This document shows, one piece after another, positions 1-64,000 of a stretch of 64,000 bases of DNA (within the stretch, counting starts at the first letter, position 1; each line of letters starts with the position of its first letter). The stretch is from Vandammella animalimorsus. GTDB lineage: Bacteria; Pseudomonadota; Gammaproteobacteria; Burkholderiales; Burkholderiaceae_C. Below the pieces are notes generated by a model, which made no database searches, was not told the DNA's origin, and saw nothing but the letters and a program-made list of their open reading frames with translations. The translations under genes and the position numbers were made by a program. The stretch lies in NCBI RefSeq assembly GCF_002285265.1, contig NZ_NSJB01000002.1:186001-250000 (forward strand). The letters run 5' to 3'.

Positions 1-362
1 ACATGACCAATTCGCGCATGACCGATCCCGAGGTGCTGGAGTGGCGCTTTCCCGTGCGGCTGGAGAGCTACGCCATCCGCCCCGATTCAGGCGGCGCGGG
101 CCGCTGGCGCGGCGGCAATGGCGGCGTGCGCCGCCTGCGCTTCTTGCAACCCATGACGGCCAGCATCCTCAGCAACGGCCGCGTGCACGGCGCCTTCGGC
201 ATGGCCGGCGGCGCAGCGGGCGCCGTGGGCATCAACCGCATCGTGCGCGCGGATGGCCAGGTGCAGGAGCTGGGCCACATCGGCAGCGCCGACATGCAGC
301 CCGGCGACGTCTTCGAGATCCACACCCCAGGCGGCGGCGGCTTCGGCAGCAGCCCAGGGTGA
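1..362 (+). CDS. Hydantoinase B/oxoprolinase family protein, C-terminal fragment
   Basis: This is the last 119 or so codons of a gene that enters from the left edge, so the ATG at position 3 is internal. The peptide has the end-domain pattern of the HyuB/5-oxoprolinase B family: a TNSR stretch, then PVRLESYAIRPDSGGAGRWR, a GGNGG turn, and a glycine-rich end (TPGGGGFG). Members are large subunits of ATP-dependent hydantoinases, oxoprolinases or acetone-carboxylase-like enzymes that open cyclic amides in the cytoplasm. Substrate cannot be told from this fragment. The partner HyuA gene would lie upstream, outside the window. It converges with the ferredoxin-globin gene, whose stop lies 21 bp away. 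Confidence 0.85.
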   Translation, partial: MTNSRMTDPEVLEWRFPVRLESYAIRPDSGGAGRWRGGNGGVRRLRFLQPMTASILSNGRVHGAFGMAGGAAGAVGINRIVRADGQVQELGHIGSADMQPGDVFEIHTPGGGGFGSSPG

Positions 363-383
363 GGGCAGGCAGCCAGAACCTGC

Positions 384-1529
384 TCAGGCCTGCGCCTCTT
401 GCTGGGTGGCGCAGGCCGGGCAGCTGATCTGGCCGGTGCGCTTGTGGTAGAGCACGGTCACGCCGGCGGCCACTTCGGCGCCGCACTGGTCGCACAGCGT
501 GGCCTCGGAGAGCGTCTCGTGGTCAAAGCCCTCGATCGAGAAGATCTGGTCGCCGATGCGCTTGGGCCACTCCTTGTCCTTGACGATGTCCCAGCGGTAG
601 TACTCCTCAAAGCGCGTCCAGCGCTCGATCTGTGACTCGCTCAGGCCGTGCTCGCGCAGGGTTTCGACCATCAGACGCTGGCGGTGGTCGAACAGCGAGT
701 GCGGGATGATCATCCAGTGGTGCATGTTGCGCGGGTTCTCGCCCCAATAGACCTTCTGGCCGGTCATCAGCTGCTGGATGAAGCTGTATTGCTTGCTGGC
801 GGCGCGGTCCATGGTCACGCCGTGAAAGAACGGCGAGAGCAGCGGATCGGCATAGACCTTGGCATAGAAGGCGTCGAAGATCTTGCGCGCCAGCTTGCCG
901 TTGTCCAGCTCCTGCCACAGCTGCGGGTCGGTCGGCGGCGGGGTGACCAGCTCGGGCAAGTCCTTGTAGTCCAGGTTGAAGGGGCCGCGCACCTCGAACT
1001 CCAGGCCGAACTCGGCGCCGGGCGCAAAGTAATCGGGCACCACATCGCCCTGCTGCAGCACCCAGCGCGCCTCGGGCACGGGCGTTTGCTGCGGGTCGCT
1101 GGTGAGCATGAGCACCGGCTCGTCCTCCGGCGCCGCGCCATTGACCAGGCGCAGGCTTTGGCCGGCGCGGTAGTCCAGCCCCGTCATGGGCTCGAACTGG
1201 ATGCGCAGCGAGCCCGTGCCGTGGCCATCGACCTCCACCAGCATGCAGCGCGTGACCATGTCCTGCGCCTGCTTGCGCTCGAGCTGCATGGAGCCGGTGG
1301 CCACGCACTTGCAGGGCAGGAAGTAGCCGCGCTCACGCAGGCGGTCGGGCAGGCCGCGCTGGGCTTTCTCGGGGATCTCCCCGGTCACGCAGCGCGTCAT
1401 GCAGGTGTGGCAGGAGCCACCCTTGCAGGAAAACGGCGTGGCAATGCCAACGCGCAGCATGGCGTCGAGCACGGTTTCATGCTCGAAAGGGCGGATGGTC
1501 TGGCCCTCGAATTGGATTTCTATGGTCAT
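384..1529 (-). CDS. Ferredoxin / truncated globin / zinc-ribbon fusion protein
   Basis: A 381-residue multidomain protein. Residues 1-90 are a plant-type [2Fe-2S] ferredoxin with cysteines C35, C40, C43 and C73 in the usual CX4CX2C...C spacing. Residues 95-190 resemble the FAD-binding barrel of ferredoxin reductases (YRAGQSLRLV), but no NAD-binding half follows. Residues 210-320 look like a truncated haemoglobin, with H270, H271 and H277 as candidate haem ligands in NMHHWMIIPH. Residues 346-373 hold a CxxC...CxxC zinc ribbon. The start at MTIEIQF was chosen because the ferredoxin fold begins there; an upstream ATG at 1607 would add a 26-residue extension with no ferredoxin character. The layout suggests electron delivery to haem, for example in NO or O2 chemistry. 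That role is inference. The gene appears to be single. Confidence 0.85.
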   Translation of the reverse strand: MTIEIQFEGQTIRPFEHETVLDAMLRVGIATPFSCKGGSCHTCMTRCVTGEIPEKAQRGLPDRLRERGYFLPCKCVATGSMQLERKQAQDMVTRCMLVEVDGHGTGSLRIQFEPMTGLDYRAGQSLRLVNGAAPEDEPVLMLTSDPQQTPVPEARWVLQQGDVVPDYFAPGAEFGLEFEVRGPFNLDYKDLPELVTPPPTDPQLWQELDNGKLARKIFDAFYAKVYADPLLSPFFHGVTMDRAASKQYSFIQQLMTGQKVYWGENPRNMHHWMIIPHSLFDHRQRLMVETLREHGLSESQIERWTRFEEYYRWDIVKDKEWPKRIGDQIFSIEGFDHETLSEATLCDQCGAEVAAGVTVLYHKRTGQISCPACATQQEAQA

Positions 1530-1638
1530 GGTCTCGTGGGAAGGGTTCAGGGCGTAGGGGTTGTCGGCAATGCAACGAATTGTTGCACGCCCGCCTGCGC
1601 CTGCCAAGCCACTGTGCGGCCTCGGCAGGGGCCCCGCC

Positions 1639-1688
1639 TACAATGCGCGGCTTGGCCTGTCGCATCTTGCCCCACAAGGAAAACCCAC
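1639..1688 (+). promoter_or_regulatory. Possible -10 box and ribosome binding site before the membrane-protein gene
   Basis: A TACAAT hexamer at 1639-1644 resembles a sigma-70 -10 element, and AAGGA at 1676-1680 sits 8 bases before the GTG at 1689. No convincing -35 box is visible at the right distance, so the promoter is tentative. The ribosome site is what decides the GTG start. Confidence 0.35.
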
Positions 1689-2447
1689 GTGCCCCCCGTT
1701 TCTGCCAGCGCGCCCGGCGTGCGCAGCGCTGCCCTGCCCCCCCCACGCGTCAGCCGGCTGCTGCAAGGCATGCAGCTGCTCACCGGGCTGGTGTTCGCCC
1801 CGGTGCTGTTCCTGCTGTGCCAGCGCCTGCCCGTGCAACTGGGCTGGGAGAACGGCCCGCTGGAGATGGCGCAGAACGTGCTTTTGGGCCTGGCGGCGCT
1901 GCTCTCGGCCGGCATGGCCTGGCGGCGCCGTGCGCACGCGCAGCGCTTTGTCTGGTGGGCGCTGGCCCTGCTCTGGCTGGTGCTGCTGGGGCGCGAGATG
2001 TCCTGGGGCGGCGTGTTCTGGCCGCCAGTGCGCGTGGAGACCATCATCGGCCCGTACTACAGCTCCCAGGTGCTGCCCTACAAGGGCTGGCTCAAGCTGC
2101 TGGATCTGGCGGCCGTGCTGGCGCTGGCGCTGCTGCTCTACCGCGCCCAGCCCCGGCAGCTGCTGCGCCAGGCCTGGCAGCAGCGCGTCTGGGCGCCCTG
2201 GGCCTTTGGCCTGTGCTGCCTGCTCTACACCGTCATCGCCACCATGGCCGATGGCAAGCCCGGCACCGTGGGCCACAGCTGGACGAATGCGCAAGTCATC
2301 GAGGAAGGCTTCGAGACCGTGGCCTATTATTTTTTGCTGCGCGCGCAGTTGTGGACGTTCTGGCGCTGGCTCAAGCCGCCCGCGCCACCTTCGCCACCTT
2401 CGCCACCTTCGCCACCTGCACAGCCTGCGCCGCCCGCACAGGCCTGA
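1689..2447 (+). CDS. Integral membrane protein with proline-rich tail, function unknown
   Basis: A 252-residue protein starting at GTG behind an AAGGA ribosome site. Five or six hydrophobic segments are visible (about residues 22-42, 54-72, 78-92, 125-142 and 165-185). A conserved-looking stretch GREMSWGGVFWPP lies between segments. The end is low-complexity, made of proline and serine coded by 9-bp repeats, and probably faces the cytoplasm or periplasm as a disordered tail. I do not recognise the family and see no catalytic motif. It converges with creC (7 bp between stops) and is not CreD, the usual membrane target of CreBC. Confidence 0.75.
   Translation: MPPVSASAPGVRSAALPPPRVSRLLQGMQLLTGLVFAPVLFLLCQRLPVQLGWENGPLEMAQNVLLGLAALLSAGMAWRRRAHAQRFVWWALALLWLVLLGREMSWGGVFWPPVRVETIIGPYYSSQVLPYKGWLKLLDLAAVLALALLLYRAQPRQLLRQAWQQRVWAPWAFGLCCLLYTVIATMADGKPGTVGHSWTNAQVIEEGFETVAYYFLLRAQLWTFWRWLKPPAPPSPPSPPSPPAQPAPPAQA
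2383..2418 (+). repeat. Tandem 9-bp repeat (CGCCACCTT x4)
   Basis: Four consecutive copies of CGCCACCTT, the last ending in G, code for the Pro-Pro-Ser repeats at the end of the membrane protein. Because the unit is a multiple of three, changes in copy number would keep the frame. Confidence 0.9.
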
Positions 2448-2454
2448 GCCTTCG

Positions 2455-3936
2455 TCAATCGGCCGCCATGGCAGAGGCCGGCAAAATCAGTCTGGCCTGC
2501 GCGCCCGGCCCGTCTGCGGCATTGGCAATCTCGATCTCGCCCTGGTGGATGCGCATGACTTCGCGCACGAAGGCCAGGCCCAGGCCGGTGCTTTTCTGCC
2601 CCGTGTCCGGGCGCGGCAGCGAATAAAACCGCTCGAACAAATGCCCCAGCGCGTAGTCGGGGATGCCCGCGCCCTGGTCGCGCACGGTGATGGCCTGCAT
2701 GCGCGGCTGCGGCTGTGGCTGACCGGGCCCAGGCGGCCAGGGCTCGATGGCGATGGCGATGCGCCCGCCGGGCGGGGAGAACGCCAGCGCGTTGTCCAGC
2801 ACATTGCCCAGCGCCTGCTGCAGCAGAAACTGATCGCCATGCACCGCCAGCGCCTGCGCCGCGCCCTGGCAATGCACGTGCACATCCAGCCCCTTGTGCT
2901 GCAGGCGCGTGGCGCGCGAGGCCACGACCTGCTGCACCCATTGGCGCGTGGGCACGGTGCGGGCGCTGGCCGGGGCCTGCAACTGCTCCACGCGGGCCAG
3001 CGCCAGCAGGCGGTCGATGATGCGCTGCAGGCGCTCGGACTGCTCCAGGATGGTCTGGGCAAACTGGCGCTGGTCAGGCTCCGGCGCGCCCGGCAGCAGC
3101 TCAGCGGCGGCGCGAATGGCCGTCAGCGGGCTTTTCATCTCGTGCGTCAGGCTTTGCACGTAGTGCTCCACATACTGCTTGCCATCGAGCTTGTGGCGCA
3201 TGTGTTCCAGCGCCCGGGCCAGCTCCGTCAGATGTCGCCCGCCCGAGGTGGGCAGCTGGGCGCGCTGGCCTTCGGCCACGCGGCGCGCGTAGTCGCGCAG
3301 CCGGTGGATGGAGTGCGACAGCCAGGCCGTGAACAGCACGCCGATCGCCCCCGAGGCCAGCAGCAGCAGCAGGCCCAGCTGGCGCACCCGCTGGCGAGCG
3401 TTGTGCGCGTACTGGGCCACGCTGTGCGAGGGCTTACCCAGGCTGAGCACCCCCACCAGGTTGCCCTGGTCGATGATGGGCGCGGCCACGTACATGACGG
3501 AGCTGTTTTCATCGCCGGGCCTGTCGCGCGTGCTGCGCGCGCCGTAGTGCCCGCGCAGCGCCAGGTACACGTCGCGCCAGCGGCTGAAGTCGCGCCCCAC
3601 GGCTTCGGACTCTGAGTCGAACAGCACGATGCCGCGCGTGTCCGTGATGTACAGGCGCAGGTCCATGTGGTTCTTGAGGTTGCCGTGGATGTTGGCCTCA
3701 GGCTGGCGCGACTTGGCAGCCTGCAGCGCGCGCTGCAGCTGCTCGTGCTGCAGGCGGCCCTGCGCCAGCTGCGGCGCGAGGATTTCGGCCAATAGATTGG
3801 CGCTGTCCACCAGCGTATCCTCCGTGCCCTGGCGCACGCCGGGCTCGACCTCGCGGCTGAAAAAGCCCAGGATGAACCAGGCCGCCAGGCCGACGATCAG
3901 GAAGTAGCCGATGAACAGCCGGATCGCAAAGCTCAT
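2455..3936 (-). CDS. creC: Sensor histidine kinase CreC
   Basis: A 493-residue inner-membrane kinase. An N-terminal transmembrane helix (about 5-26) is followed by a long periplasmic sensor region, a second helix (about 188-208), a HAMP-like linker, and the kinase core. The phosphorylated histidine is H265 in LTHEMKSPLTAIR. The ATP site shows DNALAF, DQGAGIPD and STGLGLAFV. The opening residues and sensor region match CreC of the CreBC (carbon-source responsive) system. The start overlaps the creB stop by 4 bp (ATGA), so the two are translated together. In enterobacteria CreC responds to carbon source and cell-wall stress; the signal here is not known. Confidence 0.9.
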   Translation of the reverse strand: MSFAIRLFIGYFLIVGLAAWFILGFFSREVEPGVRQGTEDTLVDSANLLAEILAPQLAQGRLQHEQLQRALQAAKSRQPEANIHGNLKNHMDLRLYITDTRGIVLFDSESEAVGRDFSRWRDVYLALRGHYGARSTRDRPGDENSSVMYVAAPIIDQGNLVGVLSLGKPSHSVAQYAHNARQRVRQLGLLLLLASGAIGVLFTAWLSHSIHRLRDYARRVAEGQRAQLPTSGGRHLTELARALEHMRHKLDGKQYVEHYVQSLTHEMKSPLTAIRAAAELLPGAPEPDQRQFAQTILEQSERLQRIIDRLLALARVEQLQAPASARTVPTRQWVQQVVASRATRLQHKGLDVHVHCQGAAQALAVHGDQFLLQQALGNVLDNALAFSPPGGRIAIAIEPWPPGPGQPQPQPRMQAITVRDQGAGIPDYALGHLFERFYSLPRPDTGQKSTGLGLAFVREVMRIHQGEIEIANAADGPGAQARLILPASAMAAD

Positions 3937-4691
3937 GCGCGCAGGCTGTAGCCCAGGCCACGGTGGGTTTCGATGGGGTCGGCGTCGGCCTGCACGGCGC
4001 GCAGCTTGGCGCGCAGCGTCTTGATGTGGGCATCGACGGTGCGCTCCAGGCTTTCCTGCGCATCGCTCCAGACCTGCTCCATCAGCACGGCGCGGCTGAA
4101 CACGCGCCCGGGCCGGGCCAGCAGCAGGGCCAGCAGGCGGTATTCATAGCGCGTCAGGCTCAGCCACTGGCCATGAAAGGCAATGCGCAGCCCAGGCTCG
4201 TCGTGCAGGAATGGCCCGCGCGCCTGGCCCTGCTGGCCCTGATGCGCTGCGTCCCCAGCCTGGGACTGCTGCGGCTGGGCCGCCGCGCCCGCGCCGCCCT
4301 TGCGCGTGCGCCGCAGGATGGCGCGCACCCGCGAGGCCACCTCGCGCGGGCTGAAGGGCTTGGAGACGTAATCATCCGCGCCGATCTCCAGGCCCACGAT
4401 GCGATCGACCTCATCGCTGCGCGCCGTGAGAAACAGCACCGGCAGCTCGCCATGCTGGCGGATCGTGCGGCACAGGTCAAAGCCGCTCATGTCCGGCAGG
4501 CCCACGTCCAGCACTGCCAGCGCAAACGGTGGCGGCTGTGACGGTTGTGGCGCAGTCCCCAGTTGCAAGGCCTGCAGCGCCGCCGCGCCCAGCGCCACCC
4601 ACTCGGTGGCAAAGCCCTCGGCCTGCAGCGCATAGGCCAGCGTCTGCGCAATGGCCGGCTCGTCCTCCACGATCAGAATGCGCTCGCTCAT
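3933..4691 (-). CDS. creB: Response regulator CreB (OmpR family)
   Basis: A 252-residue regulator. The receiver domain has the acidic pair E9-D10, the phospho-acceptor D62 in VLDVGLPDMSG, and the conserved lysine in DDYVSKPFS. The C-terminal winged helix (LTRYEYRLLALLLARPGRVFSR ... VDAHIKTLRAKL) binds DNA. The linker between domains is unusually long and rich in Gln, Ala and Gly, about 35 residues from GGAGAAAQ onward. It lies just upstream of creC in one operon and is the partner of that kinase. In E. coli CreB activates creD and other genes through short direct repeats; no such target was recognised in the window. Confidence 0.9.
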   Translation of the reverse strand: MSERILIVEDEPAIAQTLAYALQAEGFATEWVALGAAALQALQLGTAPQPSQPPPFALAVLDVGLPDMSGFDLCRTIRQHGELPVLFLTARSDEVDRIVGLEIGADDYVSKPFSPREVASRVRAILRRTRKGGAGAAAQPQQSQAGDAAHQGQQGQARGPFLHDEPGLRIAFHGQWLSLTRYEYRLLALLLARPGRVFSRAVLMEQVWSDAQESLERTVDAHIKTLRAKLRAVQADADPIETHRGLGYSLRA

Positions 4692-4730
4692 GGCTCAAGG
4701 ATGTTCAAGATTGCCCCAAAAGCGCTGTAC

Positions 4731-5219
4731 TCAGAAAAAGGAATAAAAGCAGCGAAACGGCACCTTGCGCTCGGCCCAGAACTCCGCCGCATCGCGAAAC
4801 ACGTCCAGCAGCTGCTCGCGCATTTCCTTGTCGAACTTGCTGCTGATGGGGATGTGCTCAAGCACGACGACAAAGCCCGGCTGGGCGCCGGCCTGCCGCA
4901 GCGTGTCGGTCAGGCAATCGAACAGGGCATCCAGGTTGCGCCCGAAATAACCCGGCAGCAGAAACTGCTCGCCCAACTCTTGCAGGATGCGCTGCTTGGT
5001 GGTGGCTTCGCTGAGCTGCGCATAAAGAAAATGCTGCCCCCAGCACTGGGCCACGGCCTGCAAATCCGTGGGCTGATAGGCGCGGATGGACTGCACGATG
5101 TTGGCCGGTACGGTTTTCTCAATGTGTGCGGCCAAGTCGCGCAGCTGCGCATCCACCTGGGGCCTGGCCGACGGGGGGCAGGATGAGGGCAACACAGACT
5201 CGTTGGAAGGCATAGGCAA
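4731..5219 (-). CDS. Barstar-family protein
   Basis: A protein of about 162 residues; the start may also be the second Met at 5213. The second half carries the barstar signature, LLPGYFGRNLDALFDCLTD, including the Asn-Leu-Asp-Ala core found in RNase inhibitors of the barnase-barstar type, and ends with an acidic helix and an aromatic tail. Barstar blocks the active site of a secreted or self-directed ribonuclease. No barnase-like gene is found beside it or elsewhere in the window, so its target is unknown. The first 60 residues are not part of the barstar fold and are unassigned. The gene lies 39 bp upstream of creB on the same strand and may be co-transcribed. Confidence 0.8.
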   Translation of the reverse strand: MPMPSNESVLPSSCPPSARPQVDAQLRDLAAHIEKTVPANIVQSIRAYQPTDLQAVAQCWGQHFLYAQLSEATTKQRILQELGEQFLLPGYFGRNLDALFDCLTDTLRQAGAQPGFVVVLEHIPISSKFDKEMREQLLDVFRDAAEFWAERKVPFRCFYSFF

Positions 5220-5382
5220 AGGGGTGATGCATGGCGCAAGCCAGCGGGCCTGTCATTGGGGCCACTGGCTTTTGGCTGGCGTGCATTGTGGCGGAGAAAA
5301 CTGCCCGGATGTGTAAAAAACACCCCGCCGATGGCGCAAAGCCAAGGCAGGGTTTGCACGCACGCCCATGTGCGGCCCTCTC

Positions 5383-5388
5383 TACAAT
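5383..5388 (+). promoter_or_regulatory. Possible -10 box of the metH-half gene
   Basis: TACAAT lies 72 bases before the chosen ATG at 5461. A TTGCAC at 5354-5359 is too far upstream (23-bp spacer) to be a normal -35 box, so the assignment is weak. Confidence 0.3.
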
Positions 5389-5460
5389 ACGGCCCCTTTT
5401 GCCAGCGTGCGCCGCACAGCGCACCGCCTGCGTGTTGCCGCCAACGTGTCGTTCTGCGCC

Positions 5461-6576
5461 ATGCCTGCTTCTCACACCCCCGCCCATCCAGCCTACACCC
5501 GCGCCCAGGCCCTGCCCGCGCTGCTGCAGCAGCGCATCGTCATCCTCGATGGCGCCATGGGCACCATGATTCAGCGCTTCAAGCTGGAAGAGGCGCAATA
5601 CCGCGGCCAAGGCTATGACGGTCCGGGCGCCGCTGGCGCGCGCTTTGCCGACTTCCCGCGCGACGTCAAGGGCAACAACGAGCTGCTCTCGCTGACGCGG
5701 CCAGACGTCATCTCCAGCATTCACGAAAGCTACCTGGCCGCCGGCGCCGACCTGATCGAAACCAACACCTTCGGCGCCACCGCCGTGGCCCAGGAGGACT
5801 ACGGCATGGCCGATCTGGCGCGGGAGATGAACCTGCGTTCGGCCCAGTTGGCGCGCGCGGCCTGCGACAAGTTCAGCACCCCCCAACGGCCGCGCTACGT
5901 GGCCGGCGCGCTCGGCCCCACGCCCAAGACCGCCAGCATCAGCCCGGACGTGAACGACCCCGGCGCGCGCAACGTCGATTTCGAGACCCTGCGCCAGAGC
6001 TACCTGGAGCAGACCCTGGCGCTGATCGAGGGCGGCGCCGACGTCATCCTGGTAGAGACCATCTTCGACACCCTCAACGCCAAGGCCGCGCTGTTTGCCG
6101 TGCAACAGGCCTTCGAGCAAAGCGGCCAATGCCTGCCCATCCTCATCAGCGGCACCGTCACCGATGCCTCCGGGCGCATCCTCTCCGGGCAGACCGTCAC
6201 CGCCTTCTGGCACAGCGTGCGCCACGCCCAGCCGCTGGCCGTAGGGCTGAACTGCGCGCTGGGCGCGGCGCTGATGCGGCCCTACATCCAAGAGCTGGCC
6301 AGCGTCGCCAAGGACACTTTCATCAGCTGCTACCCCAACGCCGGCCTGCCCAACCCCATGAGCGAAACCGGCTTTGACGAAACCCCCGAAGTCACCAGCC
6401 GCCTGGTGCACGAATTCGCTGCCGAAGGCCTGGTCAACATCGTCGGCGGCTGCTGCGGCACCACCCCCGACCACATCGCCGCCATCGCCCAGGCTGTGGC
6501 CCAGGAGCCCAGCCGCGCCTTGCAATCCGCCGGCCGCTTCGTCCGCTATCGGGAAGAGGGCAACGATCCCGCCTGA
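5461..6576 (+). CDS. metH: Homocysteine S-methyltransferase domain protein (MetH N-terminal half)
   Basis: A 371-residue protein that covers only the first module of cobalamin-dependent methionine synthase. It begins with the DGAMGTMIQ barrel motif and carries the zinc-binding cysteines C265 (GLNCALGA), C331 and C332 ([10 protein letters not shown]) that activate homocysteine. It ends just after this barrel. The folate-binding, B12-binding and reactivation modules are absent. In many Burkholderiales MetH is coded as two polypeptides, but the next gene here is hemJ, so the second half must lie elsewhere. The ATG at 5461 was preferred over 5368 because the upstream extension is basic and unlike the family. 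A B12 uptake operon at 56-62 kb would support this enzyme. Confidence 0.88.
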
Positions 6577-6676
6577 CTGAATCTGAATCGCACGGCGCGC
6601 TGAATACCCCTATCCCGCTTGGCCAGGCACAGAAGCTGCGCCCGGCCGCCTTGCCCCACAACTGCCCCGCCCCACC

Positions 6677-7111
6677 ATGTCATACCTCTGGACCAAAGCC
6701 TTTCACATCGTCTTCGTCAGCGCCTGGTTTGCCGGCCTGTTCTACCTGCCGCGCATCCTCGTGAATCTGGCGCAGGTGCCGCCGGAATCACACGCCGAGC
6801 GCCAGCGCCTCATCGGCATGGCGCAGCGCCTGCTGCGTTTTGCCGCGCTGCTGGCCATCCCCGCCATCGCCCTGGGCCTGTGGCTGTGGCTGGCCGAGGG
6901 CATAGGCCGCGGCCCAGGCAACGGCTGGCTGCACGCCAAGCTGGCGCTGGTCGCCCTGGCCCTGGGCTACCACCATGGCTGCGGCGTGCTGCTGCGCAAG
7001 ATGGTGCAGGGCCAAAGCCGGCGCTCGCACACCTGGTACCGCTGGTTCAACGAAGTCTCTGTGCTGCTGTTTGCCGCCATCGTGGTGCTGGTGGTGGTCA
7101 AGCCATTCTGA
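6677..7111 (+). CDS. hemJ: HemJ-type protoporphyrinogen IX oxidase (CopD-like membrane protein)
   Basis: A 144-residue membrane protein, full length for HemJ. It opens with LWTKAFHIVFVSAWFAGLFY, has four hydrophobic segments, and keeps the two residues considered essential: H10 in the first helix and K88 in GWLHAKLAL. HemJ oxidises protoporphyrinogen IX to protoporphyrin IX in haem synthesis and replaces HemY/HemG in many proteobacteria. It sits 100 bp behind the MetH half on the same strand. The broader CopD family name is sometimes used for it, but the length and motifs fit HemJ. Confidence 0.85.
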   Translation: MSYLWTKAFHIVFVSAWFAGLFYLPRILVNLAQVPPESHAERQRLIGMAQRLLRFAALLAIPAIALGLWLWLAEGIGRGPGNGWLHAKLALVALALGYHHGCGVLLRKMVQGQSRRSHTWYRWFNEVSVLLFAAIVVLVVVKPF

Positions 7112-7150
7112 GAGCCTGGGCACAATCTCTGCACGGTCGGCAACTAGGGC

Positions 7151-9412
7151 CTAACGCACCACCGCGCCGCGCGCATCTGCGGATTGGGGCGGGCCATCGT
7201 GCAGCAAGGCCGCCAGCCCGCTGGTGCGGCGGGTGCGCTGTGCCATGGCCTGCTGCCAGATGCCTTTGCCGGGGCTGAGGTAGCTCAGCCGCTGGCGCGC
7301 GCGCGTCAGGCCGGTGTAGAGCAGCTCGCGCGTCAGCAGCGGGCTGGCATGGCCAGGCAGGGCCAGCAGCACGTGCTCGAACTCCGAGCCCTGGCTTTTG
7401 TGCACCGTCATGGCAAATGCCGTCTGCACATGCTGCAGGCGGCTGGTGGCCACGGATCGGATGGCCGCCGCGCCGGCGCTGGCTCGCGCGGCCTGCACGC
7501 CGGCCTGGGGCGGCATCGCCTGACCGTCGGCCAGGTACACGCGCAGCGCCGCGCCCGGCTGCGGCCCTGGCAGCGCCATGCCAATGTCGCCATTGAAGAC
7601 GCCCAGATGGGCATCGTTGCGCGTGACCATGACGACGCGCCCGGCAAACCAGCCCTGCGCCTTGACCGGCAGGCCGGCGCTGCGCAGCAGCTCCAGCACC
7701 AGCGCGTTCATGCCGTCCACGCCCCAGGCGCCGGCGCGCGTGGCGCACAGGATGCGAAAACGCCCCAGCGCCTGCAGGAGCTGGGCCACCCAGCGCTGGT
7801 GCGCGGCCTCATCGCCCACGGGGGGCGCGGCGTGCAGCAGCCTGGCCAGTGCCGCGTAGCCGGGCGCGGCTTCGGCCTGCTCCTGCTCGGGCCAGATCAC
7901 GCGCCGGGCATCGGCCAGTGCGGCCTCTTCCTGCCAGTGCACGCTGCGCTGCGCCTCGGGCTGGGCCTGTAGTGCGGCCATGACCTGCGCCATGGCTTGC
8001 GCATCGCCTTGCTGCACGGCCTGCGCCAGCTGGCCAATGCTGCCGCCAAAGCGGCGGCTCTCGCGCAGCATGGCAATGGTTTGCGCCAGCGGCGGCGCAG
8101 CCGCTGTGGCCAGCAGCATCGGCGGCAACGCCTGGCCCGTGGTGCGGGCGATGTGTTCGGCCGTGGCCTGGCTGTAGCGGCCGCTGGCCGCATCGCGGCA
8201 CAGGTCGCCCAGCACGGCCCCGGCCTCCACCGAGTCGAGCTGGTCCTTGTCGCCCAGCAGCACCAGATGGGCCTGCTCGGGCAGGGCCTGCAGCAAGGCG
8301 GCCATCATCTGCAAGTCCACCATCGAGGCTTCATCGACGATCAGCCAATCGAGCGCCAGCCGGTTGGCCGCATGGTGGCGCAACCGGCGCGTGCCCGGCT
8401 GCGCGCCCAGCAGGGAGTGCAGCGTGCGCGCTGCCGGAATGGCCGCCAGCGCCTGGCGCAGCGGCGCAGCGACCTGCGCATCGCTGAACACGGTGTGCAA
8501 GGCCGCCTGCAGGGATTCGCTCAGCCGCGCAGCGGCCTTGCCCGTGGGGGCGGCCAGCCGGATGCGCAGCGCCGCCGGCTGCGGCGCCATGGCCAGCACT
8601 GCGGCCATCAGCCGCGCGGCGGTGTAGGTCTTGCCCGTGCCCGGGCCGCCGGTGATGACGCTCACGCGCTGGCGCAAAGCCAGGGCGCAGGCGATCTGCT
8701 GCCAGTCCAACCCCGGCGCAGCCGCAGCGCCCGGAAACAAGCGCCCTAGCACCTGCGCCAGCTGCGCCTGCCAGGCCGCGTGGGCCGGGCCATCCTCAGC
8801 CACCGCCGCGCCGCCCGCACCCCCCCCATCCGCATGCCTAAGGGCCAGCGGCCAAGGCCAGGGGCGCGCCCGCGCCAGCAATGCGCTGGCCACGCCGCAT
8901 TCGTAGTCGTGGTAGCGGCGCAGGTACAGGCGCAGCGGCCGCTGGCCCTGCATGTGCAGCACCAGCGGCGGCGCGGTGTCGGCAGCGGCCTTCGATTCGC
9001 TGGCTGCGGCGGCCTGCACCAGCGCATCGGCCTGCACGCGCTCGATCAAGGGGCTGTCCAGCACCGCCAGCCAATGGGCGGCATCGGCGGGCAGCTGCGC
9101 GCGCAGCTGCTGCAGCGCCTGGTGGGCCGCCTGGGCCTGGGCTTCATCGCCTGCTGCGGCAGACCAATCCAGCCAGCCCGGCACGGCCTGGGCCAGGCCG
9201 TCGAGCTGCAGGCAGCTGTGGCCGCGCCCTTCCAGCGCGCACAACAGGGCCACGACGTAGGGCAGGCTGGCATGGCAGGCGCTGTCCTGCTCCAACACCC
9301 ATTGCGCAAACGCCGCGTCCAGCCGGCGCAGCCAGCCGGCCTCGGCCCATTGCCACAACTGGGCCAGGCTGGCGGGGTGGGCGGGGCGGGGCAAATCACT
9401 GGGGCTGGACAT
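7151..9412 (-). CDS. recD: Exodeoxyribonuclease V alpha subunit RecD
   Basis: A 753-residue superfamily 1 helicase (from the ATG at 9412). Walker A is GGPGTGKTYTAAR, the DExx box is WLIVDEASMVD, and the C-terminal part carries FAMTVHKSQGSEFEHVLL and LYTGLTRARQRL, the helicase V and VI motifs of RecD. RecBCD processes double-strand ends; RecD is the 5'-3' motor. It is longer than the 608-residue E. coli protein. Alternative starts at 9460 or 9469 would overlap the HD-domain gene and allow translational coupling; the one chosen matches where RecD similarity begins, but the choice is uncertain. No recB lies beside it; the gene just upstream is the HD protein. Confidence 0.88.
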   Translation of the reverse strand: MSSPSDLPRPAHPASLAQLWQWAEAGWLRRLDAAFAQWVLEQDSACHASLPYVVALLCALEGRGHSCLQLDGLAQAVPGWLDWSAAAGDEAQAQAAHQALQQLRAQLPADAAHWLAVLDSPLIERVQADALVQAAAASESKAAADTAPPLVLHMQGQRPLRLYLRRYHDYECGVASALLARARPWPWPLALRHADGGGAGGAAVAEDGPAHAAWQAQLAQVLGRLFPGAAAAPGLDWQQIACALALRQRVSVITGGPGTGKTYTAARLMAAVLAMAPQPAALRIRLAAPTGKAAARLSESLQAALHTVFSDAQVAAPLRQALAAIPAARTLHSLLGAQPGTRRLRHHAANRLALDWLIVDEASMVDLQMMAALLQALPEQAHLVLLGDKDQLDSVEAGAVLGDLCRDAASGRYSQATAEHIARTTGQALPPMLLATAAAPPLAQTIAMLRESRRFGGSIGQLAQAVQQGDAQAMAQVMAALQAQPEAQRSVHWQEEAALADARRVIWPEQEQAEAAPGYAALARLLHAAPPVGDEAAHQRWVAQLLQALGRFRILCATRAGAWGVDGMNALVLELLRSAGLPVKAQGWFAGRVVMVTRNDAHLGVFNGDIGMALPGPQPGAALRVYLADGQAMPPQAGVQAARASAGAAAIRSVATSRLQHVQTAFAMTVHKSQGSEFEHVLLALPGHASPLLTRELLYTGLTRARQRLSYLSPGKGIWQQAMAQRTRRTSGLAALLHDGPPQSADARGAVVR

Positions 9413-9452
9413 GGCGCGGCATCGGGCAAAAGAGGGGGCGGCGGAAACGGGC

Positions 9453-9974
9453 TCAGGCATCGCGCTCATGCGCGTCCAGCCAGGCCAGCGCCTGGCGGTA
9501 TTCGGCCATGCGGGCATGGTCCGCGGGCTGGGGATCGGGAATGCGCGCCCAGTCCATGTTGTCCAGAATGTCGGCGCGCTTGACGGCGCACGCAATCGGA
9601 TCGGCCGCAGCGCGCTGCGTCGCCGCCAGGCGCGACTCCCACTCAGGCCGCGTGAGCACGCGCACGGCCTGCACCACCTGCGGCGCAAACCCTCGCTGCA
9701 GCAAATCCTGCTCCGTCAGCGACGTCTGCTCCAGCACGTCGTGCAACACCGCCGCCATGCGCTGCTCGGCGCTGGCGCCAGCGCCCAGCCGCGCCATCAC
9801 CCGCAGCGGGTGCAGCACATAGGGCGAGCCATCGCTGTCGCACTGCCCGGCATGGGCCTGCACAGCCAGGACAATGGCCTGCTCCAGGGGGCCCAGAGAA
9901 CTCAGGGGCGCCACGTCATCAAGAACACCATGGGGCTCTTCGCCGTGGCCCCCACCACTGTTGCAATCACTCAT
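9453..9974 (-). CDS. HD-domain phosphohydrolase (RelA/SpoT HD-like)
   Basis: A 173-residue protein. The metal-binding HD signature is spread over SPYVLHPLRV and AAVLHDVLEQT, followed by CAVKRADILDNM, which matches the third and fourth metal ligand region in RelA/SpoT-like hydrolases. There is no synthetase domain, so this would be a small stand-alone hydrolase, perhaps acting on (p)ppGpp or another nucleotide; the substrate is not known. The start at MSDCNSG (9974) was picked over the upstream ATG at 10028, which adds an unrelated hydrophobic stretch. The end overlaps alternative recD starts, so the two genes probably share a transcript. Confidence 0.8.
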   Translation of the reverse strand: MSDCNSGGGHGEEPHGVLDDVAPLSSLGPLEQAIVLAVQAHAGQCDSDGSPYVLHPLRVMARLGAGASAEQRMAAVLHDVLEQTSLTEQDLLQRGFAPQVVQAVRVLTRPEWESRLAATQRAAADPIACAVKRADILDNMDWARIPDPQPADHARMAEYRQALAWLDAHERDA

Positions 9975-10072
9975 CAATGCCCAGCCACTTGAGATAAAGA
10001 GGCCTGCGACATTCAGGCCAGCGCGCATTGTGCGTCAAGGCCGTGGCACCAAAGCGCATGCAAAACCTTGCC

Positions 10073-10792
10073 TCACCGACGGAGTTGGGGCGACTTTTTC
10101 TGCCCCTGCTGCGCCGCGTGTTGCGCCGCCTGTTGCAGGTAGCTTTGTCTGAACAGCAGGCCGGCAAAGTAGACATGCTCTTCCATCAACTGTTGTGCGC
10201 GGTGCGCATCGCGCTCCAACACTGCGGCCACGATGCGGTGATGGTCGTCATGTGAACGGCGCAGGATGCCCAAATCCAGCTCCCAGCGCATGACCCGCGA
10301 CGAGGCCTGCGGCACCGCATTGTTGATGTGCTCAATGTATTTCTGCACCTGGGGGCTGCGCGCTGCCTTTGCCAACAGGCGATGCAAGTCCATGTTCATC
10401 TGCTGGTAACTCAGCTCCTGCTGCGGCGTCAAACGGCCTTTGGCAAGCAAGCCATCGCCCACAACCAAGCATTGCCGAAGCTGCTGCGCCATCTCCGTGC
10501 TGACCCCGTTGAGCGCCGCTTTTCTGCATGCCGCAGCCTCCAGCGCAGCGCGCGCCTCATAGGCGCTCATGATCTCCTCCAGGTTGAATTCCTTGATCGT
10601 ATAGCCCCGGTTGGGCCGGTGCTCTATCAGACCTTCTGCGCTGAGCATTTGCAGGGCACTGCGCACAGGAGTGCGCGACACCCCGAGCTGCTGCGCCACG
10701 GGAATTTCTTCAAGCCGTGCGCCCGGCGGGAGCTTGCCCTGTGAAATCCAGTCACGCAGCTGCTGGGTGATTTGTTCCGATAAGGTGGGCAT
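10073..10792 (-). CDS. GntR-family transcriptional regulator (FCD subfamily)
   Basis: A 239-residue repressor-type protein. Residues 1-70 are the GntR winged helix: ITQQLRDWISQGKLPPGARL, QLGVSRTPVRSALQML and GLIEHRPNRGYTI. Residues 85-215 are an all-helical FCD effector domain with the metal or ligand histidines (DLHRLL, SHDDHHRIV, EEHVYF). It reads away from the TRAP/SDR operon, the usual layout for a local regulator that senses the transported acid or a breakdown product. Two TGTATACA palindromes in the divergent gap are its likely binding sites, one of them touching its own start codon, which would give autoregulation. No clear Shine-Dalgarno sequence precedes the ATG. Confidence 0.9.
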   Translation of the reverse strand: MPTLSEQITQQLRDWISQGKLPPGARLEEIPVAQQLGVSRTPVRSALQMLSAEGLIEHRPNRGYTIKEFNLEEIMSAYEARAALEAAACRKAALNGVSTEMAQQLRQCLVVGDGLLAKGRLTPQQELSYQQMNMDLHRLLAKAARSPQVQKYIEHINNAVPQASSRVMRWELDLGILRRSHDDHHRIVAAVLERDAHRAQQLMEEHVYFAGLLFRQSYLQQAAQHAAQQGQKKSPQLRR

Positions 10793-10871
10793 ATGTATAC
10801 AAAATTGGATTATCAATGGAAATTCAAGGGTATTCACTAAGGTGAGATGGTGACTATGTATACACAATTGC
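10793..10871. promoter_or_regulatory. Paired operator-like repeats in the gntR/SDR divergent promoter region
   Basis: Two near-identical 15-bp direct repeats, ATGTATACAAAATTG at 10793 and ATGTATACACAATTG at 10856, each centre on the perfect palindrome TGTATACA (10794-10801 and 10857-10864). The repeats are 63 bp apart, six helical turns at 10.5 bp per turn. TGTATACA is the kind of half-site-rich palindrome bound by FCD-type GntR proteins. Binding by the neighbouring regulator is inferred. Confidence 0.65.
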
Positions 10872-10962
10872 CATCGAAACATTGATCCGGCATGGTGCCG
10901 CAGTCTTTCTGAAACCCGGCAAACGGGCCATTGACGCCCAATGCCAGCCTAGTTGCAATCGC

Positions 10963-11724
10963 ATGAGCATGTCCCGTCTTTTCATTGTGGCCGGAGGTGC
11001 CAAAGGCATTGGCGCTGCCATTGGCACGCTACTGGCGGCGCGAGGCCATCGCGTGGCCATTGCTGACATTGACACAGACAATGCCGCCCGCACCGCCCAG
11101 TCAATGGGCACCGACCATGCGGCCTACCACGTCGATGTCAGCGATGAAGCCAGCGTCACCCGCTTGTTCGACGCCGTACAAAAGCAGCAAGGCCGTATCA
11201 GCGGGCTGATTTGTGCGGCCGGCCTGCTCATCTTGCCCAATGGGCAAAGATCCCCCATTGAAGAACTTGAGTTGGAAGATTGGGAACGTTCCTTTGCTGT
11301 GAACACACGCGGGGCATTTCTGTGCAGCCGGGAATTCTTGCGCCGCTTCAGTGCCATGCCTACGGCGCACGGCCGAGTCGTCTTTCTAGGCTCTGTCGCA
11401 GCCCAGCTTGGCGGTTACCGCTCCAGCGCGGCATACATCGCCGCCAAGGCCGGGCTGATGGGCTACGCCAAGGCCTATGCCCGCGAAGTCGCCCATCTGG
11501 GCATTACCGCCAATTGCATCGCCCCTGGCCTGATCGACACCGACATGCTGCGCAACACCATCGCCAGCAGTGGCGATCTTGACAAAGCCGCCAACAGCAT
11601 TCCGCTGGGCCGCATCGGCAGCGTTGAGGACGTGGCCGCCGCCGCAGCCTATTTGGTATCGGAAGAGGCCAGCTATCTCACCGGCAGCGTCATCGACGTC
11701 AACGGCGGCTACAGGATGCAATGA
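10963..11724 (+). CDS. Short-chain dehydrogenase/reductase (first of two in the TRAP operon)
   Basis: A 253-residue classical SDR. The cofactor loop is AGGAKGIGAAIG, followed by an acidic residue after strand two (ADIDTDN), which favours NAD over NADP. The catalytic serine is in FLGSVAAQ and the Tyr-Lys pair in AAYIAAKAG; the end has the family motif YLTGSVIDVNGGY. It would oxidise a secondary alcohol to a ketone or the reverse. ATG at 10963 is chosen over 10882 because the Rossmann fold starts immediately after it. Its stop overlaps the TRAP small-subunit start by 4 bp (ATGA), tying the enzyme to the transporter. Confidence 0.88.
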   Translation: MSMSRLFIVAGGAKGIGAAIGTLLAARGHRVAIADIDTDNAARTAQSMGTDHAAYHVDVSDEASVTRLFDAVQKQQGRISGLICAAGLLILPNGQRSPIEELELEDWERSFAVNTRGAFLCSREFLRRFSAMPTAHGRVVFLGSVAAQLGGYRSSAAYIAAKAGLMGYAKAYAREVAHLGITANCIAPGLIDTDMLRNTIASSGDLDKAANSIPLGRIGSVEDVAAAAAYLVSEEASYLTGSVIDVNGGYRMQ

Positions 11725-12254
11725 CAATGAACAAGCTGATTCACTGCCTGGCCAGGCTGCTCATGGCCTTGGCCGGCCTGGCACTCATGCTGATGATGCT
11801 TCATGTCACGCTGGATGTTGCCGGAAAGTATCTCTACAAGCGCCCCGTGCCTGGCACGGCCGAGGTCGTGGCCGCCTACTACATGATCTCGGTGGTTTTT
11901 CTGCCGCTGGCCTGCATTGAGCTGGATGGGCGCTCCATCGTCGTGGAAATGTTGTACGACCGCTTGCCTGGCCAATGGCAGAAGCCCTTGGATTTCATTG
12001 CCAGTGTCATTTCGCTGGCGTTCTTCGCATTTTTGACCTGGCTGGGCATTGGCTTGGCGCAAGAGGCCTGGCAGGTGCAAGAGTACGTCGATGGCCTGTG
12101 GCGCATCGTCGTCTGGCCCAGCCGTTTTCTCATCCCCATCGGCATGGGCGCTGCCACGCTGGCCCTGCTGCTGCGCCTGGTGCAACAACTGCGCCCAGGC
12201 CATGGCAGCCAAGCCTGTGCCAGTCAGCCCTCCGGCCGAAAAACCGCGCAGTGA
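11721..12254 (+). CDS. TRAP transporter small permease subunit (DctQ family)
   Basis: A 177-residue membrane protein with four hydrophobic helices (about 7-30, 48-66, 88-110 and 132-152), the DctQ pattern. The segment PGTAEVVAAYYMISVVFLPL is typical. It couples to the large permease DctM and the periplasmic binder DctP to move organic acids inward using a sodium or proton gradient. It starts inside the SDR stop codon and is followed 9 bp later by the large permease. Confidence 0.9.
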   Translation: MTMNKLIHCLARLLMALAGLALMLMMLHVTLDVAGKYLYKRPVPGTAEVVAAYYMISVVFLPLACIELDGRSIVVEMLYDRLPGQWQKPLDFIASVISLAFFAFLTWLGIGLAQEAWQVQEYVDGLWRIVVWPSRFLIPIGMGAATLALLLRLVQQLRPGHGSQACASQPSGRKTAQ

Positions 12255-12263
12255 GGCCCAACC

Positions 12264-13586
12264 ATGGACTTGGATCGCTCAACCGTTGGCCTGATTGGCG
12301 TCGTGGTGACGCTGCTGCTGGTATTTGTCCGGGTGCCTATTGGCGTGGCCATGGGCGCGGTGGGCGTGTGCGGCATTGCGGCCTTGACGTCCTGGAATGC
12401 CGCCATAGGCATCTCCAAAGCCATCCCCTACGAAATCATTGGCGACTGGAACCTATCGGCCGTGCCCATGTTTTTGCTGATGGGCTACATCGCCACCGCC
12501 GCGGGCCTGACCCAGGGCCTGTTTGCCGCCACGCGCATCTTCTTTGGCAGGGTGCCTGGCGCGATGGCCTCTTCCACGGTGATTGCCAGTGCCTTGTTTT
12601 CATCTGCGGCAGGATCGAGTGTGGCCACTGCAGCGGCCTTCTCGCGCATTTCCGTACCGGAAATGCTCAATGCCCGTTACGACCCGGCGCTGGCCACTGG
12701 CACCGTGGCTGCTGCCGGCACACTGGGTTCGATGATTCCGCCCAGCGTGCTGATGATCGTCTACGGCATCCTTGCCGACGTTTCGATTGCGCAGATGTTC
12801 ATGGCCGGCTTGGTGCCCGGTTTGCTCACGGCGTTCATGTTCATTGCCTACGTGACGCTGCGCGTGCTGCGAAATCCATCCCTGGCGCCACCGGATCCAA
12901 CACGCTACGACGCAGCGGCCAAACGCCGGGCATTGCTGGACGTCTGGCCATTGCCAGTGCTCATTCTCGGCGTGCTTGGCGGCATCTTCAGCGGCTTATT
13001 CACCGCTACTGAAGCCGGCGCCATCGGTGCGGCTCTGGCCTGCGTGATTGCGGCTCTTAAGCGAGCCATGCACTGGCATGTGATGCGACAGGCACTGCGC
13101 GATACGGCTGAGGGCACGGCATCGATTTTCATCATCGTGGTCGGCGCGGCCATCTTCTCGCGCTTCATGTCCTTCAGCCAATTGCCTGGCGCCATGGCGC
13201 AATGGATGCTGTCCATGACGGACAGCACGCTGGCCATGATTTTGGCCATCAGCCTGATCTATCTGCTGCTGGGCACCGTGCTGGAAGGCATTTCATTGAT
13301 GCTGCTGACCATCCCCTTGCTGCTGCCACTGCTGGAAGCCGCAGACGTGCACATGGTCTGGTTTGGCATCCTGGTCATCAAATTGCTGGAAATCGGCCTA
13401 TGCACCCCGCCTGTGGGCATGAACGTCTACGTCATCAAGAGCGCCCTGGGCCAGCGCGTGCCGCTGGGCACGATTTTCCGTGGCGTTGGCGGATTCATTC
13501 TTGTGGATTTGTGCACGCTAGGCCTGCTCATTGCCTTCCCGCAGATTGCATTGTGGCTGCCCACCAGCCTGGGCACTGCAACTTGA
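12264..13586 (+). CDS. TRAP transporter large permease subunit (DctM family)
   Basis: A 440-residue polytopic protein of normal DctM length with about 12 hydrophobic segments. Typical DctM stretches include VRVPIGVAMGAVG, FSSAAGSSVATAAAFSRISVPEM, GTLGSMIPPSVLMIVYG and LEIGLCTPPVGMNVYVIK. The small residues and prolines in these segments line the transport path. It forms the channel of the TRAP system between its small permease (9 bp upstream) and its binding protein (28 bp downstream). Confidence 0.93.
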   Translation: MDLDRSTVGLIGVVVTLLLVFVRVPIGVAMGAVGVCGIAALTSWNAAIGISKAIPYEIIGDWNLSAVPMFLLMGYIATAAGLTQGLFAATRIFFGRVPGAMASSTVIASALFSSAAGSSVATAAAFSRISVPEMLNARYDPALATGTVAAAGTLGSMIPPSVLMIVYGILADVSIAQMFMAGLVPGLLTAFMFIAYVTLRVLRNPSLAPPDPTRYDAAAKRRALLDVWPLPVLILGVLGGIFSGLFTATEAGAIGAALACVIAALKRAMHWHVMRQALRDTAEGTASIFIIVVGAAIFSRFMSFSQLPGAMAQWMLSMTDSTLAMILAISLIYLLLGTVLEGISLMLLTIPLLLPLLEAADVHMVWFGILVIKLLEIGLCTPPVGMNVYVIKSALGQRVPLGTIFRGVGGFILVDLCTLGLLIAFPQIALWLPTSLGTAT

Positions 13587-13614
13587 CTTTGCCAACCCAC
13601 TCAGGAGAACGTCC

Positions 13615-14757
13615 ATGCCACCACGCCGCGCTCGCCACACCTTGCTGACATTGGCCATTGCCCTCTGGGCCACCACCAACAGCCATGCGCAACAGGTCCA
13701 AAACATCACCGCCACCAACTGGATGGCCACCAGTCATGTGCTCAATCGGGAGAACTACCAGAAGTGGGCACAGGACGTCGCCAAGGCATCGGGCGAGCGC
13801 ATGAAGATCGAAGTGCATTCCTCAGGATCCCTGGTGCCTGCACGCACGACCATGCAAGGCGTGCGCGACGGCGTGGCGGCCGTAGGCATCGTCTACCCGC
13901 CCTACACGCCTTCGGAGTTCCCGCTCAACAACGTCCTTAACGATTTGGTGTTCGTCTCCGACGACGACATGGCCGCAGCCTTTGCCTATACCGAGCTCAA
14001 CCTCAAGAACGCTGCATTGCAAGCCGAATGGCGCAAGAACGGCGGGCTGTTTCTCGGCGGTTACTCCACTCCCGTCTACAACCTGCTGTGCAGCCGCAAA
14101 ACCATCCGCGACGTCAACGATGCCCAGGGGCTGAAAATCCGCACTGCAGGCGGCGCGCAAAACGCCTGGATCAAAGCGCTGGGCGCAATTCCGGTGTCCG
14201 TTCCTTCATCGGACATCTACACAGGCCTGGAGCGCGGCTCCATCGATTGCACGATGAGCGATCCATCCAATCTGGGCACGAGCTACAGGTTCTGGGAAGT
14301 GGCCAAAACCGTCACACGCCTGCCCATGGGCGTCGTGGTTGGCGCCAACTACGTCTTCAACACCAAGGACTGGAAGTCCTATAGCGACGAGCAGCGGCGC
14401 ATTTTGATCGACACCATTGCCTGGGGGATTGCGCGCTCCCAGGTGGGATACCACAACGAAGTGGAAATTGCGCTGAAGGGCGCGCGCGAGCGCGGCCTGG
14501 ACATGGTCGAACCGTCTGCGGCCCTCAACGAAAAGCTGGCGCAATTCAAACGCGATCTGGCCAAGAATTTGCCGCAGCAGGCCATGCAGGAGCGAAAGGT
14601 CGCAGACCCCACGGCGCTGATCCAGGACTACTTGAGTGCAGAGCAGAAATGGAAGCAGCTGTTGCAAGGCATCGACCGAAGCAGCGCAGAAGCCGTGCAC
14701 AAGGTACTGAGCGACAACCTGTACCAGCAACTCGACCCCGCCAGCTACGGTCTGTGA
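13615..14757 (+). CDS. TRAP transporter periplasmic substrate-binding protein (DctP family)
   Basis: A 380-residue secreted protein. An N-terminal signal peptide with Arg-rich start and hydrophobic core ends near NSHA-QQ (after residue 25). A strong AGGAG ribosome site precedes the ATG at 13615. The body shows the DctP pattern, including GLKIRTAGGAQNAWIKALGA and the YTGLERGSIDCTMSDP region; in DctP proteins the arginine of the RTAG motif binds the substrate carboxylate. This supports an organic-acid ligand but does not name it. The fixed gap to the second SDR is 9 bp. Confidence 0.92.
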   Translation: MPPRRARHTLLTLAIALWATTNSHAQQVQNITATNWMATSHVLNRENYQKWAQDVAKASGERMKIEVHSSGSLVPARTTMQGVRDGVAAVGIVYPPYTPSEFPLNNVLNDLVFVSDDDMAAAFAYTELNLKNAALQAEWRKNGGLFLGGYSTPVYNLLCSRKTIRDVNDAQGLKIRTAGGAQNAWIKALGAIPVSVPSSDIYTGLERGSIDCTMSDPSNLGTSYRFWEVAKTVTRLPMGVVVGANYVFNTKDWKSYSDEQRRILIDTIAWGIARSQVGYHNEVEIALKGARERGLDMVEPSAALNEKLAQFKRDLAKNLPQQAMQERKVADPTALIQDYLSAEQKWKQLLQGIDRSSAEAVHKVLSDNLYQQLDPASYGL

Positions 14758-14766
14758 GCCCTCGCC

Positions 14767-15516
14767 ATGCCTGAGCAGCACAACTCGCCCGGCGCGGCGC
14801 CGATCGCTCTTGTGACGGGAGGGGCCCGCGGCATGGGGCTGGCCACGGTCGAGCGGCTTTGCGACGATGGTTTTCACGTCATTTGGCTGGATCGTGATCC
14901 TCAAGCCGTGGCCGCTGCAAAGGCACAGCTGGCGCATCACAAGCGCCATAGCCCTTGCGTGCTCGACCTGGGCGATGAAGCTGCCATGCGCGCATGGGTG
15001 CGCTCCCTGCCGCCCATCCAGGCCCTGGTCAACAATGCGGGCCTGTTCACCGAACGCAGCTTCGAGCAGGTCAGCGCCCAAGACTTCGAGCAAGCCTATC
15101 GCATCAACCTGATGGCCGCAGCCATATTGACTCAGGAAGTCGCCCGGCGCATGCCCGATGGCGGACGCATCGTGAACATTGCCTCGCGGGCCTATCTCGG
15201 GGCGCGCCACCACCCACACTACGTCGCCGCCAAGGCCGCACTGGTGGGATACACGCGCGCCTGTGCCATGGAGCTGGCGCACCGCGACATTCTGGTCAAT
15301 GCCATCGCCCCTGGCCTGATCGACACCCCTATGCTGCGTGCGCTATCACCCGAGCGTTTGGCCCAGCAATTGGCCCTTCAGCCCACGGGAAAGGCAGGCC
15401 GCCCGCAGGACATCGCACAGGCCGTTGCATTTTTGGTCTCGCCACGCACTCGCTTCATCACTGGCCAGGTGCTGATCGTTGACGGCGGCAAGTCGCTGGG
15501 CGGGAGCCTGGCATGA
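14767..15516 (+). CDS. Short-chain dehydrogenase/reductase (second in the TRAP operon)
   Basis: A 249-residue SDR with cofactor loop TGGARGMGLATVERL, acidic WLDRDP after strand two (NAD-type), NNAG, catalytic Ser in NIASRAYLG and Tyr-Lys in HYVAAKAAL. It differs clearly from the SDR at the operon start, so the two probably act on different alcohols or stereoisomers. The stop overlaps the flavoprotein start by 4 bp (ATGA). Together with that gene it suggests sequential alcohol oxidation and ring desaturation. Confidence 0.88.
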   Translation: MPEQHNSPGAAPIALVTGGARGMGLATVERLCDDGFHVIWLDRDPQAVAAAKAQLAHHKRHSPCVLDLGDEAAMRAWVRSLPPIQALVNNAGLFTERSFEQVSAQDFEQAYRINLMAAAILTQEVARRMPDGGRIVNIASRAYLGARHHPHYVAAKAALVGYTRACAMELAHRDILVNAIAPGLIDTPMLRALSPERLAQQLALQPTGKAGRPQDIAQAVAFLVSPRTRFITGQVLIVDGGKSLGGSLA

Positions 15517-17228
15517 AGGGTGCAATCTCGCCAAGCGACTGGGATGTCATCGTTGTTGGCTCGGGTGCAGGCGGCATGGCCGCAGCCATTGCCGCCAAGC
15601 GGCATGGGCTCTCGGTACTGCTGCTGGAGAAACACCACCAGATTGGCGGCAGCACTGCTTTGTCGGGCGGCGCCATCTGGGCTCCGCTGAACGATCACAG
15701 CGCCCAGGCCGGCCACCCCGATGACCCACAAGCGGTGCGCCAATACCTGGATCAGGTCGTGCAGCGCGCGGCCGAGCCCGCCTTGCGCGAAGCATTTCTG
15801 CAGGCCGCGCCCCAGGCCATGCGTGCCCTGCAACAAGCCGGCCTGCGATTGAAGGCCCGCACTTATTGCCCCGATTACTACCCAGACCTGCCAGGCGCCG
15901 GAATGGGCGGTCGCACGCTGGACCCAGCCGAATTCGACGCAAGGCAGCTGGGCCGACGATTCACCGAGCTGCGCGACCCATTGGCCCAGTTCATGGTGCT
16001 CGGCGGCATGATGGTCACCCTGGCGGACGCCAAAAACCTGCTGTCCGCAACCCGCTCATGGACGGCGTTCAAGGCCTGCCTGCCCTTGCTGCTGCGCTAT
16101 GCCAAAGACCGTCTGCAAGGCCACCATCGCGGCACTCGCCTGGTGCTGGGCAATGCCCTGGCCGGACAGCTGTTTGCCATGCTTCTCAAACACCAGGTCG
16201 ACTATCGCTTGAATACCAAGGTGCTGGAGTTGCAGCGCAGCCCGGACAGCACCCGCATTGACCACGTCCTGGCGCAATGTGATGGCCAAGCCATCGCACT
16301 GCATGCCCGTCGCGGTATTGTTCTGGCCACTGGCGGCTTTGCTTGGCACGGCGCTTTGCGCACCGAGCACTACCCACAGCCCAATGGGCCTTATTCCATG
16401 GCGCCGGAGCAAAACACGGGCGATGGCATCACCATGGCATTGGCCAGTGGCGCAGCCTGGGGCCGCTGCGCCGCCGGGCCCGCCCTGTGGGCGCCCGTGT
16501 CGCTCTGGCAGCTGGCCGATGGCCAGGTCATTCGCTACCCACATCTGGTCTGGGACCGCGCCAAACCGGGCCTGATGGCCGTCAACAGTGCGGGCAGGCG
16601 CTTCGTCAACGAAGCGACAAGCTACCATGAGTTCGTCCGCGCCATGTATGCCAGCCCTGAGCCTGCCATCCCCGCCTACCTGATTTGCGACCACCACTTC
16701 ATGGAACGCTGGGGCCTGGGATTGGCGCTGCCTGGCGGACGCCCGCGCCGGCACCTCATCACCCAAGGCTATCTGTACCAAGCGCCATCCCTGGCAGAGC
16801 TGGCCCGCATGCTGGGGCTGCCGCCAGCAGCGCTGCAAGCCAGCGCCGCGCGCTTCGATGGCTACGCCCAGTCGGGCCATGACCCAGAGTTCGGCAAAGG
16901 CGCCAACGCCTACAACCGCTACCTGGGCGATCCGGCCCAGCAACCCAATGCCTGCCTTGGCCCACTGCGCACAGCACCCTTTTATGCCGTCAAGGTCTTT
17001 CCCGGCGACATCGGCACCGCACAGGGCCTGGCCATCAATGGCCAGGCCCAGGTTCTGGACACGCAAGGCCAGCCCCTGCAGGGGCTGTACGCTGCCGGCA
17101 ACGACGCCGGCTCCGTGTTCGGCGGCGAATATCCCGCCGCAGGCATCACATTGGGGCCCGCCATGACCTTTGGTTGGCTGGCGGCACAGCACATGGCCCG
17201 TCACCCCCCTGGCCCAACCCCCGCCTGA
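15513..17228 (+). CDS. FAD-dependent dehydrogenase, KstD / fumarate-reductase flavoprotein-like
   Basis: A 571-residue flavoprotein. The FAD-binding loop is GSGAGG at residues 16-21 with the acidic E39, followed by GGSTALSGGAIWAP, a hallmark of the 3-ketosteroid delta1-dehydrogenase and fumarate reductase group. The end has GLYAAGNDAGSVFGGEYPAAG and GPAMTFGWLAA, which hold the flavin and close the site. Relatives desaturate a ring next to a ketone, as in steroid delta1-dehydrogenases and 4-oxocyclohexanecarboxylate desaturases. The SDR next door could make that ketone. No signal peptide is seen, so it is probably cytoplasmic, unlike periplasmic fumarate-reductase relatives. Substrate is unproven. 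Confidence 0.85.
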   Translation: MKGAISPSDWDVIVVGSGAGGMAAAIAAKRHGLSVLLLEKHHQIGGSTALSGGAIWAPLNDHSAQAGHPDDPQAVRQYLDQVVQRAAEPALREAFLQAAPQAMRALQQAGLRLKARTYCPDYYPDLPGAGMGGRTLDPAEFDARQLGRRFTELRDPLAQFMVLGGMMVTLADAKNLLSATRSWTAFKACLPLLLRYAKDRLQGHHRGTRLVLGNALAGQLFAMLLKHQVDYRLNTKVLELQRSPDSTRIDHVLAQCDGQAIALHARRGIVLATGGFAWHGALRTEHYPQPNGPYSMAPEQNTGDGITMALASGAAWGRCAAGPALWAPVSLWQLADGQVIRYPHLVWDRAKPGLMAVNSAGRRFVNEATSYHEFVRAMYASPEPAIPAYLICDHHFMERWGLGLALPGGRPRRHLITQGYLYQAPSLAELARMLGLPPAALQASAARFDGYAQSGHDPEFGKGANAYNRYLGDPAQQPNACLGPLRTAPFYAVKVFPGDIGTAQGLAINGQAQVLDTQGQPLQGLYAAGNDAGSVFGGEYPAAGITLGPAMTFGWLAAQHMARHPPGPTPA

Positions 17229-17258
17229 CTCCACTTCAAGCCCTCAACCATCCAACCC

Positions 17259-17876
17259 ATGCAAATCTTCTTCTCGCCCTATTCGCCCTTTGTGCGCAAA
17301 TGCCTGATCACGGCCTGGGAGCTGGGCCTGCACGAGCGCGTCGAGCTGCTGCCATCCAATGCCCATCCCGTGCAGCGCTCGCAGGCGCTGGTGGCGATCA
17401 ACCCCTTGGGCAAGGTGCCGACCTTTTATACCGATGAGCAGCAGGTGCTCTACGACAGCCGCGTGATCTGCGAATACCTCGATGCGCTGGCCCAGGGGGA
17501 GATCTTCCCGCGCCAGCTGGGGCCGCGCATGCAGGCCCTGACGCTGCAGGCCCTGGGCGACGGCATGCTCGAAGCCTGCCTGCTGGCCCGTTACGAGGAG
17601 GTGGCGCGGCCTGCGGCCTATCAGTGGGCCGACTGGCGCGCCGCGCAGCTGGACAAGGTGCGCAGCGGCCTGGCCCACCTGGAGCCCCAGGTGGCGCAGC
17701 TGGCGCAGCGCGTGGACATCGGCACGATCACGCTGGCCTGCGTGCTGTGGTATCTGGATCTGCGGTTTGCCGCATACGGCTGGCGCGAGCAATACCCCGA
17801 GCTGGCGGCCTGGTACGCCGCCTTCAGCCAGCGCGGCTCCATGCGCCATGAGTGGGCGCTGGCACCCGGTGGCTGA
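17259..17876 (+). CDS. Glutathione S-transferase family protein
   Basis: A 205-residue cytoplasmic protein with a thioredoxin-like N-terminal domain (FFSPYSPFVRKC, NPLGKVPTF, LYDSRVICEYLD) and a helical C-terminal domain with the TITLACVLWYLDLRF motif. These fit bacterial GSTs; the SPYSPFVRK region supplies the thiolate-stabilising Ser. It starts 30 bp after the flavoprotein stop and could be the last gene of that operon, but its very GC-rich codon use resembles the surrounding core genes rather than the island. Its substrate is unknown. Confidence 0.88.
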   Translation: MQIFFSPYSPFVRKCLITAWELGLHERVELLPSNAHPVQRSQALVAINPLGKVPTFYTDEQQVLYDSRVICEYLDALAQGEIFPRQLGPRMQALTLQALGDGMLEACLLARYEEVARPAAYQWADWRAAQLDKVRSGLAHLEPQVAQLAQRVDIGTITLACVLWYLDLRFAAYGWREQYPELAAWYAAFSQRGSMRHEWALAPGG

Positions 17877-17893
17877 GCCTGCGCCGCCGGTCA

Positions 17894-18331
17894 TCAAAAC
17901 GCCGGCAGGCGCCGCGCCACCGGCTGCGATTTGACGATGGCCGAGTGGGTTTCGGCCAGGTGGGCGATGCGCTCGAGGATGTGGTCCAGGTGTTCGATAG
18001 AGCGCAGGTGCAGGCGGGCGATGAAGCCGTCTTCGCCGGTGACTTTGTCGCATTCAACCAGCTCGGGGATGGTTTGCAGCAGTTTTTCCACTGCCTTGAG
18101 CTGGCCGGGCAAGGGCTTGATGCGCACCATGGCCTGCAGCGTGTAGCCCAGCGCGCGCGGCTCGACCTGCACGGTGAAGGCGCGGATCACGCCGCGCTCT
18201 TGCAGCTTGCGCAGCCGCTCGGCTGTGGCCGGGGCGGACAGGCCCACTTGTTCGGCCAGGGTTTTGATGGGCAGGCGCGCATCGGTTTGCAGCAGGTGGA
18301 GCAGTTGGCGGTCGGTGTCGTCGAGCATCAT
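17894..18331 (-). CDS. Lrp/AsnC family transcriptional regulator
   Basis: A 145-residue regulator with the AsnC helix-turn-helix (LDDTDRQLLHLLQTDARLPIKTLAEQVGLSAPATAERLRKLQ split over helices 1-3) and a C-terminal RAM ligand-binding domain (AMVRIKPLP, VTGEDGFIARLHL). Such proteins usually sense an amino acid. The start is one of two adjacent ATGs at 18331 or 18328. It is divergent from the DMT-family exporter gene, a common pairing in which the regulator controls an amino-acid exporter. The divergent gap, about 160 bp, is locally AT-rich next to the regulator start. Confidence 0.9.
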   Translation of the reverse strand: MMLDDTDRQLLHLLQTDARLPIKTLAEQVGLSAPATAERLRKLQERGVIRAFTVQVEPRALGYTLQAMVRIKPLPGQLKAVEKLLQTIPELVECDKVTGEDGFIARLHLRSIEHLDHILERIAHLAETHSAIVKSQPVARRLPAF

Positions 18332-18489
18332 CGGTTTTTCTGTGGTTTTGCCTTTTTTTCGAATGATTATCTTGCAATTTGCCTTTGATGATGACTGTTG
18401 AATGGGCGGCATGACCGATACATTGCCTGGCTTTGCACAGACGCATTCACACGGCAACAGGCAGAACAGGCAGCAAGGCGGCAAGGCAG

Positions 18490-19437
18490 ATGAACAACGC
18501 AGAGACGGGGCAGACGGCGCCATGGCGCGGCGGGCTGGAGATGGCGGCGGCGATGACGATCTCCGGCACCATTGGCTGGATGGTGGTGTCCTCGGGCCGG
18601 CCGGTGGCGGAGGTGGTGTTCTGGCGCTGCCTGTTTGGCGCGCTGACGCTGCTGCCGGTGTGCCTGGCGCTGGGGCAGTTGCGCCGCGCGGCCTGGCCGG
18701 GGGCGCGGCAGCTGGCGCTGGCGGCCTGCGCTGGCGTGGCCATCGTGCTCAATTGGCTGTTGCTGTTTGGCGCCTATGGGCGCACGTCGATTTCGGTGGC
18801 GACGGTGGTCTACAACACGCAGCCGTTCATGCTGGTGGCCCTGGGCGCGCTGCTGCTGGGCGAGCGGCCGGGGCTGGCGCGCTGGCTGTGGCTGCTGCTG
18901 TCCTTTGGCGGGGTGGCGCTGGTGGCGCAGGCGCGGCCCGGCGGGGCCGGCGGCGCTTATCTGTCCGGGGTGGGCATGGCACTGGGCGCGGCTTTTTTCT
19001 ATGCGCTGGCGGCCTTCATCGCCAAGCGGCTGCGCGGCATGCCGCCACAGTTGCTCAGCCTGATGCACACCGTGGTGGGCGTGGCGCTGCTGTGGCCCGC
19101 CATGCCGCAGGCCGGGGCCGTGGCGGCAGGCAGCTGGCCCTGGCTGGTGGCCCTGGGCGTGGTGCACACGGGGCTGATGTACATCCTGCTGTATGGGGCC
19201 ATTCAGCGCCTGCCCACGTATTTGACCGGGGCGCTGTCGTTCCTCTACCCGCTGGTGGCGCTGGCGGTCGATGTCTGGGCCTTTGGCCAGTGGCCCGGCC
19301 CTCTGCAGTGGCTGGGCGGGGCGCTGGTTTTGCTGGGGGCGGCGGGCATGGTGCTGGGCTGGCGCTGGCCCTGGCGACGTTGGGCTGCACGCCAAGGTCC
19401 AATCACTAATCAGGCCTCGCCCTCGTCCTCGCGGTAG
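18490..19437 (+). CDS. EamA/DMT-superfamily permease
   Basis: A 315-residue membrane protein with ten predicted helices in two EamA repeats. Repeat one runs from MAAAMTISGTIGW to ALVAQARPG, and repeat two from GVGMALGAAFFYALAAFIAK to GAAGMVLGW. Members export amino acids or related metabolites. The divergent Lrp/AsnC gene makes an amino-acid exporter a fair guess. The ATG at 18490 is preferred over 18433 because it follows a GCAAGGCAG ribosome-like sequence and the upstream residues are basic and unlike the family. Its end overlaps the convergent darP gene by 28 bp. Confidence 0.85.
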   Translation: MNNAETGQTAPWRGGLEMAAAMTISGTIGWMVVSSGRPVAEVVFWRCLFGALTLLPVCLALGQLRRAAWPGARQLALAACAGVAIVLNWLLLFGAYGRTSISVATVVYNTQPFMLVALGALLLGERPGLARWLWLLLSFGGVALVAQARPGGAGGAYLSGVGMALGAAFFYALAAFIAKRLRGMPPQLLSLMHTVVGVALLWPAMPQAGAVAAGSWPWLVALGVVHTGLMYILLYGAIQRLPTYLTGALSFLYPLVALAVDVWAFGQWPGPLQWLGGALVLLGAAGMVLGWRWPWRRWAARQGPITNQASPSSSR

Positions 19438-20075
19438 TGGCGCTGGTCTTGGGCCTGCTCGGCCTGGGCGCGGCGGGCGCGGTCGATCCACTGGAACAGC
19501 TCGCGGTAGGCCTTGCCTTTGCGCGGCGCCTTGCCCTGAGAGGTCTCGGCGGCGGTGGCCGCTGGGCTTTCCTTGCGGGCCTGGCGGATCAGGCTGCGCA
19601 GTTGCTGCACGTCACCGGCCGGGTAGTGCTGCAGCCATTGGGTGAGGGCCTGGTCGTCGGCCAGCAGGCGCTCGCGCCATTGCTCGGCTTCGTGCAGGGC
19701 TTGCTTTTCTTCGGCGCTGCCGCTTTTCTGGATGTCCAGCGCGGCGCGGATGGCGTCGATCTCGGCGCCCTCCAGCCGGCGCATGAGCTTGCCCACGTAC
19801 TGCATCTGGCGACGCCGGCCTTCGAAGTCGCTGATGCGCCGCGCCTGCTGCAGGGCCTCGCTCAGCGCATCGGGCAGCGCCAGCCGGGTAAACAGCTCGC
19901 TGCGCAGCCCCAGCAGGGCTTCGCCCAGGGCCTGCAGCTCATGGCTTTCGCGCTTTTTGTCGCTTTTGCTGACTTCGCGGCCTTTGAGTTCGGCCTTGAA
20001 TTGCTGGTCTTCTTCGCTGCCGGCGGCAACGAATTGGCCGCGCACGAAGTAGCCGCGGGGGGATTTTCTCTGCAT
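19410..20075 (-). CDS. darP: Ribosome-associated protein DarP (YjgA)
   Basis: A 221-residue, highly charged helical protein. The core SKSDKKRESHELQALGEALL, then RRRQMQYVGKLMRR and the EQWRERLL region, are the DUF615/YjgA signature. DarP associates with late 50S ribosomal precursors and aids peptidyl-transferase-centre maturation. It lies next to and divergent from pmbA, an arrangement conserved widely in proteobacteria. The C-terminal tail rich in Gln and Glu is variable. Its 3' end overlaps the transporter gene convergently. Confidence 0.92.
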   Translation of the reverse strand: MQRKSPRGYFVRGQFVAAGSEEDQQFKAELKGREVSKSDKKRESHELQALGEALLGLRSELFTRLALPDALSEALQQARRISDFEGRRRQMQYVGKLMRRLEGAEIDAIRAALDIQKSGSAEEKQALHEAEQWRERLLADDQALTQWLQHYPAGDVQQLRSLIRQARKESPAATAAETSQGKAPRKGKAYRELFQWIDRARRAQAEQAQDQRHYREDEGEA

Positions 20076-20183
20076 GGGTCGGGATGGGCGCCAGGCCCTT
20101 GTTTTTGGTTTCTAGGGCTTGGGCGCGGTGGGGAAATGGAATCGGCCGCCTCCTGGGCGGCCGCAAGTATCATACCGGCCATC

Positions 20184-21599
20184 ATGAAGCCAGTCTCCCG
20201 AAACCGCTCTTCCCGCGCGCGCGCCGCGGCCCGCCAGGCGCAGCCCGCGCAGCTTTTTTCCTACACCCGCGAGCAATTCCAGGCCTTGGCGCACCAGGCG
20301 CTGGCCGAGGCCAAGAAGATCGGCGCCACGGCCGCGGCGGCCGAGGTCTCCGAGGGCGCTGGCCTGTCGGTCAGCGTGCGCCAGGGCGAGCTGGAGACGG
20401 TGGAGCGCAACCGCGACAAGTCGCTGGGCATCACGGTGTTCATCGGCCAGCGCCGCGGCAATGCCAGCACCTGCGATTTCTCCCCCGCGGCCGTGGCGCA
20501 GACGGTGCAGGCCGCCTACGACATTGCCCGCCACACGGCCGAAGACCCGCACGCGGGCCTGGCCGATGCGGCCGACATTGCCGCGCCGGGCACGCACCTG
20601 GAGCTGGATCTGTGCCACCCCTGGATGATCGACAGCGAGGCCGCCGCCGCGCTGGCGCTGCGCTGCGAGCAGGCCGCTTTCCAGACCAGCCGCCAAATCA
20701 CCAACAGCGAGGGCGCCAGCGTCTCGGCCCAGCATGGGCATTTTTATGCCGCGCACACCAATGGCTTCGAGGGCGGCTACGCCAGCTCGCGCCACAGCCT
20801 GTCGGTGGCGCCGATTGCGGGCAAGGGCGCGAACATGCAGCGCGATTACTGGTACAGCTCGATGCGCGATGCGCGGCGCCTGGCCTCGCCCGAGCGCATT
20901 GGCCGCTATGCGGCCGAGCGCGCGCTCTCGCGCCTGGGCAGCCGCCGCATTGCCACGCGGCAATGCCCGGTGCTGTTCGAGGCGCCGCTGGCTGCCGGCC
21001 TGCTGGGGGCCTTCACGCAGGCCATCAGCGGCGCGGCGCTGTACCGCCAGAGCAGTTTCTTGCCCGATTCGCTGGGCCAGCAGGTCTTCCCCGAGCACAT
21101 CGAGATCGAGGAAAACCCCTTTCTGCTCGGCGGCAAGGGCAGCGCGCCCTTCGATGCCGAGGGCGTGCGCGTGGCGCCGCGCCACGTGGTGCGCGATGGC
21201 CGCGTGCAGGGCTATTTCCTCAGCAGCTACACGGCGCGCAAGCTGGGCATGCGCAGCACCGGCAATGCCGGCGGCTCGCACAATCTGTGGCTGAACTCGA
21301 CGCAGACGCAGTCCTGCGACGATCTGCCGGCCATGCTGCAAAAGCTGGGCACCGGGCTGTTCGTCATCGAGCTGATGGGCCAGGGCGTCAACGGCGTGAC
21401 TGGCGATTATTCGCGCGGCGCCAGCGGCTTCTGGGTCGAGAACGGCCAGATCGCCTTCCCCGTGCAGGAAATCACCATCGCGGGCAACCTCAAGGACATG
21501 TTCATGGGCATCGAGGCTGTGGGCGCCGATGCCTACACCTACGGGGCCAAGACTTGCGGCTCGGTGCTGATCAACCGCATGACGGTGGCCGGCGGCTGA
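20184..21599 (+). CDS. pmbA: Metalloprotease PmbA (TldE)
   Basis: A 471-residue cytoplasmic protein of the TldD/TldE (PmbA) family. It contains EGAGLSVSVRQGELETVERNR-type N-terminal sequence, the domain-linking QRDYWYSS region, and a C-terminal barrel with GNAGGSHNL and EITIAGNLKDMFMGIEAVG. TldD and TldE form a heterodimer that degrades unfolded peptides, matures microcin precursors and processes the CcdA antitoxin; TldE lacks the zinc site, and no HEXXXH motif is seen here. TldD must be coded elsewhere. The ATG at 20184 is chosen because the upstream frame is read-through from the darP region. Confidence 0.92.
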   Translation: MKPVSRNRSSRARAAARQAQPAQLFSYTREQFQALAHQALAEAKKIGATAAAAEVSEGAGLSVSVRQGELETVERNRDKSLGITVFIGQRRGNASTCDFSPAAVAQTVQAAYDIARHTAEDPHAGLADAADIAAPGTHLELDLCHPWMIDSEAAAALALRCEQAAFQTSRQITNSEGASVSAQHGHFYAAHTNGFEGGYASSRHSLSVAPIAGKGANMQRDYWYSSMRDARRLASPERIGRYAAERALSRLGSRRIATRQCPVLFEAPLAAGLLGAFTQAISGAALYRQSSFLPDSLGQQVFPEHIEIEENPFLLGGKGSAPFDAEGVRVAPRHVVRDGRVQGYFLSSYTARKLGMRSTGNAGGSHNLWLNSTQTQSCDDLPAMLQKLGTGLFVIELMGQGVNGVTGDYSRGASGFWVENGQIAFPVQEITIAGNLKDMFMGIEAVGADAYTYGAKTCGSVLINRMTVAGG

Positions 21600-21638
21600 G
21601 CGCCCCTGAAATGCCCCAAACGCCAGCGCCGCGCCGCA

Positions 21639-23273
21639 TCAAGCCATGCGCGGCAGGCGTCGCATCACGATGGGCACCAGCAGCAGCGTGCACAGCGCCA
21701 AGCCCCACAGCGGCCACAGGCCGGCGCGGCCGGCCCAGCGCGCGTAAGGGGTGATGCTGGCGGCCTCGCCGGCCTGGCCCACGCCGCGCACCTGGCCGCT
21801 GAGCACCTGCACGCTGGCGCGCTCGACCCTGGCCTGCACCTGGCCGCGGTGGTCGATGATGGCCGTGGCGCCGGTATTGGTGGCGCGCACCATGGGGCGT
21901 TCGAGCTCCAGCGCGCGCATGCGGCTGATGTGCAGGTGCTGGTCGATCACCACGCCATCGCCAAACCAGCCGATGTTGCTGAAGTTGACCAGCACGGTGG
22001 GGGCCTGGGCGGGCTCGGCAAAGCGCCGCGCCAGCTCCTCGCCGAACAAGTCCTCATAGCAGATGTTGGGCGCGAAGCGCTCGCCCTGCCAGGCAAACGA
22101 GGACTGCACCGGCAGGCCGCGGCTGAAGCTGTCCAGCGGGATGTCCATCAAGTCGTTGAACCACTGGAACATCGGCGGCACGAACTCGCCAAACGGCACC
22201 AGGTGCGACTTGCTGTAGACGTAATCGGGCTCGCCAGGGCGGATGCCCGCCACCGAGTTGGTGTAGCCCGAGGCCGCATCGCCCAGCGGCAGCCCGGTGA
22301 GCAAGGCCTGCTGGCCGCTGCGGTAGGGCGCGGTGACGACCTCCAGGTAGCTGCTGGGCAAATCCCGCTCCAGCACCGGGATGGCGGTCTCCGGCGCGAT
22401 GACCAGCGACTCCTTGCGCTCCAGAAACTGGCGCCCGTACCAGTTGAGCGAATCCATGACGCCGGTGCTGGGGTCGAATTTCTCGGCAATCGGGATATTG
22501 CCCTGCAGCAGCGCCAGCGTCACCGGCGGGCGCTGGGCCAGCGCCGCATCGGCCTGGGCCCATCGCGCCGCCTGCCACTGGCCGCCGTAATGCAGGCCCG
22601 CGGCCAGCGCCCCCAGCCACAGCAGCGGCGAGAGCAGCCGCGGCGCAGACACCGGCAGGCGCGCCACATGGATGAAGCGCCCGAAGATGTAGCCGGGCAC
22701 GGCCGCCAGCGCCAGGCCCAGCAGGGCCGCGGCCAGCGCCGCCACGGCGCCGATGCCGTACACGCCCACCCAGCGCGCCAGCGGCGCCAGCGGGCCATCG
22801 ACATGGGCATAGCCGATGGCCCCCCAGGGAAAGCCCGTCAGCCACTGGCCGCGGGCCAGCTCGGCCAGCGTCCAGCAGGCGGCAAACACCACGGCGCTGC
22901 CCAGATAGCCATGCACGCGCGCATACCAATACAGCACGGCGGCCGCGCCGTAATACAGCGCCAGCGCCCCGGCCAGCGCCGCCACGCCGGCCACGGCCAG
23001 CGGCGCAGGCAGGCCGCCGAAGACGTGCATCGAGGTGTACAGCCAGGCGAACACCGCCGCCAGCCAGCAGCCGGCAAACCACCAGCCGCGCCAGGCGGCC
23101 TGCCAGGGACTGCGGCTGCCATCGAGAAACAGAAAGAAGCCGCCCAGGGCCAGCAGCTGGGCCCACCAATTGGGCTGGCCTTGGGCATCGGCCAGGGCCC
23201 AGGCCTGCAAAGCGCCCAGCGGGGGCAGGAAGAAAAAGGCCGCCAGGCGGTCGGGTCGGAGCAGGCGCAGCAT
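21639..23273 (-). CDS. lnt: Apolipoprotein N-acyltransferase Lnt
   Basis: A 544-residue inner-membrane enzyme that adds the third acyl chain to lipoproteins. The first 230 residues hold six to seven hydrophobic helices; the rest is a periplasmic nitrilase-fold domain. The catalytic triad is visible: Glu in VIAPETAIP, Lys in YSKSHLVPFGEF and Cys in ICYEDLFGEE. One more helix ends the protein (AGLWPLWGLALCTLLLVPIVM). It follows corC on the same strand, the order seen in many proteobacteria, although a 232-bp gap separates them. It would act on the lipoproteins coded in this window, such as those at 36 and 58 kb. Confidence 0.93.
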   Translation of the reverse strand: MLRLLRPDRLAAFFFLPPLGALQAWALADAQGQPNWWAQLLALGGFFLFLDGSRSPWQAAWRGWWFAGCWLAAVFAWLYTSMHVFGGLPAPLAVAGVAALAGALALYYGAAAVLYWYARVHGYLGSAVVFAACWTLAELARGQWLTGFPWGAIGYAHVDGPLAPLARWVGVYGIGAVAALAAALLGLALAAVPGYIFGRFIHVARLPVSAPRLLSPLLWLGALAAGLHYGGQWQAARWAQADAALAQRPPVTLALLQGNIPIAEKFDPSTGVMDSLNWYGRQFLERKESLVIAPETAIPVLERDLPSSYLEVVTAPYRSGQQALLTGLPLGDAASGYTNSVAGIRPGEPDYVYSKSHLVPFGEFVPPMFQWFNDLMDIPLDSFSRGLPVQSSFAWQGERFAPNICYEDLFGEELARRFAEPAQAPTVLVNFSNIGWFGDGVVIDQHLHISRMRALELERPMVRATNTGATAIIDHRGQVQARVERASVQVLSGQVRGVGQAGEAASITPYARWAGRAGLWPLWGLALCTLLLVPIVMRRLPRMA

Positions 23274-23506
23274 GGAGGGTGCAAAAGAAGATGGGGAGTG
23301 CCACTGCGGCAGGATGCGATGCGCGCAATGGTAGCGGGCCCGGCGGGGCCGCCATTACATATCGTCACAATACTGCAAACCGCGCGCTGGGCAAGCGCAG
23401 GGCTGTTGCAGGGCGGCGTGCGATCGACGCCGTGCGCGGGCCTTTGCCCTGCTGGGCCGTGCCGGGCTGGCCAGGCCACAGCGCCGCAGCGCCGGTGTAG
23501 CGGCGC
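23274..23506. other. Gap between lnt and corC
   Basis: This stretch of 233 bp lies between the corC stop and the lnt start, longer than usual for this gene pair. I see no open reading frame with family character, no clear hairpin terminator and no good promoter. A short run CATATCGTCACAATACTGC near 23356-23374 is the only AT-richer piece. Confidence 0.5.
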
Positions 23507-24376
23507 TCAGCCTTGCGCCGCCGGGCGCGTGACGCGGAACCAGCGGATCGCGCCGCCCTTGGCGTGCAGCACGTCGAAATGCAGGCCGGCCAGCGTCACG
23601 CTCTCGCCGCGCGCCGGCACATGACCCAGCACGTGCGCCACCAGCCCGCCGATGGTTTCGAGCTCGTCCTGCGTGTCGGCCTCGGGCAGCGTGACTTCGA
23701 AGTACTCCTGCACCTTGCCGATGGGCGTGTCGCCGCGCACGCGCCAGCTGCCGTTGGCCAGCGCGTAGATTTCGCCCAGGTCTTCGGGCTCGTCGAACTC
23801 GTCCTCGATCTCGCCGACGATTTCTTCGAGCACGTCCTCGATGGTGATCAGCCCGGAGGTGCGGCCGAACTCATCGACCAGGATGGCCATGTGGTTGCGG
23901 TGCAGGCGGAACTCGCGCAGCAGGTCGTTGAGGCGCTTGGTCTCGGGCAGCAGCAGCGGCGCGCGCAACAGCGAGCGGATGTTCAGCTCGGGCGCGCGCT
24001 GCAGCTTGAGCAGGTTCTTGGCCAGCAGCACGCCGATGATGTTCTCGCGCGAGCCTTCGTAGACCGGAAAGCGCGAGTGCGCGGTGCGGATCACCGTGGC
24101 CAGCAGCTCTTCATAGGGCGCATCCACGTCCAGCATGTCCATGCGCGAGGCAGCAACCATGGCATCGGCGGCGGTCATGGACTCCATGCGGATGACGCGC
24201 TCGAGCATGATGCGCACCTCGGGCTTGATGGTGTCCTGCTCCTCTGCAGCGGCGATGGTGTCGATCAGGGCCTGCGGCGTGGCCGGCGGCGGATAGAGCA
24301 ATTGGGCGATGCGCTGGCGCAAGCTGCGCTTTTCTTCTTTTTCGTTGGCGCGCGCGGGGGCGTGGTCGGACGTCAC
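23507..24376 (-). CDS. corC: CorC/YbeX-type CBS-domain protein
   Basis: A 289-residue cytoplasmic protein. Two CBS domains cover about residues 60-185 (TAADAMVAASRMDML, SRFPVYEGSRENIIGVLLAKNLL, MAILVDEFGRTSGLITIEDVLEEIVGEI in pieces), followed by the CorC_HlyC domain (TPIGKVQEYFEVTLPE, ETIGGLVAHVLGHVP). This family is linked to magnesium and cobalt efflux and, in E. coli, to ribosome quality. The start is taken as GTG at 24376, just before a charged lead NEKEEKRSLRQRIAQLL that matches relatives; no good ribosome site is visible, so the start is uncertain. lnt follows on the same strand. Confidence 0.88.
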   Translation of the reverse strand: MTSDHAPARANEKEEKRSLRQRIAQLLYPPPATPQALIDTIAAAEEQDTIKPEVRIMLERVIRMESMTAADAMVAASRMDMLDVDAPYEELLATVIRTAHSRFPVYEGSRENIIGVLLAKNLLKLQRAPELNIRSLLRAPLLLPETKRLNDLLREFRLHRNHMAILVDEFGRTSGLITIEDVLEEIVGEIEDEFDEPEDLGEIYALANGSWRVRGDTPIGKVQEYFEVTLPEADTQDELETIGGLVAHVLGHVPARGESVTLAGLHFDVLHAKGGAIRWFRVTRPAAQG

Positions 24377-24515
24377 GAAAGCAATGCGCCCGCAAGGGGC
24401 GATGGTTGGACACGGGCGCAAGCATAGCCGAAGTCGCCCAGGCACTGCCTGGCTTGGCCGGGCTGGGCCAGGCTGCTGCCCCCGCACCCGGCAGCGCCGC
24501 AGTTCAGGCCAATGC

Positions 24516-24553
24516 AAAACGGCCCCGGCTGTGCCATGGGCTGCCGGGGCCGT
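24516..24553 (-). terminator. Rho-independent terminator after the GNAT gene
   Basis: A perfect 11-bp inverted repeat (ACGGCCCCGGC at 24519-24529 and GCCGGGGCCGT at 24543-24553, 13-base loop) is followed on the minus strand by TTTTGC. It lies just past the acetyltransferase stop and before corC, and would separate the two genes. Confidence 0.75.
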
Positions 24554-24578
24554 CGCGCTTGCTGCGGCTGATGCGCCG

Positions 24579-25319
24579 TCAATCCTGCTTCTGCGCTGGC
24601 GGGGCGTCTGGCTGCTGCTCAGGCGGCGCTGGCCTGGCCTCGGGCTTGCGGTGCATGCCCATGCCCCAGAGGTTGTCCAAAAAGGACTGGAACTGATAGG
24701 CCTGCACCTTCATGCGGTAGTCGATCTCGCCGATCTGGTCCTCGAACGCCTCCGTCAGGCGCGAGTTCAGATTGGGCTTGGGCAGCTTCAGATAGGCCTC
24801 CGATTCGCTGCCTTCGCGGTGCACCGTGGCGCCGGCATTGCGCGCGATCTTCAGCATGGGCGCGTTTTCACTGAGCGCATGGATGTACATGGTCTCCACC
24901 CCCTCATTGCGCGCATGCATCATGGCGCGGTCGTAGAGCTTGGCGCCCAGGCTGCGCCCGCGGTACTTGCTCAGCACCGACACGCCAAATTCCGCCGCGC
25001 GCGGCTTGCCCGGCGTGGGCGGGTCAAACGCCAGGTGGGCCATGGCGATCAGCTCCAGCTTGCGGTTGTGGATGCCGTAGATCTCATCGCGCTGGAAGTC
25101 CAACCCCTCCACATAGCGGCGAACCTGCGCATCCGAGGCCGGATAGCCAAAGCGCAAATAGCGGTCGCGCTCGGTCAGGCTCAGCAAATGCTCCAGGATT
25201 TGCTCGCGGTGCGTCGGCCCCAGCGCGCGAATCGGAATGTGCAGGGGCTGCAGCGCACGCCGCTCCTTGGCATCGCCAGGCGCCGCCGAAGAAGGGGGGG
25301 ACTGTTTCGTGTCGATCAT
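24579..25319 (-). CDS. GNAT-family N-acetyltransferase
   Basis: A 246-residue cytoplasmic protein. The acetyl-CoA site is seen in AEFGVSVLSKYRGRSLGAKLYDRAMMHARN, that is, strand four plus the R/Q-x-x-G-x-G/A loop (YRGRSLGA). This is followed by the ENAPMLKIARNAGA helix typical of GNAT proteins. The C-terminal 70 residues (EDQIGEIDYRMKVQAYQFQSF and a Pro-rich end) are not part of the GNAT fold. The start may be ATG 25319 or 25331. The acceptor is unknown. A terminator follows, and a good promoter candidate lies about 145 bases upstream. Confidence 0.82.
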   Translation of the reverse strand: MIDTKQSPPSSAAPGDAKERRALQPLHIPIRALGPTHREQILEHLLSLTERDRYLRFGYPASDAQVRRYVEGLDFQRDEIYGIHNRKLELIAMAHLAFDPPTPGKPRAAEFGVSVLSKYRGRSLGAKLYDRAMMHARNEGVETMYIHALSENAPMLKIARNAGATVHREGSESEAYLKLPKPNLNSRLTEAFEDQIGEIDYRMKVQAYQFQSFLDNLWGMGMHRKPEARPAPPEQQPDAPPAQKQD

Positions 25320-25463
25320 GGGCTGGTACACAAAGGTCGGTGGGTGAATGGATGAGGCGGCGCAGTTCTGAAAACCTGTTCACGCCGTCTTTCCCAAGGA
25401 GCCTTTTGCAACACATTGCAAAGAATGACCGGGAAAACCCTCTATACAAAGAACATCGAATGC

Positions 25464-25492
25464 ACTATATGGCGCATGCCCAATCAATGCAA
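25464..25492 (-). promoter_or_regulatory. Sigma-70-like promoter for the GNAT gene
   Basis: On the minus strand a -35 hexamer TTGCAT (25492-25487) and a -10 hexamer TATAGT (25469-25464) are separated by exactly 17 bp. The chosen start codon lies about 145 bases downstream. Confidence 0.5.
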
Positions 25493-25699
25493 CGAAGCGC
25501 TTTTTGGTTGACAGGGCAACGCGGTTGCTTGCGCCGCCCGCTGCCGACATGGGCCAAATGGCATATCAGGCCGCAGCCGAGCGCAAAAGGGCGGCAAGGC
25601 TGGCACACATTGCCGCGGCGTATGCCTCTGCAGATTGGGGCGGTCTGTTTCGTTACAAACCCTCGCGCTGCCGCTTGACACCACTTGGCATTGCCTGGC

Positions 25700-25790
25700 A
25701 TCGCTGCGGTTTGCGCCTTGCAGCCCATCCCGGGCCGCAGTGCGCACTTTGTCGCTGAATTCGTGCAGGCCTTTCCCGAGCAGCCAGTCT
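25700..25790 (+). repeat. Dispersed intergenic repeat, copy 1
   Basis: The 19-base core TTTGCGCCTTGCAGCCCAT at 25710-25728 is identical to that at 61673-61691. The flanks resemble the other copies only loosely, so this looks like an older or truncated copy. Confidence 0.65.
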
Positions 25791-25897
25791 GCACGAACCC
25801 TGTGGCTGGCGATAGCGCTGCGCCTGGCGCGGCAGCAAAAAAGTGTCACGCAGCAGACTGCCCGGGCCGTGCAGCCAGGGCCGCGCTGCTGCGGCGT

Positions 25898-26737
25898 CTA
25901 TGGCTGCAGCGTCACATGCACCATGCCCGGCATATTGTCCCGGGCCCAGGGCCAGGCCCGCAGCCATTGCAGGTACCAGGCAGGCCAGGCGCGGTAGTGG
26001 CTGTAGCCGATCCAGCGCACTTCCGCCCCAGGGCCCAGCCATTGCCTGATCTGCGCCGGCACGGCGCTGGCCCCTATGCCCCAGCGCATGGCCGGCACCC
26101 GATAATGGCTGGTTTTCCAAAGCCCGCCGGGGCTTTGCGTGAGGGCTGCCACCCAGGGCGGCACCACGTCGAACATGAGCTGCAGGGGCGCGGCGCCGCC
26201 GCCAAAGCGCGCGGCCACGGCCTGCAGCAGGTGCTGCACCTGCTGCTCGCTGAAGTACATCAGCATGCCCTGGGCGCTGATGAAGACGGGCCGCTGCGCA
26301 TCGACCTGCTCCATCCAGGCTGGGTCGCGGGCGTCGCCGCGCCAGTGCTGCAGGCGCGGCGCAGCCGGCGAGCCGGGGACGATGAAATGCTCGCGCAGGG
26401 CAATGGCCTCGGGCGTGTCGATGGCCAGCCAGCGCGCCTGGCCGTTGTCCAGCCGCAGGCACTGCGTCTCCAGGCCGCAGCCGAGCTCGACCACCGTGCC
26501 TGCCGGGTGCTCGTCCAGCCAGTCGCCGATGACGGCGTCAAAAGCCTGGGCCCGCGCCGCGTGTGAGGAATCGGGCGGGCCGAAGTGCCGCTCGAACGGG
26601 TAGTCGATGGCCGCATAGATGCGCTCGGCGTGCGGATCGCGGAAAAAGGCATCGCCGCGCAACGATTCGCTGGCACGGTTGTGCAGCGTCCACAGCATGG
26701 TTTCGGGCACGGCCTTGAGGTGAACGCGCATGGGCAT
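25898..26737 (-). CDS. Class I SAM-dependent methyltransferase (leucine carboxyl methyltransferase-like)
   Basis: A 279-residue protein of the PPM1/LCMT-like methyltransferase group that includes TcmP-type enzymes. It opens with VPETMLWTLHNRASE, has the SAM-binding loop VVELGCGLETQCLRL, the acidic WLAIDTPEAI, and FISAQGMLMYF, all typical of that group. Members methylate polyketides, small carboxylates or are of unknown use; no substrate can be deduced. Start codons at 26737 and 26731 are both possible. It appears to be a single gene behind the substrate-binding-protein gene on the same strand, 132 bp away. Confidence 0.85.
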   Translation of the reverse strand: MPMRVHLKAVPETMLWTLHNRASESLRGDAFFRDPHAERIYAAIDYPFERHFGPPDSSHAARAQAFDAVIGDWLDEHPAGTVVELGCGLETQCLRLDNGQARWLAIDTPEAIALREHFIVPGSPAAPRLQHWRGDARDPAWMEQVDAQRPVFISAQGMLMYFSEQQVQHLLQAVAARFGGGAAPLQLMFDVVPPWVAALTQSPGGLWKTSHYRVPAMRWGIGASAVPAQIRQWLGPGAEVRWIGYSHYRAWPAWYLQWLRAWPWARDNMPGMVHVTLQP

Positions 26738-26869
26738 CGTGGGGCTACTCTCGCAAATGACAAGCCAGCCGCGCTGGCGACGCAATGCGCCAGCGCGGCT
26801 GGCTTGCGCCGCAGCATACCCAGGGCCGCGCCAGCCGGGCAATGCGGCCTTACCCGCAGATGCGCGCCA

Positions 26870-28189
26870 TCACTGCGGCCTTTGCATGCTGCAGCGGTGC
26901 GGCATCTGGGCCTGCTCGGGCGTGAGGGTGCGCACGACCTCGAAGCCATAGCCCGAGCCCTCGACGTCGAACGGCACGGCCTCGCTGCCGGCCTTCTGCA
27001 TGCGCCCGACCACCAGCGGCTGCTGGAACTGGTGATCGGCCGCGCGCATTTGGCCGGCCTGGCCGGCCAGCTCCACCTGCAGGCCTTCCAGGGCCTGGGC
27101 CACGGCCGCTGGCTCGGTGCTGCCGGCCTTTTCCATCGCGGCGGCCAGCGCCTCGATCAGCAGCTGCATGCGCATGTGCACGTAGTCGTCGGCGGGCTTG
27201 GGGAAGCGCTCGCGGAAGGACTGATAGAACGCGCGGCTGGCCTGGCCCGGCTTGTTGGGCAGCCAGTCGGCCACGGCAATGACCTTGCCGATGCCGGCAT
27301 CGCCAATGGCCGCTGGCGCGCCCAGCGCATTGCCGTAGAAGGTGTAGAAGCTGCCGTCAAAGCCCACCTCGCCGGCGGCCTTGATGAACAGCGTCAAGTC
27401 GTTGCCCCAGTTGCCGGTGATCACGGCCTGCGCGCCGCTGGCCTTGATCTTGGCGCCGTAGGGTGCGAAGTCCTTGATGCGGCCCACGGGGTGGTATTCC
27501 TCGGCGACGATCTCGATGTCCGGGCGGCGCTGGCCCAGCTGGCGGCGCGCCTCGCGCAGCACGGCGTGGCCAAAGCTGTAGTCCTGGCCGAACAGATAGA
27601 CCTTCTTGATGGCGGTGTCGGCCTGCAGCACCTCCATCAGCGCATTCATGCGCATGTCGGCATGGGCATCGAAGCGAAAGTGCCAGAAGCTGCACTTCTC
27701 ATTGGTCAGCGCCGGATCGACGGCCGAGTAATTGAGAAACAGCATGCGCTGCTGCGGGGTGCGCTGGTTGTTTTTTTCCACCGCGTTGAGGATGGCCTCG
27801 GCCGTGGCCGAGGAGTTGCCCTGCAGCACGTACTGCGCGCCGGCATCGCGCGCCGATTGCAGCGCCGCCAGCGCCTCGTCGCTCTGGCCCTTGCTGTCAA
27901 AGCGCAGCAACTGCAGCGGGCGCTGGCCGCCTTGCGCCGCGGGCAAGGCCACGCCGCCGCGGGCATTGACGCGCTCGACCGCCCAGGCCAGGTTGCGGAA
28001 CACCGCCTCGCCGGTATTGGCAAACGGGCCCGAGAGGCTTTCGACCAGGGCCAGGCGGATGGGCTCGCCCTTGGGCTCGGCGGCAGTGGCCGCCTGCGCC
28101 CAGGCAGGCCATGCCGCACAGGCCGCCAGCAGGCCGCCCAGCAGCCAGCGGCGGGAGGGGGTTTTCGGGGTGGGAGTCGGGTGTGTCAT
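26870..28189 (-). CDS. ABC transporter substrate-binding protein, branched-chain amino-acid type
   Basis: A 439-residue periplasmic binding protein of the LivJ/peripla_BP_6 type. The N-terminus TPSRRWLLGGLLAACAAWPAWAQA has a twin-arginine-like pair and a cleavage site near AQA. The body starts IRLALVESLSGPFANTGE and contains VYLFGQDYSFGHAVLREARR and the AVITGNWGNDLTLFIKA region of the family. The ATG at 28189 has a clear AAAGGAC ribosome site. No permease or ATPase lies near it, so it must pair with a distant transporter or act alone. Ligand is unknown; the family binds amino acids, amides and aromatic acids. Confidence 0.88.
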   Translation of the reverse strand: MTHPTPTPKTPSRRWLLGGLLAACAAWPAWAQAATAAEPKGEPIRLALVESLSGPFANTGEAVFRNLAWAVERVNARGGVALPAAQGGQRPLQLLRFDSKGQSDEALAALQSARDAGAQYVLQGNSSATAEAILNAVEKNNQRTPQQRMLFLNYSAVDPALTNEKCSFWHFRFDAHADMRMNALMEVLQADTAIKKVYLFGQDYSFGHAVLREARRQLGQRRPDIEIVAEEYHPVGRIKDFAPYGAKIKASGAQAVITGNWGNDLTLFIKAAGEVGFDGSFYTFYGNALGAPAAIGDAGIGKVIAVADWLPNKPGQASRAFYQSFRERFPKPADDYVHMRMQLLIEALAAAMEKAGSTEPAAVAQALEGLQVELAGQAGQMRAADHQFQQPLVVGRMQKAGSEAVPFDVEGSGYGFEVVRTLTPEQAQMPHRCSMQRPQ

Positions 28190-28625
28190 TGCGTGTCCTT
28201 TGGCAAAGCATTCGTCGGGATAAGGCATTATCCTTGGGCGTTTTTGCTCATTTGAAAGCATTCAATGTGCATTGTCGCAATAAAGAAGAGGTGCATTTGC
28301 CAACTTTTTCAATGAGTTAAAGAAATTTGCTGCAATCAGCGCCTTCTTGCGCTGAAATCCCCAGCTTAGGCCAGCCTTCCCAACCATGCCGCCACGCATT
28401 GGCAAAACTGCAGATGCACTGGGCCGATCCGCGGCGCCTTGAGCAGATTCTTAGAACCTGTCCTCAAAATCGCCTCGCACAGCGCTCGCCCCAGGTTGGG
28501 ATGGGCTGCAAGGCGCAGCGGCACGCGGCGCTGCGATTCATGGAGACCTTCCCAAGGGCGCGGCATAAAATCCGGCCCGTGCCCGGCGCCGCCCAGGCTT
28601 TTTTTGTTTCGTCTGACCACCCACT
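28190..28625. other. Intergenic region upstream of the binding-protein gene
   Basis: These 436 bp hold no convincing gene. From 28200 to 28340 the sequence is clearly more AT-rich than its surroundings, as expected for a promoter of the leftward binding-protein gene; GATAAT on the minus strand near 28220 is a possible -10 box, but no matching -35 box is clear. From about 28451 to 28556 lies a copy of the dispersed repeat. Confidence 0.6.
28451..28556 (-). repeat. Dispersed intergenic repeat, copy 2
   Basis: The core ATGGGCTGCAAGGCGCA at 28501-28517 is the reverse complement of the core found at 25.7 and 61.7 kb. Reading on the minus strand, it is followed by ATCCCAACCTGGGGCG and ends in TTTTGAGGACAGGTTCTAAG, close to the end of the copy at 61.7 kb. 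Confidence 0.7.
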
Positions 28626-28847
28626 ATGAGCCACGCATCCTCCCCCGCCGCTGCCAGCATCGAATTGCTGGCCAAGGACCTCAATGAAAACGGCGGTGTG
28701 TTCTGCCCCAGCCCGGTGGCCGGCATGCCGCTGTGGAACCACCACCCGCGCGTTTTTCTGGACATCGCCCACACCGGCCAGGCGCGCTGCCCGTACTGCG
28801 GCACGCACTACCACCTCAAGGCGGGCGAAGTGTTTCGCGGCCATTGA
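28626..28847 (+). CDS. Small zinc-finger protein (zf-CHCC type)
   Basis: A 73-residue protein. A conserved CHCC finger is made by C27, H39 or H40, C55 and C58 (FCPSP, WNHHPRVFLDI, ARCPYCGTHYHL). It belongs to the small family related to the NDUFS6 subunit of complex I, common in betaproteobacteria as a stand-alone gene. Its cellular role in bacteria is not settled. It lies before the glycan cluster with a 123-bp gap and probably is independent of it. Confidence 0.88.
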   Translation: MSHASSPAAASIELLAKDLNENGGVFCPSPVAGMPLWNHHPRVFLDIAHTGQARCPYCGTHYHLKAGEVFRGH

Positions 28848-28970
28848 GCCGCGCCCCGCAGGCCCGAAGCGGCCCAAGGCCCGCTTCGGGCGGCGGCTTG
28901 TCGAGCCCGCCCGGGCGCTTGCCCGCCGCCATCGCGCCCTGCCCCGCCCCTATCCTATCCAGGCCTTGCC

Positions 28971-30305
28971 GTGTCCACCCGCATGCCCCCCTTTTGGCCC
29001 CAGCGCCTGAGCAGTGCATCGGCGCTGCTGATCCCTGCGCTGGCGCTGTGGCTGCCCTCGGGCTATTCCTGGGGCGCGGCGCTTTTGCTGCTGGGCGCGC
29101 TGTGCAGCCTGCGGCATTGGCCGCGCATGCCGGTCGATGCGCCCACGCGCTGGCTGGCCGCAGCCGTGGTGCTGATGGGCCTGGTGTGGATCTTTCTCTC
29201 CGACCCGGCCGAGGGCCTGGGCCGCTGGGATCGGCCGATCAAATTCCTGCTGGCCCTGCCCTGCCTGTTGTTTGCCGCCGCCTACCCGGCCAGTCCGCGC
29301 GCCTTGTTCTGGGGCGTGCTGCTGGGCTGCCTGGGCGCGGGCGGCATTGCCCTCTGGCAAGTGTTCGTGCTCGATTACTGGCGCGCCACAGGCACGACCA
29401 ATGCCATCCAATACGGCAATCTGGCCTTGCAGCTGGCGGTGATGCTGGCGGCGCTGAGCTGCGGCACGCTGTTCACGCGCGGCCGCTGGGCCAGGCCGCA
29501 GCAGCGCGGCCTGATGGCATTGGCCCTGCTGGCGATGTTGGCCGGTTGCATGGCCTCGGTGCTGTCGCTCTCGCGCGGCGGCTGGCTGGCCTTGCTGCTG
29601 GCGCTGCCGCTGGCCCTGGCGCTGGCCAAAAATGCCCGCCCGGCGCTGGCGCTGGGCCTGGGCGGCGCCTTTCTGGCGTCGATGACCATGGTGGCAGTGG
29701 CCAAGCCGCAGATGCTCAACGAGCGCTGGCAGCGCACCGTGGGCGAGGTGGCCCAATTCGAGGCCCAGCACGGGGCCGACAGCTCCATCGGCCAGCGCCT
29801 GGAGCACTGGCGCCTGGCCTGGGACATGGGCCTGGAAAAACCCCTGCTGGGCTGGTCGGTGCCCGGCTACATGCAGGAGAAGCTGCTGCGCGTGCAGGCC
29901 GGGCAATACCGCCCCGCCATCCTGCAATACCAGCATGTGCACAACGAAGTGCTGGACGTGTTCGTCAAGACCGGGCTGGTGGGCGTGGCGGTGCTGGGCT
30001 TTTTCTATCTGGTGCCGCTGTGCGTGTTCTGGCCGCGGCGCAGCCACCGGCCGCGCCATGACGGCGGCTGCGGGCCACGCCTGCAGGCGCTGCAGGCCCA
30101 GCAGCGGGCCCTGGAGCTGGCCGGGCTGAGCCTGCCGGTGATGTTTGCCGGCTACGGCATCACGCAGGTGTTTTATGCCCACAACAGCGGCATCATGTTC
30201 TACCTGTTCATGACCATCGCGGTCTGGAGCTGTCTGCGCGGCGTGCGCCAGCAGATCGCCCAGCTCACCGCCAGCGCGCCGGCCGCACCGGCTGTCACGC
30301 CGTGA
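28971..30305 (+). CDS. O-antigen ligase family protein
   Basis: A 444-residue polytopic membrane protein with about 11 hydrophobic segments. The Wzy_C domain is seen around FAGLALLAMLAGCMASVLSLSRGGWLA-like sequence, and the large periplasmic loop holds the QRLEHWRLAWDMGLEKPLLGWS and QYQHVHNEVLDVFVKTGLVG stretches, whose Arg and His residues are typical of WaaL ligases and Wzy polymerases. It would attach or polymerise a surface polysaccharide. Start is GTG at 28971, with an ATG at 28983 as an alternative. Its stop overlaps the next gene by 4 bp (GTGA). First gene of a five-gene coupled run. Confidence 0.87.
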   Translation: MSTRMPPFWPQRLSSASALLIPALALWLPSGYSWGAALLLLGALCSLRHWPRMPVDAPTRWLAAAVVLMGLVWIFLSDPAEGLGRWDRPIKFLLALPCLLFAAAYPASPRALFWGVLLGCLGAGGIALWQVFVLDYWRATGTTNAIQYGNLALQLAVMLAALSCGTLFTRGRWARPQQRGLMALALLAMLAGCMASVLSLSRGGWLALLLALPLALALAKNARPALALGLGGAFLASMTMVAVAKPQMLNERWQRTVGEVAQFEAQHGADSSIGQRLEHWRLAWDMGLEKPLLGWSVPGYMQEKLLRVQAGQYRPAILQYQHVHNEVLDVFVKTGLVGVAVLGFFYLVPLCVFWPRRSHRPRHDGGCGPRLQALQAQQRALELAGLSLPVMFAGYGITQVFYAHNSGIMFYLFMTIAVWSCLRGVRQQIAQLTASAPAAPAVTP

Positions 30306-31441
30306 CCGCGCCGCGCCGCCCCAGCCCTGGCGAGCGCCCGCGCGTGCTGCATTTCGTCACCGGCGGCTTTTCCGGCGCCACGCAGGTGGCCATCGACCTG
30401 GTGCGCGCGCACCTGCACAGCGGCCAGTTCGAGCCCCGGCTGGTGCTGCGCCGCAAGCGCCAGACGCCGCCGGACAAGGTGGCCGCGCTGCGCGCGCAAG
30501 GCCTGCCGGTGGACGTGGTCAGCGGCTGGAGCCACTGGGCCACGATCTGGCAGCTGCGGCGCATCTGCCTGCAGTGGCAGCCCGACATCCTGGTGGCGCA
30601 CGGCTTCAGCGAACACCTGTGGGGCCGCTACGCCGGGCTGTGGGCCCAGGTGCCGCTGCTGGTGCACGTGGAGCACAACAGCCGCGAGCGCTACACCCCC
30701 TGGCGGCTGGCCCAGGCGCGCTGGCTGGCGCGGCGCACGGCCTGCATCATCGGCTGCTCCCAAGGGGTGCGCGACAGCCTGCTGGCGCTGGGCTTCGCGC
30801 CGGAGAAAACCATCGCCATCCCCAACGGCATTGCGCTGCAGCCCTATGCCCAGGCCGATGCCCTGCCGCTGGCGCAGCGCAGCCCCGGGCTGGTGATGGT
30901 GGCGCGCTTTGCCCGGCAAAAAGACCACGCCACCTTGCTGCACGCCCTGGCCGTGCTGCGCCAGCGCGGCCTGCAGCCCACACTGTGGCTGGCCGGCGGC
31001 GGCAGCCAGCGCCTGCAGCGCCGCGCCCGGGCCCTGGTGCAACAACTGGGCCTGGGCGGGCAGGTGCAGCTGCTGGGCCGCTGCGACGACGTGCCCGGCC
31101 TGCTGATGGGCCAGCGCATTTGCGTGCTTTCCAGCCACTACGAAGGCATGCCGCTGGCGCTGATCGAAGGCATGGCCGCCGGCTGCGCCGTGGTTGGCTC
31201 GCGCGTGCCGGGCATTCAGGAAGTCATCGCGCACGAGCGCAATGGCCTGCTGGCCGCCCCCGGCGACCCGCAGGCGCTGGCCGATGCGCTCGAGCGCCTG
31301 CTGCGCGAGCCGGCCTGGGCCGCCAATCTGGCCGCGCAAGGCCGCCGCGATGCCCAGGCGCTCTACAGCCAGCAGCGCATGCAGGCCGCCTACGAGGCGC
31401 AGTTCCTGCAGCTGCTCACCCAAGGCAGGCCCGCACCATGA
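30302..31441 (+). CDS. Glycosyltransferase family 4
   Basis: A 379-residue cytoplasmic enzyme of the GT-B fold starting at GTG. N-terminal LHFVTGGFSGATQVAIDLV starts the acceptor half; the donor half has VMVARFARQKDHATLLHAL, LLGRCDDVPGLL and the family EX7E site in SSHYEGMPLALIEGMAAGCAVVGS. It adds a sugar from a nucleotide donor, with retention, to a growing lipid-linked glycan. It overlaps the ligase gene (GTGA) and the following GT2 gene (ATGA), so the genes are translationally coupled. Confidence 0.9.
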   Translation: MTAPRRPSPGERPRVLHFVTGGFSGATQVAIDLVRAHLHSGQFEPRLVLRRKRQTPPDKVAALRAQGLPVDVVSGWSHWATIWQLRRICLQWQPDILVAHGFSEHLWGRYAGLWAQVPLLVHVEHNSRERYTPWRLAQARWLARRTACIIGCSQGVRDSLLALGFAPEKTIAIPNGIALQPYAQADALPLAQRSPGLVMVARFARQKDHATLLHALAVLRQRGLQPTLWLAGGGSQRLQRRARALVQQLGLGGQVQLLGRCDDVPGLLMGQRICVLSSHYEGMPLALIEGMAAGCAVVGSRVPGIQEVIAHERNGLLAAPGDPQALADALERLLREPAWAANLAAQGRRDAQALYSQQRMQAAYEAQFLQLLTQGRPAP

Positions 31442-32493
31442 GAGAGCGCCCCTGGCTGAGTGTGCTGGTGCCTGTCTACAACGTGCAGGACTACCTGGGC
31501 GAGTGCATCGCATCGCTGATGCAGCAGCTCAAGGGCGTGCCCGGCGTGCAGGTGCTGCTGCTCGACGATGCCTCCAGCGACGGCTCGGCCGCGCTGGCCC
31601 GGCAGCTGCAGGCGCGCTGGCCCGGCGCGCTGCAACTGCTGCACCACCCGCACAACCAGGGTCTGAGCGCGGCGCGCAACAGCCTGCTGGCCGCCAGCAG
31701 CGGCGCCTACATCTGGTTTCTCGACTCCGACGACTTCCTGCAGCCCGGCGCCATCGCCAGCCTGCGCCAGACCATCCAAAGCCACGCCCCGGATCTGGTG
31801 CTGTGCGACTTCAGCCTGTGGCGCGCCCAGCCGCGCCTGAAGCACCGCCTGCGCGGCGAAGCGCACCGGCGCAGCTTCCACGGCCCGGCGCGCACCCTGC
31901 TGCGCGATCGCACGGCCTTGCTGCAAGGCATGCTGCTGGGCAGGCAAATGCACGCCTGGTCCAAGATCGCCCGCCGCGAGCTGTGGCAGGGCCTGCAGTT
32001 CCCGCCCGGGGCCTATTTCGAGGACATGGCCACCATGCCCCGGCTGCTGCTGCGCGCGCGCAGCGCCATCCACCTGCCCGAGCCCTGGGTCGCCTACCGC
32101 CAGCGCGCCGGCAGCATCCTCTCGGGCATGAATGCCGCCAAGGCCGCCGACTTGTCGCGCGCGCTGCGCCCCTTTGTGCAGGACTGGCGCCACTGCGCCC
32201 AGGCCGAGCCGCAGCTGGCCAGCGACGCCATGCGCTTTGCCATCGCCCACCTGGCGGCGCGCAACTACCTGGGCGCGCTGCGCGCCCTGCAGCACGCCGC
32301 TCTGCCGCCTGCCCAGGCCCAGGCGCTGGCTGGGCAATTCGCGCAGGACTACCTGGCCTGCAGCCCGCTGCCGCCTGCTGCCCTGCTGCGCGGCTACCTG
32401 CGCCGCGGCTGGCTGCTGCGCTACGCGCGCACACGCCAGGCCGCGCTGGCCGCTGCTGCCGCGGCACAAGACAACGCACAGACTGCCGCATGA
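31438..32493 (+). CDS. Glycosyltransferase family 2
   Basis: A 351-residue GT-A enzyme. WLSVLVPVYNVQDYLGECIASL, LLDDASSDGSA and the metal-binding WFLDSDDFLQPGA are the classic GT2 sequence. The C-terminal helical part (YLRRGWLLRYART) may touch the membrane. It would transfer a sugar with inversion to the surface glycan. Both ends overlap neighbouring genes by 4 bp (ATGA). Confidence 0.9.
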   Translation: MRERPWLSVLVPVYNVQDYLGECIASLMQQLKGVPGVQVLLLDDASSDGSAALARQLQARWPGALQLLHHPHNQGLSAARNSLLAASSGAYIWFLDSDDFLQPGAIASLRQTIQSHAPDLVLCDFSLWRAQPRLKHRLRGEAHRRSFHGPARTLLRDRTALLQGMLLGRQMHAWSKIARRELWQGLQFPPGAYFEDMATMPRLLLRARSAIHLPEPWVAYRQRAGSILSGMNAAKAADLSRALRPFVQDWRHCAQAEPQLASDAMRFAIAHLAARNYLGALRALQHAALPPAQAQALAGQFAQDYLACSPLPPAALLRGYLRRGWLLRYARTRQAALAAAAAAQDNAQTAA

Positions 32494-33566
32494 GCGCCCC
32501 TGCCCCCGCCACGCCGCCCATCGGCCCGTCAACCAACCCGCCGGCCAACCCGCCAGCCCTGGGCTGGCGCGTGCGCGGCGAGCTGCTGCTGGCGCGCCTG
32601 CTCAAGCGCTGGTACGGCTGGCGCCGCCCGGCGCTGCCGCCCTGGCAGGCGCCGCCGGCCCAGCTCTGGCAGATCGGCGCGCCCGCACCGGCAGCGCCAA
32701 CGCCAGCGCCGATCCCGCGCATCCTCTGGACCTATTGGGACAGCGCCGCCCCGCCGCCCTTGATCGAGTGCTGCCTGGCCAGCTGGCGCCAGCACCACCC
32801 GCACTGGCGCATCGAAGTGCTGGACCTGGCCCGCGCGCGCGCGCTGCTGCCCCATTTGCCTGCGGCGCTGCTGGCCGACTCGCCCCAGAAACTGGCCGAC
32901 TGGCTGCGCCTGGCGCTGCTGCAGCGCCATGGCGGCATCTGGCTGGACGCCAGCACCATCCTCACCGCGCCGCTGGACTGGGTGCTGCAGGCCCAGCAGG
33001 CGCACGGCAGCGAATACCTGGGCTTTTACCTGCAGCGCTTTACCACCTCGGCCCAATACCCGGTGGTGGAAAACTGGTTCATGGCCGCCGCGCCGGGCAG
33101 CGCCTTCGTTCATGCCTGGCAGCGCGAGTTCGACGCCGAAGTCGTGCCGCGCGGCAACAGCGGCTACCTGCAGCACCTGCAGGCCCTGGGCCTGCTGCAG
33201 GCGCTGCAGCAAGCCATCGACGCGCCAGAGTACCTGAGCATGCACCTGGCCGCGCAGCGCGTACTGCAGCGCGGCGATGCCCGCTACCGCCTGACGCTGT
33301 GGCCGGCCGAGGCCAGCGCCTTCGCCTACCACGTGCAGGCCGGCTGGCAGCGCGCGCGCCTGAAAAAGCGCCTGTTCTTCATGCAGGCCGGCGCGGCCGT
33401 GGCGCCGCTGATCAAGCTGCGAGGGCCCGACCGGCGCAAGCTCGACCACTACCTGGCCGCCGGCCTGTACCTGCCAGGCAGCCTGGCCGGCCGCTATTTG
33501 ATGGGCCAGCCTGCCAGCCCCAGGCCCGATGGCCCCACGCCCGACGACGACGCCCATGCCCGCTGA
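32490..33566 (+). CDS. Capsular polysaccharide/GT32-type glycosyltransferase, copy 1
   Basis: A 358-residue protein. The GT32-like core runs from IPRILWTYWDSAAPPPLIE through KLADWLRLALLQRHGGIWLDAS, where the DxD-type metal site lies (WLDAS), to VVENWFMAAAPGS. Such enzymes transfer hexoses or amino sugars to capsule or LPS. The N-terminal 25 residues are Pro-rich. It resembles the next gene closely and is probably its paralogue. It starts inside the stop of the GT2 gene and ends 11 bp inside the start of copy 2. Confidence 0.85.
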   Translation: MSAPAPATPPIGPSTNPPANPPALGWRVRGELLLARLLKRWYGWRRPALPPWQAPPAQLWQIGAPAPAAPTPAPIPRILWTYWDSAAPPPLIECCLASWRQHHPHWRIEVLDLARARALLPHLPAALLADSPQKLADWLRLALLQRHGGIWLDASTILTAPLDWVLQAQQAHGSEYLGFYLQRFTTSAQYPVVENWFMAAAPGSAFVHAWQREFDAEVVPRGNSGYLQHLQALGLLQALQQAIDAPEYLSMHLAAQRVLQRGDARYRLTLWPAEASAFAYHVQAGWQRARLKKRLFFMQAGAAVAPLIKLRGPDRRKLDHYLAAGLYLPGSLAGRYLMGQPASPRPDGPTPDDDAHAR

Positions 33567-34635
33567 CGCCCTGACCGCACTGCCCTCTGCCGCCCCAGGC
33601 GCTACCGCTGCCGCTGCCGCCGATACCCTCTGGGCCAGCGCACTGCTGCCGGGCCTGATCGGCTGCGCCCTGCTGCTGGCGCTGGGCGCGGCGGCGCTGG
33701 CGCTGTGGCTGCACCGCCATGCCCGCCTCCAGCCCCTGCCGACGCCGGCCGTGCGGCGCTGGCAGGCCGGCCCCGAGTCGACGGCCGATGCTGCGACCCG
33801 GGGCCTGCCAGCGCCCATCCCGCGCGTGATCTGGACCTACTGGCACGACGCCCAGCCCCCGCTGGTGGTGCAGCGCTGCATCGACGGCTGGCGCCGCCTG
33901 AACCCGCAGCACACCGTGCACCTGCTGCATGCCGGCAATGTGCGCCAGTTCCTGCCCGATCTGCCCCAGGCGCTGGCGCAGCTGAACATTGCCAAGCAGA
34001 CCGACTGGATGCGCCTGGCGCTGCTGCAGCGCCACGGCGGCATCTGGCTGGATGCCTCCATCATCCTCACGCGCCCGCTGGACGACTGGCTGCCGGCGCT
34101 GCAACAGGCGCAGCGCGCCGATTTCGTCGGCTTTTACCTGGACGGCTACACCACCGCGCAGCACTTCCCGGTGATCGAAAGCTGGTTTCTGGCCGCTGCG
34201 GCCGGCAACCCCTTCATCGCGCAGTGGCTGGCGCGCTTTCATGCCGCCGTGGTCGAGCAGGGCACGGCCAACTACCTGCAGGCGCTGCGCCAGCAGGGGT
34301 GCTTTGCCCAGTACACGCAAAACATTGGCGAGCCCAGCTACCACACCATCCACGTGGTGGCGCAAGAGGTGCTGCACCAGGGCGTGGCCCAGCCCCCGGC
34401 GCAGCCCTGGCGGCTGGCGCTGCTGCGCGCCGAGGACAGCGCCTACTGGCTGCACCTGCAGGCGCGCTGGAAGCGCCGCCCGCTCTACGCCCGCCTGCTG
34501 TGGGCGCGCGGCGATGCCAGCTGCTGGCCCGCGCTGGTCAAGCTGCGCGGCGGCGAGCGCAGCAAGCTCGAGCCCTGGCTGCGCCGCAGGCGCTGGCGCG
34601 CCGGCAGCCTGGCCGGGCGCTTCCTGGCCGATTGA
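33556..34635 (+). CDS. Capsular polysaccharide/GT32-type glycosyltransferase, copy 2
   Basis: A 359-residue paralogue of the preceding gene. Shared landmarks are IPRVIWTYWHDAQPPLVVQ, QTDWMRLALLQRHGGIWLDAS and VIESWFLAAAAGN. Unlike copy 1 it has an N-terminal membrane anchor (LLPGLIGCALLLALGAAALALWL, about residues 30-52). The start at 33556 overlaps the end of copy 1 by 11 bp. A second ATG at 33529 would lengthen the protein by nine residues. It closes the five-gene glycan run. Confidence 0.85.
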   Translation: MPADALTALPSAAPGATAAAAADTLWASALLPGLIGCALLLALGAAALALWLHRHARLQPLPTPAVRRWQAGPESTADAATRGLPAPIPRVIWTYWHDAQPPLVVQRCIDGWRRLNPQHTVHLLHAGNVRQFLPDLPQALAQLNIAKQTDWMRLALLQRHGGIWLDASIILTRPLDDWLPALQQAQRADFVGFYLDGYTTAQHFPVIESWFLAAAAGNPFIAQWLARFHAAVVEQGTANYLQALRQQGCFAQYTQNIGEPSYHTIHVVAQEVLHQGVAQPPAQPWRLALLRAEDSAYWLHLQARWKRRPLYARLLWARGDASCWPALVKLRGGERSKLEPWLRRRRWRAGSLAGRFLAD

Positions 34636-34697
34636 AAGCCCGCGCCGAGGCAACGGGCGTGGGGCCTGCACGTGGTGCCTGGGGCCGCCGCAGGCAC

Positions 34698-34754
34698 AAA
34701 AAAACACTGCCGCAGCGCGCGCCCTGTGCAAAGGGCTTGCGCGCTGCGGCAGTG
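34698..34754 (-). terminator. Strong terminator after the aldolase gene
   Basis: A perfect 16-bp inverted repeat (CACTGCCGCAGCGCGC at 34705-34720, mirrored at 34739-34754) has an inner small hairpin in its 18-base loop. Seven A residues at 34698-34704 read as a T-tract on the minus strand. It ends the leftward aldolase transcript and may also stop transcripts from the glycan run. Confidence 0.88.
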
Positions 34755-34823
34755 CTGGCGGGCCAGCTGCGGGCCTGGCAAGGCGGCCCGCAGTGCATGG
34801 CGCGGCACAGCGCAAATGGCCGA

Positions 34824-35714
34824 TCAGGCGATCGAAGCCTGGTAGATGGATTCGATCGAATCCTCCAGCGCCTGGTTGAACTGGTCATCGCTTTGCTGCG
34901 CCGACAGGCCTTCGGTCAGTGCGCGGCTGAAGCTGGCGATCACGCCGGGGTTGCGCGCCAGCTTGGCATTGGCCTCCTGGCGGCTGTAACCGCCCGAGAG
35001 CGCCACGACCTTGAGCACGCTGGGGTGCGCCACCAGCTCGTCGAAGAAGCCGTCCACCGTGGGCAGCGTCAGCTTGAGCATCACCGGCGTGGCAGCGGGG
35101 ATCTTGTCCAGGCGCTGCAGCAGGCCTTGCTTGAGCTCGACCTCGATGGCCTGCTTGTCGGCCGCCTTGATGTCCACCTCCGGCTCGATGATGGGCACCA
35201 GGCCCGCGGCCAGCACCTGCTGGGCCAGCTCGAACTGCTGGTCCAGCACTGCGGCAATGCCCGCCGGGTTGTTGGCCTTGATGACCGAGCGCTCCTTGGT
35301 GCCGAAGACGCCCTTGGCCTTGGCGCGCGCCAGCAGCTCGGCCAGGCCGGGGATGGGCTTCATCAGCTGCACGCCATCGGCCTCATCCTGCAGGCCCTTG
35401 TCGATCTTCAGAAAGGGCACAACGCGCTTGTCTTCCCACAGGTAGCTGGCTGCATTCTTGCCGTTGAAGTCGCGCTCGAGCGTCATCTCGAACAGGATCG
35501 CGCCCAGCACACGCTGGCCATCGAAGGCCGGGCTGCTGACGATGCGGGTGCGCATCTGGTGGACCAGATCGAACATCTGCGCCTCGCCGCTGTAGGCCGA
35601 CTCCTCGATGCCGTAGAGCTTGAGCGCCTTGGGCGTGCTGCCGCCGCTTTGATCCAGAGCGGCGATGAAGCCCTGGCCGCTGGCGATGCGCTGCTGTTGT
35701 TCGGCTGTGGACAT
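34824..35714 (-). CDS. Class I fructose-bisphosphate aldolase
   Basis: A 296-residue enzyme, the usual length of the bacterial class I aldolase in glycolysis and gluconeogenesis. It splits fructose 1,6-bisphosphate into DHAP and glyceraldehyde 3-phosphate through a Schiff base on lysine. Family stretches include GFIAALDQSGGSTPKALK, RVVPFLKIDKGL, PIIEPEVDI and VALSGGYSRQEAN. No zinc-site motifs of class II aldolases are present. The ATG at 35714 has a GGAGAAA ribosome site; the frame extends upstream to 35831 but without one. A strong terminator follows. Confidence 0.92.
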   Translation of the reverse strand: MSTAEQQQRIASGQGFIAALDQSGGSTPKALKLYGIEESAYSGEAQMFDLVHQMRTRIVSSPAFDGQRVLGAILFEMTLERDFNGKNAASYLWEDKRVVPFLKIDKGLQDEADGVQLMKPIPGLAELLARAKAKGVFGTKERSVIKANNPAGIAAVLDQQFELAQQVLAAGLVPIIEPEVDIKAADKQAIEVELKQGLLQRLDKIPAATPVMLKLTLPTVDGFFDELVAHPSVLKVVALSGGYSRQEANAKLARNPGVIASFSRALTEGLSAQQSDDQFNQALEDSIESIYQASIA

Positions 35715-35914
35715 GGGTGCGTTTCTCCTTTGGTGCGAATGAATGACGACGGGGCAGGCCCTGGGCGACTCATCCAGCCATGACGCTGCGTTGTGCTCGC
35801 GCAATGTGTGCTGGCGCCTGCGGCCGACCACTGCAAAATCCAGCGCGCATTCTACCGGCCAGGCTGCACCGGCCAGCGCCTGTGCCCAGCCAGGGCGCGT
35901 GCTGGCCGTGGGGT

Positions 35915-35939
35915 AAAAAAAGCCGCCCTGGCGGGCGGC
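35915..35939 (-). terminator. Terminator after the META-domain lipoprotein gene
   Basis: A perfect 7-bp stem (GCCGCCC/GGGCGGC, loop TGGC, 35922-35939) is followed on the minus strand by seven T residues (35921-35915). It lies about 60 bp past the lipoprotein stop. Confidence 0.85.
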
Positions 35940-35996
35940 GTCTGTCGGCTCGGCTCAGGCGGCGGCGCTGCAAGGCCTGCGCGCCTGCTCACGGCC

Positions 35997-36908
35997 TCAA
36001 GGGCGCTGCGGTTGCACCCACTCGGTGCCCACGGTCTCGTCCAGCACGTACACATACGGGCTGGCAACCCCCGGGCGGCCGCCCCTGGCCGGATAGCGGT
36101 GGATGCGCAGCAGGCTGCGTACGCCTGGCTCATGGGTGAAGCCTTCGATGGGCTCATGAAACAGTTCCCACGGCCCGGACGACTGGCGCAGGCCCTGGGC
36201 GTCGAACTCGACGCGGCGCACCTCCAGGCACTGGCGCGTGCGGCCGGCCTCGCTGCAAGGCCGGGTGCGCGGGGCCACTTCCAGGAAGATGGTCTGCGGG
36301 GCTGCGCCATGGCGCGTGGCATGGGTGGGCGCGCCCTCGAGCTGCCACTGGCTGCCATTGGCAAACTCCAGCCGCAGCTGCGGCGCGTACGCCGGGCCGC
36401 TGATGCGCCAGCTGCGCACCTGCGGCAAGGCTGCCCCCAGCTGCTGCTCCAGCGTCATCAAGCGCTGGTCGGCGCAGGCCTTCTTGGTCTGCATGGGCAC
36501 ATCCACACGCAGCTGATCGGGCCCTGCCAAATAGGTGGCGCTCAGCAGATTGCACAGGCCGCTGACGCCCAGGTATTGGCCGTCAAAGCGCAGTTGCACC
36601 GGCGCGCGCAAGGCGCGCTGGCCCCGGCTGAACCAGGCGCCATCACGCCCGGTGACCGTGCGCAGCTGCCAGTGGAACGCCGTCAGCGCGTCCATGGCCT
36701 GCGCTGGCGCTGCGCCATGCGCCAGCGGCGCGCCAACATGGCCTGATGAACCGGCCTGGGCGAACAGATCGCGCTGCGGCGGCTGGGCCGGCTGGGCTGG
36801 CCCATTGCCGGGCGCGCCGGGCGCGCCAGCGACCCCGGCGCCAGTGGCGCAGGCAGTCAACATGCCGCAGCACAGTGCGGCCAACATGGCATGGAATCCG
36901 TATCGCAT
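35997..36908 (-). CDS. META and DUF4377 domain lipoprotein
   Basis: A 303-residue exported lipoprotein. The signal peptide [20 protein letters not shown] ends in a lipobox (LTAC) with the acylated cysteine at about residue 20. Residues 75-180 resemble a META/HslJ domain ([26 protein letters not shown]). The final 100 residues match the DUF4377 pattern ([38 protein letters not shown]). HslJ-type domains are linked to heat, novobiocin or envelope stress, but the job here is unknown. The ATG at 36908 has a GAGGAAAGGG ribosome site. Copies with a cysteine pair, C126 and C150 region, suggest a disulfide. Confidence 0.82.
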
Positions 36909-37089
36909 CCAACAGCCCTTTCCTCGTTCAAGCTTGCTCGTGATGGGCGGGCATGTACGCCAGCGCGCCCTGCGCGCCAGCGCCGCCGCCACAAAGGGTT
37001 GGCATCATAGCAAGGCCCCGGGCGCTGGCTGTGCCCGCCTGCGCATACACTGCGGCCTTTGCCTAATCTGCCCATACACCGCTGCCGCC

Positions 37090-37896
37090 ATGTCCGACAT
37101 CCTGGAAAAAATCATTGCCGTCAAGCATGAAGAGATCGCCGCCGCGCAAAAGCGCATGCCCTTGAGCGCCGTGCGCGCCGATGCCGAAAGCCGCGTGCTG
37201 ACGCGCGACTTCGAGGGCGCGCTGCGCGCCAAGATCGCCCAGGGCCAGGCCGGCGTCATTGCCGAGATCAAGAAGGCCAGCCCCAGCAAGGGCCTGCTGC
37301 GCGCCGATGCGCAGTTCATCCCTGCGGACATCGCGCAAAGCTACGCCCAGGGCGATGGGCGCACCAGCGCCGCCTGCCTGTCGGTGCTGACCGATCGGCA
37401 GTTCTTCCAGGGCAGCGTGGACTATCTGAAACAGGCCCGCGCCAGCGTCGATCTGCCGGTGCTGCGCAAGGATTTCATGGTCGCGCCCTACCACATCTAC
37501 GAATCGCGGGCCATGGGCGCCGATGCCGTGCTGCTCATCGCCGCGGCGCTGGACGATAGATTGATGGCCGAGCTCGAAGCCATTGCGCTGTCGCTGGACA
37601 TGGCGGTGCTGGTGGAGGTGCACGACGCCCATGAGCTCGAGCGCGCGCTGCGCCTGAAAACCCCGCTGCTGGGCATCAACAACCGCAATCTGCGCACTTT
37701 CGAGACCCGCCTGCAGACCACGCTGGAGCTGCAAAAGCACCTCCCGCCCGAGCGCCTGCTGGTGACCGAATCGGGCATTGCCACGGCGGCGGATGTGCAG
37801 CTGCTGCGCGAGGCCGGGGTGCACGCCTTCCTGGTGGGCGAGGCCTTCATGCGCGCGCCCGAGCCCGGCCTGGCCCTGGCGCAGTTGTTTGATTGA
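37090..37896 (+). CDS. trpC: Indole-3-glycerol phosphate synthase TrpC
   Basis: A 268-residue TIM-barrel enzyme of tryptophan synthesis. It decarboxylates and closes the ring of the anthranilate-derived ribulose phosphate. Signatures include [16 protein letters not shown], the catalytic [38 protein letters not shown] and LVTESGI. It converges with hprK and is divergent from the META lipoprotein gene. No trpD, trpG or trpF lies nearby, so it is separated from the rest of the pathway within this window. Start at 37090 is set by the family N-terminus. Confidence 0.95.
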
Positions 37897-37932
37897 AGGG
37901 GCCGCAGGCGGGGCCGGGCGTTTCAGACGCTT

Positions 37933-38919
37933 TCAGTCGGAGGTTGGCCGCTGCGGATCGCCGGGCTCGGGCAGCGCATCGGCCTGCATGGCCAGGCGCT
38001 GGCGGCGGGTGAACTCCTGGTAGGTGTCGATGCCGCGCAGCTGCAGGATGTAGTTGCGCACCGCCGCCTCGACCAGCACGGCGATGTTGCGCCCGGCCAT
38101 GACCTGGATGATGGCCTTGCGCACCGGCACGCCCAGGATGGATTCGGTCAGCGGCTCGTGCGGCAGGCGCTCGTAGTCGCGCTCCATGGTTTCGCGGCGC
38201 ACCAGATGCACGATCAGCCGCAGCCGCATGCGGCGGCGCACCGCGGTTTCGCCAAAGATGGCGCGAATGTCGAGCAGGCCGATGCCGCGTACTTCCAGCA
38301 GGTTCTGCAGCAGCTGCGGGCACTTGCCCTCCAGCGCGTTCTGGTTGATCTGCACCACGTCGACGATGTCGTCGGCCACCAGGCCGTGGCCGCGTGTGAT
38401 CAGCTCCAGCCCCAGCTCGCTCTTGCCCAGGCCGGATTCGCCAGTAATGAGCACGCCCACGCCCAGGATGTCCATGAACACGCCGTGCAAGGTGGTGCTG
38501 GCCGCAAACAGCTTGAAGAGGTAGCTGCGCAGCACGTCGATGACGTAGGCCGAGGATTCGGCCGTGGCGAACATGGGGATTTGCGCCGTCTCGCACATCT
38601 CCAGCAGGGCCTGCGGCGCCTGCTGGCCATCGGCCAGGATCAGCACGGGCGGCTCCAGCTGCGTGATGCGCGCCACGCGGCGCACGCAATCGGCCTCGGT
38701 GGCATTGGTCAGATAGCGCACCTCGGACTCGCCCAGCACCTGGGCGCGAAACGGATGGATGTAGTTCAGATAGCCGACCAGGTCGGCACTGGCGCGCGCC
38801 GAGCGCAGCGCGCGCTCATCGAAGCGCCGCGCATAGGCGCTGCGCCCCGCAATCCAGCGCCATTGCAAGGCCTGCGCGAATTCATCGAACAGGGCCTGGG
38901 CGCTGACGGTGTTGAGCAT
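37933..38919 (-). CDS. hprK: HPr kinase/phosphorylase HprK
   Basis: A 328-residue enzyme that phosphorylates HPr on serine and reverses the reaction. The P-loop is [15 protein letters not shown], the HprK signature is [19 protein letters not shown], and the C-terminal part MERDYERLP and [16 protein letters not shown] is typical. In proteobacteria it works in the regulatory PTS rather than in classical catabolite control. It starts 15 bp after the ptsN stop and forms the hpf-ptsN-hprK order of beta-proteobacteria. Confidence 0.95.
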
Positions 38920-38934
38920 GTGGGCGCGGGCCTC

Positions 38935-39414
38935 TTATTGCACCTCGGCCGGCAGCTGGCTGGAGTGCCAGTTGGCCACCAGGCTGTGCAGCTGCTGCGC
39001 ATCGCTGGCATGGATCATGGCCTCGCGCAGATCCACATCGCTGAGCAACTCGGCAATTTCCGAGAGGATTTCCAGGTGCTTTTCGGTGGCCGCCTCGGGC
39101 ACCAGCAAGAAGATCAGCAGGCTGACCGGTTGCTCGTCGGGCGCGTCAAAACCGATGGGCTGCGCCAACTGGAAAATGGCCGCCATCGGCGCATGCAAGC
39201 CCTTGATGCGGCCATGCGGAATGGCCACGCGGTGCCCAAGGCCAGTGGAGCCCAGGCGCTCGCGCGCGAACAGGCTGTCGGTGACGACGGCGCGCGAGAG
39301 GCCATGCAGGGTTTCAAACAGCAGGCCAGCTTCTTCGAAAGCACGTTTCTTGCTCGTGACTTCGACATGCACCAGCACGCGCTCGAGAGGCAGGATGGAG
39401 GCTAGACGGTTCAT
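38935..39414 (-). CDS. ptsN: Nitrogen-type PTS IIA protein PtsN
   Basis: A 159-residue IIA-Ntr domain. The phosphorylated histidine is in HRVAIPHGRIKGL, and family stretches FLLVPEAATEKHLEILSEIAELL are present. It takes phosphate from PtsP/NPr and signals potassium, nitrogen and carbon status. A poly-G run of eight bases lies just upstream of its start. hprK follows 15 bp downstream; hpf is 231 bp upstream with a hairpin between them, so ptsN may have its own promoter. Confidence 0.93.
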   Translation of the reverse strand: MNRLASILPLERVLVHVEVTSKKRAFEEAGLLFETLHGLSRAVVTDSLFARERLGSTGLGHRVAIPHGRIKGLHAPMAAIFQLAQPIGFDAPDEQPVSLLIFLLVPEAATEKHLEILSEIAELLSDVDLREAMIHASDAQQLHSLVANWHSSQLPAEVQ

Positions 39415-39572
39415 AAGTGGGGGGGGATTATGCCTATACAGCCCAGCGGCCCTTCAATCTCTCGGTATTTCCCCTAATTGGACTTGACATTCACCATGCA
39501 TTGACAGTCAAGCCCAGTGTTTGATATTGGGGGGCAGCCAACATGCCCCACCAACACGCCCCATCAAACACC

Positions 39573-39605
39573 AAGCCCGCCAGGGCAAAGCGCCAGGGCG
39601 GGTTT
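39573..39605 (-). terminator. Possible terminator after hpf
   Basis: Arms AAGCCCGCC (39573-39581) and GGCGGGTTT (39597-39605) pair with one G-T mismatch around a 15-base loop. Only a weak T-rich tail follows on the minus strand, so termination may be partial. Confidence 0.5.
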
Positions 39606-39645
39606 GTCGTTGGATCAGTTCTGCTCAAGTGCTTTCAAAGTGCCT

Positions 39646-39981
39646 TCAAGCAGAAATGGTCTTCTTGTGGGCCTGATGGTCATGCTCCTTGAGCTTGTCC
39701 TTGAAGCGCACCACTTGGCGGTCGAGCTTGTCCACCATTTCATCGACGGCTGCGTACAAATCCTCATGCGCGGTCTTGATGTGGATGTCGCCGCCCTTGA
39801 GCAGCATGGTGCATTCGGCCGTCTGGCGCCCTTGCTTTTCCTTGGTGTTCTCCAGCCCCAGCACCACCCTCACATCGATCAACTGGTCGAAGCGCTTGGC
39901 CACGCGCGCGAGCTTGCTTGTGACGAATTCACGCAATGCAGGCGTGACTTCCAGATGGTGTCCGCTAATGGTCAGGTTCAT
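39646..39981 (-). CDS. hpf: Ribosome hibernation-promoting factor HPF (short form)
   Basis: A 111-residue HPF/YfiA protein. MNLTISGHHLEVTPALREFV begins the fold, KLARVAKRFDQLIDVRVVL follows, and HIKTAHEDLYAAVDEMVDKLDRQV ends it; there is no long C-terminal dimerising domain. It binds ribosomes in stationary phase and helps form 100S dimers. The start ATG at 39981 has an AAGGAG ribosome site, while the upstream ATG at 40053 lacks one. In many relatives rpoN sits just upstream, but here an acyl-CoA dehydrogenase gene does. Confidence 0.93.
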   Translation of the reverse strand: MNLTISGHHLEVTPALREFVTSKLARVAKRFDQLIDVRVVLGLENTKEKQGRQTAECTMLLKGGDIHIKTAHEDLYAAVDEMVDKLDRQVVRFKDKLKEHDHQAHKKTISA

Positions 39982-40281
39982 AAGACTTGCTCCTTTCGTG
40001 ATGATCGGCGCCAGCGCATTTTGCCCACTGAGCGTCAATGCACCGGCAGGCAAAAGCCCAAGCTGGCTTTTTGCTCAGCGCCTCGCGCGGGCTGGGCGCC
40101 CGGCCCGCACAAAAGCCTGAAGATGCACTATGCGCCGCCGCTGCGTTTTCCGCAATAGAGGCTCACCCGCAGAGTCTGCCAAACCGCACCATGCAGGGTG
40201 CATCACTGCAGCGCGCGCGCAGTGCCTGGCAGGCCAGGCGCTGTGGCGCAACTGCGTAATGCCCTTCATCGCGCCATGCGA

Positions 40282-42072
40282 TCAAAAGCCATCGAGCGGC
40301 AGCTCGGTGACGCTGTGCGCACCATTGACGATGGCGTCGCGCAAGGCCTTGGTGCGCGGCAGGATGTGCTCGGCGTAGAAGTGCGCGGTGGTGATCTTGG
40401 CGTCGCAGAAGGCCTGATCCTGGCCCTTGGCGCGCTCGGCCTGCGCGGCCAGCAGGGCGCGGCCCAGGTTCCAGCCTGCCACCAGGTTGCCAGCCAACAT
40501 CAGGTAGGGCACGGAGCCGGCGTAGGCGGCGTTGGGGTTTTCGCGGCTGTTGGCAACGATGAAGTCCACCACGTCCAGATAGGCTTGGCGGGCAGCGGCC
40601 AGCTCACGCGCCACGGCCTGGGCTGGCTCCGTGCCCAGCGCAGCGAGCTCCTGCTCGGTCTTGGCAATGCGCTCGGCAATGGCTTTGGCGACCTGGCCGC
40701 CGTCACGGCCGGTCTTGCGCCCAACCAGGTCGTTGGCCTGGATGGCGGTCGTGCCTTCGTAGATGGTCAGGATCTTGCAGTCGCGGTAGTGCTGGGCCGC
40801 GCCCGTTTCCTCGATGAAGCCCATGCCGCCGTGCACCTGCACGCCCAGCGCCGTGACTTCCTGGCTGATCTCAGTGCTGTAACCCTTGACCAGCGGCACC
40901 ATGAATTCGTAGAAGGCCTGGTTTTCCTGGCGCACCTGGGCGTCCGGGTGGCGGTGCGCAGCGTCGTAGGCGGCCGCGGCCGTCAGCGCCGTGGCGCGCG
41001 TGCCTTCGGTCAGGGCGCGCATGGTCATCAGCATGCGGCGCACATCCGGGTGGTGGATGATGGGCGCGCTGCCCTTGACCGAGCCATCGACCGGGCGGCT
41101 TTGCACGCGCTCGCGCGCATAGGCCACCGCCTGCTGGTAGGCGCGCTCGGAGACGGCAATGCCCTGCACGCCCACGGCATAGCGGGCGGCGTTCATCATG
41201 ATGAACATGTACTCCAGGCCGCGGTTTTCCTCGCCCACCAGGTAGCCGATGGCCCCGCCGTGGTCGCCAAATTGCAGCACGGCCGTGGGGCTGGCCTTGA
41301 TGCCCAGCTTGTGCTCGATGCTCACGCAGTGCACGTCGTTGCGCTCACCCAGCGAGCCATCGGCATTGACCAGGAACTTGGGCACCACGAACAGGCTGAT
41401 GCCCTTGACGCCCTCGGGCGCGCCGGCCACGCGGGCCAGCACCAGGTGCACGATGTTCTCGGCCATGTCGTGCTCACCGTAGGTGATGAAGATCTTGGTG
41501 CCAAAGACCTTGTAGCTGCCGTCGGGCTGCGGCTCGGCGCGCGAGCGCACCAGCGCCAGGTCGGAGCCGGCCTGCGGCTCGGTCAGGTTCATGGTGCCGG
41601 TCCACTGGCCAGAGATGAGCTTTTCCAGGTAGGTGGCCTTGAGCGCATCGCTGCCGGCGGTCAGCAGCGCCTCGATGGCGCCATCGGTCAGCAGCGGGCA
41701 CAGCGCGAAGCTGAGGTTGGCGCTGTTGAGGATTTCCTGGCAGGCCGCGCCAATGGTCTTGGGCAGGCCCTGGCCGCCGAATTCGGCATCGTGCTGCAGG
41801 CCCTGCCAGCCACCCTCGGCGTACTGCGCGAAGGCCTGCTTGAAGCCCGGCGAGGTGGTGACCTGACCATCCTTCCAGCTCGAAGGCTGGGTGTCGCCCA
41901 CGACGTTCAGCGGGGCCACGACGTCCTCATTGAACTTGGCGCATTCCTGCAGCACGGCCTGGGCCGTGTCCAGGCCGGCTTCCTCGAAGCCGGGCAGCTG
42001 GGCCACGGCCTCGATGTTGGCCAGGTGCTCGATGTTGAACAGCAAATCTTTGACTGGGGCTTTGTAGCTCAT
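40282..42072 (-). CDS. Acyl-CoA dehydrogenase (about 600-residue type)
   Basis: A 596-residue flavoenzyme of the longer acyl-CoA dehydrogenase group that includes DmdC-like proteins. TGTMNLTEPQAGSDLALVRSRA is the family signature, SGQWTG precedes it, and the catalytic base region around YRDCKILTIYEGTTAIQAND is present. It removes two hydrogens from an acyl-CoA and gives electrons to ETF. The etfBA genes lie immediately upstream on the same strand, after a terminator. ATG at 42072 has a GAGGT ribosome site. The acyl chain used is not clear from sequence. Confidence 0.93.
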   Translation of the reverse strand: MSYKAPVKDLLFNIEHLANIEAVAQLPGFEEAGLDTAQAVLQECAKFNEDVVAPLNVVGDTQPSSWKDGQVTTSPGFKQAFAQYAEGGWQGLQHDAEFGGQGLPKTIGAACQEILNSANLSFALCPLLTDGAIEALLTAGSDALKATYLEKLISGQWTGTMNLTEPQAGSDLALVRSRAEPQPDGSYKVFGTKIFITYGEHDMAENIVHLVLARVAGAPEGVKGISLFVVPKFLVNADGSLGERNDVHCVSIEHKLGIKASPTAVLQFGDHGGAIGYLVGEENRGLEYMFIMMNAARYAVGVQGIAVSERAYQQAVAYARERVQSRPVDGSVKGSAPIIHHPDVRRMLMTMRALTEGTRATALTAAAAYDAAHRHPDAQVRQENQAFYEFMVPLVKGYSTEISQEVTALGVQVHGGMGFIEETGAAQHYRDCKILTIYEGTTAIQANDLVGRKTGRDGGQVAKAIAERIAKTEQELAALGTEPAQAVARELAAARQAYLDVVDFIVANSRENPNAAYAGSVPYLMLAGNLVAGWNLGRALLAAQAERAKGQDQAFCDAKITTAHFYAEHILPRTKALRDAIVNGAHSVTELPLDGF

Positions 42073-42129
42073 GGAAATACCTCGACGGCAGGGCGCGGCA
42101 CGCACTGCGGCCGCGCCTCACATGGAAAG

Positions 42130-42162
42130 AAAAGAAAAAATGGCATCGCCAGGGATGCCATT
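42130..42162 (-). terminator. Terminator after etfA
   Basis: A perfect 9-bp hairpin (AATGGCATC/GATGCCATT, 42139-42162, 6-base loop) is followed on the minus strand by a run of T residues (42140-42135). It separates etfBA from the acyl-CoA dehydrogenase gene. Confidence 0.88.
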
Positions 42163-42241
42163 CATTGGGTTTGGGCGGCTGGCCTGCATCCTGGGGCCCG
42201 CCATGGCAAGGCCCTGCCAGAGCCGCCCGCACCCGGGAGGA

Positions 42242-43174
42242 TTACAGCTTCTCGATCAGCTCGGGCACGGCGGTGAACAAATCGCCCACCAGGCCGTAAT
42301 CGGCCACGGAGAAGATCGGCGCTTCCTCGTCCTTGTTCACGGCGACGATGACCTTGGAGTCCTTCATGCCAGCCAAGTGCTGGATGGCGCCGCTGATGCC
42401 CAGCGCGATGTACAGCTCGGGCGCGACGATCTTGCCGGTCTGGCCGACCTGCAGGTCGTTGGGCGCGTAGCCGGCATCGACTGCGGCGCGGCTGGCGCCG
42501 ATGGCTGCGCCCAGCTTGTCGGCCAGCGGGGTGATGACTTCCTTGAACTTCTCCTCGCTGCCCAGCGCGCGGCCGCCGGAGACGATGATCTTGGCTGCCG
42601 TCAGATCGGGGCGGTCGCTCTTGCTCACTTCGCGGCTGACGAAGCGGCTCTTGCCCGAGTCGGCCACGGCGGCGACGCTGTCCACTGCGGCAGAGCCGCC
42701 GCTGGCGGCCGCGGCGTCAAAGCCGGTGGCGCGCACGGTGATGACCTTCTTGGCATCGCCGCTTTGCACGGTGGCGATGGCGTTGCCGGCGTAGATCGGG
42801 CGCTCGAAGGTGTCGGCGCTGACGACCTTGGTGATGTCGGAGATCTGCGCCACGTCCAGCTTGGCGGCCACGCGCGGCGCGGCGTTCTTGCCGCTGGAGG
42901 TGGCAGGAAACAGGATGTGGCTGTAGGCATCGGCCACGGCCAACACCTGCGCGGCCAGGTTTTCGGCCAGGCCATTTTCCAGCGCTGCGCCGTCGGCGTG
43001 CAGCACCTTGCTCACGCCGGCGATCTGCGCGGCGGCCTTGGCGGCCTCGCCCGCGTTGTGGCCAGCGACCAGCACATGCACCTCACCGCCGATGGCGGCG
43101 GCCGCAGCGACGGTGTTGAGCGTTGCCGCCTTCAGGCTGGCGTTGTCGTGTTCGGCAATTACGAGTGTCGTCAT
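42242..43174 (-). CDS. etfA: Electron transfer flavoprotein alpha subunit EtfA
   Basis: A 310-residue FAD-binding subunit. The C-terminal FAD site is marked by [76 protein letters not shown] in family order (only landmarks listed here: [26 protein letters not shown]). With EtfB it carries electrons from acyl-CoA dehydrogenases to ETF:ubiquinone oxidoreductase. It starts 20 bp after the etfB stop and is followed by a strong terminator. Confidence 0.95.
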
Positions 43175-43194
43175 GGTGTCTTGTCTCCCGTCGA

Positions 43195-43947
43195 TCAGAT
43201 GACCTTGGCTTCGTTCTTGAGCTTGTCGACCAGCGTGGCCACGTCCGGCACTTTGATGCCGGCGCTGCGCTTGGGCGGCTCACTGACCTTGAGGGTCTTC
43301 AGGCGCGGCGCCACATCCACGCCCAGGTCGGCGGGCTTGATGGTCTCCAGCGGCTTTTTCTTGGCCTTCATGATGTTGGGCAGCGTCACGTAGCGCGGCT
43401 CGTTCAGGCGCAGGTCGGTGGTGACCACCGCCGGCAGGTTCACGGCAACGGTCTCCAGGCCGCTGTCGACCTCGCGGGTGACGGTGGCCTTGCCATCGGC
43501 CAGCTCGACCTTGGAGGCGAAGGTCGCCTGCGGCAGATCGGCCAGCGCGGCCAGCATTTGGCCAGTCTGGTTGGAGTCGTCATCGATGGCCTGCTTGCCC
43601 ATGATGACCAGGCCCGGCTGCTCCTTGTCCACCAGCGCCTTGAGCAGCTTGGCCACGGCCAGCGGCTGCACCTCGTCGGCGGTCTCGACCAGAATGGCGC
43701 GATCAGCGCCAATGGCCAGGGCCGTGCGCAGGGTTTCCTGCGCCTGGGTCACGCCGATGGAAACGGCGACGACCTCGCTGACAGCGCCTTTTTCCTTCAG
43801 GCGCACGGCCTCTTCCACTGCGATTTCATCGAAGGGGTTCATGCTGTGCTTGACATTGGCAATGTCCACACCGCTGTTGTCGGACTTCACGCGCACCTTG
43901 ATGTCTTTATCGACCACGCGCTTGACGGGTACCAGGACCTTGGTCAT
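43195..43947 (-). CDS. etfB: Electron transfer flavoprotein beta subunit EtfB
   Basis: A 250-residue AMP-binding subunit of [14 protein letters not shown] at the start, [18 protein letters not shown], and [26 protein letters not shown] are the family landmarks; [21 protein letters not shown] is the nucleotide region. It pairs with etfA directly downstream. Probable co-transcription with the enoyl-CoA hydratase gene 166 bp upstream cannot be excluded, but a partial repeat sequence sits in that gap. Confidence 0.95.
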
Positions 43948-44113
43948 TTCGTTGTCTCTCCTAATGGGGAAGCCCTGCCTTGGCGAGAGGATTTCGGCTT
44001 CAGGTTTTGAAAAATCGCAACGCGAGGCATTCTAGGGCCTGTTCGCGGCTGCGCCGGCCAAACGCGCCGCTGGCTGCGGCGCGATCGTGAAAAGGCTTTT
44101 GAAGCCTCTGCCT

Positions 44114-44899
44114 TCACAAGTCCTGCCAGCGCGGCGGGCGCTTTTGCGCGAAAGCCTGCGCGCCCTCTTGCGCGGCCGCGTCCATCATGTTGATGGCCAT
44201 GGTCTGGGCGGCAAGCTGGTAGGCCGCCTCCAGCCCCATTTCCTGCTGGGCGTAGAGCAGCTCCTTGCCGCGCGCGATGGAGATGCGCGGCTTGGCGACG
44301 ATGGCATCGACCAGGGCCTGCACCGCTGCATCGAGCTGCTCGGCCGGCACGACGCGGTTGAGCAGCCCGGCCTGCAGAGCCTGCTGCGCCGAGAGGAATT
44401 CGCCCGTGAGCAGCATTTCCATGGCTTTCTTCAGCGGCACGTTGCGCACCAGCGGCACGCTGGGCGTGGAGCAAAACAGGCCGTACTGGATGCCGCTGAC
44501 GGCAAAGCGCGCGCTGTCGCTGGCCACGGCCAGATCGCACTGCGCCACCAGCTGGCAGCCGGCGGCCGTGGCAATGCCATCGACCTTGGCGATGACCGGC
44601 ACCGGCAGGCGGTGGATGGCCAGCATGAAGCGACTGCACTGCGCAAACAGCGCCTGGTACCAGGCCAGCTGCGGGTGGGCGGCCATGTCCTTGAGGTTGT
44701 GACCGGCGCAAAAGGCCTTGCCGTTGCCGGCGATGACCACGGCGCGCAGCTGCGCATCTGCGGCCAACGTCTGAAACTGTGCGATCAGCGCCTCCAGCAT
44801 CTGGCCGCCCAGCGCGTTGAAACGGCCCGGGTCGTTGAGCGTGAGCTGCACCACGCCATGGGGCTGGCGCTCGACCAGCAGCAAGTCCTCTGAAGCCAT
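44114..44899 (-). CDS. Enoyl-CoA hydratase family protein
   Basis: A 261-residue crotonase-fold protein. The oxyanion-hole sequences are AFCAGHNLKDMAAH and the VDGIATAAGCQLVAQCDLAVAS region. The usual catalytic glutamates of classical enoyl-CoA hydratase are not evident at SGIQYGLFCSTPSVPL, so it may be another crotonase, for example the ECHDC3-like group. ATG at 44899 follows AAGGAGAGG, the best ribosome site. It lies 34 bp behind the deacetylase-family gene on the same strand and near etfBA and an acyl-CoA dehydrogenase, which supports acyl-CoA breakdown. Confidence 0.87.
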   Translation of the reverse strand: MASEDLLLVERQPHGVVQLTLNDPGRFNALGGQMLEALIAQFQTLAADAQLRAVVIAGNGKAFCAGHNLKDMAAHPQLAWYQALFAQCSRFMLAIHRLPVPVIAKVDGIATAAGCQLVAQCDLAVASDSARFAVSGIQYGLFCSTPSVPLVRNVPLKKAMEMLLTGEFLSAQQALQAGLLNRVVPAEQLDAAVQALVDAIVAKPRISIARGKELLYAQQEMGLEAAYQLAAQTMAINMMDAAAQEGAQAFAQKRPPRWQDL

Positions 44900-44933
44900 G
44901 CGGTCCTCTCCTTCCATGCGCGCGCCGTCCTGA

Positions 44934-45884
44934 CTACAGCCCGGCCAGCACGCGCACGTGCGCCTCGACGCAGCGCGCCAGCGCATCGGGCACGTAGCCG
45001 CCCTCCAGGCTGGAGACGATGCGCCCCTTGGCGTGGCGCTGGGCCACTTCGACGAGCTTTTGCGTGATCCAGCTGTAATCGCTCTCGTTGAGCATCAGCT
45101 GGCCCATGTCGTCCTCGTGGTGGGCGTCAAAGCCGGCGCTGATGAACACCATCTCGGGCTGGAAGGCCTCCAGCCGCGGCAGCCACAGCATGTCGATGAT
45201 CTCGCGCACGTCCATGCCCTTGGTGTAGGCCGGCACGGGCACGTTGAGCATGTTCTCGCCCTTGGCCGTCTCGCCGCTGTGCGGGTAGAACGGGTGCTGA
45301 AAAAAGCCCACCATCAGGGCCTTGGGCTCCCTGGCCAGGATGTCCTCGGTGCCGTTGCCATGGTGCACGTCGAAATCCACCACCGCCACGCGCTTGAGCT
45401 GGCAGCGGTGCAGCGCGTACATCGCGCCCACGGCCACGTTGTTGAAAAAGCAAAAGCCCATGGCCTTGTCGTGCTCGGCATGGTGGCCGGGCGGGCGCAC
45501 GGCGCAAAAGGCGTTGTTCAGCTTGCCCTCGACCACCAGCTCGGTGGCGGCCACCACCGCGCCGGCTGCGCGCAGCGCCGCATTCCAGGTGTGGGGGCAG
45601 AGCATGGTGTCCGTGTCGATCTGCGAGTAGCCGTCGCCGCCGGCCAGCAGCTCTTCCTGCATCAGCAGATCCAGCCCGCGCATGGCCGCCACGTGCATGC
45701 GGCTGTGCGCCAGCTCCAGGTCGTAGATGGATGCCTTGGGCGCATCGTGGCGCTGCAGCGCATCGAGCACGCCGCTCATCAGCAGCCGGTCCTCGATGGC
45801 GTCCAGCCGGGCCGCGCATTCCGGGTGCACCGGCCCCATGTCGTGCAACCAGCAATCGCGGTGGGTGAAATATCCTGTGGCCAT
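44934..45884 (-). CDS. Histone-deacetylase-family hydrolase
   Basis: A 316-residue arginase-fold zinc hydrolase. Active-site landmarks are RPPGHHAEHDKAMGFCFFNN, the zinc ligands in VDFDVHHGNGTEDI, and SAGFDAHHEDDMG, ending with SLEGGYVPDAL. Bacterial members remove acetyl groups from polyamines, acetoin-related compounds or proteins. Its substrate is not clear. ATG at 45884 has a GGAGA ribosome site; it is divergent from the MoxR gene and may head an operon with the enoyl-CoA hydratase. Confidence 0.9.
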   Translation of the reverse strand: MATGYFTHRDCWLHDMGPVHPECAARLDAIEDRLLMSGVLDALQRHDAPKASIYDLELAHSRMHVAAMRGLDLLMQEELLAGGDGYSQIDTDTMLCPHTWNAALRAAGAVVAATELVVEGKLNNAFCAVRPPGHHAEHDKAMGFCFFNNVAVGAMYALHRCQLKRVAVVDFDVHHGNGTEDILAREPKALMVGFFQHPFYPHSGETAKGENMLNVPVPAYTKGMDVREIIDMLWLPRLEAFQPEMVFISAGFDAHHEDDMGQLMLNESDYSWITQKLVEVAQRHAKGRIVSSLEGGYVPDALARCVEAHVRVLAGL

Positions 45885-46018
45885 TGCATTGTCTCCGCTG
45901 TTTCTTTTGTTTACCATCGTGCGCTTTGATGACAAATCGCCGCCGCACCGGGATGCGGCGGCGGCCCTGTCGCAAGCCCCCTGCCCCATCCGATGGCGCA
46001 CTTACTTTAACGTCAAAA

Positions 46019-46939
46019 ATGCCCTACCAAGACCAAGTCGCCGCCGTGCTGGAGCAGCTCAACACGCTCATCGTCGGCAAGCCTGCCCAGGTGCTCGATG
46101 GCGTGACCTGCCTGCTGGCCGGCGGGCACCTGCTGATCGAGGACGTGCCCGGCGTGGGCAAGACCACGCTGGCACACGGCCTGGCCGGCAGCTTCGGCCT
46201 GCAGTTCGCGCGCGTGCAGTTCACCGCCGACCTGATGCCCAGCGACCTGACCGGCGTCTCGGTCTATGACCGCGCGCAGGAGGGCTTTGTCTTCCACCCG
46301 GGGCCGATCTTTTCGCAAATCCTGCTGGCCGATGAAATCAACCGCGCCAGCCCAAAGTCGCAAAGCGCGCTGCTCGAAGCCATGGAGGAGCAGCAGGTCT
46401 CTGCCGAAGGCGCCACCCGGCCCCTGCCCCAGCCCTTCTTCGTCATCGCCACGCAAAACCCGCGCGAGCAGCTGGGCACCTACCCGCTGCCCGAGTCGCA
46501 GCTGGACCGCTTTCTGATGCGCATCTCGCTGGGCTACCCCGACCGCCAGGCCGAGCGCCAGCTGCTGCAGGCCAATGGCCACCGCCAGCAGGTGCGCCAG
46601 CTGCGCCCGCTGGTGGATGCGCAGGACCTGCTGGCCATGCAGCAGGCCGTGCTGCAGGTGCATGCCGCCCCGGCGCTGCTGGACTATGTGCTGGATCTGG
46701 TCGAGGCCAGCCGCTCGGGGCAATGGTTCGTGCAGGGGCTGAGCCCGCGCGCGGCCATTGCCCTGCTGCGCGTGGCCAAGGCCCGCGCCTGGATCCTGGG
46801 GCATGCGCACGTCTCGCCCGACGACGTGCAGGCCACGCTGGTGCAGACCATTGCGCACCGCCTGGTGCCCGTCTCGCAGGCCGGTCGCAGCGCCGCCGAG
46901 CAAGTGCAGGCCATGCTGCAGGCCGTGCCGTTGCGTTAA
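46019..46939 (+). CDS. MoxR-family AAA+ ATPase
   Basis: A 306-residue ATPase. The Walker A loop is EDVPGVGKTTLAHGL and the Walker B is ILLADEINRASPKSQSALLEAM; FVIATQNPREQLGTYPLPESQLDRF is the sensor region. MoxR proteins act as chaperones that help assemble protein complexes, and this one begins the common MoxR-DUF58-transglutaminase run. The start at 46019 has no clear ribosome site. The DUF58 gene follows 8 bp later. Confidence 0.92.
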   Translation: MPYQDQVAAVLEQLNTLIVGKPAQVLDGVTCLLAGGHLLIEDVPGVGKTTLAHGLAGSFGLQFARVQFTADLMPSDLTGVSVYDRAQEGFVFHPGPIFSQILLADEINRASPKSQSALLEAMEEQQVSAEGATRPLPQPFFVIATQNPREQLGTYPLPESQLDRFLMRISLGYPDRQAERQLLQANGHRQQVRQLRPLVDAQDLLAMQQAVLQVHAAPALLDYVLDLVEASRSGQWFVQGLSPRAAIALLRVAKARAWILGHAHVSPDDVQATLVQTIAHRLVPVSQAGRSAAEQVQAMLQAVPLR

Positions 46940-46947
46940 GGCCTGCG

Positions 46948-47934
46948 ATGCCCGCGCCACGCCTGCTGCCCGGCTCGCTGCGCCAGCGCCTTAACGCCTG
47001 GATCGAGCGCCGCCTGCCGCGCACGATGCACTGGCAGCTCTCGCAGCGCAACCTGTACGTGCTGCCCAGCGGCGCCGGCTGGATGCTGGGCCTGACGGCC
47101 GCGCTGCTGCTGATTGCCGCCATCAACTACCAGATCAACCTGGGCTTTTTGTTCACCTTCATGCTCGCGGGCGTGGGCTTTGTCAGCGTGCTGGTGGCGC
47201 ATGGCAATCTGCGCGGCCTGCAACTGCACTGCCAGGAGCCCCCGCCCTGGTTTGCGCACCAGCCCGCGCGCCTGCCGCTGGTGCTGCAGCACCCGGGCAA
47301 GGGCACGCGCTTTGCGATCGCGCTGCACGCGCAAGGCCAGCCCGAGGACCACGCCAGCGTGGTGGACGTGCCCGCCGGGCAGCCACTGGCCGTGCCGCTG
47401 AGCCTGCCGCCGCTGCCGCGCGGGCAGCACCCCTGCCCGGCGCTGAGCATCCAGACGCGCTACCCCATCGGCGCCTTCCGGGTCTGGTCGATCTGGCGCC
47501 CTGCCGCCAGCTTGCTGGTCTATCCCGCGCCCGAGCCCAACGCCCCGGCGCTGCCGGCGCAGCACAGCGCCGGGCAGGCAGGCCTGGCCTCGGCGCGCAC
47601 GCCCTCGTTCGAGATGGAGGGCTTTCGCAGCTACCAGCGCGGCGACCCGATCAAATCCATCCTGTGGAAGAAAACCGCCACGGCCCTGGCCACCGGCAGC
47701 GGTGACTGGGTGCGCCGCGACCAGACCGAGCAGCAGGCCAGCCAGCTGTGGCTGGACCACGCCGCCACCGGCCTGCAGCAGCCCGAGGCCATCCTCAGCC
47801 GCCTGTGCGCCTGGGTGCTGGCCGCCCATGCGCAGCAGCTCGTCTACGGCCTGCGCCTGCCGCAGCAGCAAATCCCGCCGGGCCAGGGCCCGCAGCACAT
47901 GCACCAGTGCCTCAAGGCGCTGGCGCTGAGTTGA
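46948..47934 (+). CDS. DUF58 domain protein
   Basis: A 328-residue protein with two close hydrophobic helices near the N-terminus (about 42-60 and 64-83) and a large domain ending in the DUF58 signature EMEGFRSYQRGDPIKSILWKKTA. DUF58 proteins have a von Willebrand-like fold and work with MoxR ATPases; their biochemistry is not well known. It sits between the MoxR gene (8 bp) and the transglutaminase gene (49 bp). Confidence 0.9.
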   Translation: MPAPRLLPGSLRQRLNAWIERRLPRTMHWQLSQRNLYVLPSGAGWMLGLTAALLLIAAINYQINLGFLFTFMLAGVGFVSVLVAHGNLRGLQLHCQEPPPWFAHQPARLPLVLQHPGKGTRFAIALHAQGQPEDHASVVDVPAGQPLAVPLSLPPLPRGQHPCPALSIQTRYPIGAFRVWSIWRPAASLLVYPAPEPNAPALPAQHSAGQAGLASARTPSFEMEGFRSYQRGDPIKSILWKKTATALATGSGDWVRRDQTEQQASQLWLDHAATGLQQPEAILSRLCAWVLAAHAQQLVYGLRLPQQQIPPGQGPQHMHQCLKALALS

Positions 47935-47983
47935 ACGCCGCCCGCGGGCGCCGCCGCGCCAGGCCCGCATCCGGAACGACACG

Positions 47984-50053
47984 ATGAAGCACCGCCTCTC
48001 CCGCTGGCTCGACGCCCAGCCCCGCCAGACGCGCGACACCCTGTTCCTGCTGGCCGTGCTCAGCCTGCTGGCGCTGCAAATGGCGCGCGCGCTGCCCACC
48101 TGGGCCGGCGTGTTCGCGCTGGGCCTGCTGGCCTGGCGCTTTGCCCTGGCGCTGCGCCAGCGCCCCCTGCCCAAGCGCTGGCAGCTGGCGCTGCTGCTGG
48201 CCCTGGCGCTGCTGGGCGCGGGCTGGGAAGTGCTCACGCAGCAGTCAATCTCTGGCGCGGCGCTAACGCTGCTGCTCACGCTGCTGGCCCTGAAAACGCT
48301 GGAGATGCACACCCGGCGCGACGCCCTGGTGCTGTTCTTCCTGGGTTTTTTCTGCATCGTCACCACGTTCTTGTTCAACCAGACCCTGCCCGTGGCCCTG
48401 TTGATGGTGCTGGTGTTCTGGGGCCTGCTGACGGCGCTGGTCAACGCCCACAAGCCCGTGGGCCGGCCGCCGCTGCGCGATGCGGCGCGCAGCGCGGCGC
48501 TGCTGGTGCTCATCGGCCTGCCGCTGATTGGCACGCTGTATGTGCTGTTTCCGCGCTTTGCGCCGCTGTGGGGCATCCCCAATGCACCCGGCCAGGGCCG
48601 CACCGGGCTGTCCGAATCCATGCAGGTGGGCACCATCAGCCAGCTGGCGCAAAGCCGCGAAATCGCATTGCGGCTGCGCTTTGCGCCCGGCTCGCCCATC
48701 CCCAGCCAGGGGCAGATGTACTTTCGCGGCCCGGTGCTCTCGCACTTGCAGGGCCGCCACTGGACGGCGCGCGGCGACCTGCCCGTGCAACCCCAGGCCG
48801 AGCCGGGCACGGCCTACAACCCCTTCGAGCCCACCGGCCAGGCCGTGCGCTACGAGACCGTGCTGGAACCGCACGGCCAGCGCTGGCTGCTGCCGCTGGA
48901 ATGGCTGCCCCAAGTCCAGCCACAGGCTGGCGGGCTGCGCAGCGCCCTGAGCCACGAGCTGGTCTGGAACAGCCATCGCCCGCTCAACAGCGCCACGCGC
49001 TACCAGGCCAGCAGCCATCTGGGCGGGCAGTTCGCGCGGCTGGCCAAGCCCAGCCAACTGCACCAGTACCTGCAACTGCCGCAGGATGGCAACCCGCGCA
49101 CGCGCGCCTGGGCCGCGCAGCTGCGCCAGCAGCACCCGCGCCATGCGGGCCCCGCGCAGACGCTGGCGGTCGATCAGGCCCTCATCGCGCAGGTGCTGCA
49201 GCAGCTGCGGCAAGAGCAGTTCCACTACACCCTGCAGCCGCCGCTGTACGGCCAGGACACGGCCGACGAGTTCTGGTTCGTGCACCGCCGCGGCTTTTGC
49301 GAGCACATCGCCTCGGCCTTCGCCATCCTGATGCGCGCGGCCGACATCCCGGCGCGCATCGTTACCGGCTACCAGGGCGGCGAGCCCAACCCCATCGACG
49401 GCGTCTGGACCGTGCGCCAGTCCGACGCCCACGCCTGGGTCGAGGTCTGGCTGCCCGAGCAGGGCTGGACGCGCATCGACCCCACCGGCGCCATCGCGCC
49501 CGAGCGCATTGAGCTGTCGCAGTCGCAGGCCCTGGACAGCGCCGGCGCCGACGAGCGCGCGCGCGGCTTTGGCGCCGGCGCGCGCTGGCTGCTGCGCCTG
49601 CAGGCCCTGGGCGATGCCATCGACTACCGCTGGACGCAATGGGTGCTCAACTACGACCAAGGCCGCCAGCAATCGCTGCTGCAAACCCTGGGCCTGCAAC
49701 GGCTGAATTGGTCGCAACTGGCCTTGCTCACCGTCGTCCTGGTGCTGGCCATCGGCCTGGGCTACCTGGGCCTGCCGCAACTGCTGCGCAGGCGGCAAGA
49801 CCCCTGGCAGCGCCTGATGGCGCAAACCCGCCAACGCCTGGCCCAGGCCGGGCTGCACCTGCCCGAGCACCTGCCGCCGCGCCGCATGGCCCAGCAAATG
49901 CAGGAATTTTTTGGCGCCCAGGACACTGCCGATGCCGCACAATGGCTGCTGCTGATGGATGCGCAGCGCTATGCTGCCCAACCTCCGGCGTCCCTGGCCG
50001 AACTGGAACGCCGCTGGCGCCAGCTGCGCTGGCCCGCCCCGCCCCCACCGTGA
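47984..50053 (+). CDS. TgpA-type membrane transglutaminase (DUF3488)
   Basis: A 689-residue inner-membrane protein. The first 180 residues form six to seven helices (DUF3488). The periplasmic domain is a transglutaminase-like fold with catalytic Cys in RRGFCEHIASAFA, His in DAHAWVEVW and Asp in TRIDPTGA. A final helix (LALLTVVLVLAIGLGYLGL) and a C-terminal DUF4129-like tail follow. TgpA is essential in Pseudomonas aeruginosa; its substrate in the periplasm is not known. Its stop overlaps the mltB GTG start by 4 bp, tying it to a murein hydrolase. Confidence 0.92.
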   Translation: MKHRLSRWLDAQPRQTRDTLFLLAVLSLLALQMARALPTWAGVFALGLLAWRFALALRQRPLPKRWQLALLLALALLGAGWEVLTQQSISGAALTLLLTLLALKTLEMHTRRDALVLFFLGFFCIVTTFLFNQTLPVALLMVLVFWGLLTALVNAHKPVGRPPLRDAARSAALLVLIGLPLIGTLYVLFPRFAPLWGIPNAPGQGRTGLSESMQVGTISQLAQSREIALRLRFAPGSPIPSQGQMYFRGPVLSHLQGRHWTARGDLPVQPQAEPGTAYNPFEPTGQAVRYETVLEPHGQRWLLPLEWLPQVQPQAGGLRSALSHELVWNSHRPLNSATRYQASSHLGGQFARLAKPSQLHQYLQLPQDGNPRTRAWAAQLRQQHPRHAGPAQTLAVDQALIAQVLQQLRQEQFHYTLQPPLYGQDTADEFWFVHRRGFCEHIASAFAILMRAADIPARIVTGYQGGEPNPIDGVWTVRQSDAHAWVEVWLPEQGWTRIDPTGAIAPERIELSQSQALDSAGADERARGFGAGARWLLRLQALGDAIDYRWTQWVLNYDQGRQQSLLQTLGLQRLNWSQLALLTVVLVLAIGLGYLGLPQLLRRRQDPWQRLMAQTRQRLAQAGLHLPEHLPPRRMAQQMQEFFGAQDTADAAQWLLLMDAQRYAAQPPASLAELERRWRQLRWPAPPPP

Positions 50054-51213
50054 TTGCCCCCATCCCCGTGTCTGCTCCCTTGCCTGCCCGACTTCGCGCC
50101 CCCGCATTGCCTGCCCGCGCCCGCTGGCGCCATGCGCTGGCCTGCACCGCCCTGGCCTGCCTCACATGGCTGGGCGCAGCAGGCGCGCCAGCCCAGGCCC
50201 AGGGCGCAGCGCAAGACAGCGCCTGGGCCACGCAGCTGCACGACCTGGCCGGCAGCTTTGCCGCCGATCAGGACATCTCCGCCGAATGGGCCTGGAAGGT
50301 GCTCTCGCAGGCGCGGCACAACGGCCGCGTCAAGCGGCTCATGACGCCCTCCACCCCCAAAGCCCCCACAGTGCGCGATTGGCAGGCCTACCGCGAGCGC
50401 CTGCTCACCGCTGCGCGCATCGAGGCTGGCGTGGCCTTCTGGCGCCGCCACCAGCGGCAGCTGCAAGAGATCGAGGCTCGCAGCGGCGTGCCCGCCAGCG
50501 TCATCGTCGGCATCATCGGCATCGAAACCACCTACGGCCAGAACATGGGCAGCATCCGCGTGCTCGACGCCCTGGCCACACTGGCCTTCGACTACCCCAG
50601 CAGCCACCCGCGCGCGCTGGAGCGCGGCCAGTTCTTCCGCAAGGAGCTGGAGCAATTCCTGCGCCTGTGCCACGGCAACGACCTGGACCCGCTGACCCTG
50701 CAGGGCAGCTTCGCCGGCGCCATGGGCGTGCCGCAGTTCATGCCCTCGAGCTGGCTGCTCTACGGCCGCGACGGCAACGAGGACGGCGCGGTCGATCTGA
50801 TCGGCAGCCCGCAGGACGCCATCGCCTCAGTCGCCAACTACCTGCTGGCCCACGGCTGGCGCGCGCATCAGCCAGCCTATCTGGGCGTGGCCCTGCAGGC
50901 CCGGCCCGAGCAGCTGCGCGCCCTGCTCGCGCCCGACATCCTGCCCACCTTCGACCAGGCCACGCTGCAGCAGCTGGGCGCGCTGCCGCTGCCCGCGGGC
51001 ACGCAGTACGACGGCCTGATGGCGCTGGTCGAGCTGAAAAACGGCGCCCGCCCGCCCGAATACATCCTGGGCACGGAAAACTTCTACGCCATCACGCGCT
51101 ACAACCAGTCCAGCTACTACGCCCTGGCCGTGCTGCAACTGGGCGAGGCCGTGCAGCAGCGCATGCAACAGCTGCAACCTCAGCGCCCGCCCGCCCCCAA
51201 GGCGAAGCCCTGA
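50050..51213 (+). CDS. mltB: Lytic murein transglycosylase B (MltB family)
   Basis: A 387-residue periplasmic enzyme with an N-terminal signal (ALACTALACLTWLGAAGAPAQAQ). No lipobox cysteine is at the cleavage point, so it is probably soluble rather than a lipoprotein. The catalytic glutamate is in GIIGIETTYGQNMG, and LQGSFAGAMGVPQFMPSSWLLYGRDGNEDG is the family core (split here by landmarks GAMGVPQF and DLIGSPQDAIASVANYL). It cleaves peptidoglycan to anhydro-muropeptides. It starts at GTG inside the transglutaminase stop, so translation is coupled. Confidence 0.92.
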   Translation: MIAPIPVSAPLPARLRAPALPARARWRHALACTALACLTWLGAAGAPAQAQGAAQDSAWATQLHDLAGSFAADQDISAEWAWKVLSQARHNGRVKRLMTPSTPKAPTVRDWQAYRERLLTAARIEAGVAFWRRHQRQLQEIEARSGVPASVIVGIIGIETTYGQNMGSIRVLDALATLAFDYPSSHPRALERGQFFRKELEQFLRLCHGNDLDPLTLQGSFAGAMGVPQFMPSSWLLYGRDGNEDGAVDLIGSPQDAIASVANYLLAHGWRAHQPAYLGVALQARPEQLRALLAPDILPTFDQATLQQLGALPLPAGTQYDGLMALVELKNGARPPEYILGTENFYAITRYNQSSYYALAVLQLGEAVQQRMQQLQPQRPPAPKAKP

Positions 51214-51300
51214 GTACCTGTTCGCGCCGCGCTCACCCCCAGGATCGGACCACTTGCTGCGCCCGTAGAACTTTCAACCTATCCCAGCCTGGGGCGCACG
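51213..51300 (+). repeat. Dispersed intergenic repeat, degenerate copy
   Basis: The start GTACCTGTTCGCGCCGCGC resembles repeat ends at 25.4 and 61.6 kb, and ATCCCAGCCTGGGGCG at 51281-51296 matches the repeat at 28.5 kb (ATCCCAACCTGGGGCG) in one base difference. The core TGCGCCTTGCAGCCCAT is missing. Confidence 0.5.
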
Positions 51301-51491
51301 CCAGCCACAGCGAATGTGCATACAGGCCGTGACGCTTTGCGGCCGCCCGCATGGCTGCGGCACACACAGCGCCCGCCTTTACCAGATCAGGGGCGGTTTT
51401 CGGCCAAAATAGCGCATTTGCCCGTTTTTCGGGCGATTCTGGCTGTGCCCGGCCCGGGCCATGCCCGCTGCGCCCTTCATGGAGAGACCAG

Positions 51492-55333
<3,842 letters not shown>

Positions 55334-55338
55334 TCGGC

Positions 55339-56208
55339 TCAAGCACCGCCAGCTGGCTCCTGACCGGTGCGGTGGATGCGGTATTGCGCCAGTGGCCTGC
55401 CGTGTTGCAGGTGCTCGTCGACGATGTGGGCGATGGCGTCCTCGTCCAGGCGGCCGTACCAGATGCCCTCCGGGTAGACGATCATCAGCGGGCCGTGGTT
55501 GCAGGGGTATTGGCAGCTGGTTTGCAGCGCCATGACGCCGCGCTGCAGCTTGCCGCAGGCGCGCAGTCGCTCGGTCAGCTGCGGCCACAGCGCCGCCGCG
55601 CCCAGTGCGGTGCAGCGTGGGCCCAGGCACAGCAGCGCGTGGCGTTGGTGCGGCGGGATGGTGGACCAGGCCGCCGGGTCGTGCTGCCAGCGCTCGGGCG
55701 TGGTCTGGGTCACGTCGGGCAGGGCCTGGGCCTGGGCGATCTGGCGCGCCAGCAGCTCAGGCAAGGCCGCTTGCTGCCAGATGCCGGGCGCAAAGACGAT
55801 GGGCGGCAACGCCGCCAGGGCCTCTGACTCACTGGCCTGCTGGTGGCGCCAGCGCTGGGCGACTTTTTCCAGCCAGCGCAGCAAGGCGTTCTCGCCCGGC
55901 AGAAAGAGCGGCTGCACGATGATCTGGCGGCAGGGCAGGCATTGCCCCAGCGCTTCGGGCAGCGAGGGGCTGGCGCGGTCGGCAAAGGCGATGACGATGC
56001 GGGCCTCGGGCAGCAGCGCACGCAGTGGTTCGGCCAGGGCCTGGAGTTGCTCGCGCGCGGCCGCGCCGCTGCCGCCGCGGCCGAGCACGATGACGCCCAG
56101 CGGGCGCGGGTCATGGTCATGGCTGGCAGCGCAGGCAACGCGGGCATGGCTGGCGGCCTGCGGCTCAGCATCGATCGGGGGCATGGGCGGGCGGTTCTGT
56201 TCGGTCAT
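55339..56208 (-). CDS. CbiX-like / thioredoxin-like [2Fe-2S] ferredoxin fusion protein
   Basis: A 289-residue protein at the end of the B12 uptake operon. Residues 35-120 follow the CbiX/CbiK chelatase pattern (LGVIVLGRGGSGAAAREQLQALAEPLRALLP, IIVQPLFLPGENALL). However, the metal-binding His of the normal GHGSR motif is Arg (GRGGSG), and the second His region is also lost, so it is probably not a working chelatase. Residues 190-270 resemble a thioredoxin-like ferredoxin with C194, C199, C232 and C236. The start at 56208 lies inside the ATPase gene (overlap 44 bp), which suggests coupling. It may serve redox or sensing in cobalamin handling; that is inference. Confidence 0.75.
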   Translation of the reverse strand: MTEQNRPPMPPIDAEPQAASHARVACAASHDHDPRPLGVIVLGRGGSGAAAREQLQALAEPLRALLPEARIVIAFADRASPSLPEALGQCLPCRQIIVQPLFLPGENALLRWLEKVAQRWRHQQASESEALAALPPIVFAPGIWQQAALPELLARQIAQAQALPDVTQTTPERWQHDPAAWSTIPPHQRHALLCLGPRCTALGAAALWPQLTERLRACGKLQRGVMALQTSCQYPCNHGPLMIVYPEGIWYGRLDEDAIAHIVDEHLQHGRPLAQYRIHRTGQEPAGGA

Positions 56209-57016
56209 CGGATGGGGCGCCAGGCAGGGCGCCTGGCAAGGCACCTGGCAAGTCATCGGGCAGGAATTCGATCAGCGGCTTGCCGGTGCGCGGGTTGGGC
56301 CGCACCTGGGCGGGCACGCCATAGACGCGGGCGATGGTGGCCGCGTCCAGCACCTCGGCCGGCCGGCCCTGGGCGGCGATGGCGCCGCCTTGCAGCAGGT
56401 AGATGCGGTCGCAGTAGTGCGCGGCCAGTTGCAGGTCGTGCAGCGCAGCCAGGGTGCTCAGCCGCAGGCTGCGCAGCAGGTTCATGAGCTCGAACTGGTG
56501 GCGCACGTCCAGGTGGTTGGTGGGCTCGTCCAGCACCAGCAGGCGCGGTTGCTGGGCCAGCGCGCGCGCCAGCAGCACGCGCTGCTGCTCGCCGCCGGAG
56601 AGGGTGTCAAAGCGCCGCTGCGCCAGTGCCTGGGCGCCCACGCGCGCCAGAGCCTGGGCCACGATGTGCAGGTCCTGGGCGCTGTCGCGCGCCAGCGGGC
56701 GCTGGTGCGGGATGCGGCCCATGAGCACCACTTCGTGCACGCTCAGCGCAAAGGGCGGGCTGCCCTGCTGGGCCAGCACGGCCATGGCCTGGGCGGCGCG
56801 GCGCGGCGTTTGCTGCCACAGGTCACTGCCGTCCAGCAGCACCTGGCCGCGGCTGGGCGGCAGGGTGCGGTAGATCATGCGCAGCAGCGTGGATTTGCCG
56901 CTGCCGTTGGGGCCGAGCAAGCCGACCATCTCGCCGCTATGCACCTGCAGGCTGACCTCGCGCACGATGTGGCGCGCGGCGGCCTGCCAGCTCAGGCGCT
57001 GCGCGCTCAGCTCCAT
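56165..57016 (-). CDS. ABC transporter ATP-binding protein of the B12 uptake operon
   Basis: A 283-residue cytoplasmic ATPase of the FepC/BtuD type. Walker A is LLGPNGSGKSTLLRM, the ABC signature LSGGEQQRVLLARAL, and Walker B LLVLDEPTNHLD; the switch His is in ALHDLQLAAHYC. The end holds repeats PGALPGALPG. It starts 10 bp inside the end of the permease gene. Together with the permease and lipoprotein it forms a metal-chelate importer; the riboswitch upstream points to cobalamin as substrate rather than an iron siderophore. Confidence 0.88.
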   Translation of the reverse strand: MELSAQRLSWQAAARHIVREVSLQVHSGEMVGLLGPNGSGKSTLLRMIYRTLPPSRGQVLLDGSDLWQQTPRRAAQAMAVLAQQGSPPFALSVHEVVLMGRIPHQRPLARDSAQDLHIVAQALARVGAQALAQRRFDTLSGGEQQRVLLARALAQQPRLLVLDEPTNHLDVRHQFELMNLLRSLRLSTLAALHDLQLAAHYCDRIYLLQGGAIAAQGRPAEVLDAATIARVYGVPAQVRPNPRTGKPLIEFLPDDLPGALPGALPGAPSDDRTEPPAHAPDRC

Positions 57017-58089
57017 GGCGCCCCCTGTGCGCGGCGGCCATCGCGCTGCAGCATCCAGACGAAGAAGGGCCCGCCCAGCAGCGCGGTGATGACGCCGGCG
57101 GGCACTTCGGTGGGCGCAAAGGCCAGCCGCGCAAAAGCATCGACCCAGATGAGAAACAACGCGCCCAGCAGCGCCGCCACGGGCAGCACGCGGCGGTGCT
57201 CGGCGCCCACGAGCATGCGCGTGATGTGCGGCACGACCAGGCCGACGAAGCCGATCGGGCCGCTGACGGCCACCATCACGCCGGTCAGCAGCGAGACGGC
57301 CACGAACAGCCGACGCCGCAGCGCCGTGGTGTCGATGCCCAGCGTGGCCGCGGTTTCGTCGCCGGTGAGCAAGGCGTTCAAGGCCTTGGCCTGCAGCGCC
57401 AGCCACAGCGTGCCCAGCAGCAGCACCAGGCTGGGCAGGCCCAGCTCGTGCCATTGCGTGCCCGCCAGGCTGCCCAGCGTCCAGGCCATGACGGCGCCGG
57501 CCAGGTCGCGCTGGTCGGAGGTGAGCACGATCAGGCTGCTCAGGCCGGCCAGGCAGTAGCCGATGGCCACGCCGCCGAGCACCAGCCGCGTGGCCGAGAG
57601 CCGCCCTTGGGCATGGGCCAGCGCGTACACAGCCACGCAGGCGGCCAGCGCGCCGCCAAAGGCGCCCAGCGGCAGCGCCAGGCCACCGGCTGCGCCCAGC
57701 AGGCCCAGCGCCAGCACGCCCACTGCGCCCAGCGAAGCGCCCGAGGACACGCCCAGCAGATAAGGGTCGGCCAGAGGGTTGCGCACCATGGCCTGCATGC
57801 TCACGCCGACCACGGCCAGCCCGGCGCCGACCACGCCGGCCAGCAGCACGCGCGGCATGCGCAGCTGCCAGACGATTTGCCGCTGCGCCTCGCTCCAGGC
57901 GCCGCGCGGCAGCTGCAGGCCCAGCGCGCGGCCTGTTTCGTGCGCGGCGATGGCCCAGGCATCGGGCGCGGCAATGGGCACCGGGCCGAGCGTGACGGCC
58001 AGCGTCAGCGAGACGGGCAGCAGCGCGGCCAGCAACAGCAACCAGCTGCTCCAGGCGCGGGGGCGCAGGCGGTGCAAAGCCATGGCCAT
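57007..58089 (-). CDS. ABC transporter permease of the B12 uptake operon (BtuC/FecD-like)
   Basis: A 360-residue membrane protein with about ten helices. LRMPRVLLAGVVGAGLAVVGVSMQAMVRNPLADPYLLGVSSGASLGA spans the classic FecCD-family start; GLVVPHITRMLVGAEHRRVLPVAALLGALFLIWVDAFAR is the coupling part. Two of these with two ATPases make an importer. ATG at 58089 overlaps the stop of the lipoprotein gene (TGATG), and the end overlaps the ATPase start by 10 bp. A second start at 58083 is possible. Confidence 0.9.
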   Translation of the reverse strand: MAMALHRLRPRAWSSWLLLLAALLPVSLTLAVTLGPVPIAAPDAWAIAAHETGRALGLQLPRGAWSEAQRQIVWQLRMPRVLLAGVVGAGLAVVGVSMQAMVRNPLADPYLLGVSSGASLGAVGVLALGLLGAAGGLALPLGAFGGALAACVAVYALAHAQGRLSATRLVLGGVAIGYCLAGLSSLIVLTSDQRDLAGAVMAWTLGSLAGTQWHELGLPSLVLLLGTLWLALQAKALNALLTGDETAATLGIDTTALRRRLFVAVSLLTGVMVAVSGPIGFVGLVVPHITRMLVGAEHRRVLPVAALLGALFLIWVDAFARLAFAPTEVPAGVITALLGGPFFVWMLQRDGRRAQGAPWS

Positions 58090-59198
58090 CAAGGCCCAAA
58101 CCGCTGGGGGTGCAGCGCCTGGGCCAGGGTGCGCACGCGCGCGACGTTGCGCGGCCCGGGCGTGGCCTCGGCGTAGTCGAGCACGATGAAGCGTTTGTGG
58201 CGGATGGCCGTGACGTGCTGCAGCTCGGGCTTGGCCAGCAGAAAGTCGATCTTGCCCTGGGCGTCGGGCTGGTCGTAGTCGATGACGACGATCCAGTCCG
58301 GGTTGCGCTGCACCACGTCCTCCCAGTTGGCCTTGGGCCAGTTGGCCGGGATGTCGGCAAACAGGTTGCGCCCGCCGGCGGCCTCGATCATGGCCTGGGG
58401 CATGCCGTAGCGGCCGGCGGTCTGCGGCACGTCCTGGCCGCTGTCGTAGACGAACACCAGCGGGCGCTGCGCCACGCCCTGCACGGCCGCGACGGTGGCG
58501 GCCAGCTCCTGGCGCTGGGCCTGCACCAGCGCCTGGGCCTGGGCCTCGATGCGGAAGATGCGCCCCAGGTTGAGCATGTCGGCAAAGGTGTCCTCCAGCG
58601 AGACGCGCTCGCGCGCGACCTTGCGGATGCACGATTCGGTGAGCACGTAGCTGGCAATGTCCAGCTCGGCCAGCAGCTGCGGCGTGACGCCGCCATCGCG
58701 AAAGCCGTAGCTCCAGCCGCCGAAGACGAAGTCGGCCTCGGAGGCGACGATGCGCTCCAGGTTCATGCCGCGCGGCGAGAGGTTGGGCACCTGCGCCAGC
58801 GCGGCCTGGAACTGGGGCGCCACGCGCTTGCTGTCGCGCAGGCCGCTGTAGCCCACCAGGCGGTCGCCCAGGCCGAGGAACAAAAACATCTCGGTGAGGT
58901 TGACGTCGTGCGTCACCGCGCGCTGCGGCACCTTGTCGTAGGTCACGCTCTGGCCGCAGACCGGCACGGTCACTGGCGCCACGGCCGTGGGCGGCTCGGC
59001 GCTGGCTTGCGCGCCAGCCGGCGCGCTGGCCTGCACCTTGCTCTGCTCTTTTGCCTGTGCTGGCCCCTGCGCTGGCCCCTGCGCCGCGCCGTCTGGCTGC
59101 TGGCCGCAAGCGGCCAGCGCCAGCGCGCCCAGCAGCGCCAGGGTGCGCGCGGCGCGCCGGGCGCACCCTGGCCTGGGTTTTGCAGCCGAAGGCGACAT
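58089..59198 (-). CDS. ABC transporter substrate-binding lipoprotein of the B12 uptake operon
   Basis: A 369-residue lipoprotein. The signal TLALLGALALAAC has a lipobox with the lipidated Cys at about residue 29. A Gln/Ala-rich linker with GPAQGPAQ repeats leads to a type III binding protein (PQRAVTHDVNLTEMFLFLGLGDRLVGYSGL; FVFGGWSYGFRDG; DIPANWPKANWEDVVQRNPDWIVV), the BtuF/FepB fold. It delivers the chelate to the permease. Start at 59198 overlaps the TonB-receptor stop (TGATG). Linker and an added pair of cysteines (C in VPVCGQS and TESCIRK) may form a disulfide. Confidence 0.87.
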   Translation of the reverse strand: MSPSAAKPRPGCARRAARTLALLGALALAACGQQPDGAAQGPAQGPAQAKEQSKVQASAPAGAQASAEPPTAVAPVTVPVCGQSVTYDKVPQRAVTHDVNLTEMFLFLGLGDRLVGYSGLRDSKRVAPQFQAALAQVPNLSPRGMNLERIVASEADFVFGGWSYGFRDGGVTPQLLAELDIASYVLTESCIRKVARERVSLEDTFADMLNLGRIFRIEAQAQALVQAQRQELAATVAAVQGVAQRPLVFVYDSGQDVPQTAGRYGMPQAMIEAAGGRNLFADIPANWPKANWEDVVQRNPDWIVVIDYDQPDAQGKIDFLLAKPELQHVTAIRHKRFIVLDYAEATPGPRNVARVRTLAQALHPQRFGP

Positions 59199-61354
59199 CA
59201 GAACATCCATTCGGCCGTCAGATCGAAGCGGCGCGCGCCGCCGAGGAGGGCCTGCGAGCCGGAGATGGCGCGGTTGGTGTACTGCTTGTCGGCCAGGTTG
59301 CGCGCCTGCAGGCGCACGGTTGCGCCGGGCCGCAGTTGCCAGGCCAGCGCGGCATCCCAGACGGTGTGGCCGGGCGTGCGCACGGTGTTGGTGTTGTTGG
59401 CAAAGCGCGCGCCCACGTAGCGCGCCCCCAGCGAGAGCTGCCACTGCCCATGCCACTGGCCCAGCCGCAGGTGGCTCCAGAGGTTGGCGTTCTGGCGCGG
59501 CACGTTGGCCGGTTGATTGCCGCTGAGGTCAGCGCCGTTGGAGGCCCGCAGCTCGTCAAAGCGCGCGTCCACCCAGGCCCAGTTGCCCTCGAGCTGCCAG
59601 CGCGGGTGCGGCCGCAGCACGGCCTGCAGCTCCAGGCCCTTGGCGCTTTGCCGCCCGCCCTGCACCGACAGGCGCGGGTTGTCGGCATCGCGCGTGATGA
59701 TGTCCTTCTTCTGGATGCGGTAGGCCGCCGCCGTCCACTCGCCCAGGCCCTGGCCGAATTGCTGCTTCAGGCCCACCTCCAGTTGGCGCGCCGTGCTGAG
59801 CTTGAAGTCGCGACTGGCCAGGTTCAGCGTCAGCATGCTGGTGATGGGGTCGTGCCCCTGCGAGAACTGGCCGTACAGGCTGGCGCCGGCGCCAAGCTGG
59901 TGCGTCAGGCCCAGGCGCCAAGCCGTGCCGCCCAGGGTCTTGTCAAACGGCGTGCCGCGCACGCGCTCATAGCGCGAATAGCGCGAGACGTCGCGGCGCA
60001 GCCCGGCCAGCACCAGCCAGCGCGGCTGCACCTGCCAGGCGTCCTCCAGGTAGAAGGCATGGGCCGTGGTGCGGGTGTCGAACTTGGGCAGCGTGGGGTC
60101 GGGGCTGTGCCACAAGCCATGTTGCGGCCAGCGGGCCGGCACCGTGGAACTGCCGCCATAGGGCGCGTTGTTGGTGTGCGTGAAGTCGGTGCGCGAAACC
60201 TCCCAGCCGGCCACGGCGCGGTGCGCGCCCAGCTCCAGAACGGCCTCCAGGCGGTTGCCCAGCTGGCCCATGTCGTGGCCGATTTCCAGGTAACTGCTGC
60301 GCGCCACCGTGTCCGTCTGCGGCTCGTAGCGGTAGCTCTCGATGTTCTTCCAGTGGCGGTGCGCGCTGAAGCGGTACAGCTCGTTGCGCAGCGTCAGCCA
60401 GTCCTGGGCCTGCCACTGCGCACGGGCGCGCAGGCGGCGGTCCTCGTAGCGCACGATGCTGTCCTCGCTGTTGTAGTTGCGCTGCTCCAGGCCCGGAACG
60501 ATGCGCCCATCGTGCACCGGGCTGCCGAAGTAGCGCTCGGGCTTGTCCATGCTCAGATCGGCCAGCAAATCGACCTGCCAACGCGCATCGGGCTGCCAGC
60601 GCAGCGCGCTCATCAGCTTGCCGCCGCTGCTGCGGCCCAGCTCGCGCTGGCCCGTGGCGCGGTGGCCGTACACATCCAGGCGGTAGCTGAACTGCTCGCC
60701 CACCGGGCCGGTGGCGCCCAGGCCGGCGCGCACCGCGCCATGCTGGCCCGCGCCCAGCAGCAGCTCCTGGCCGGGCGTGCGGCTGGGCTGCTTGCGCACC
60801 GCGTTGATCGTGCCGCCCACGGTGCCGCCGCCATAGACGGTGGCGGCCGGGCCGCGCAGCACCTCGATGCGCTCATAGCCCCAGCTGTCGCTGGGATAAG
60901 TCACCGTGCCCGCCGCCACGCCCAGGCGCAAGCCATCCTCGGCCAGGCCCACGCTGTTGACGCCGCTGAAGCCGCGCGTGGTGAAGGCCATGCCGCCATT
61001 GCCCGGCGCGCCCTGCGGCGTCATGCCCGGCGTGCGCGCCACGATGTCGGCCAGCGCATGGTCGCCGCGCTGGCGCCAGGTTTGCTCATCCTGCGAAGCC
61101 AGGCTGGCAGGCAGCTGCTGGGCGTTCAGGCCCGTGCGGCTGCCCGATTGCGACGGCTGGGCCAGGCCCAAAGCGCTGGCGGGCGGCTGGGCCTGCACCT
61201 CGACGGTGGGCAAGGCCTGCTGCGCCCAGGCCGCGCAACAGGCGCTGCCCAGCACGGCGGCTGCGGCCAGACGCGCGCGCGCAGGCGCAAAGCGCCCCCC
61301 AAGGGTTGGCCAGAGAAAGAGAAGGGAAAACGGTGTGTGAGTGCGATCGATCAT
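59198..61354 (-). CDS. TonB-dependent outer-membrane receptor of the B12 uptake operon (BtuB-like role)
   Basis: A 718-residue receptor. The signal peptide ends near ACCAAWAQQ. The plug shows ADIVARTPGMTPQGAPGNGGMAFTTRGFSGVNS and IEVLRGPAATVYGGGTVGGTINAV. The barrel of about 22 strands ends with the expected aromatic (AEWMF). Sequence alone resembles siderophore receptors, but the cobalamin riboswitch upstream makes vitamin B12 or another corrinoid the better guess. Start at 61354 is chosen by the signal peptide; the ribosome site is weak. The stop overlaps the binding-protein gene (TGATG), so at least four genes are coupled. Confidence 0.88.
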   Translation of the reverse strand: MIDRTHTPFSLLFLWPTLGGRFAPARARLAAAAVLGSACCAAWAQQALPTVEVQAQPPASALGLAQPSQSGSRTGLNAQQLPASLASQDEQTWRQRGDHALADIVARTPGMTPQGAPGNGGMAFTTRGFSGVNSVGLAEDGLRLGVAAGTVTYPSDSWGYERIEVLRGPAATVYGGGTVGGTINAVRKQPSRTPGQELLLGAGQHGAVRAGLGATGPVGEQFSYRLDVYGHRATGQRELGRSSGGKLMSALRWQPDARWQVDLLADLSMDKPERYFGSPVHDGRIVPGLEQRNYNSEDSIVRYEDRRLRARAQWQAQDWLTLRNELYRFSAHRHWKNIESYRYEPQTDTVARSSYLEIGHDMGQLGNRLEAVLELGAHRAVAGWEVSRTDFTHTNNAPYGGSSTVPARWPQHGLWHSPDPTLPKFDTRTTAHAFYLEDAWQVQPRWLVLAGLRRDVSRYSRYERVRGTPFDKTLGGTAWRLGLTHQLGAGASLYGQFSQGHDPITSMLTLNLASRDFKLSTARQLEVGLKQQFGQGLGEWTAAAYRIQKKDIITRDADNPRLSVQGGRQSAKGLELQAVLRPHPRWQLEGNWAWVDARFDELRASNGADLSGNQPANVPRQNANLWSHLRLGQWHGQWQLSLGARYVGARFANNTNTVRTPGHTVWDAALAWQLRPGATVRLQARNLADKQYTNRAISGSQALLGGARRFDLTAEWMF

Positions 61355-61573
61355 GACAAAGCCAGAGCAGACCGCCTGCCTCGCATGCCGCACGCCGACA
61401 GGCGCTGCCGCGACCGCCACCGGGCCAAAGGGCGCATGCACGCGCGCCACTGGCCGCCGCCTGGCTGGCCGCCCTTGCACAGGGCCTGTCTGAGCGCCTC
61501 GGCTGCATCCCCGCAGACGGTGGTTGGGCGCAATGCCCTGCGCCATCCCAAGGGTGGGCTGCGCGGGGCGCTT
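61355..61573 (-). other. Leader between repeat element and TonB-receptor gene
   Basis: About 220 bp of the receptor mRNA leader. The receptor frame stays open upstream without signal-peptide character, so no extra gene is called. I see no clear terminator hairpin or second ribosome-site block here. Confidence 0.4.
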
Positions 61574-61740
61574 GGGAGCCTGTTCAAAGCCTCTACACGG
61601 CGGCCAAGAGAGCGGATTTGGGCGGTCTGCGGCCGTGGCAAAGCCTCGCCATAGCAAGGGCTATGGCTGTGTTTTGCGCCTTGCAGCCCATTCCAAACCG
61701 CTTCTTGCACGCTCGCGCGAGACTTTGAACAGGTTCTCAC
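61574..61740 (-). repeat. Small inverted-end repeat (dispersed family, most complete copy)
   Basis: The ends GGGAGCCTGTTCAAAG (61574-61589) and CTTTGAACAGGTTCTC (61723-61738) are inverted repeats matching at 14 of 16 bases. The core TTTGCGCCTTGCAGCCCAT at 61673-61691 occurs also at 25.7 kb and, as a 17-base piece, at 28.5 kb. No coding frame is inside. It looks like a small non-autonomous mobile or REP-type element. Confidence 0.7.
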
Positions 61741-62095
61741 AGGCCGGTATCCGGGCTTGCAAGCGTGCGCCCCCTGCATGCACGGCACACAGGGGGCGCA
61801 TTGCCTGGGCCTGGCCTTCCCAACGCCTTCGCGCACCGCAGAATGCGGCCACGTGGGGCGCCAGTGGCTGGCCCGCCCATCCTTGTTGGCAAGGGCGGCG
61901 GGCCGCGGCAACCGTGGCGGGCCTTTCAGGCCAGCCACGGATTTTCAAAATCAGGCAATGGCAGGCAAGCCAGAGCGCTTGGCGCAGCCAAGGCAGAGGG
62001 CTTGCCCACGGTCACTTGCTGACCGTTGCGGGGGCAGCCAGGGATTCGCACCCTGTTCCCGTTTAACCGGCGCGCTCACGCGCGCCGGCACCTGC
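61740..62095 (-). ncRNA. Cobalamin (B12) riboswitch with extended peripheral region
   Basis: Read on the minus strand, conserved blocks of the adenosylcobalamin riboswitch occur in order: a perfect 9-bp P3-type hairpin (62067-62088), GGTTAAACGGGAA (62068-62056), GGTGCGAATCCC, then GGCTGCCCCCGCAACGGT (to 62022), the B12 box GCCACTGG (61868-61861), GGGAAGGC (61821-61814) and AAGCCCGGATACCGGCCTG (to 61740). About 150 bases separate CAACGGT from the B12 box, more than in common versions. Its place before a TonB receptor and ABC importer is the expected one: B12 binding should switch off uptake-gene expression. Confidence 0.92.
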
Positions 62096-62181
62096 TGGAT
62101 TTGCCCTGCCATGCAGGGCGGGCGCGAGTATAGCCGCAGCGCCTGCTTGGCCCAGCCGCGCGCGCCCTATGAAACGCGGCC

Positions 62182-62237
62182 AGGGCCTGCTCAAAATCTT
62201 GGCTCAAGCCGCGCAAAGGCTGTGAACAGACCCTCAG
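62182..62237. repeat. Short dispersed repeat ends with internal deletion
   Basis: GGCCTGCTCAAAATC near 62184 and TGTGAACAGACCCTCAG at 62221-62237 look like the two inverted ends of the family seen at 61.6 kb, with most of the middle missing. It touches the stop of the M23 peptidase gene. Confidence 0.5.
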
Positions 62238-63202
62238 AACTGCGCCAGCAGGTCGGACCAATCGGCCCGGCGGCCGGCATTGAGAAAGCGCTGCGGGTCT
62301 TGCTGCTGGCCGTTGTGCAGCACCTCGAAATGCAGGTGCGCGCCGGTGGAGCGCCCGGTGCTGCCGACCTCGGCGATGGTCTCGCCACGGCGCACCACGT
62401 CGCCGCGCTGCGCCAGCAATTTGGAGGCGTGGGCATAGCGGGTCACCAGGCCGTTGCCGTGGTCGATCTCCAGCAGGTTGCCGTAGGCGTGGTGGTATTC
62501 GTGCGTGATGACGATGCCGCCTGCGGCGGCCAGGATCGGCGTGCCGGTCGGGGCCTGGAAATCCAGCCCCATGTGCTGGGCCTTGCGCCCGTTGAAGGGG
62601 TCGATGCGCAGGCCAAAGCCCGAGCCCACCACGCGCCCGGGCACCGGCGCCTGGGTGGGGATCATGCGCTGGGCCAGATAGCGGGAAAAGAGCTGCGCCT
62701 CCACCGCCGTGAGGAAATCGGCCTGCGCCGTCAGGCGGGTGTCGAGCAGCTGCAGCAGCTGGCGCAGCTCCTGGGCCTGCAGCGGCACATCGCCCACCAG
62801 CGGGCCGCCCGCGCCGCCATCGAAAGCGCCCAGCAGCGCCGCCGGCTCGGCCGGCCCAGGCGCGGGCAGGCCGGCCAAGTCGGCCACGCGCTCGGACAGC
62901 CCCTGCAACTGCAGCAGCCTGGCCTGCATCTGGCCCAGCTGGCGCGCCATGTCGTCGATGTTCTGGCGCATCAGCGCCCGCTCGGCGGCAAAGGCCTCGC
63001 TGGCCTGGCTGGCCACGCCGAGGAAGCGGTCGATGCTGCCGGCCTGCTCGCGCCAGCTGCCTTTGTGCAGCTGATGCTGCAGCAGCAACAGGCCCGCAGC
63101 CCCGGCCAGCAGCAACGCGGCCAGGCCCAGCGCCAGCGCGGTCAGCGAGAAATTCAGGCAGTAGCTGCGCCGCAAACGGGCGTCGGTAATAATCAATTGC
63201 AT
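62234..63202 (-). CDS. M23-family metallopeptidase (murein endopeptidase)
   Basis: A 322-residue protein anchored by one N-terminal helix (LNFSLTALALGLAALLLAGAAGLLLLQ, about 16-42). A coiled coil (about 70-110, ALMRQNIDDMARQLGQMQARLLQLQ) leads to a LytM/M23 domain whose zinc ligands are seen in HMGLDFQAPTGTPI and AHLHFEVLHNG. It may cut peptidoglycan cross-links or activate amidases. ATG at 63202. It is divergent from the DUF721 gene, 98 bp away, an order common near lpxC/secA in beta-proteobacteria. Confidence 0.92.
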   Translation of the reverse strand: MQLIITDARLRRSYCLNFSLTALALGLAALLLAGAAGLLLLQHQLHKGSWREQAGSIDRFLGVASQASEAFAAERALMRQNIDDMARQLGQMQARLLQLQGLSERVADLAGLPAPGPAEPAALLGAFDGGAGGPLVGDVPLQAQELRQLLQLLDTRLTAQADFLTAVEAQLFSRYLAQRMIPTQAPVPGRVVGSGFGLRIDPFNGRKAQHMGLDFQAPTGTPILAAAGGIVITHEYHHAYGNLLEIDHGNGLVTRYAHASKLLAQRGDVVRRGETIAEVGSTGRSTGAHLHFEVLHNGQQQDPQRFLNAGRRADWSDLLAQF

Positions 63203-63300
63203 GGGTGCAAACCGCCAAAAAACAAGCCGAGCCAAGCCGCAGCGCCTGGCTGCGGCGCGCCTGCCCGGCAAGCAAGGAAATTACGAAAACGGGGGCGGCC

Positions 63301-63726
63301 ATGCCTGAGCAGACCGCCCGCCCAGGGCCTCGCGCCCTGCCCCCCCGGCATGAAGCCCAGGCCGCAGGCCAGCGCGTGGCGGGCACGCACATTGGCGCCC
63401 TGGTGCAGCGCTCACCGCTGCTGGCGCAATTGACGCAGCAGGCCGAGCTGTCACGTCGCCTGCTGCAATGCATTGCGCCCCATCTGCCCGCGCCGCTGCG
63501 CGCCGCCGTGCAGGCGGGGCCGGTGCTGGGCCAGGAATGGTGCCTGATTGTGCCAAACCCGGCCGCCGCCGCCAAATTGCGCCACCTCAGCCCGCTGTTG
63601 CTCGACGCGCTGGCCCAGCCAGGGCCAGCCTTGCAGGAGGGCATGCCCCGCATCGAGAAAATCCGCGTGCGCGTCAGCAAATTGCCCGCACCCGATGCGG
63701 CCGCCGGGCCTGGGCAGCCGGTGTGA
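63301..63726 (+). CDS. DUF721/DciA-like protein
   Basis: A 141-residue protein of the DUF721 family. LLAQLTQQAELSRRLLQCIAPHLPAPLRAAVQAGPVLGQEWCLIVPNPAAAAKLRHLSPLLL spans the KH-like domain. Members include DciA, the loader of replicative helicase in bacteria without DnaC or DnaI, but small DUF721 proteins are not all proven loaders. The start at 63301 is supported by the end of homology; an ATG at 63205 lies upstream. It is followed on the opposite strand by the last gene of the window. Confidence 0.75.
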   Translation: MPEQTARPGPRALPPRHEAQAAGQRVAGTHIGALVQRSPLLAQLTQQAELSRRLLQCIAPHLPAPLRAAVQAGPVLGQEWCLIVPNPAAAAKLRHLSPLLLDALAQPGPALQEGMPRIEKIRVRVSKLPAPDAAAGPGQPV

Positions 63727-63734
63727 ACAGGTTC

Positions 63735-64000
63735 TCAGGCAGAGCTTTCTGCGCCCTGCTCCTCTTGCGCCCAGTGCACTTGCACGTATTGCTCCAGCCA
63801 ATCATGCAGCGGCTGCAGCCATTGCCTGGCCCAGCTTTCAAAGGCGCCGCTGGCCTGCAGCGCGGCAAAGTCGGGCCAGACGCGGGCCAGGGCCGGCTGG
63901 CGTTGGGCCGAGCCGGTGCGCTGGTGGCCGCCGTCGTAGGCCTGGCGGGCGGCGCTGCGCGCGGCGCGCTGGGCTTCGGGCTCGGGCGCTGACTGGCTTT
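63735..64000 (-). CDS. C-terminal fragment, possibly exodeoxyribonuclease V gamma (RecC)
   Basis: The last 87 codons of a gene that enters from the right edge, ending at TGA (63735-63737). The peptide includes QAYDGGHQRTGSAQRQPALARVWPDFAALQASGAFESWARQWLQPLHDW, given here only by landmarks: AYDGGHQ, LARVWPDF and SWARQWLQPL. This pattern of a Tyr-x-Gly-Gly followed by a tyrosine/tryptophan-Pro-Asp-Phe near the end recalls RecC proteins of beta-proteobacteria. The call is weak because only the end is present. It would be on the same strand as the recD gene at 7-9 kb. Sequence CAGGTTCTCAG of the dispersed repeats overlaps the stop. Confidence 0.4.
   Translation of the reverse strand, partial: SQSAPEPEAQRAARSAARQAYDGGHQRTGSAQRQPALARVWPDFAALQASGAFESWARQWLQPLHDWLEQYVQVHWAQEEQGAESSA

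Follow-up and report, generated by a model that had tools for sequence, protein, structure and literature searches.

A Vandammella animalimorsus gene joining a [2Fe-2S] ferredoxin, a relic reductase barrel, a truncated globin and a zinc ribbon in one protein

In flavohaemoglobin (Hmp), a globin and its FNR-type electron supply are carried on one polypeptide chain; the globin is N-terminal and of the 3/3 type, functional FAD and NAD domains accompany it, and the chain contains neither a ferredoxin nor a zinc ribbon. Raphidophyte algae have a nitrate reductase-truncated haemoglobin, in which a truncated globin is fused to an electron-transfer protein (PMC3820574); reductase-globin fusions as such are already known. 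Reductases of the BenC, MmoC and PRK05713 type carry Fer2, FAD and NAD domains together, while group 1 truncated haemoglobins, such as HbN of M. tuberculosis and the Tetrahymena protein, combine a 2/2 fold bearing a histidine at F8 with a distal network of TyrB10 and GlnE11. ThnY of Sphingomonas, a ferredoxin-reductase-like iron-sulfur protein similar to BenC, is impaired in its use of NAD(P)H, scarcely taking up electrons from pyridine nucleotides, and serves as a regulator (PMC3771892); it keeps its FAD, contains no globin, and has a LysR activator as its partner.

Operons that pair a small GTPase with Roadblock proteins have been described in other contexts. In the Group 3 MglA systems of beta- and gamma-Proteobacteria, an MglA protein with a DAR-type G5 motif and no NKxD motif accompanies a receiver/winged-helix protein and one or two MglB proteins (Wuichet and Sogaard-Andersen, PMC4316618); the text of that 2014 survey mentions neither globin nor ferredoxin. 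Among the GTPase/Roadblock conservons of actinobacteria, some possess a haem protein (the P450 CvnE) as an accessory (PMC13343842).

The gene considered here occupies positions 384 to 1529, on the minus strand, of a window (the whole 64,000-nucleotide stretch of DNA that was analysed) from Vandammella animalimorsus, whose genome (G000) comprises 3.10 Mb in 22 contigs. Like Hmp, its family unites globin and FNR-type electron supply in one chain, and relatives of complete form possess both FAD and NAD domains; unlike Hmp, the globin is C-terminal and truncated (2/2), a [2Fe-2S] domain stands at the N-terminus, and the window form is without working FAD and NAD parts. A flavohaemoglobin-type globin (PF00042) was matched neither in the window protein nor in the window genome. 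The Fer2-FAD-NAD order of the complete relatives is that of the BenC, MmoC and PRK05713-type reductases (NF004317, E 2e-50), and all three domains are present in two of them (G231 and G900) and not in the window form, which is reduced; the family differs further from those reductases in its fusion to a globin and ribbon, and in scores that fall far below the curated cut-offs. With HbN and the Tetrahymena protein the globin shares its fold, F8 His, B10 Tyr and E11 Gln, and it differs from them in an HHWM motif, in having Ala, Val or Leu at E7, and in being embedded within a multidomain protein. The algal fusion is distinguished by its nitrate reductase parts, its eukaryotic origin, and its lack of a ferredoxin or ribbon. 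An initial sequence-only reading of the locus had cited no named family with this order of parts, and none was found in Pfam, in NCBIfam, or in the open literature, where no paper (two globin surveys included) names a ferredoxin-truncated globin fusion or its domain order; as this covers mainly freely available papers, the negative is weak evidence.

Domain composition of the window protein

The reading frame encodes 381 amino acids followed by a stop, with no internal stop codons, and near-identical copies of the gene are found in Vandammella animalimorsus NML 03-0146 and in a Comamonadaceae MAG. A Pfam scan of the protein returned matches above the curated cut-offs to Fer2 (PF00111, residues 8-78, E 4e-14) and Bac_globin (PF01152, residues 215-305, E 5e-10), and none to FAD_binding_6 (PF00970) or NAD_binding_1 (PF00175); NCBIfam yielded only sub-threshold matches of the N-terminal part to ferredoxins and [2Fe-2S] reductases, and a sequence search of the PDB recovered plant-type ferredoxins together with group 1 truncated haemoglobins. 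Because the same domain order is kept in at least seven other genomes, at 37-99% identity, a chance fusion or an assembly error is excluded. The sequence-only reading had proposed a ferredoxin, a partial barrel, a truncated globin and a zinc ribbon within one open reading frame, an assignment now confirmed by Pfam, PDB profiles and alignments.

The plant-type [2Fe-2S] ferredoxin domain (residues 1-86; positions 1272..1529, minus strand) also matches PDB ferredoxins (E 3e-10), and the four cysteines that had been put forward as its ligands (C35, C40, C43 and C73, in the arrangement CX4CX2C...C) are invariant across a ten-row alignment. At the other end of the chain, a predicted zinc ribbon (residues 340-376; 402..512, minus strand) contains the expected CxxC...CxxC pattern, with C346, C349, C370 and C373 invariant in every aligned relative, as is His362; the corresponding part of a 182-residue model displays pLDDT values of about 80-91.

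The region that follows the ferredoxin (residues 88-190; 960..1268, minus strand) has no single-sequence Pfam match. When six such barrels were compared, profile to profile, with four intact FAD domains of relatives (hhalign), the match reached a probability of 96% and an E value of 2.5e-9, which identifies the region as a real, if degenerate, ferredoxin-reductase barrel. The proposal that the barrel lacks its NAD-binding half is borne out by this comparison and by the alignments, with one refinement: the RxYS motif for FAD binding is likewise absent from the window protein, and since that motif has been lost, the barrel is probably not a flavin domain.

The C-terminal part of the protein is, by sequence profile and modelled fold, a group 1 truncated globin (residues 201-318; 576..929, minus strand). 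A profile of the C-terminal half matched the group 1 truncated haemoglobins 3aq5 (Tetrahymena, E 2.8e-14) and 1idr (HbN, E 8e-11). An AF2 model of residues 200-381 was of modest quality (pLDDT 72, pTM 0.56), and a fold search with it returned the same truncated globins (1dly, 1dlw, 3aq5 and 1idr), with a best TM to target of 0.68-0.75; matches of the model to RAS/RAF1 folds had E values of about 0.3, which is chance level, and were ignored. A model of the whole protein, made from three alignment rows (mean pLDDT 45), was left out of the structural reading.

The positions expected to line a haem pocket are fitting ones. The putative proximal ligand His270 (F8; 720..722, minus strand), which is the first histidine of NMHHWM, aligns with His73 of 3aq5; the distal residues Tyr222 (B10; 864..866, minus strand) and Gln247 (E11; 789..791, minus strand) align with Tyr25 and Gln50, respectively, and in the profile alignment Ala243 occupies the E7 position of Gln46. 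Across the ten-row alignment His270, His271, Trp272 and Tyr222 do not vary; Gln247 is replaced, by valine, in the row of G231 and is glutamine in the other nine. Several of these are positions that structural biologists have singled out, as indicated by PDB titles that describe the Tetrahymena mutants Y25F, Q46E and Q50E and HbN mutants of TyrB10 and GlnE11. The assignment of residues 210-320 to a globin fold with a haem pocket thus withstood three checks, on its sequence profile, its modelled fold and the residues of its pocket.

Taken as a whole, the window protein is a bacterial protein, predicted to bind haem, in which an iron-sulfur electron carrier is joined to a small globin. The earlier suggestion of a haem protein fed with electrons through its own ferredoxin therefore stands as regards the union of a haem-type globin with a [2Fe-2S] domain (on sequence, fold and pocket), and electrons may pass within it from ferredoxin to haem.

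Other truncated globins were noted in passing. The window genome encodes one in addition to the fusion. Proteins of about 300 residues with two different globins per chain, an N-terminal PF00042 domain and a C-terminal PF01152 domain, were seen at L063:1156-2073 (-), L065:1006-1944 (+), L075, L087 and L095 (the first two scanned with Pfam, the others read alike), and many genomes of one group within the phylum, f247 (for example, G988, G1097 and G1150), carry several truncated-globin genes, often in tandem.

Relatives and graded loss of the reductase

Relatives were sought in samples of 300 genomes at the level of the order and 301 at the level of the family, using GTDB groups, which differ from those of NCBI. 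Those aligning over the full length, at 37-55% identity, came from five genomes of the same family (G439, G501, G523, G318 and G420) and one of another family (G058); the same searches also gave a shorter form (G474), a copy split over two contigs (G308) and an enlarged form (G231). A profile of the globin and ribbon added four more within the class (G900, G787, G955 and G714), and a phylum-level scan with that profile found no further relatives. The fusion is present in 9 of the 301 family genomes and was absent from the plasmids searched.

These proteins form a graded series. The complete form, Fer2-FAD-NAD-globin-ribbon in a single chain of about 510-530 residues, is found in G231, G900, G787 and G955, all outside the family; Fer2, FAD_binding_6, NAD_binding_1 and Bac_globin were all matched in the two that were scanned with Pfam (G231 and G900), and the reductases of G787 and G955 were recognized as complete, with R-x-Y-S motifs, by frame reading and alignment. 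A second form, to which the window protein belongs along with that of G481 (same genus) and those of G439, G501, G523, G318, G420 and G058, retains a relic of the barrel: in the window protein and those of its Comamonadaceae kin, the FAD-domain barrel survives as a stretch of about 100 residues, with neither RxYS nor an NAD domain. The barrel has been lost as well in G474, and in G714 both ferredoxin and reductase are gone, leaving only globin and ribbon, the part that is never lost across the series. A lone globin and zinc ribbon, lacking ferredoxin and reductase, was observed at L117:8925-9560 (-) within a GTPase/Roadblock operon.

Since a leftover barrel is easier to explain by loss than by gain, the complete form is taken to be ancestral, and the alignments show the window protein to be a reduced version of what appears to be a counterpart of flavohaemoglobin, an NADH:[2Fe-2S]:truncated-globin protein that is self-sufficient. 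The idea that an iron-sulfur centre had been adopted here in place of FAD and NADH domains does not hold for the original design, as relatives carry the iron-sulfur, FAD, NADH and globin domains in one chain. In a tree of the globin and ribbon, the Comamonadaceae members form one clade (support 98/97). That the NAD domain was lost twice independently, in G058 and in the Comamonadaceae, was suggested by one tree and not by the other (clade support 53/34), and we claim at least one loss.

The reduced gene is intact and under purifying selection. Domain-wise dN/dS values were 0.02-0.05 between the window and G481 and 0.13-0.30, highest in the barrel, between G523 and G318, and remained below 0.31 in every domain of the close pairs. 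These low values across domains indicate that the gene is in use, and the ferredoxin, globin and ribbon of the window form are kept and constrained.

Linkage to a GTPase/Roadblock cassette

Within the window, the gene is flanked on one side by what we take to be an open reading frame resembling the end of a hydantoinase, and on the other by a presumed membrane protein and a CreBC-like two-component pair. That pair (2455-4691, minus strand) resembles CreB/CreC, and nothing ties it to the fusion. A palindrome upstream of the gene (TGCAACGAATTGTTGCA), considered as a promoter element, is not kept in the nearly identical locus L001 and was dropped.

The fusion family co-occurs with a conserved cassette, which it adjoins in six other genomes (G231, G900, G787, G714, G501 and G308). 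The cassette comprises an MglA-like GTPase, a fusion of an ABC ATPase to a dual-specificity phosphatase (ABC_tran and DSP), a 134-residue protein, a Robl_LC7 protein, and a protein of about 375 residues with weak receiver-like and helix-turn-helix matches, not all of which were seen at each locus. In G000 the cassette is intact on contig C18, a different contig from that of the fusion; its GTPase, ATPase/phosphatase, 134-residue and Roadblock genes are ordered as in G501, whose fusion gene comes after the cassette.

The 134-residue protein was found in all 15 fusion genomes and was absent from two genomes of the same genus that lack the fusion. It occurs in 22 of the 301 family genomes, including all nine with the fusion (hypergeometric p = 1e-11, shared ancestry ignored), and in 5 of the 229 genomes of a class sample; in the 13 of those 22 family genomes that lack the fusion, its gene is mostly accompanied by that of the ATPase/phosphatase. 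Homologues of the GTPase also occur in fusion-less genomes, including some of the same genus, and the GTPase was therefore set aside as a specific partner in favour of the 134-residue protein as the better marker. Because both proteins also occur without the fusion, the link between fusion and cassette is one-directional.

In alignment, the cassette GTPases display a G5-type motif of the form D-A/G-R (DPR in one) and lack NKxD; the GTPase on C18 has the DAR-type G5 motif and no NKxD, as in the Group 3 MglA proteins. A Robl_LC7 protein is present in the G000 cassette, along with a short protein of weak winged-helix similarity, of which a longer version is found in G231, G787 and G714. The cassette resembles the Group 3 MglA systems and the conservons in pairing a GTPase with Roadblock proteins, and differs from both in adding the ATPase/phosphatase fusion and the 134-residue protein.

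These two additions were also viewed individually. The ABC-type ATPase and dual-specificity phosphatase form a single protein that keeps HCxxGxGRTG (L054:4750-6084 (+); L146:8822-10144 (-)) and is nearly always encoded beside the 134-residue protein, in Comamonadaceae and beyond. The latter (L054:6109-6510 (+); L146:8289-8687 (-)) carries the pattern IPECVAAGYVDLxSGMLL...TVDSHP, and its copies across the class are 61-76% identical to that of G231; it had no significant match in Pfam or NCBIfam, and its C-terminal half is faintly suggestive of Roadblock proteins (hhalign 76%).

Possible roles of the fusion

The reading that we place first, at a little under an even chance, is that the protein supplies a gas or redox input to the cassette, along a path from an outside reductase through the [2Fe-2S] centre, the haem and the zinc ribbon to a GTPase/Roadblock/phosphatase output. 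An outside NAD(P)H:ferredoxin reductase would load the [2Fe-2S] centre, which would keep the haem ferrous; the haem would bind O2 or NO by means of its Tyr(B10)/Gln(E11) pocket, and its ligand and redox state would be passed, probably through the ribbon, to the cassette. Should NO be dioxygenated at all, this same haem would be the site of turnover, and the complete relatives would act in the same manner with their own NADH supply. The fuller proposition, of a haem-globin gas/redox sensor that feeds a Ras-like GTPase/Roadblock cassette and that descends from a self-reducing NADH:[2Fe-2S]:FAD:truncated-globin protein whose reductase half was lost, is more tentative.

The persistence of globin and ribbon through the loss of reductase and ferredoxin is more in keeping with a sensor or effector than with a turnover enzyme. 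This persistence, the GTPase/Roadblock operon of the relatives, and the two precedents (CvnE and ThnY) slightly favour signalling over NO dioxygenation. Counting against a sensor, the fusion gene of the window genome is not next to the cassette, the link between fusion and cassette runs one way, and the Tyr/Gln pocket is also the classical pocket of NO dioxygenases.

That the protein is an NO dioxygenase is possible, if on the doubtful side. Its ferrous-oxy haem would convert NO to nitrate, and the ferredoxin would re-reduce the ferric haem with electrons from a separate cellular reductase, since the built-in one has been lost. The group 1 fold and its TyrB10/GlnE11 pocket are consistent with such chemistry, as are the complete NADH reductase carried in cis by relatives, the failure to find a PF00042 globin in the window genome, and reports that re-reduction is the limiting step of globin NO dioxygenation in cells (PMC2323109; PMC3820574). 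However, an enzyme that depends on fast re-reduction would hardly be expected to lose its reductase in most members and, in G714, its ferredoxin too; this reading accounts for neither the zinc ribbon nor the GTPase/Roadblock linkage; a second truncated globin exists in the window genome; and no NO-related genes were seen beside the fusion in a general look at its neighbours. Given the linkage to the small-GTPase/Roadblock cassette, signalling is no less probable a role than the plain NO or O2 handling that the sequence-only reading had envisaged; sensing and NO dioxygenation are not exclusive.

It is unlikely that the ferredoxin feeds haem-bound O2, peroxide or another small oxidised substrate in a haem oxygenase, peroxidase or nitrite-type reaction, as a biosynthetic or repair step under control of the cassette, much as ferredoxin reductases of the oxygenase type serve their oxygenases: although the nearest matches to the reductase part are oxygenase reductases and proteins related to them (PRK05713, MmoC and BenC), the pockets of truncated globins are small, and no substrate-pathway genes recur beside the fusion. 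That the gene is a decaying leftover, a once-useful reductase-globin drifting to loss, is highly improbable in spite of the stepwise domain loss and a scattered distribution (9 of the 301 genomes of the family), being contradicted by purifying selection (most close pairs have dN/dS of 0.02-0.30 in each domain), by invariant ligands, and by a frame kept open across genera at 37-55% identity.

What is new in these observations is that relatives explain the partial barrel, and that the family co-occurs with the GTPase/Roadblock cassette. For most truncated globins no electron donor is known; in this family a [2Fe-2S] ferredoxin, joined in certain species by an entire NADH reductase, shares the globin's chain and appears to be wired to it. 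Natural proteins with a whole, a half or no reductase would make the step from ferredoxin to haem directly testable, and association with the fusion gives the little-understood GTPase/Roadblock/phosphatase cassettes a possible input signal, which may be O2, NO or redox state.
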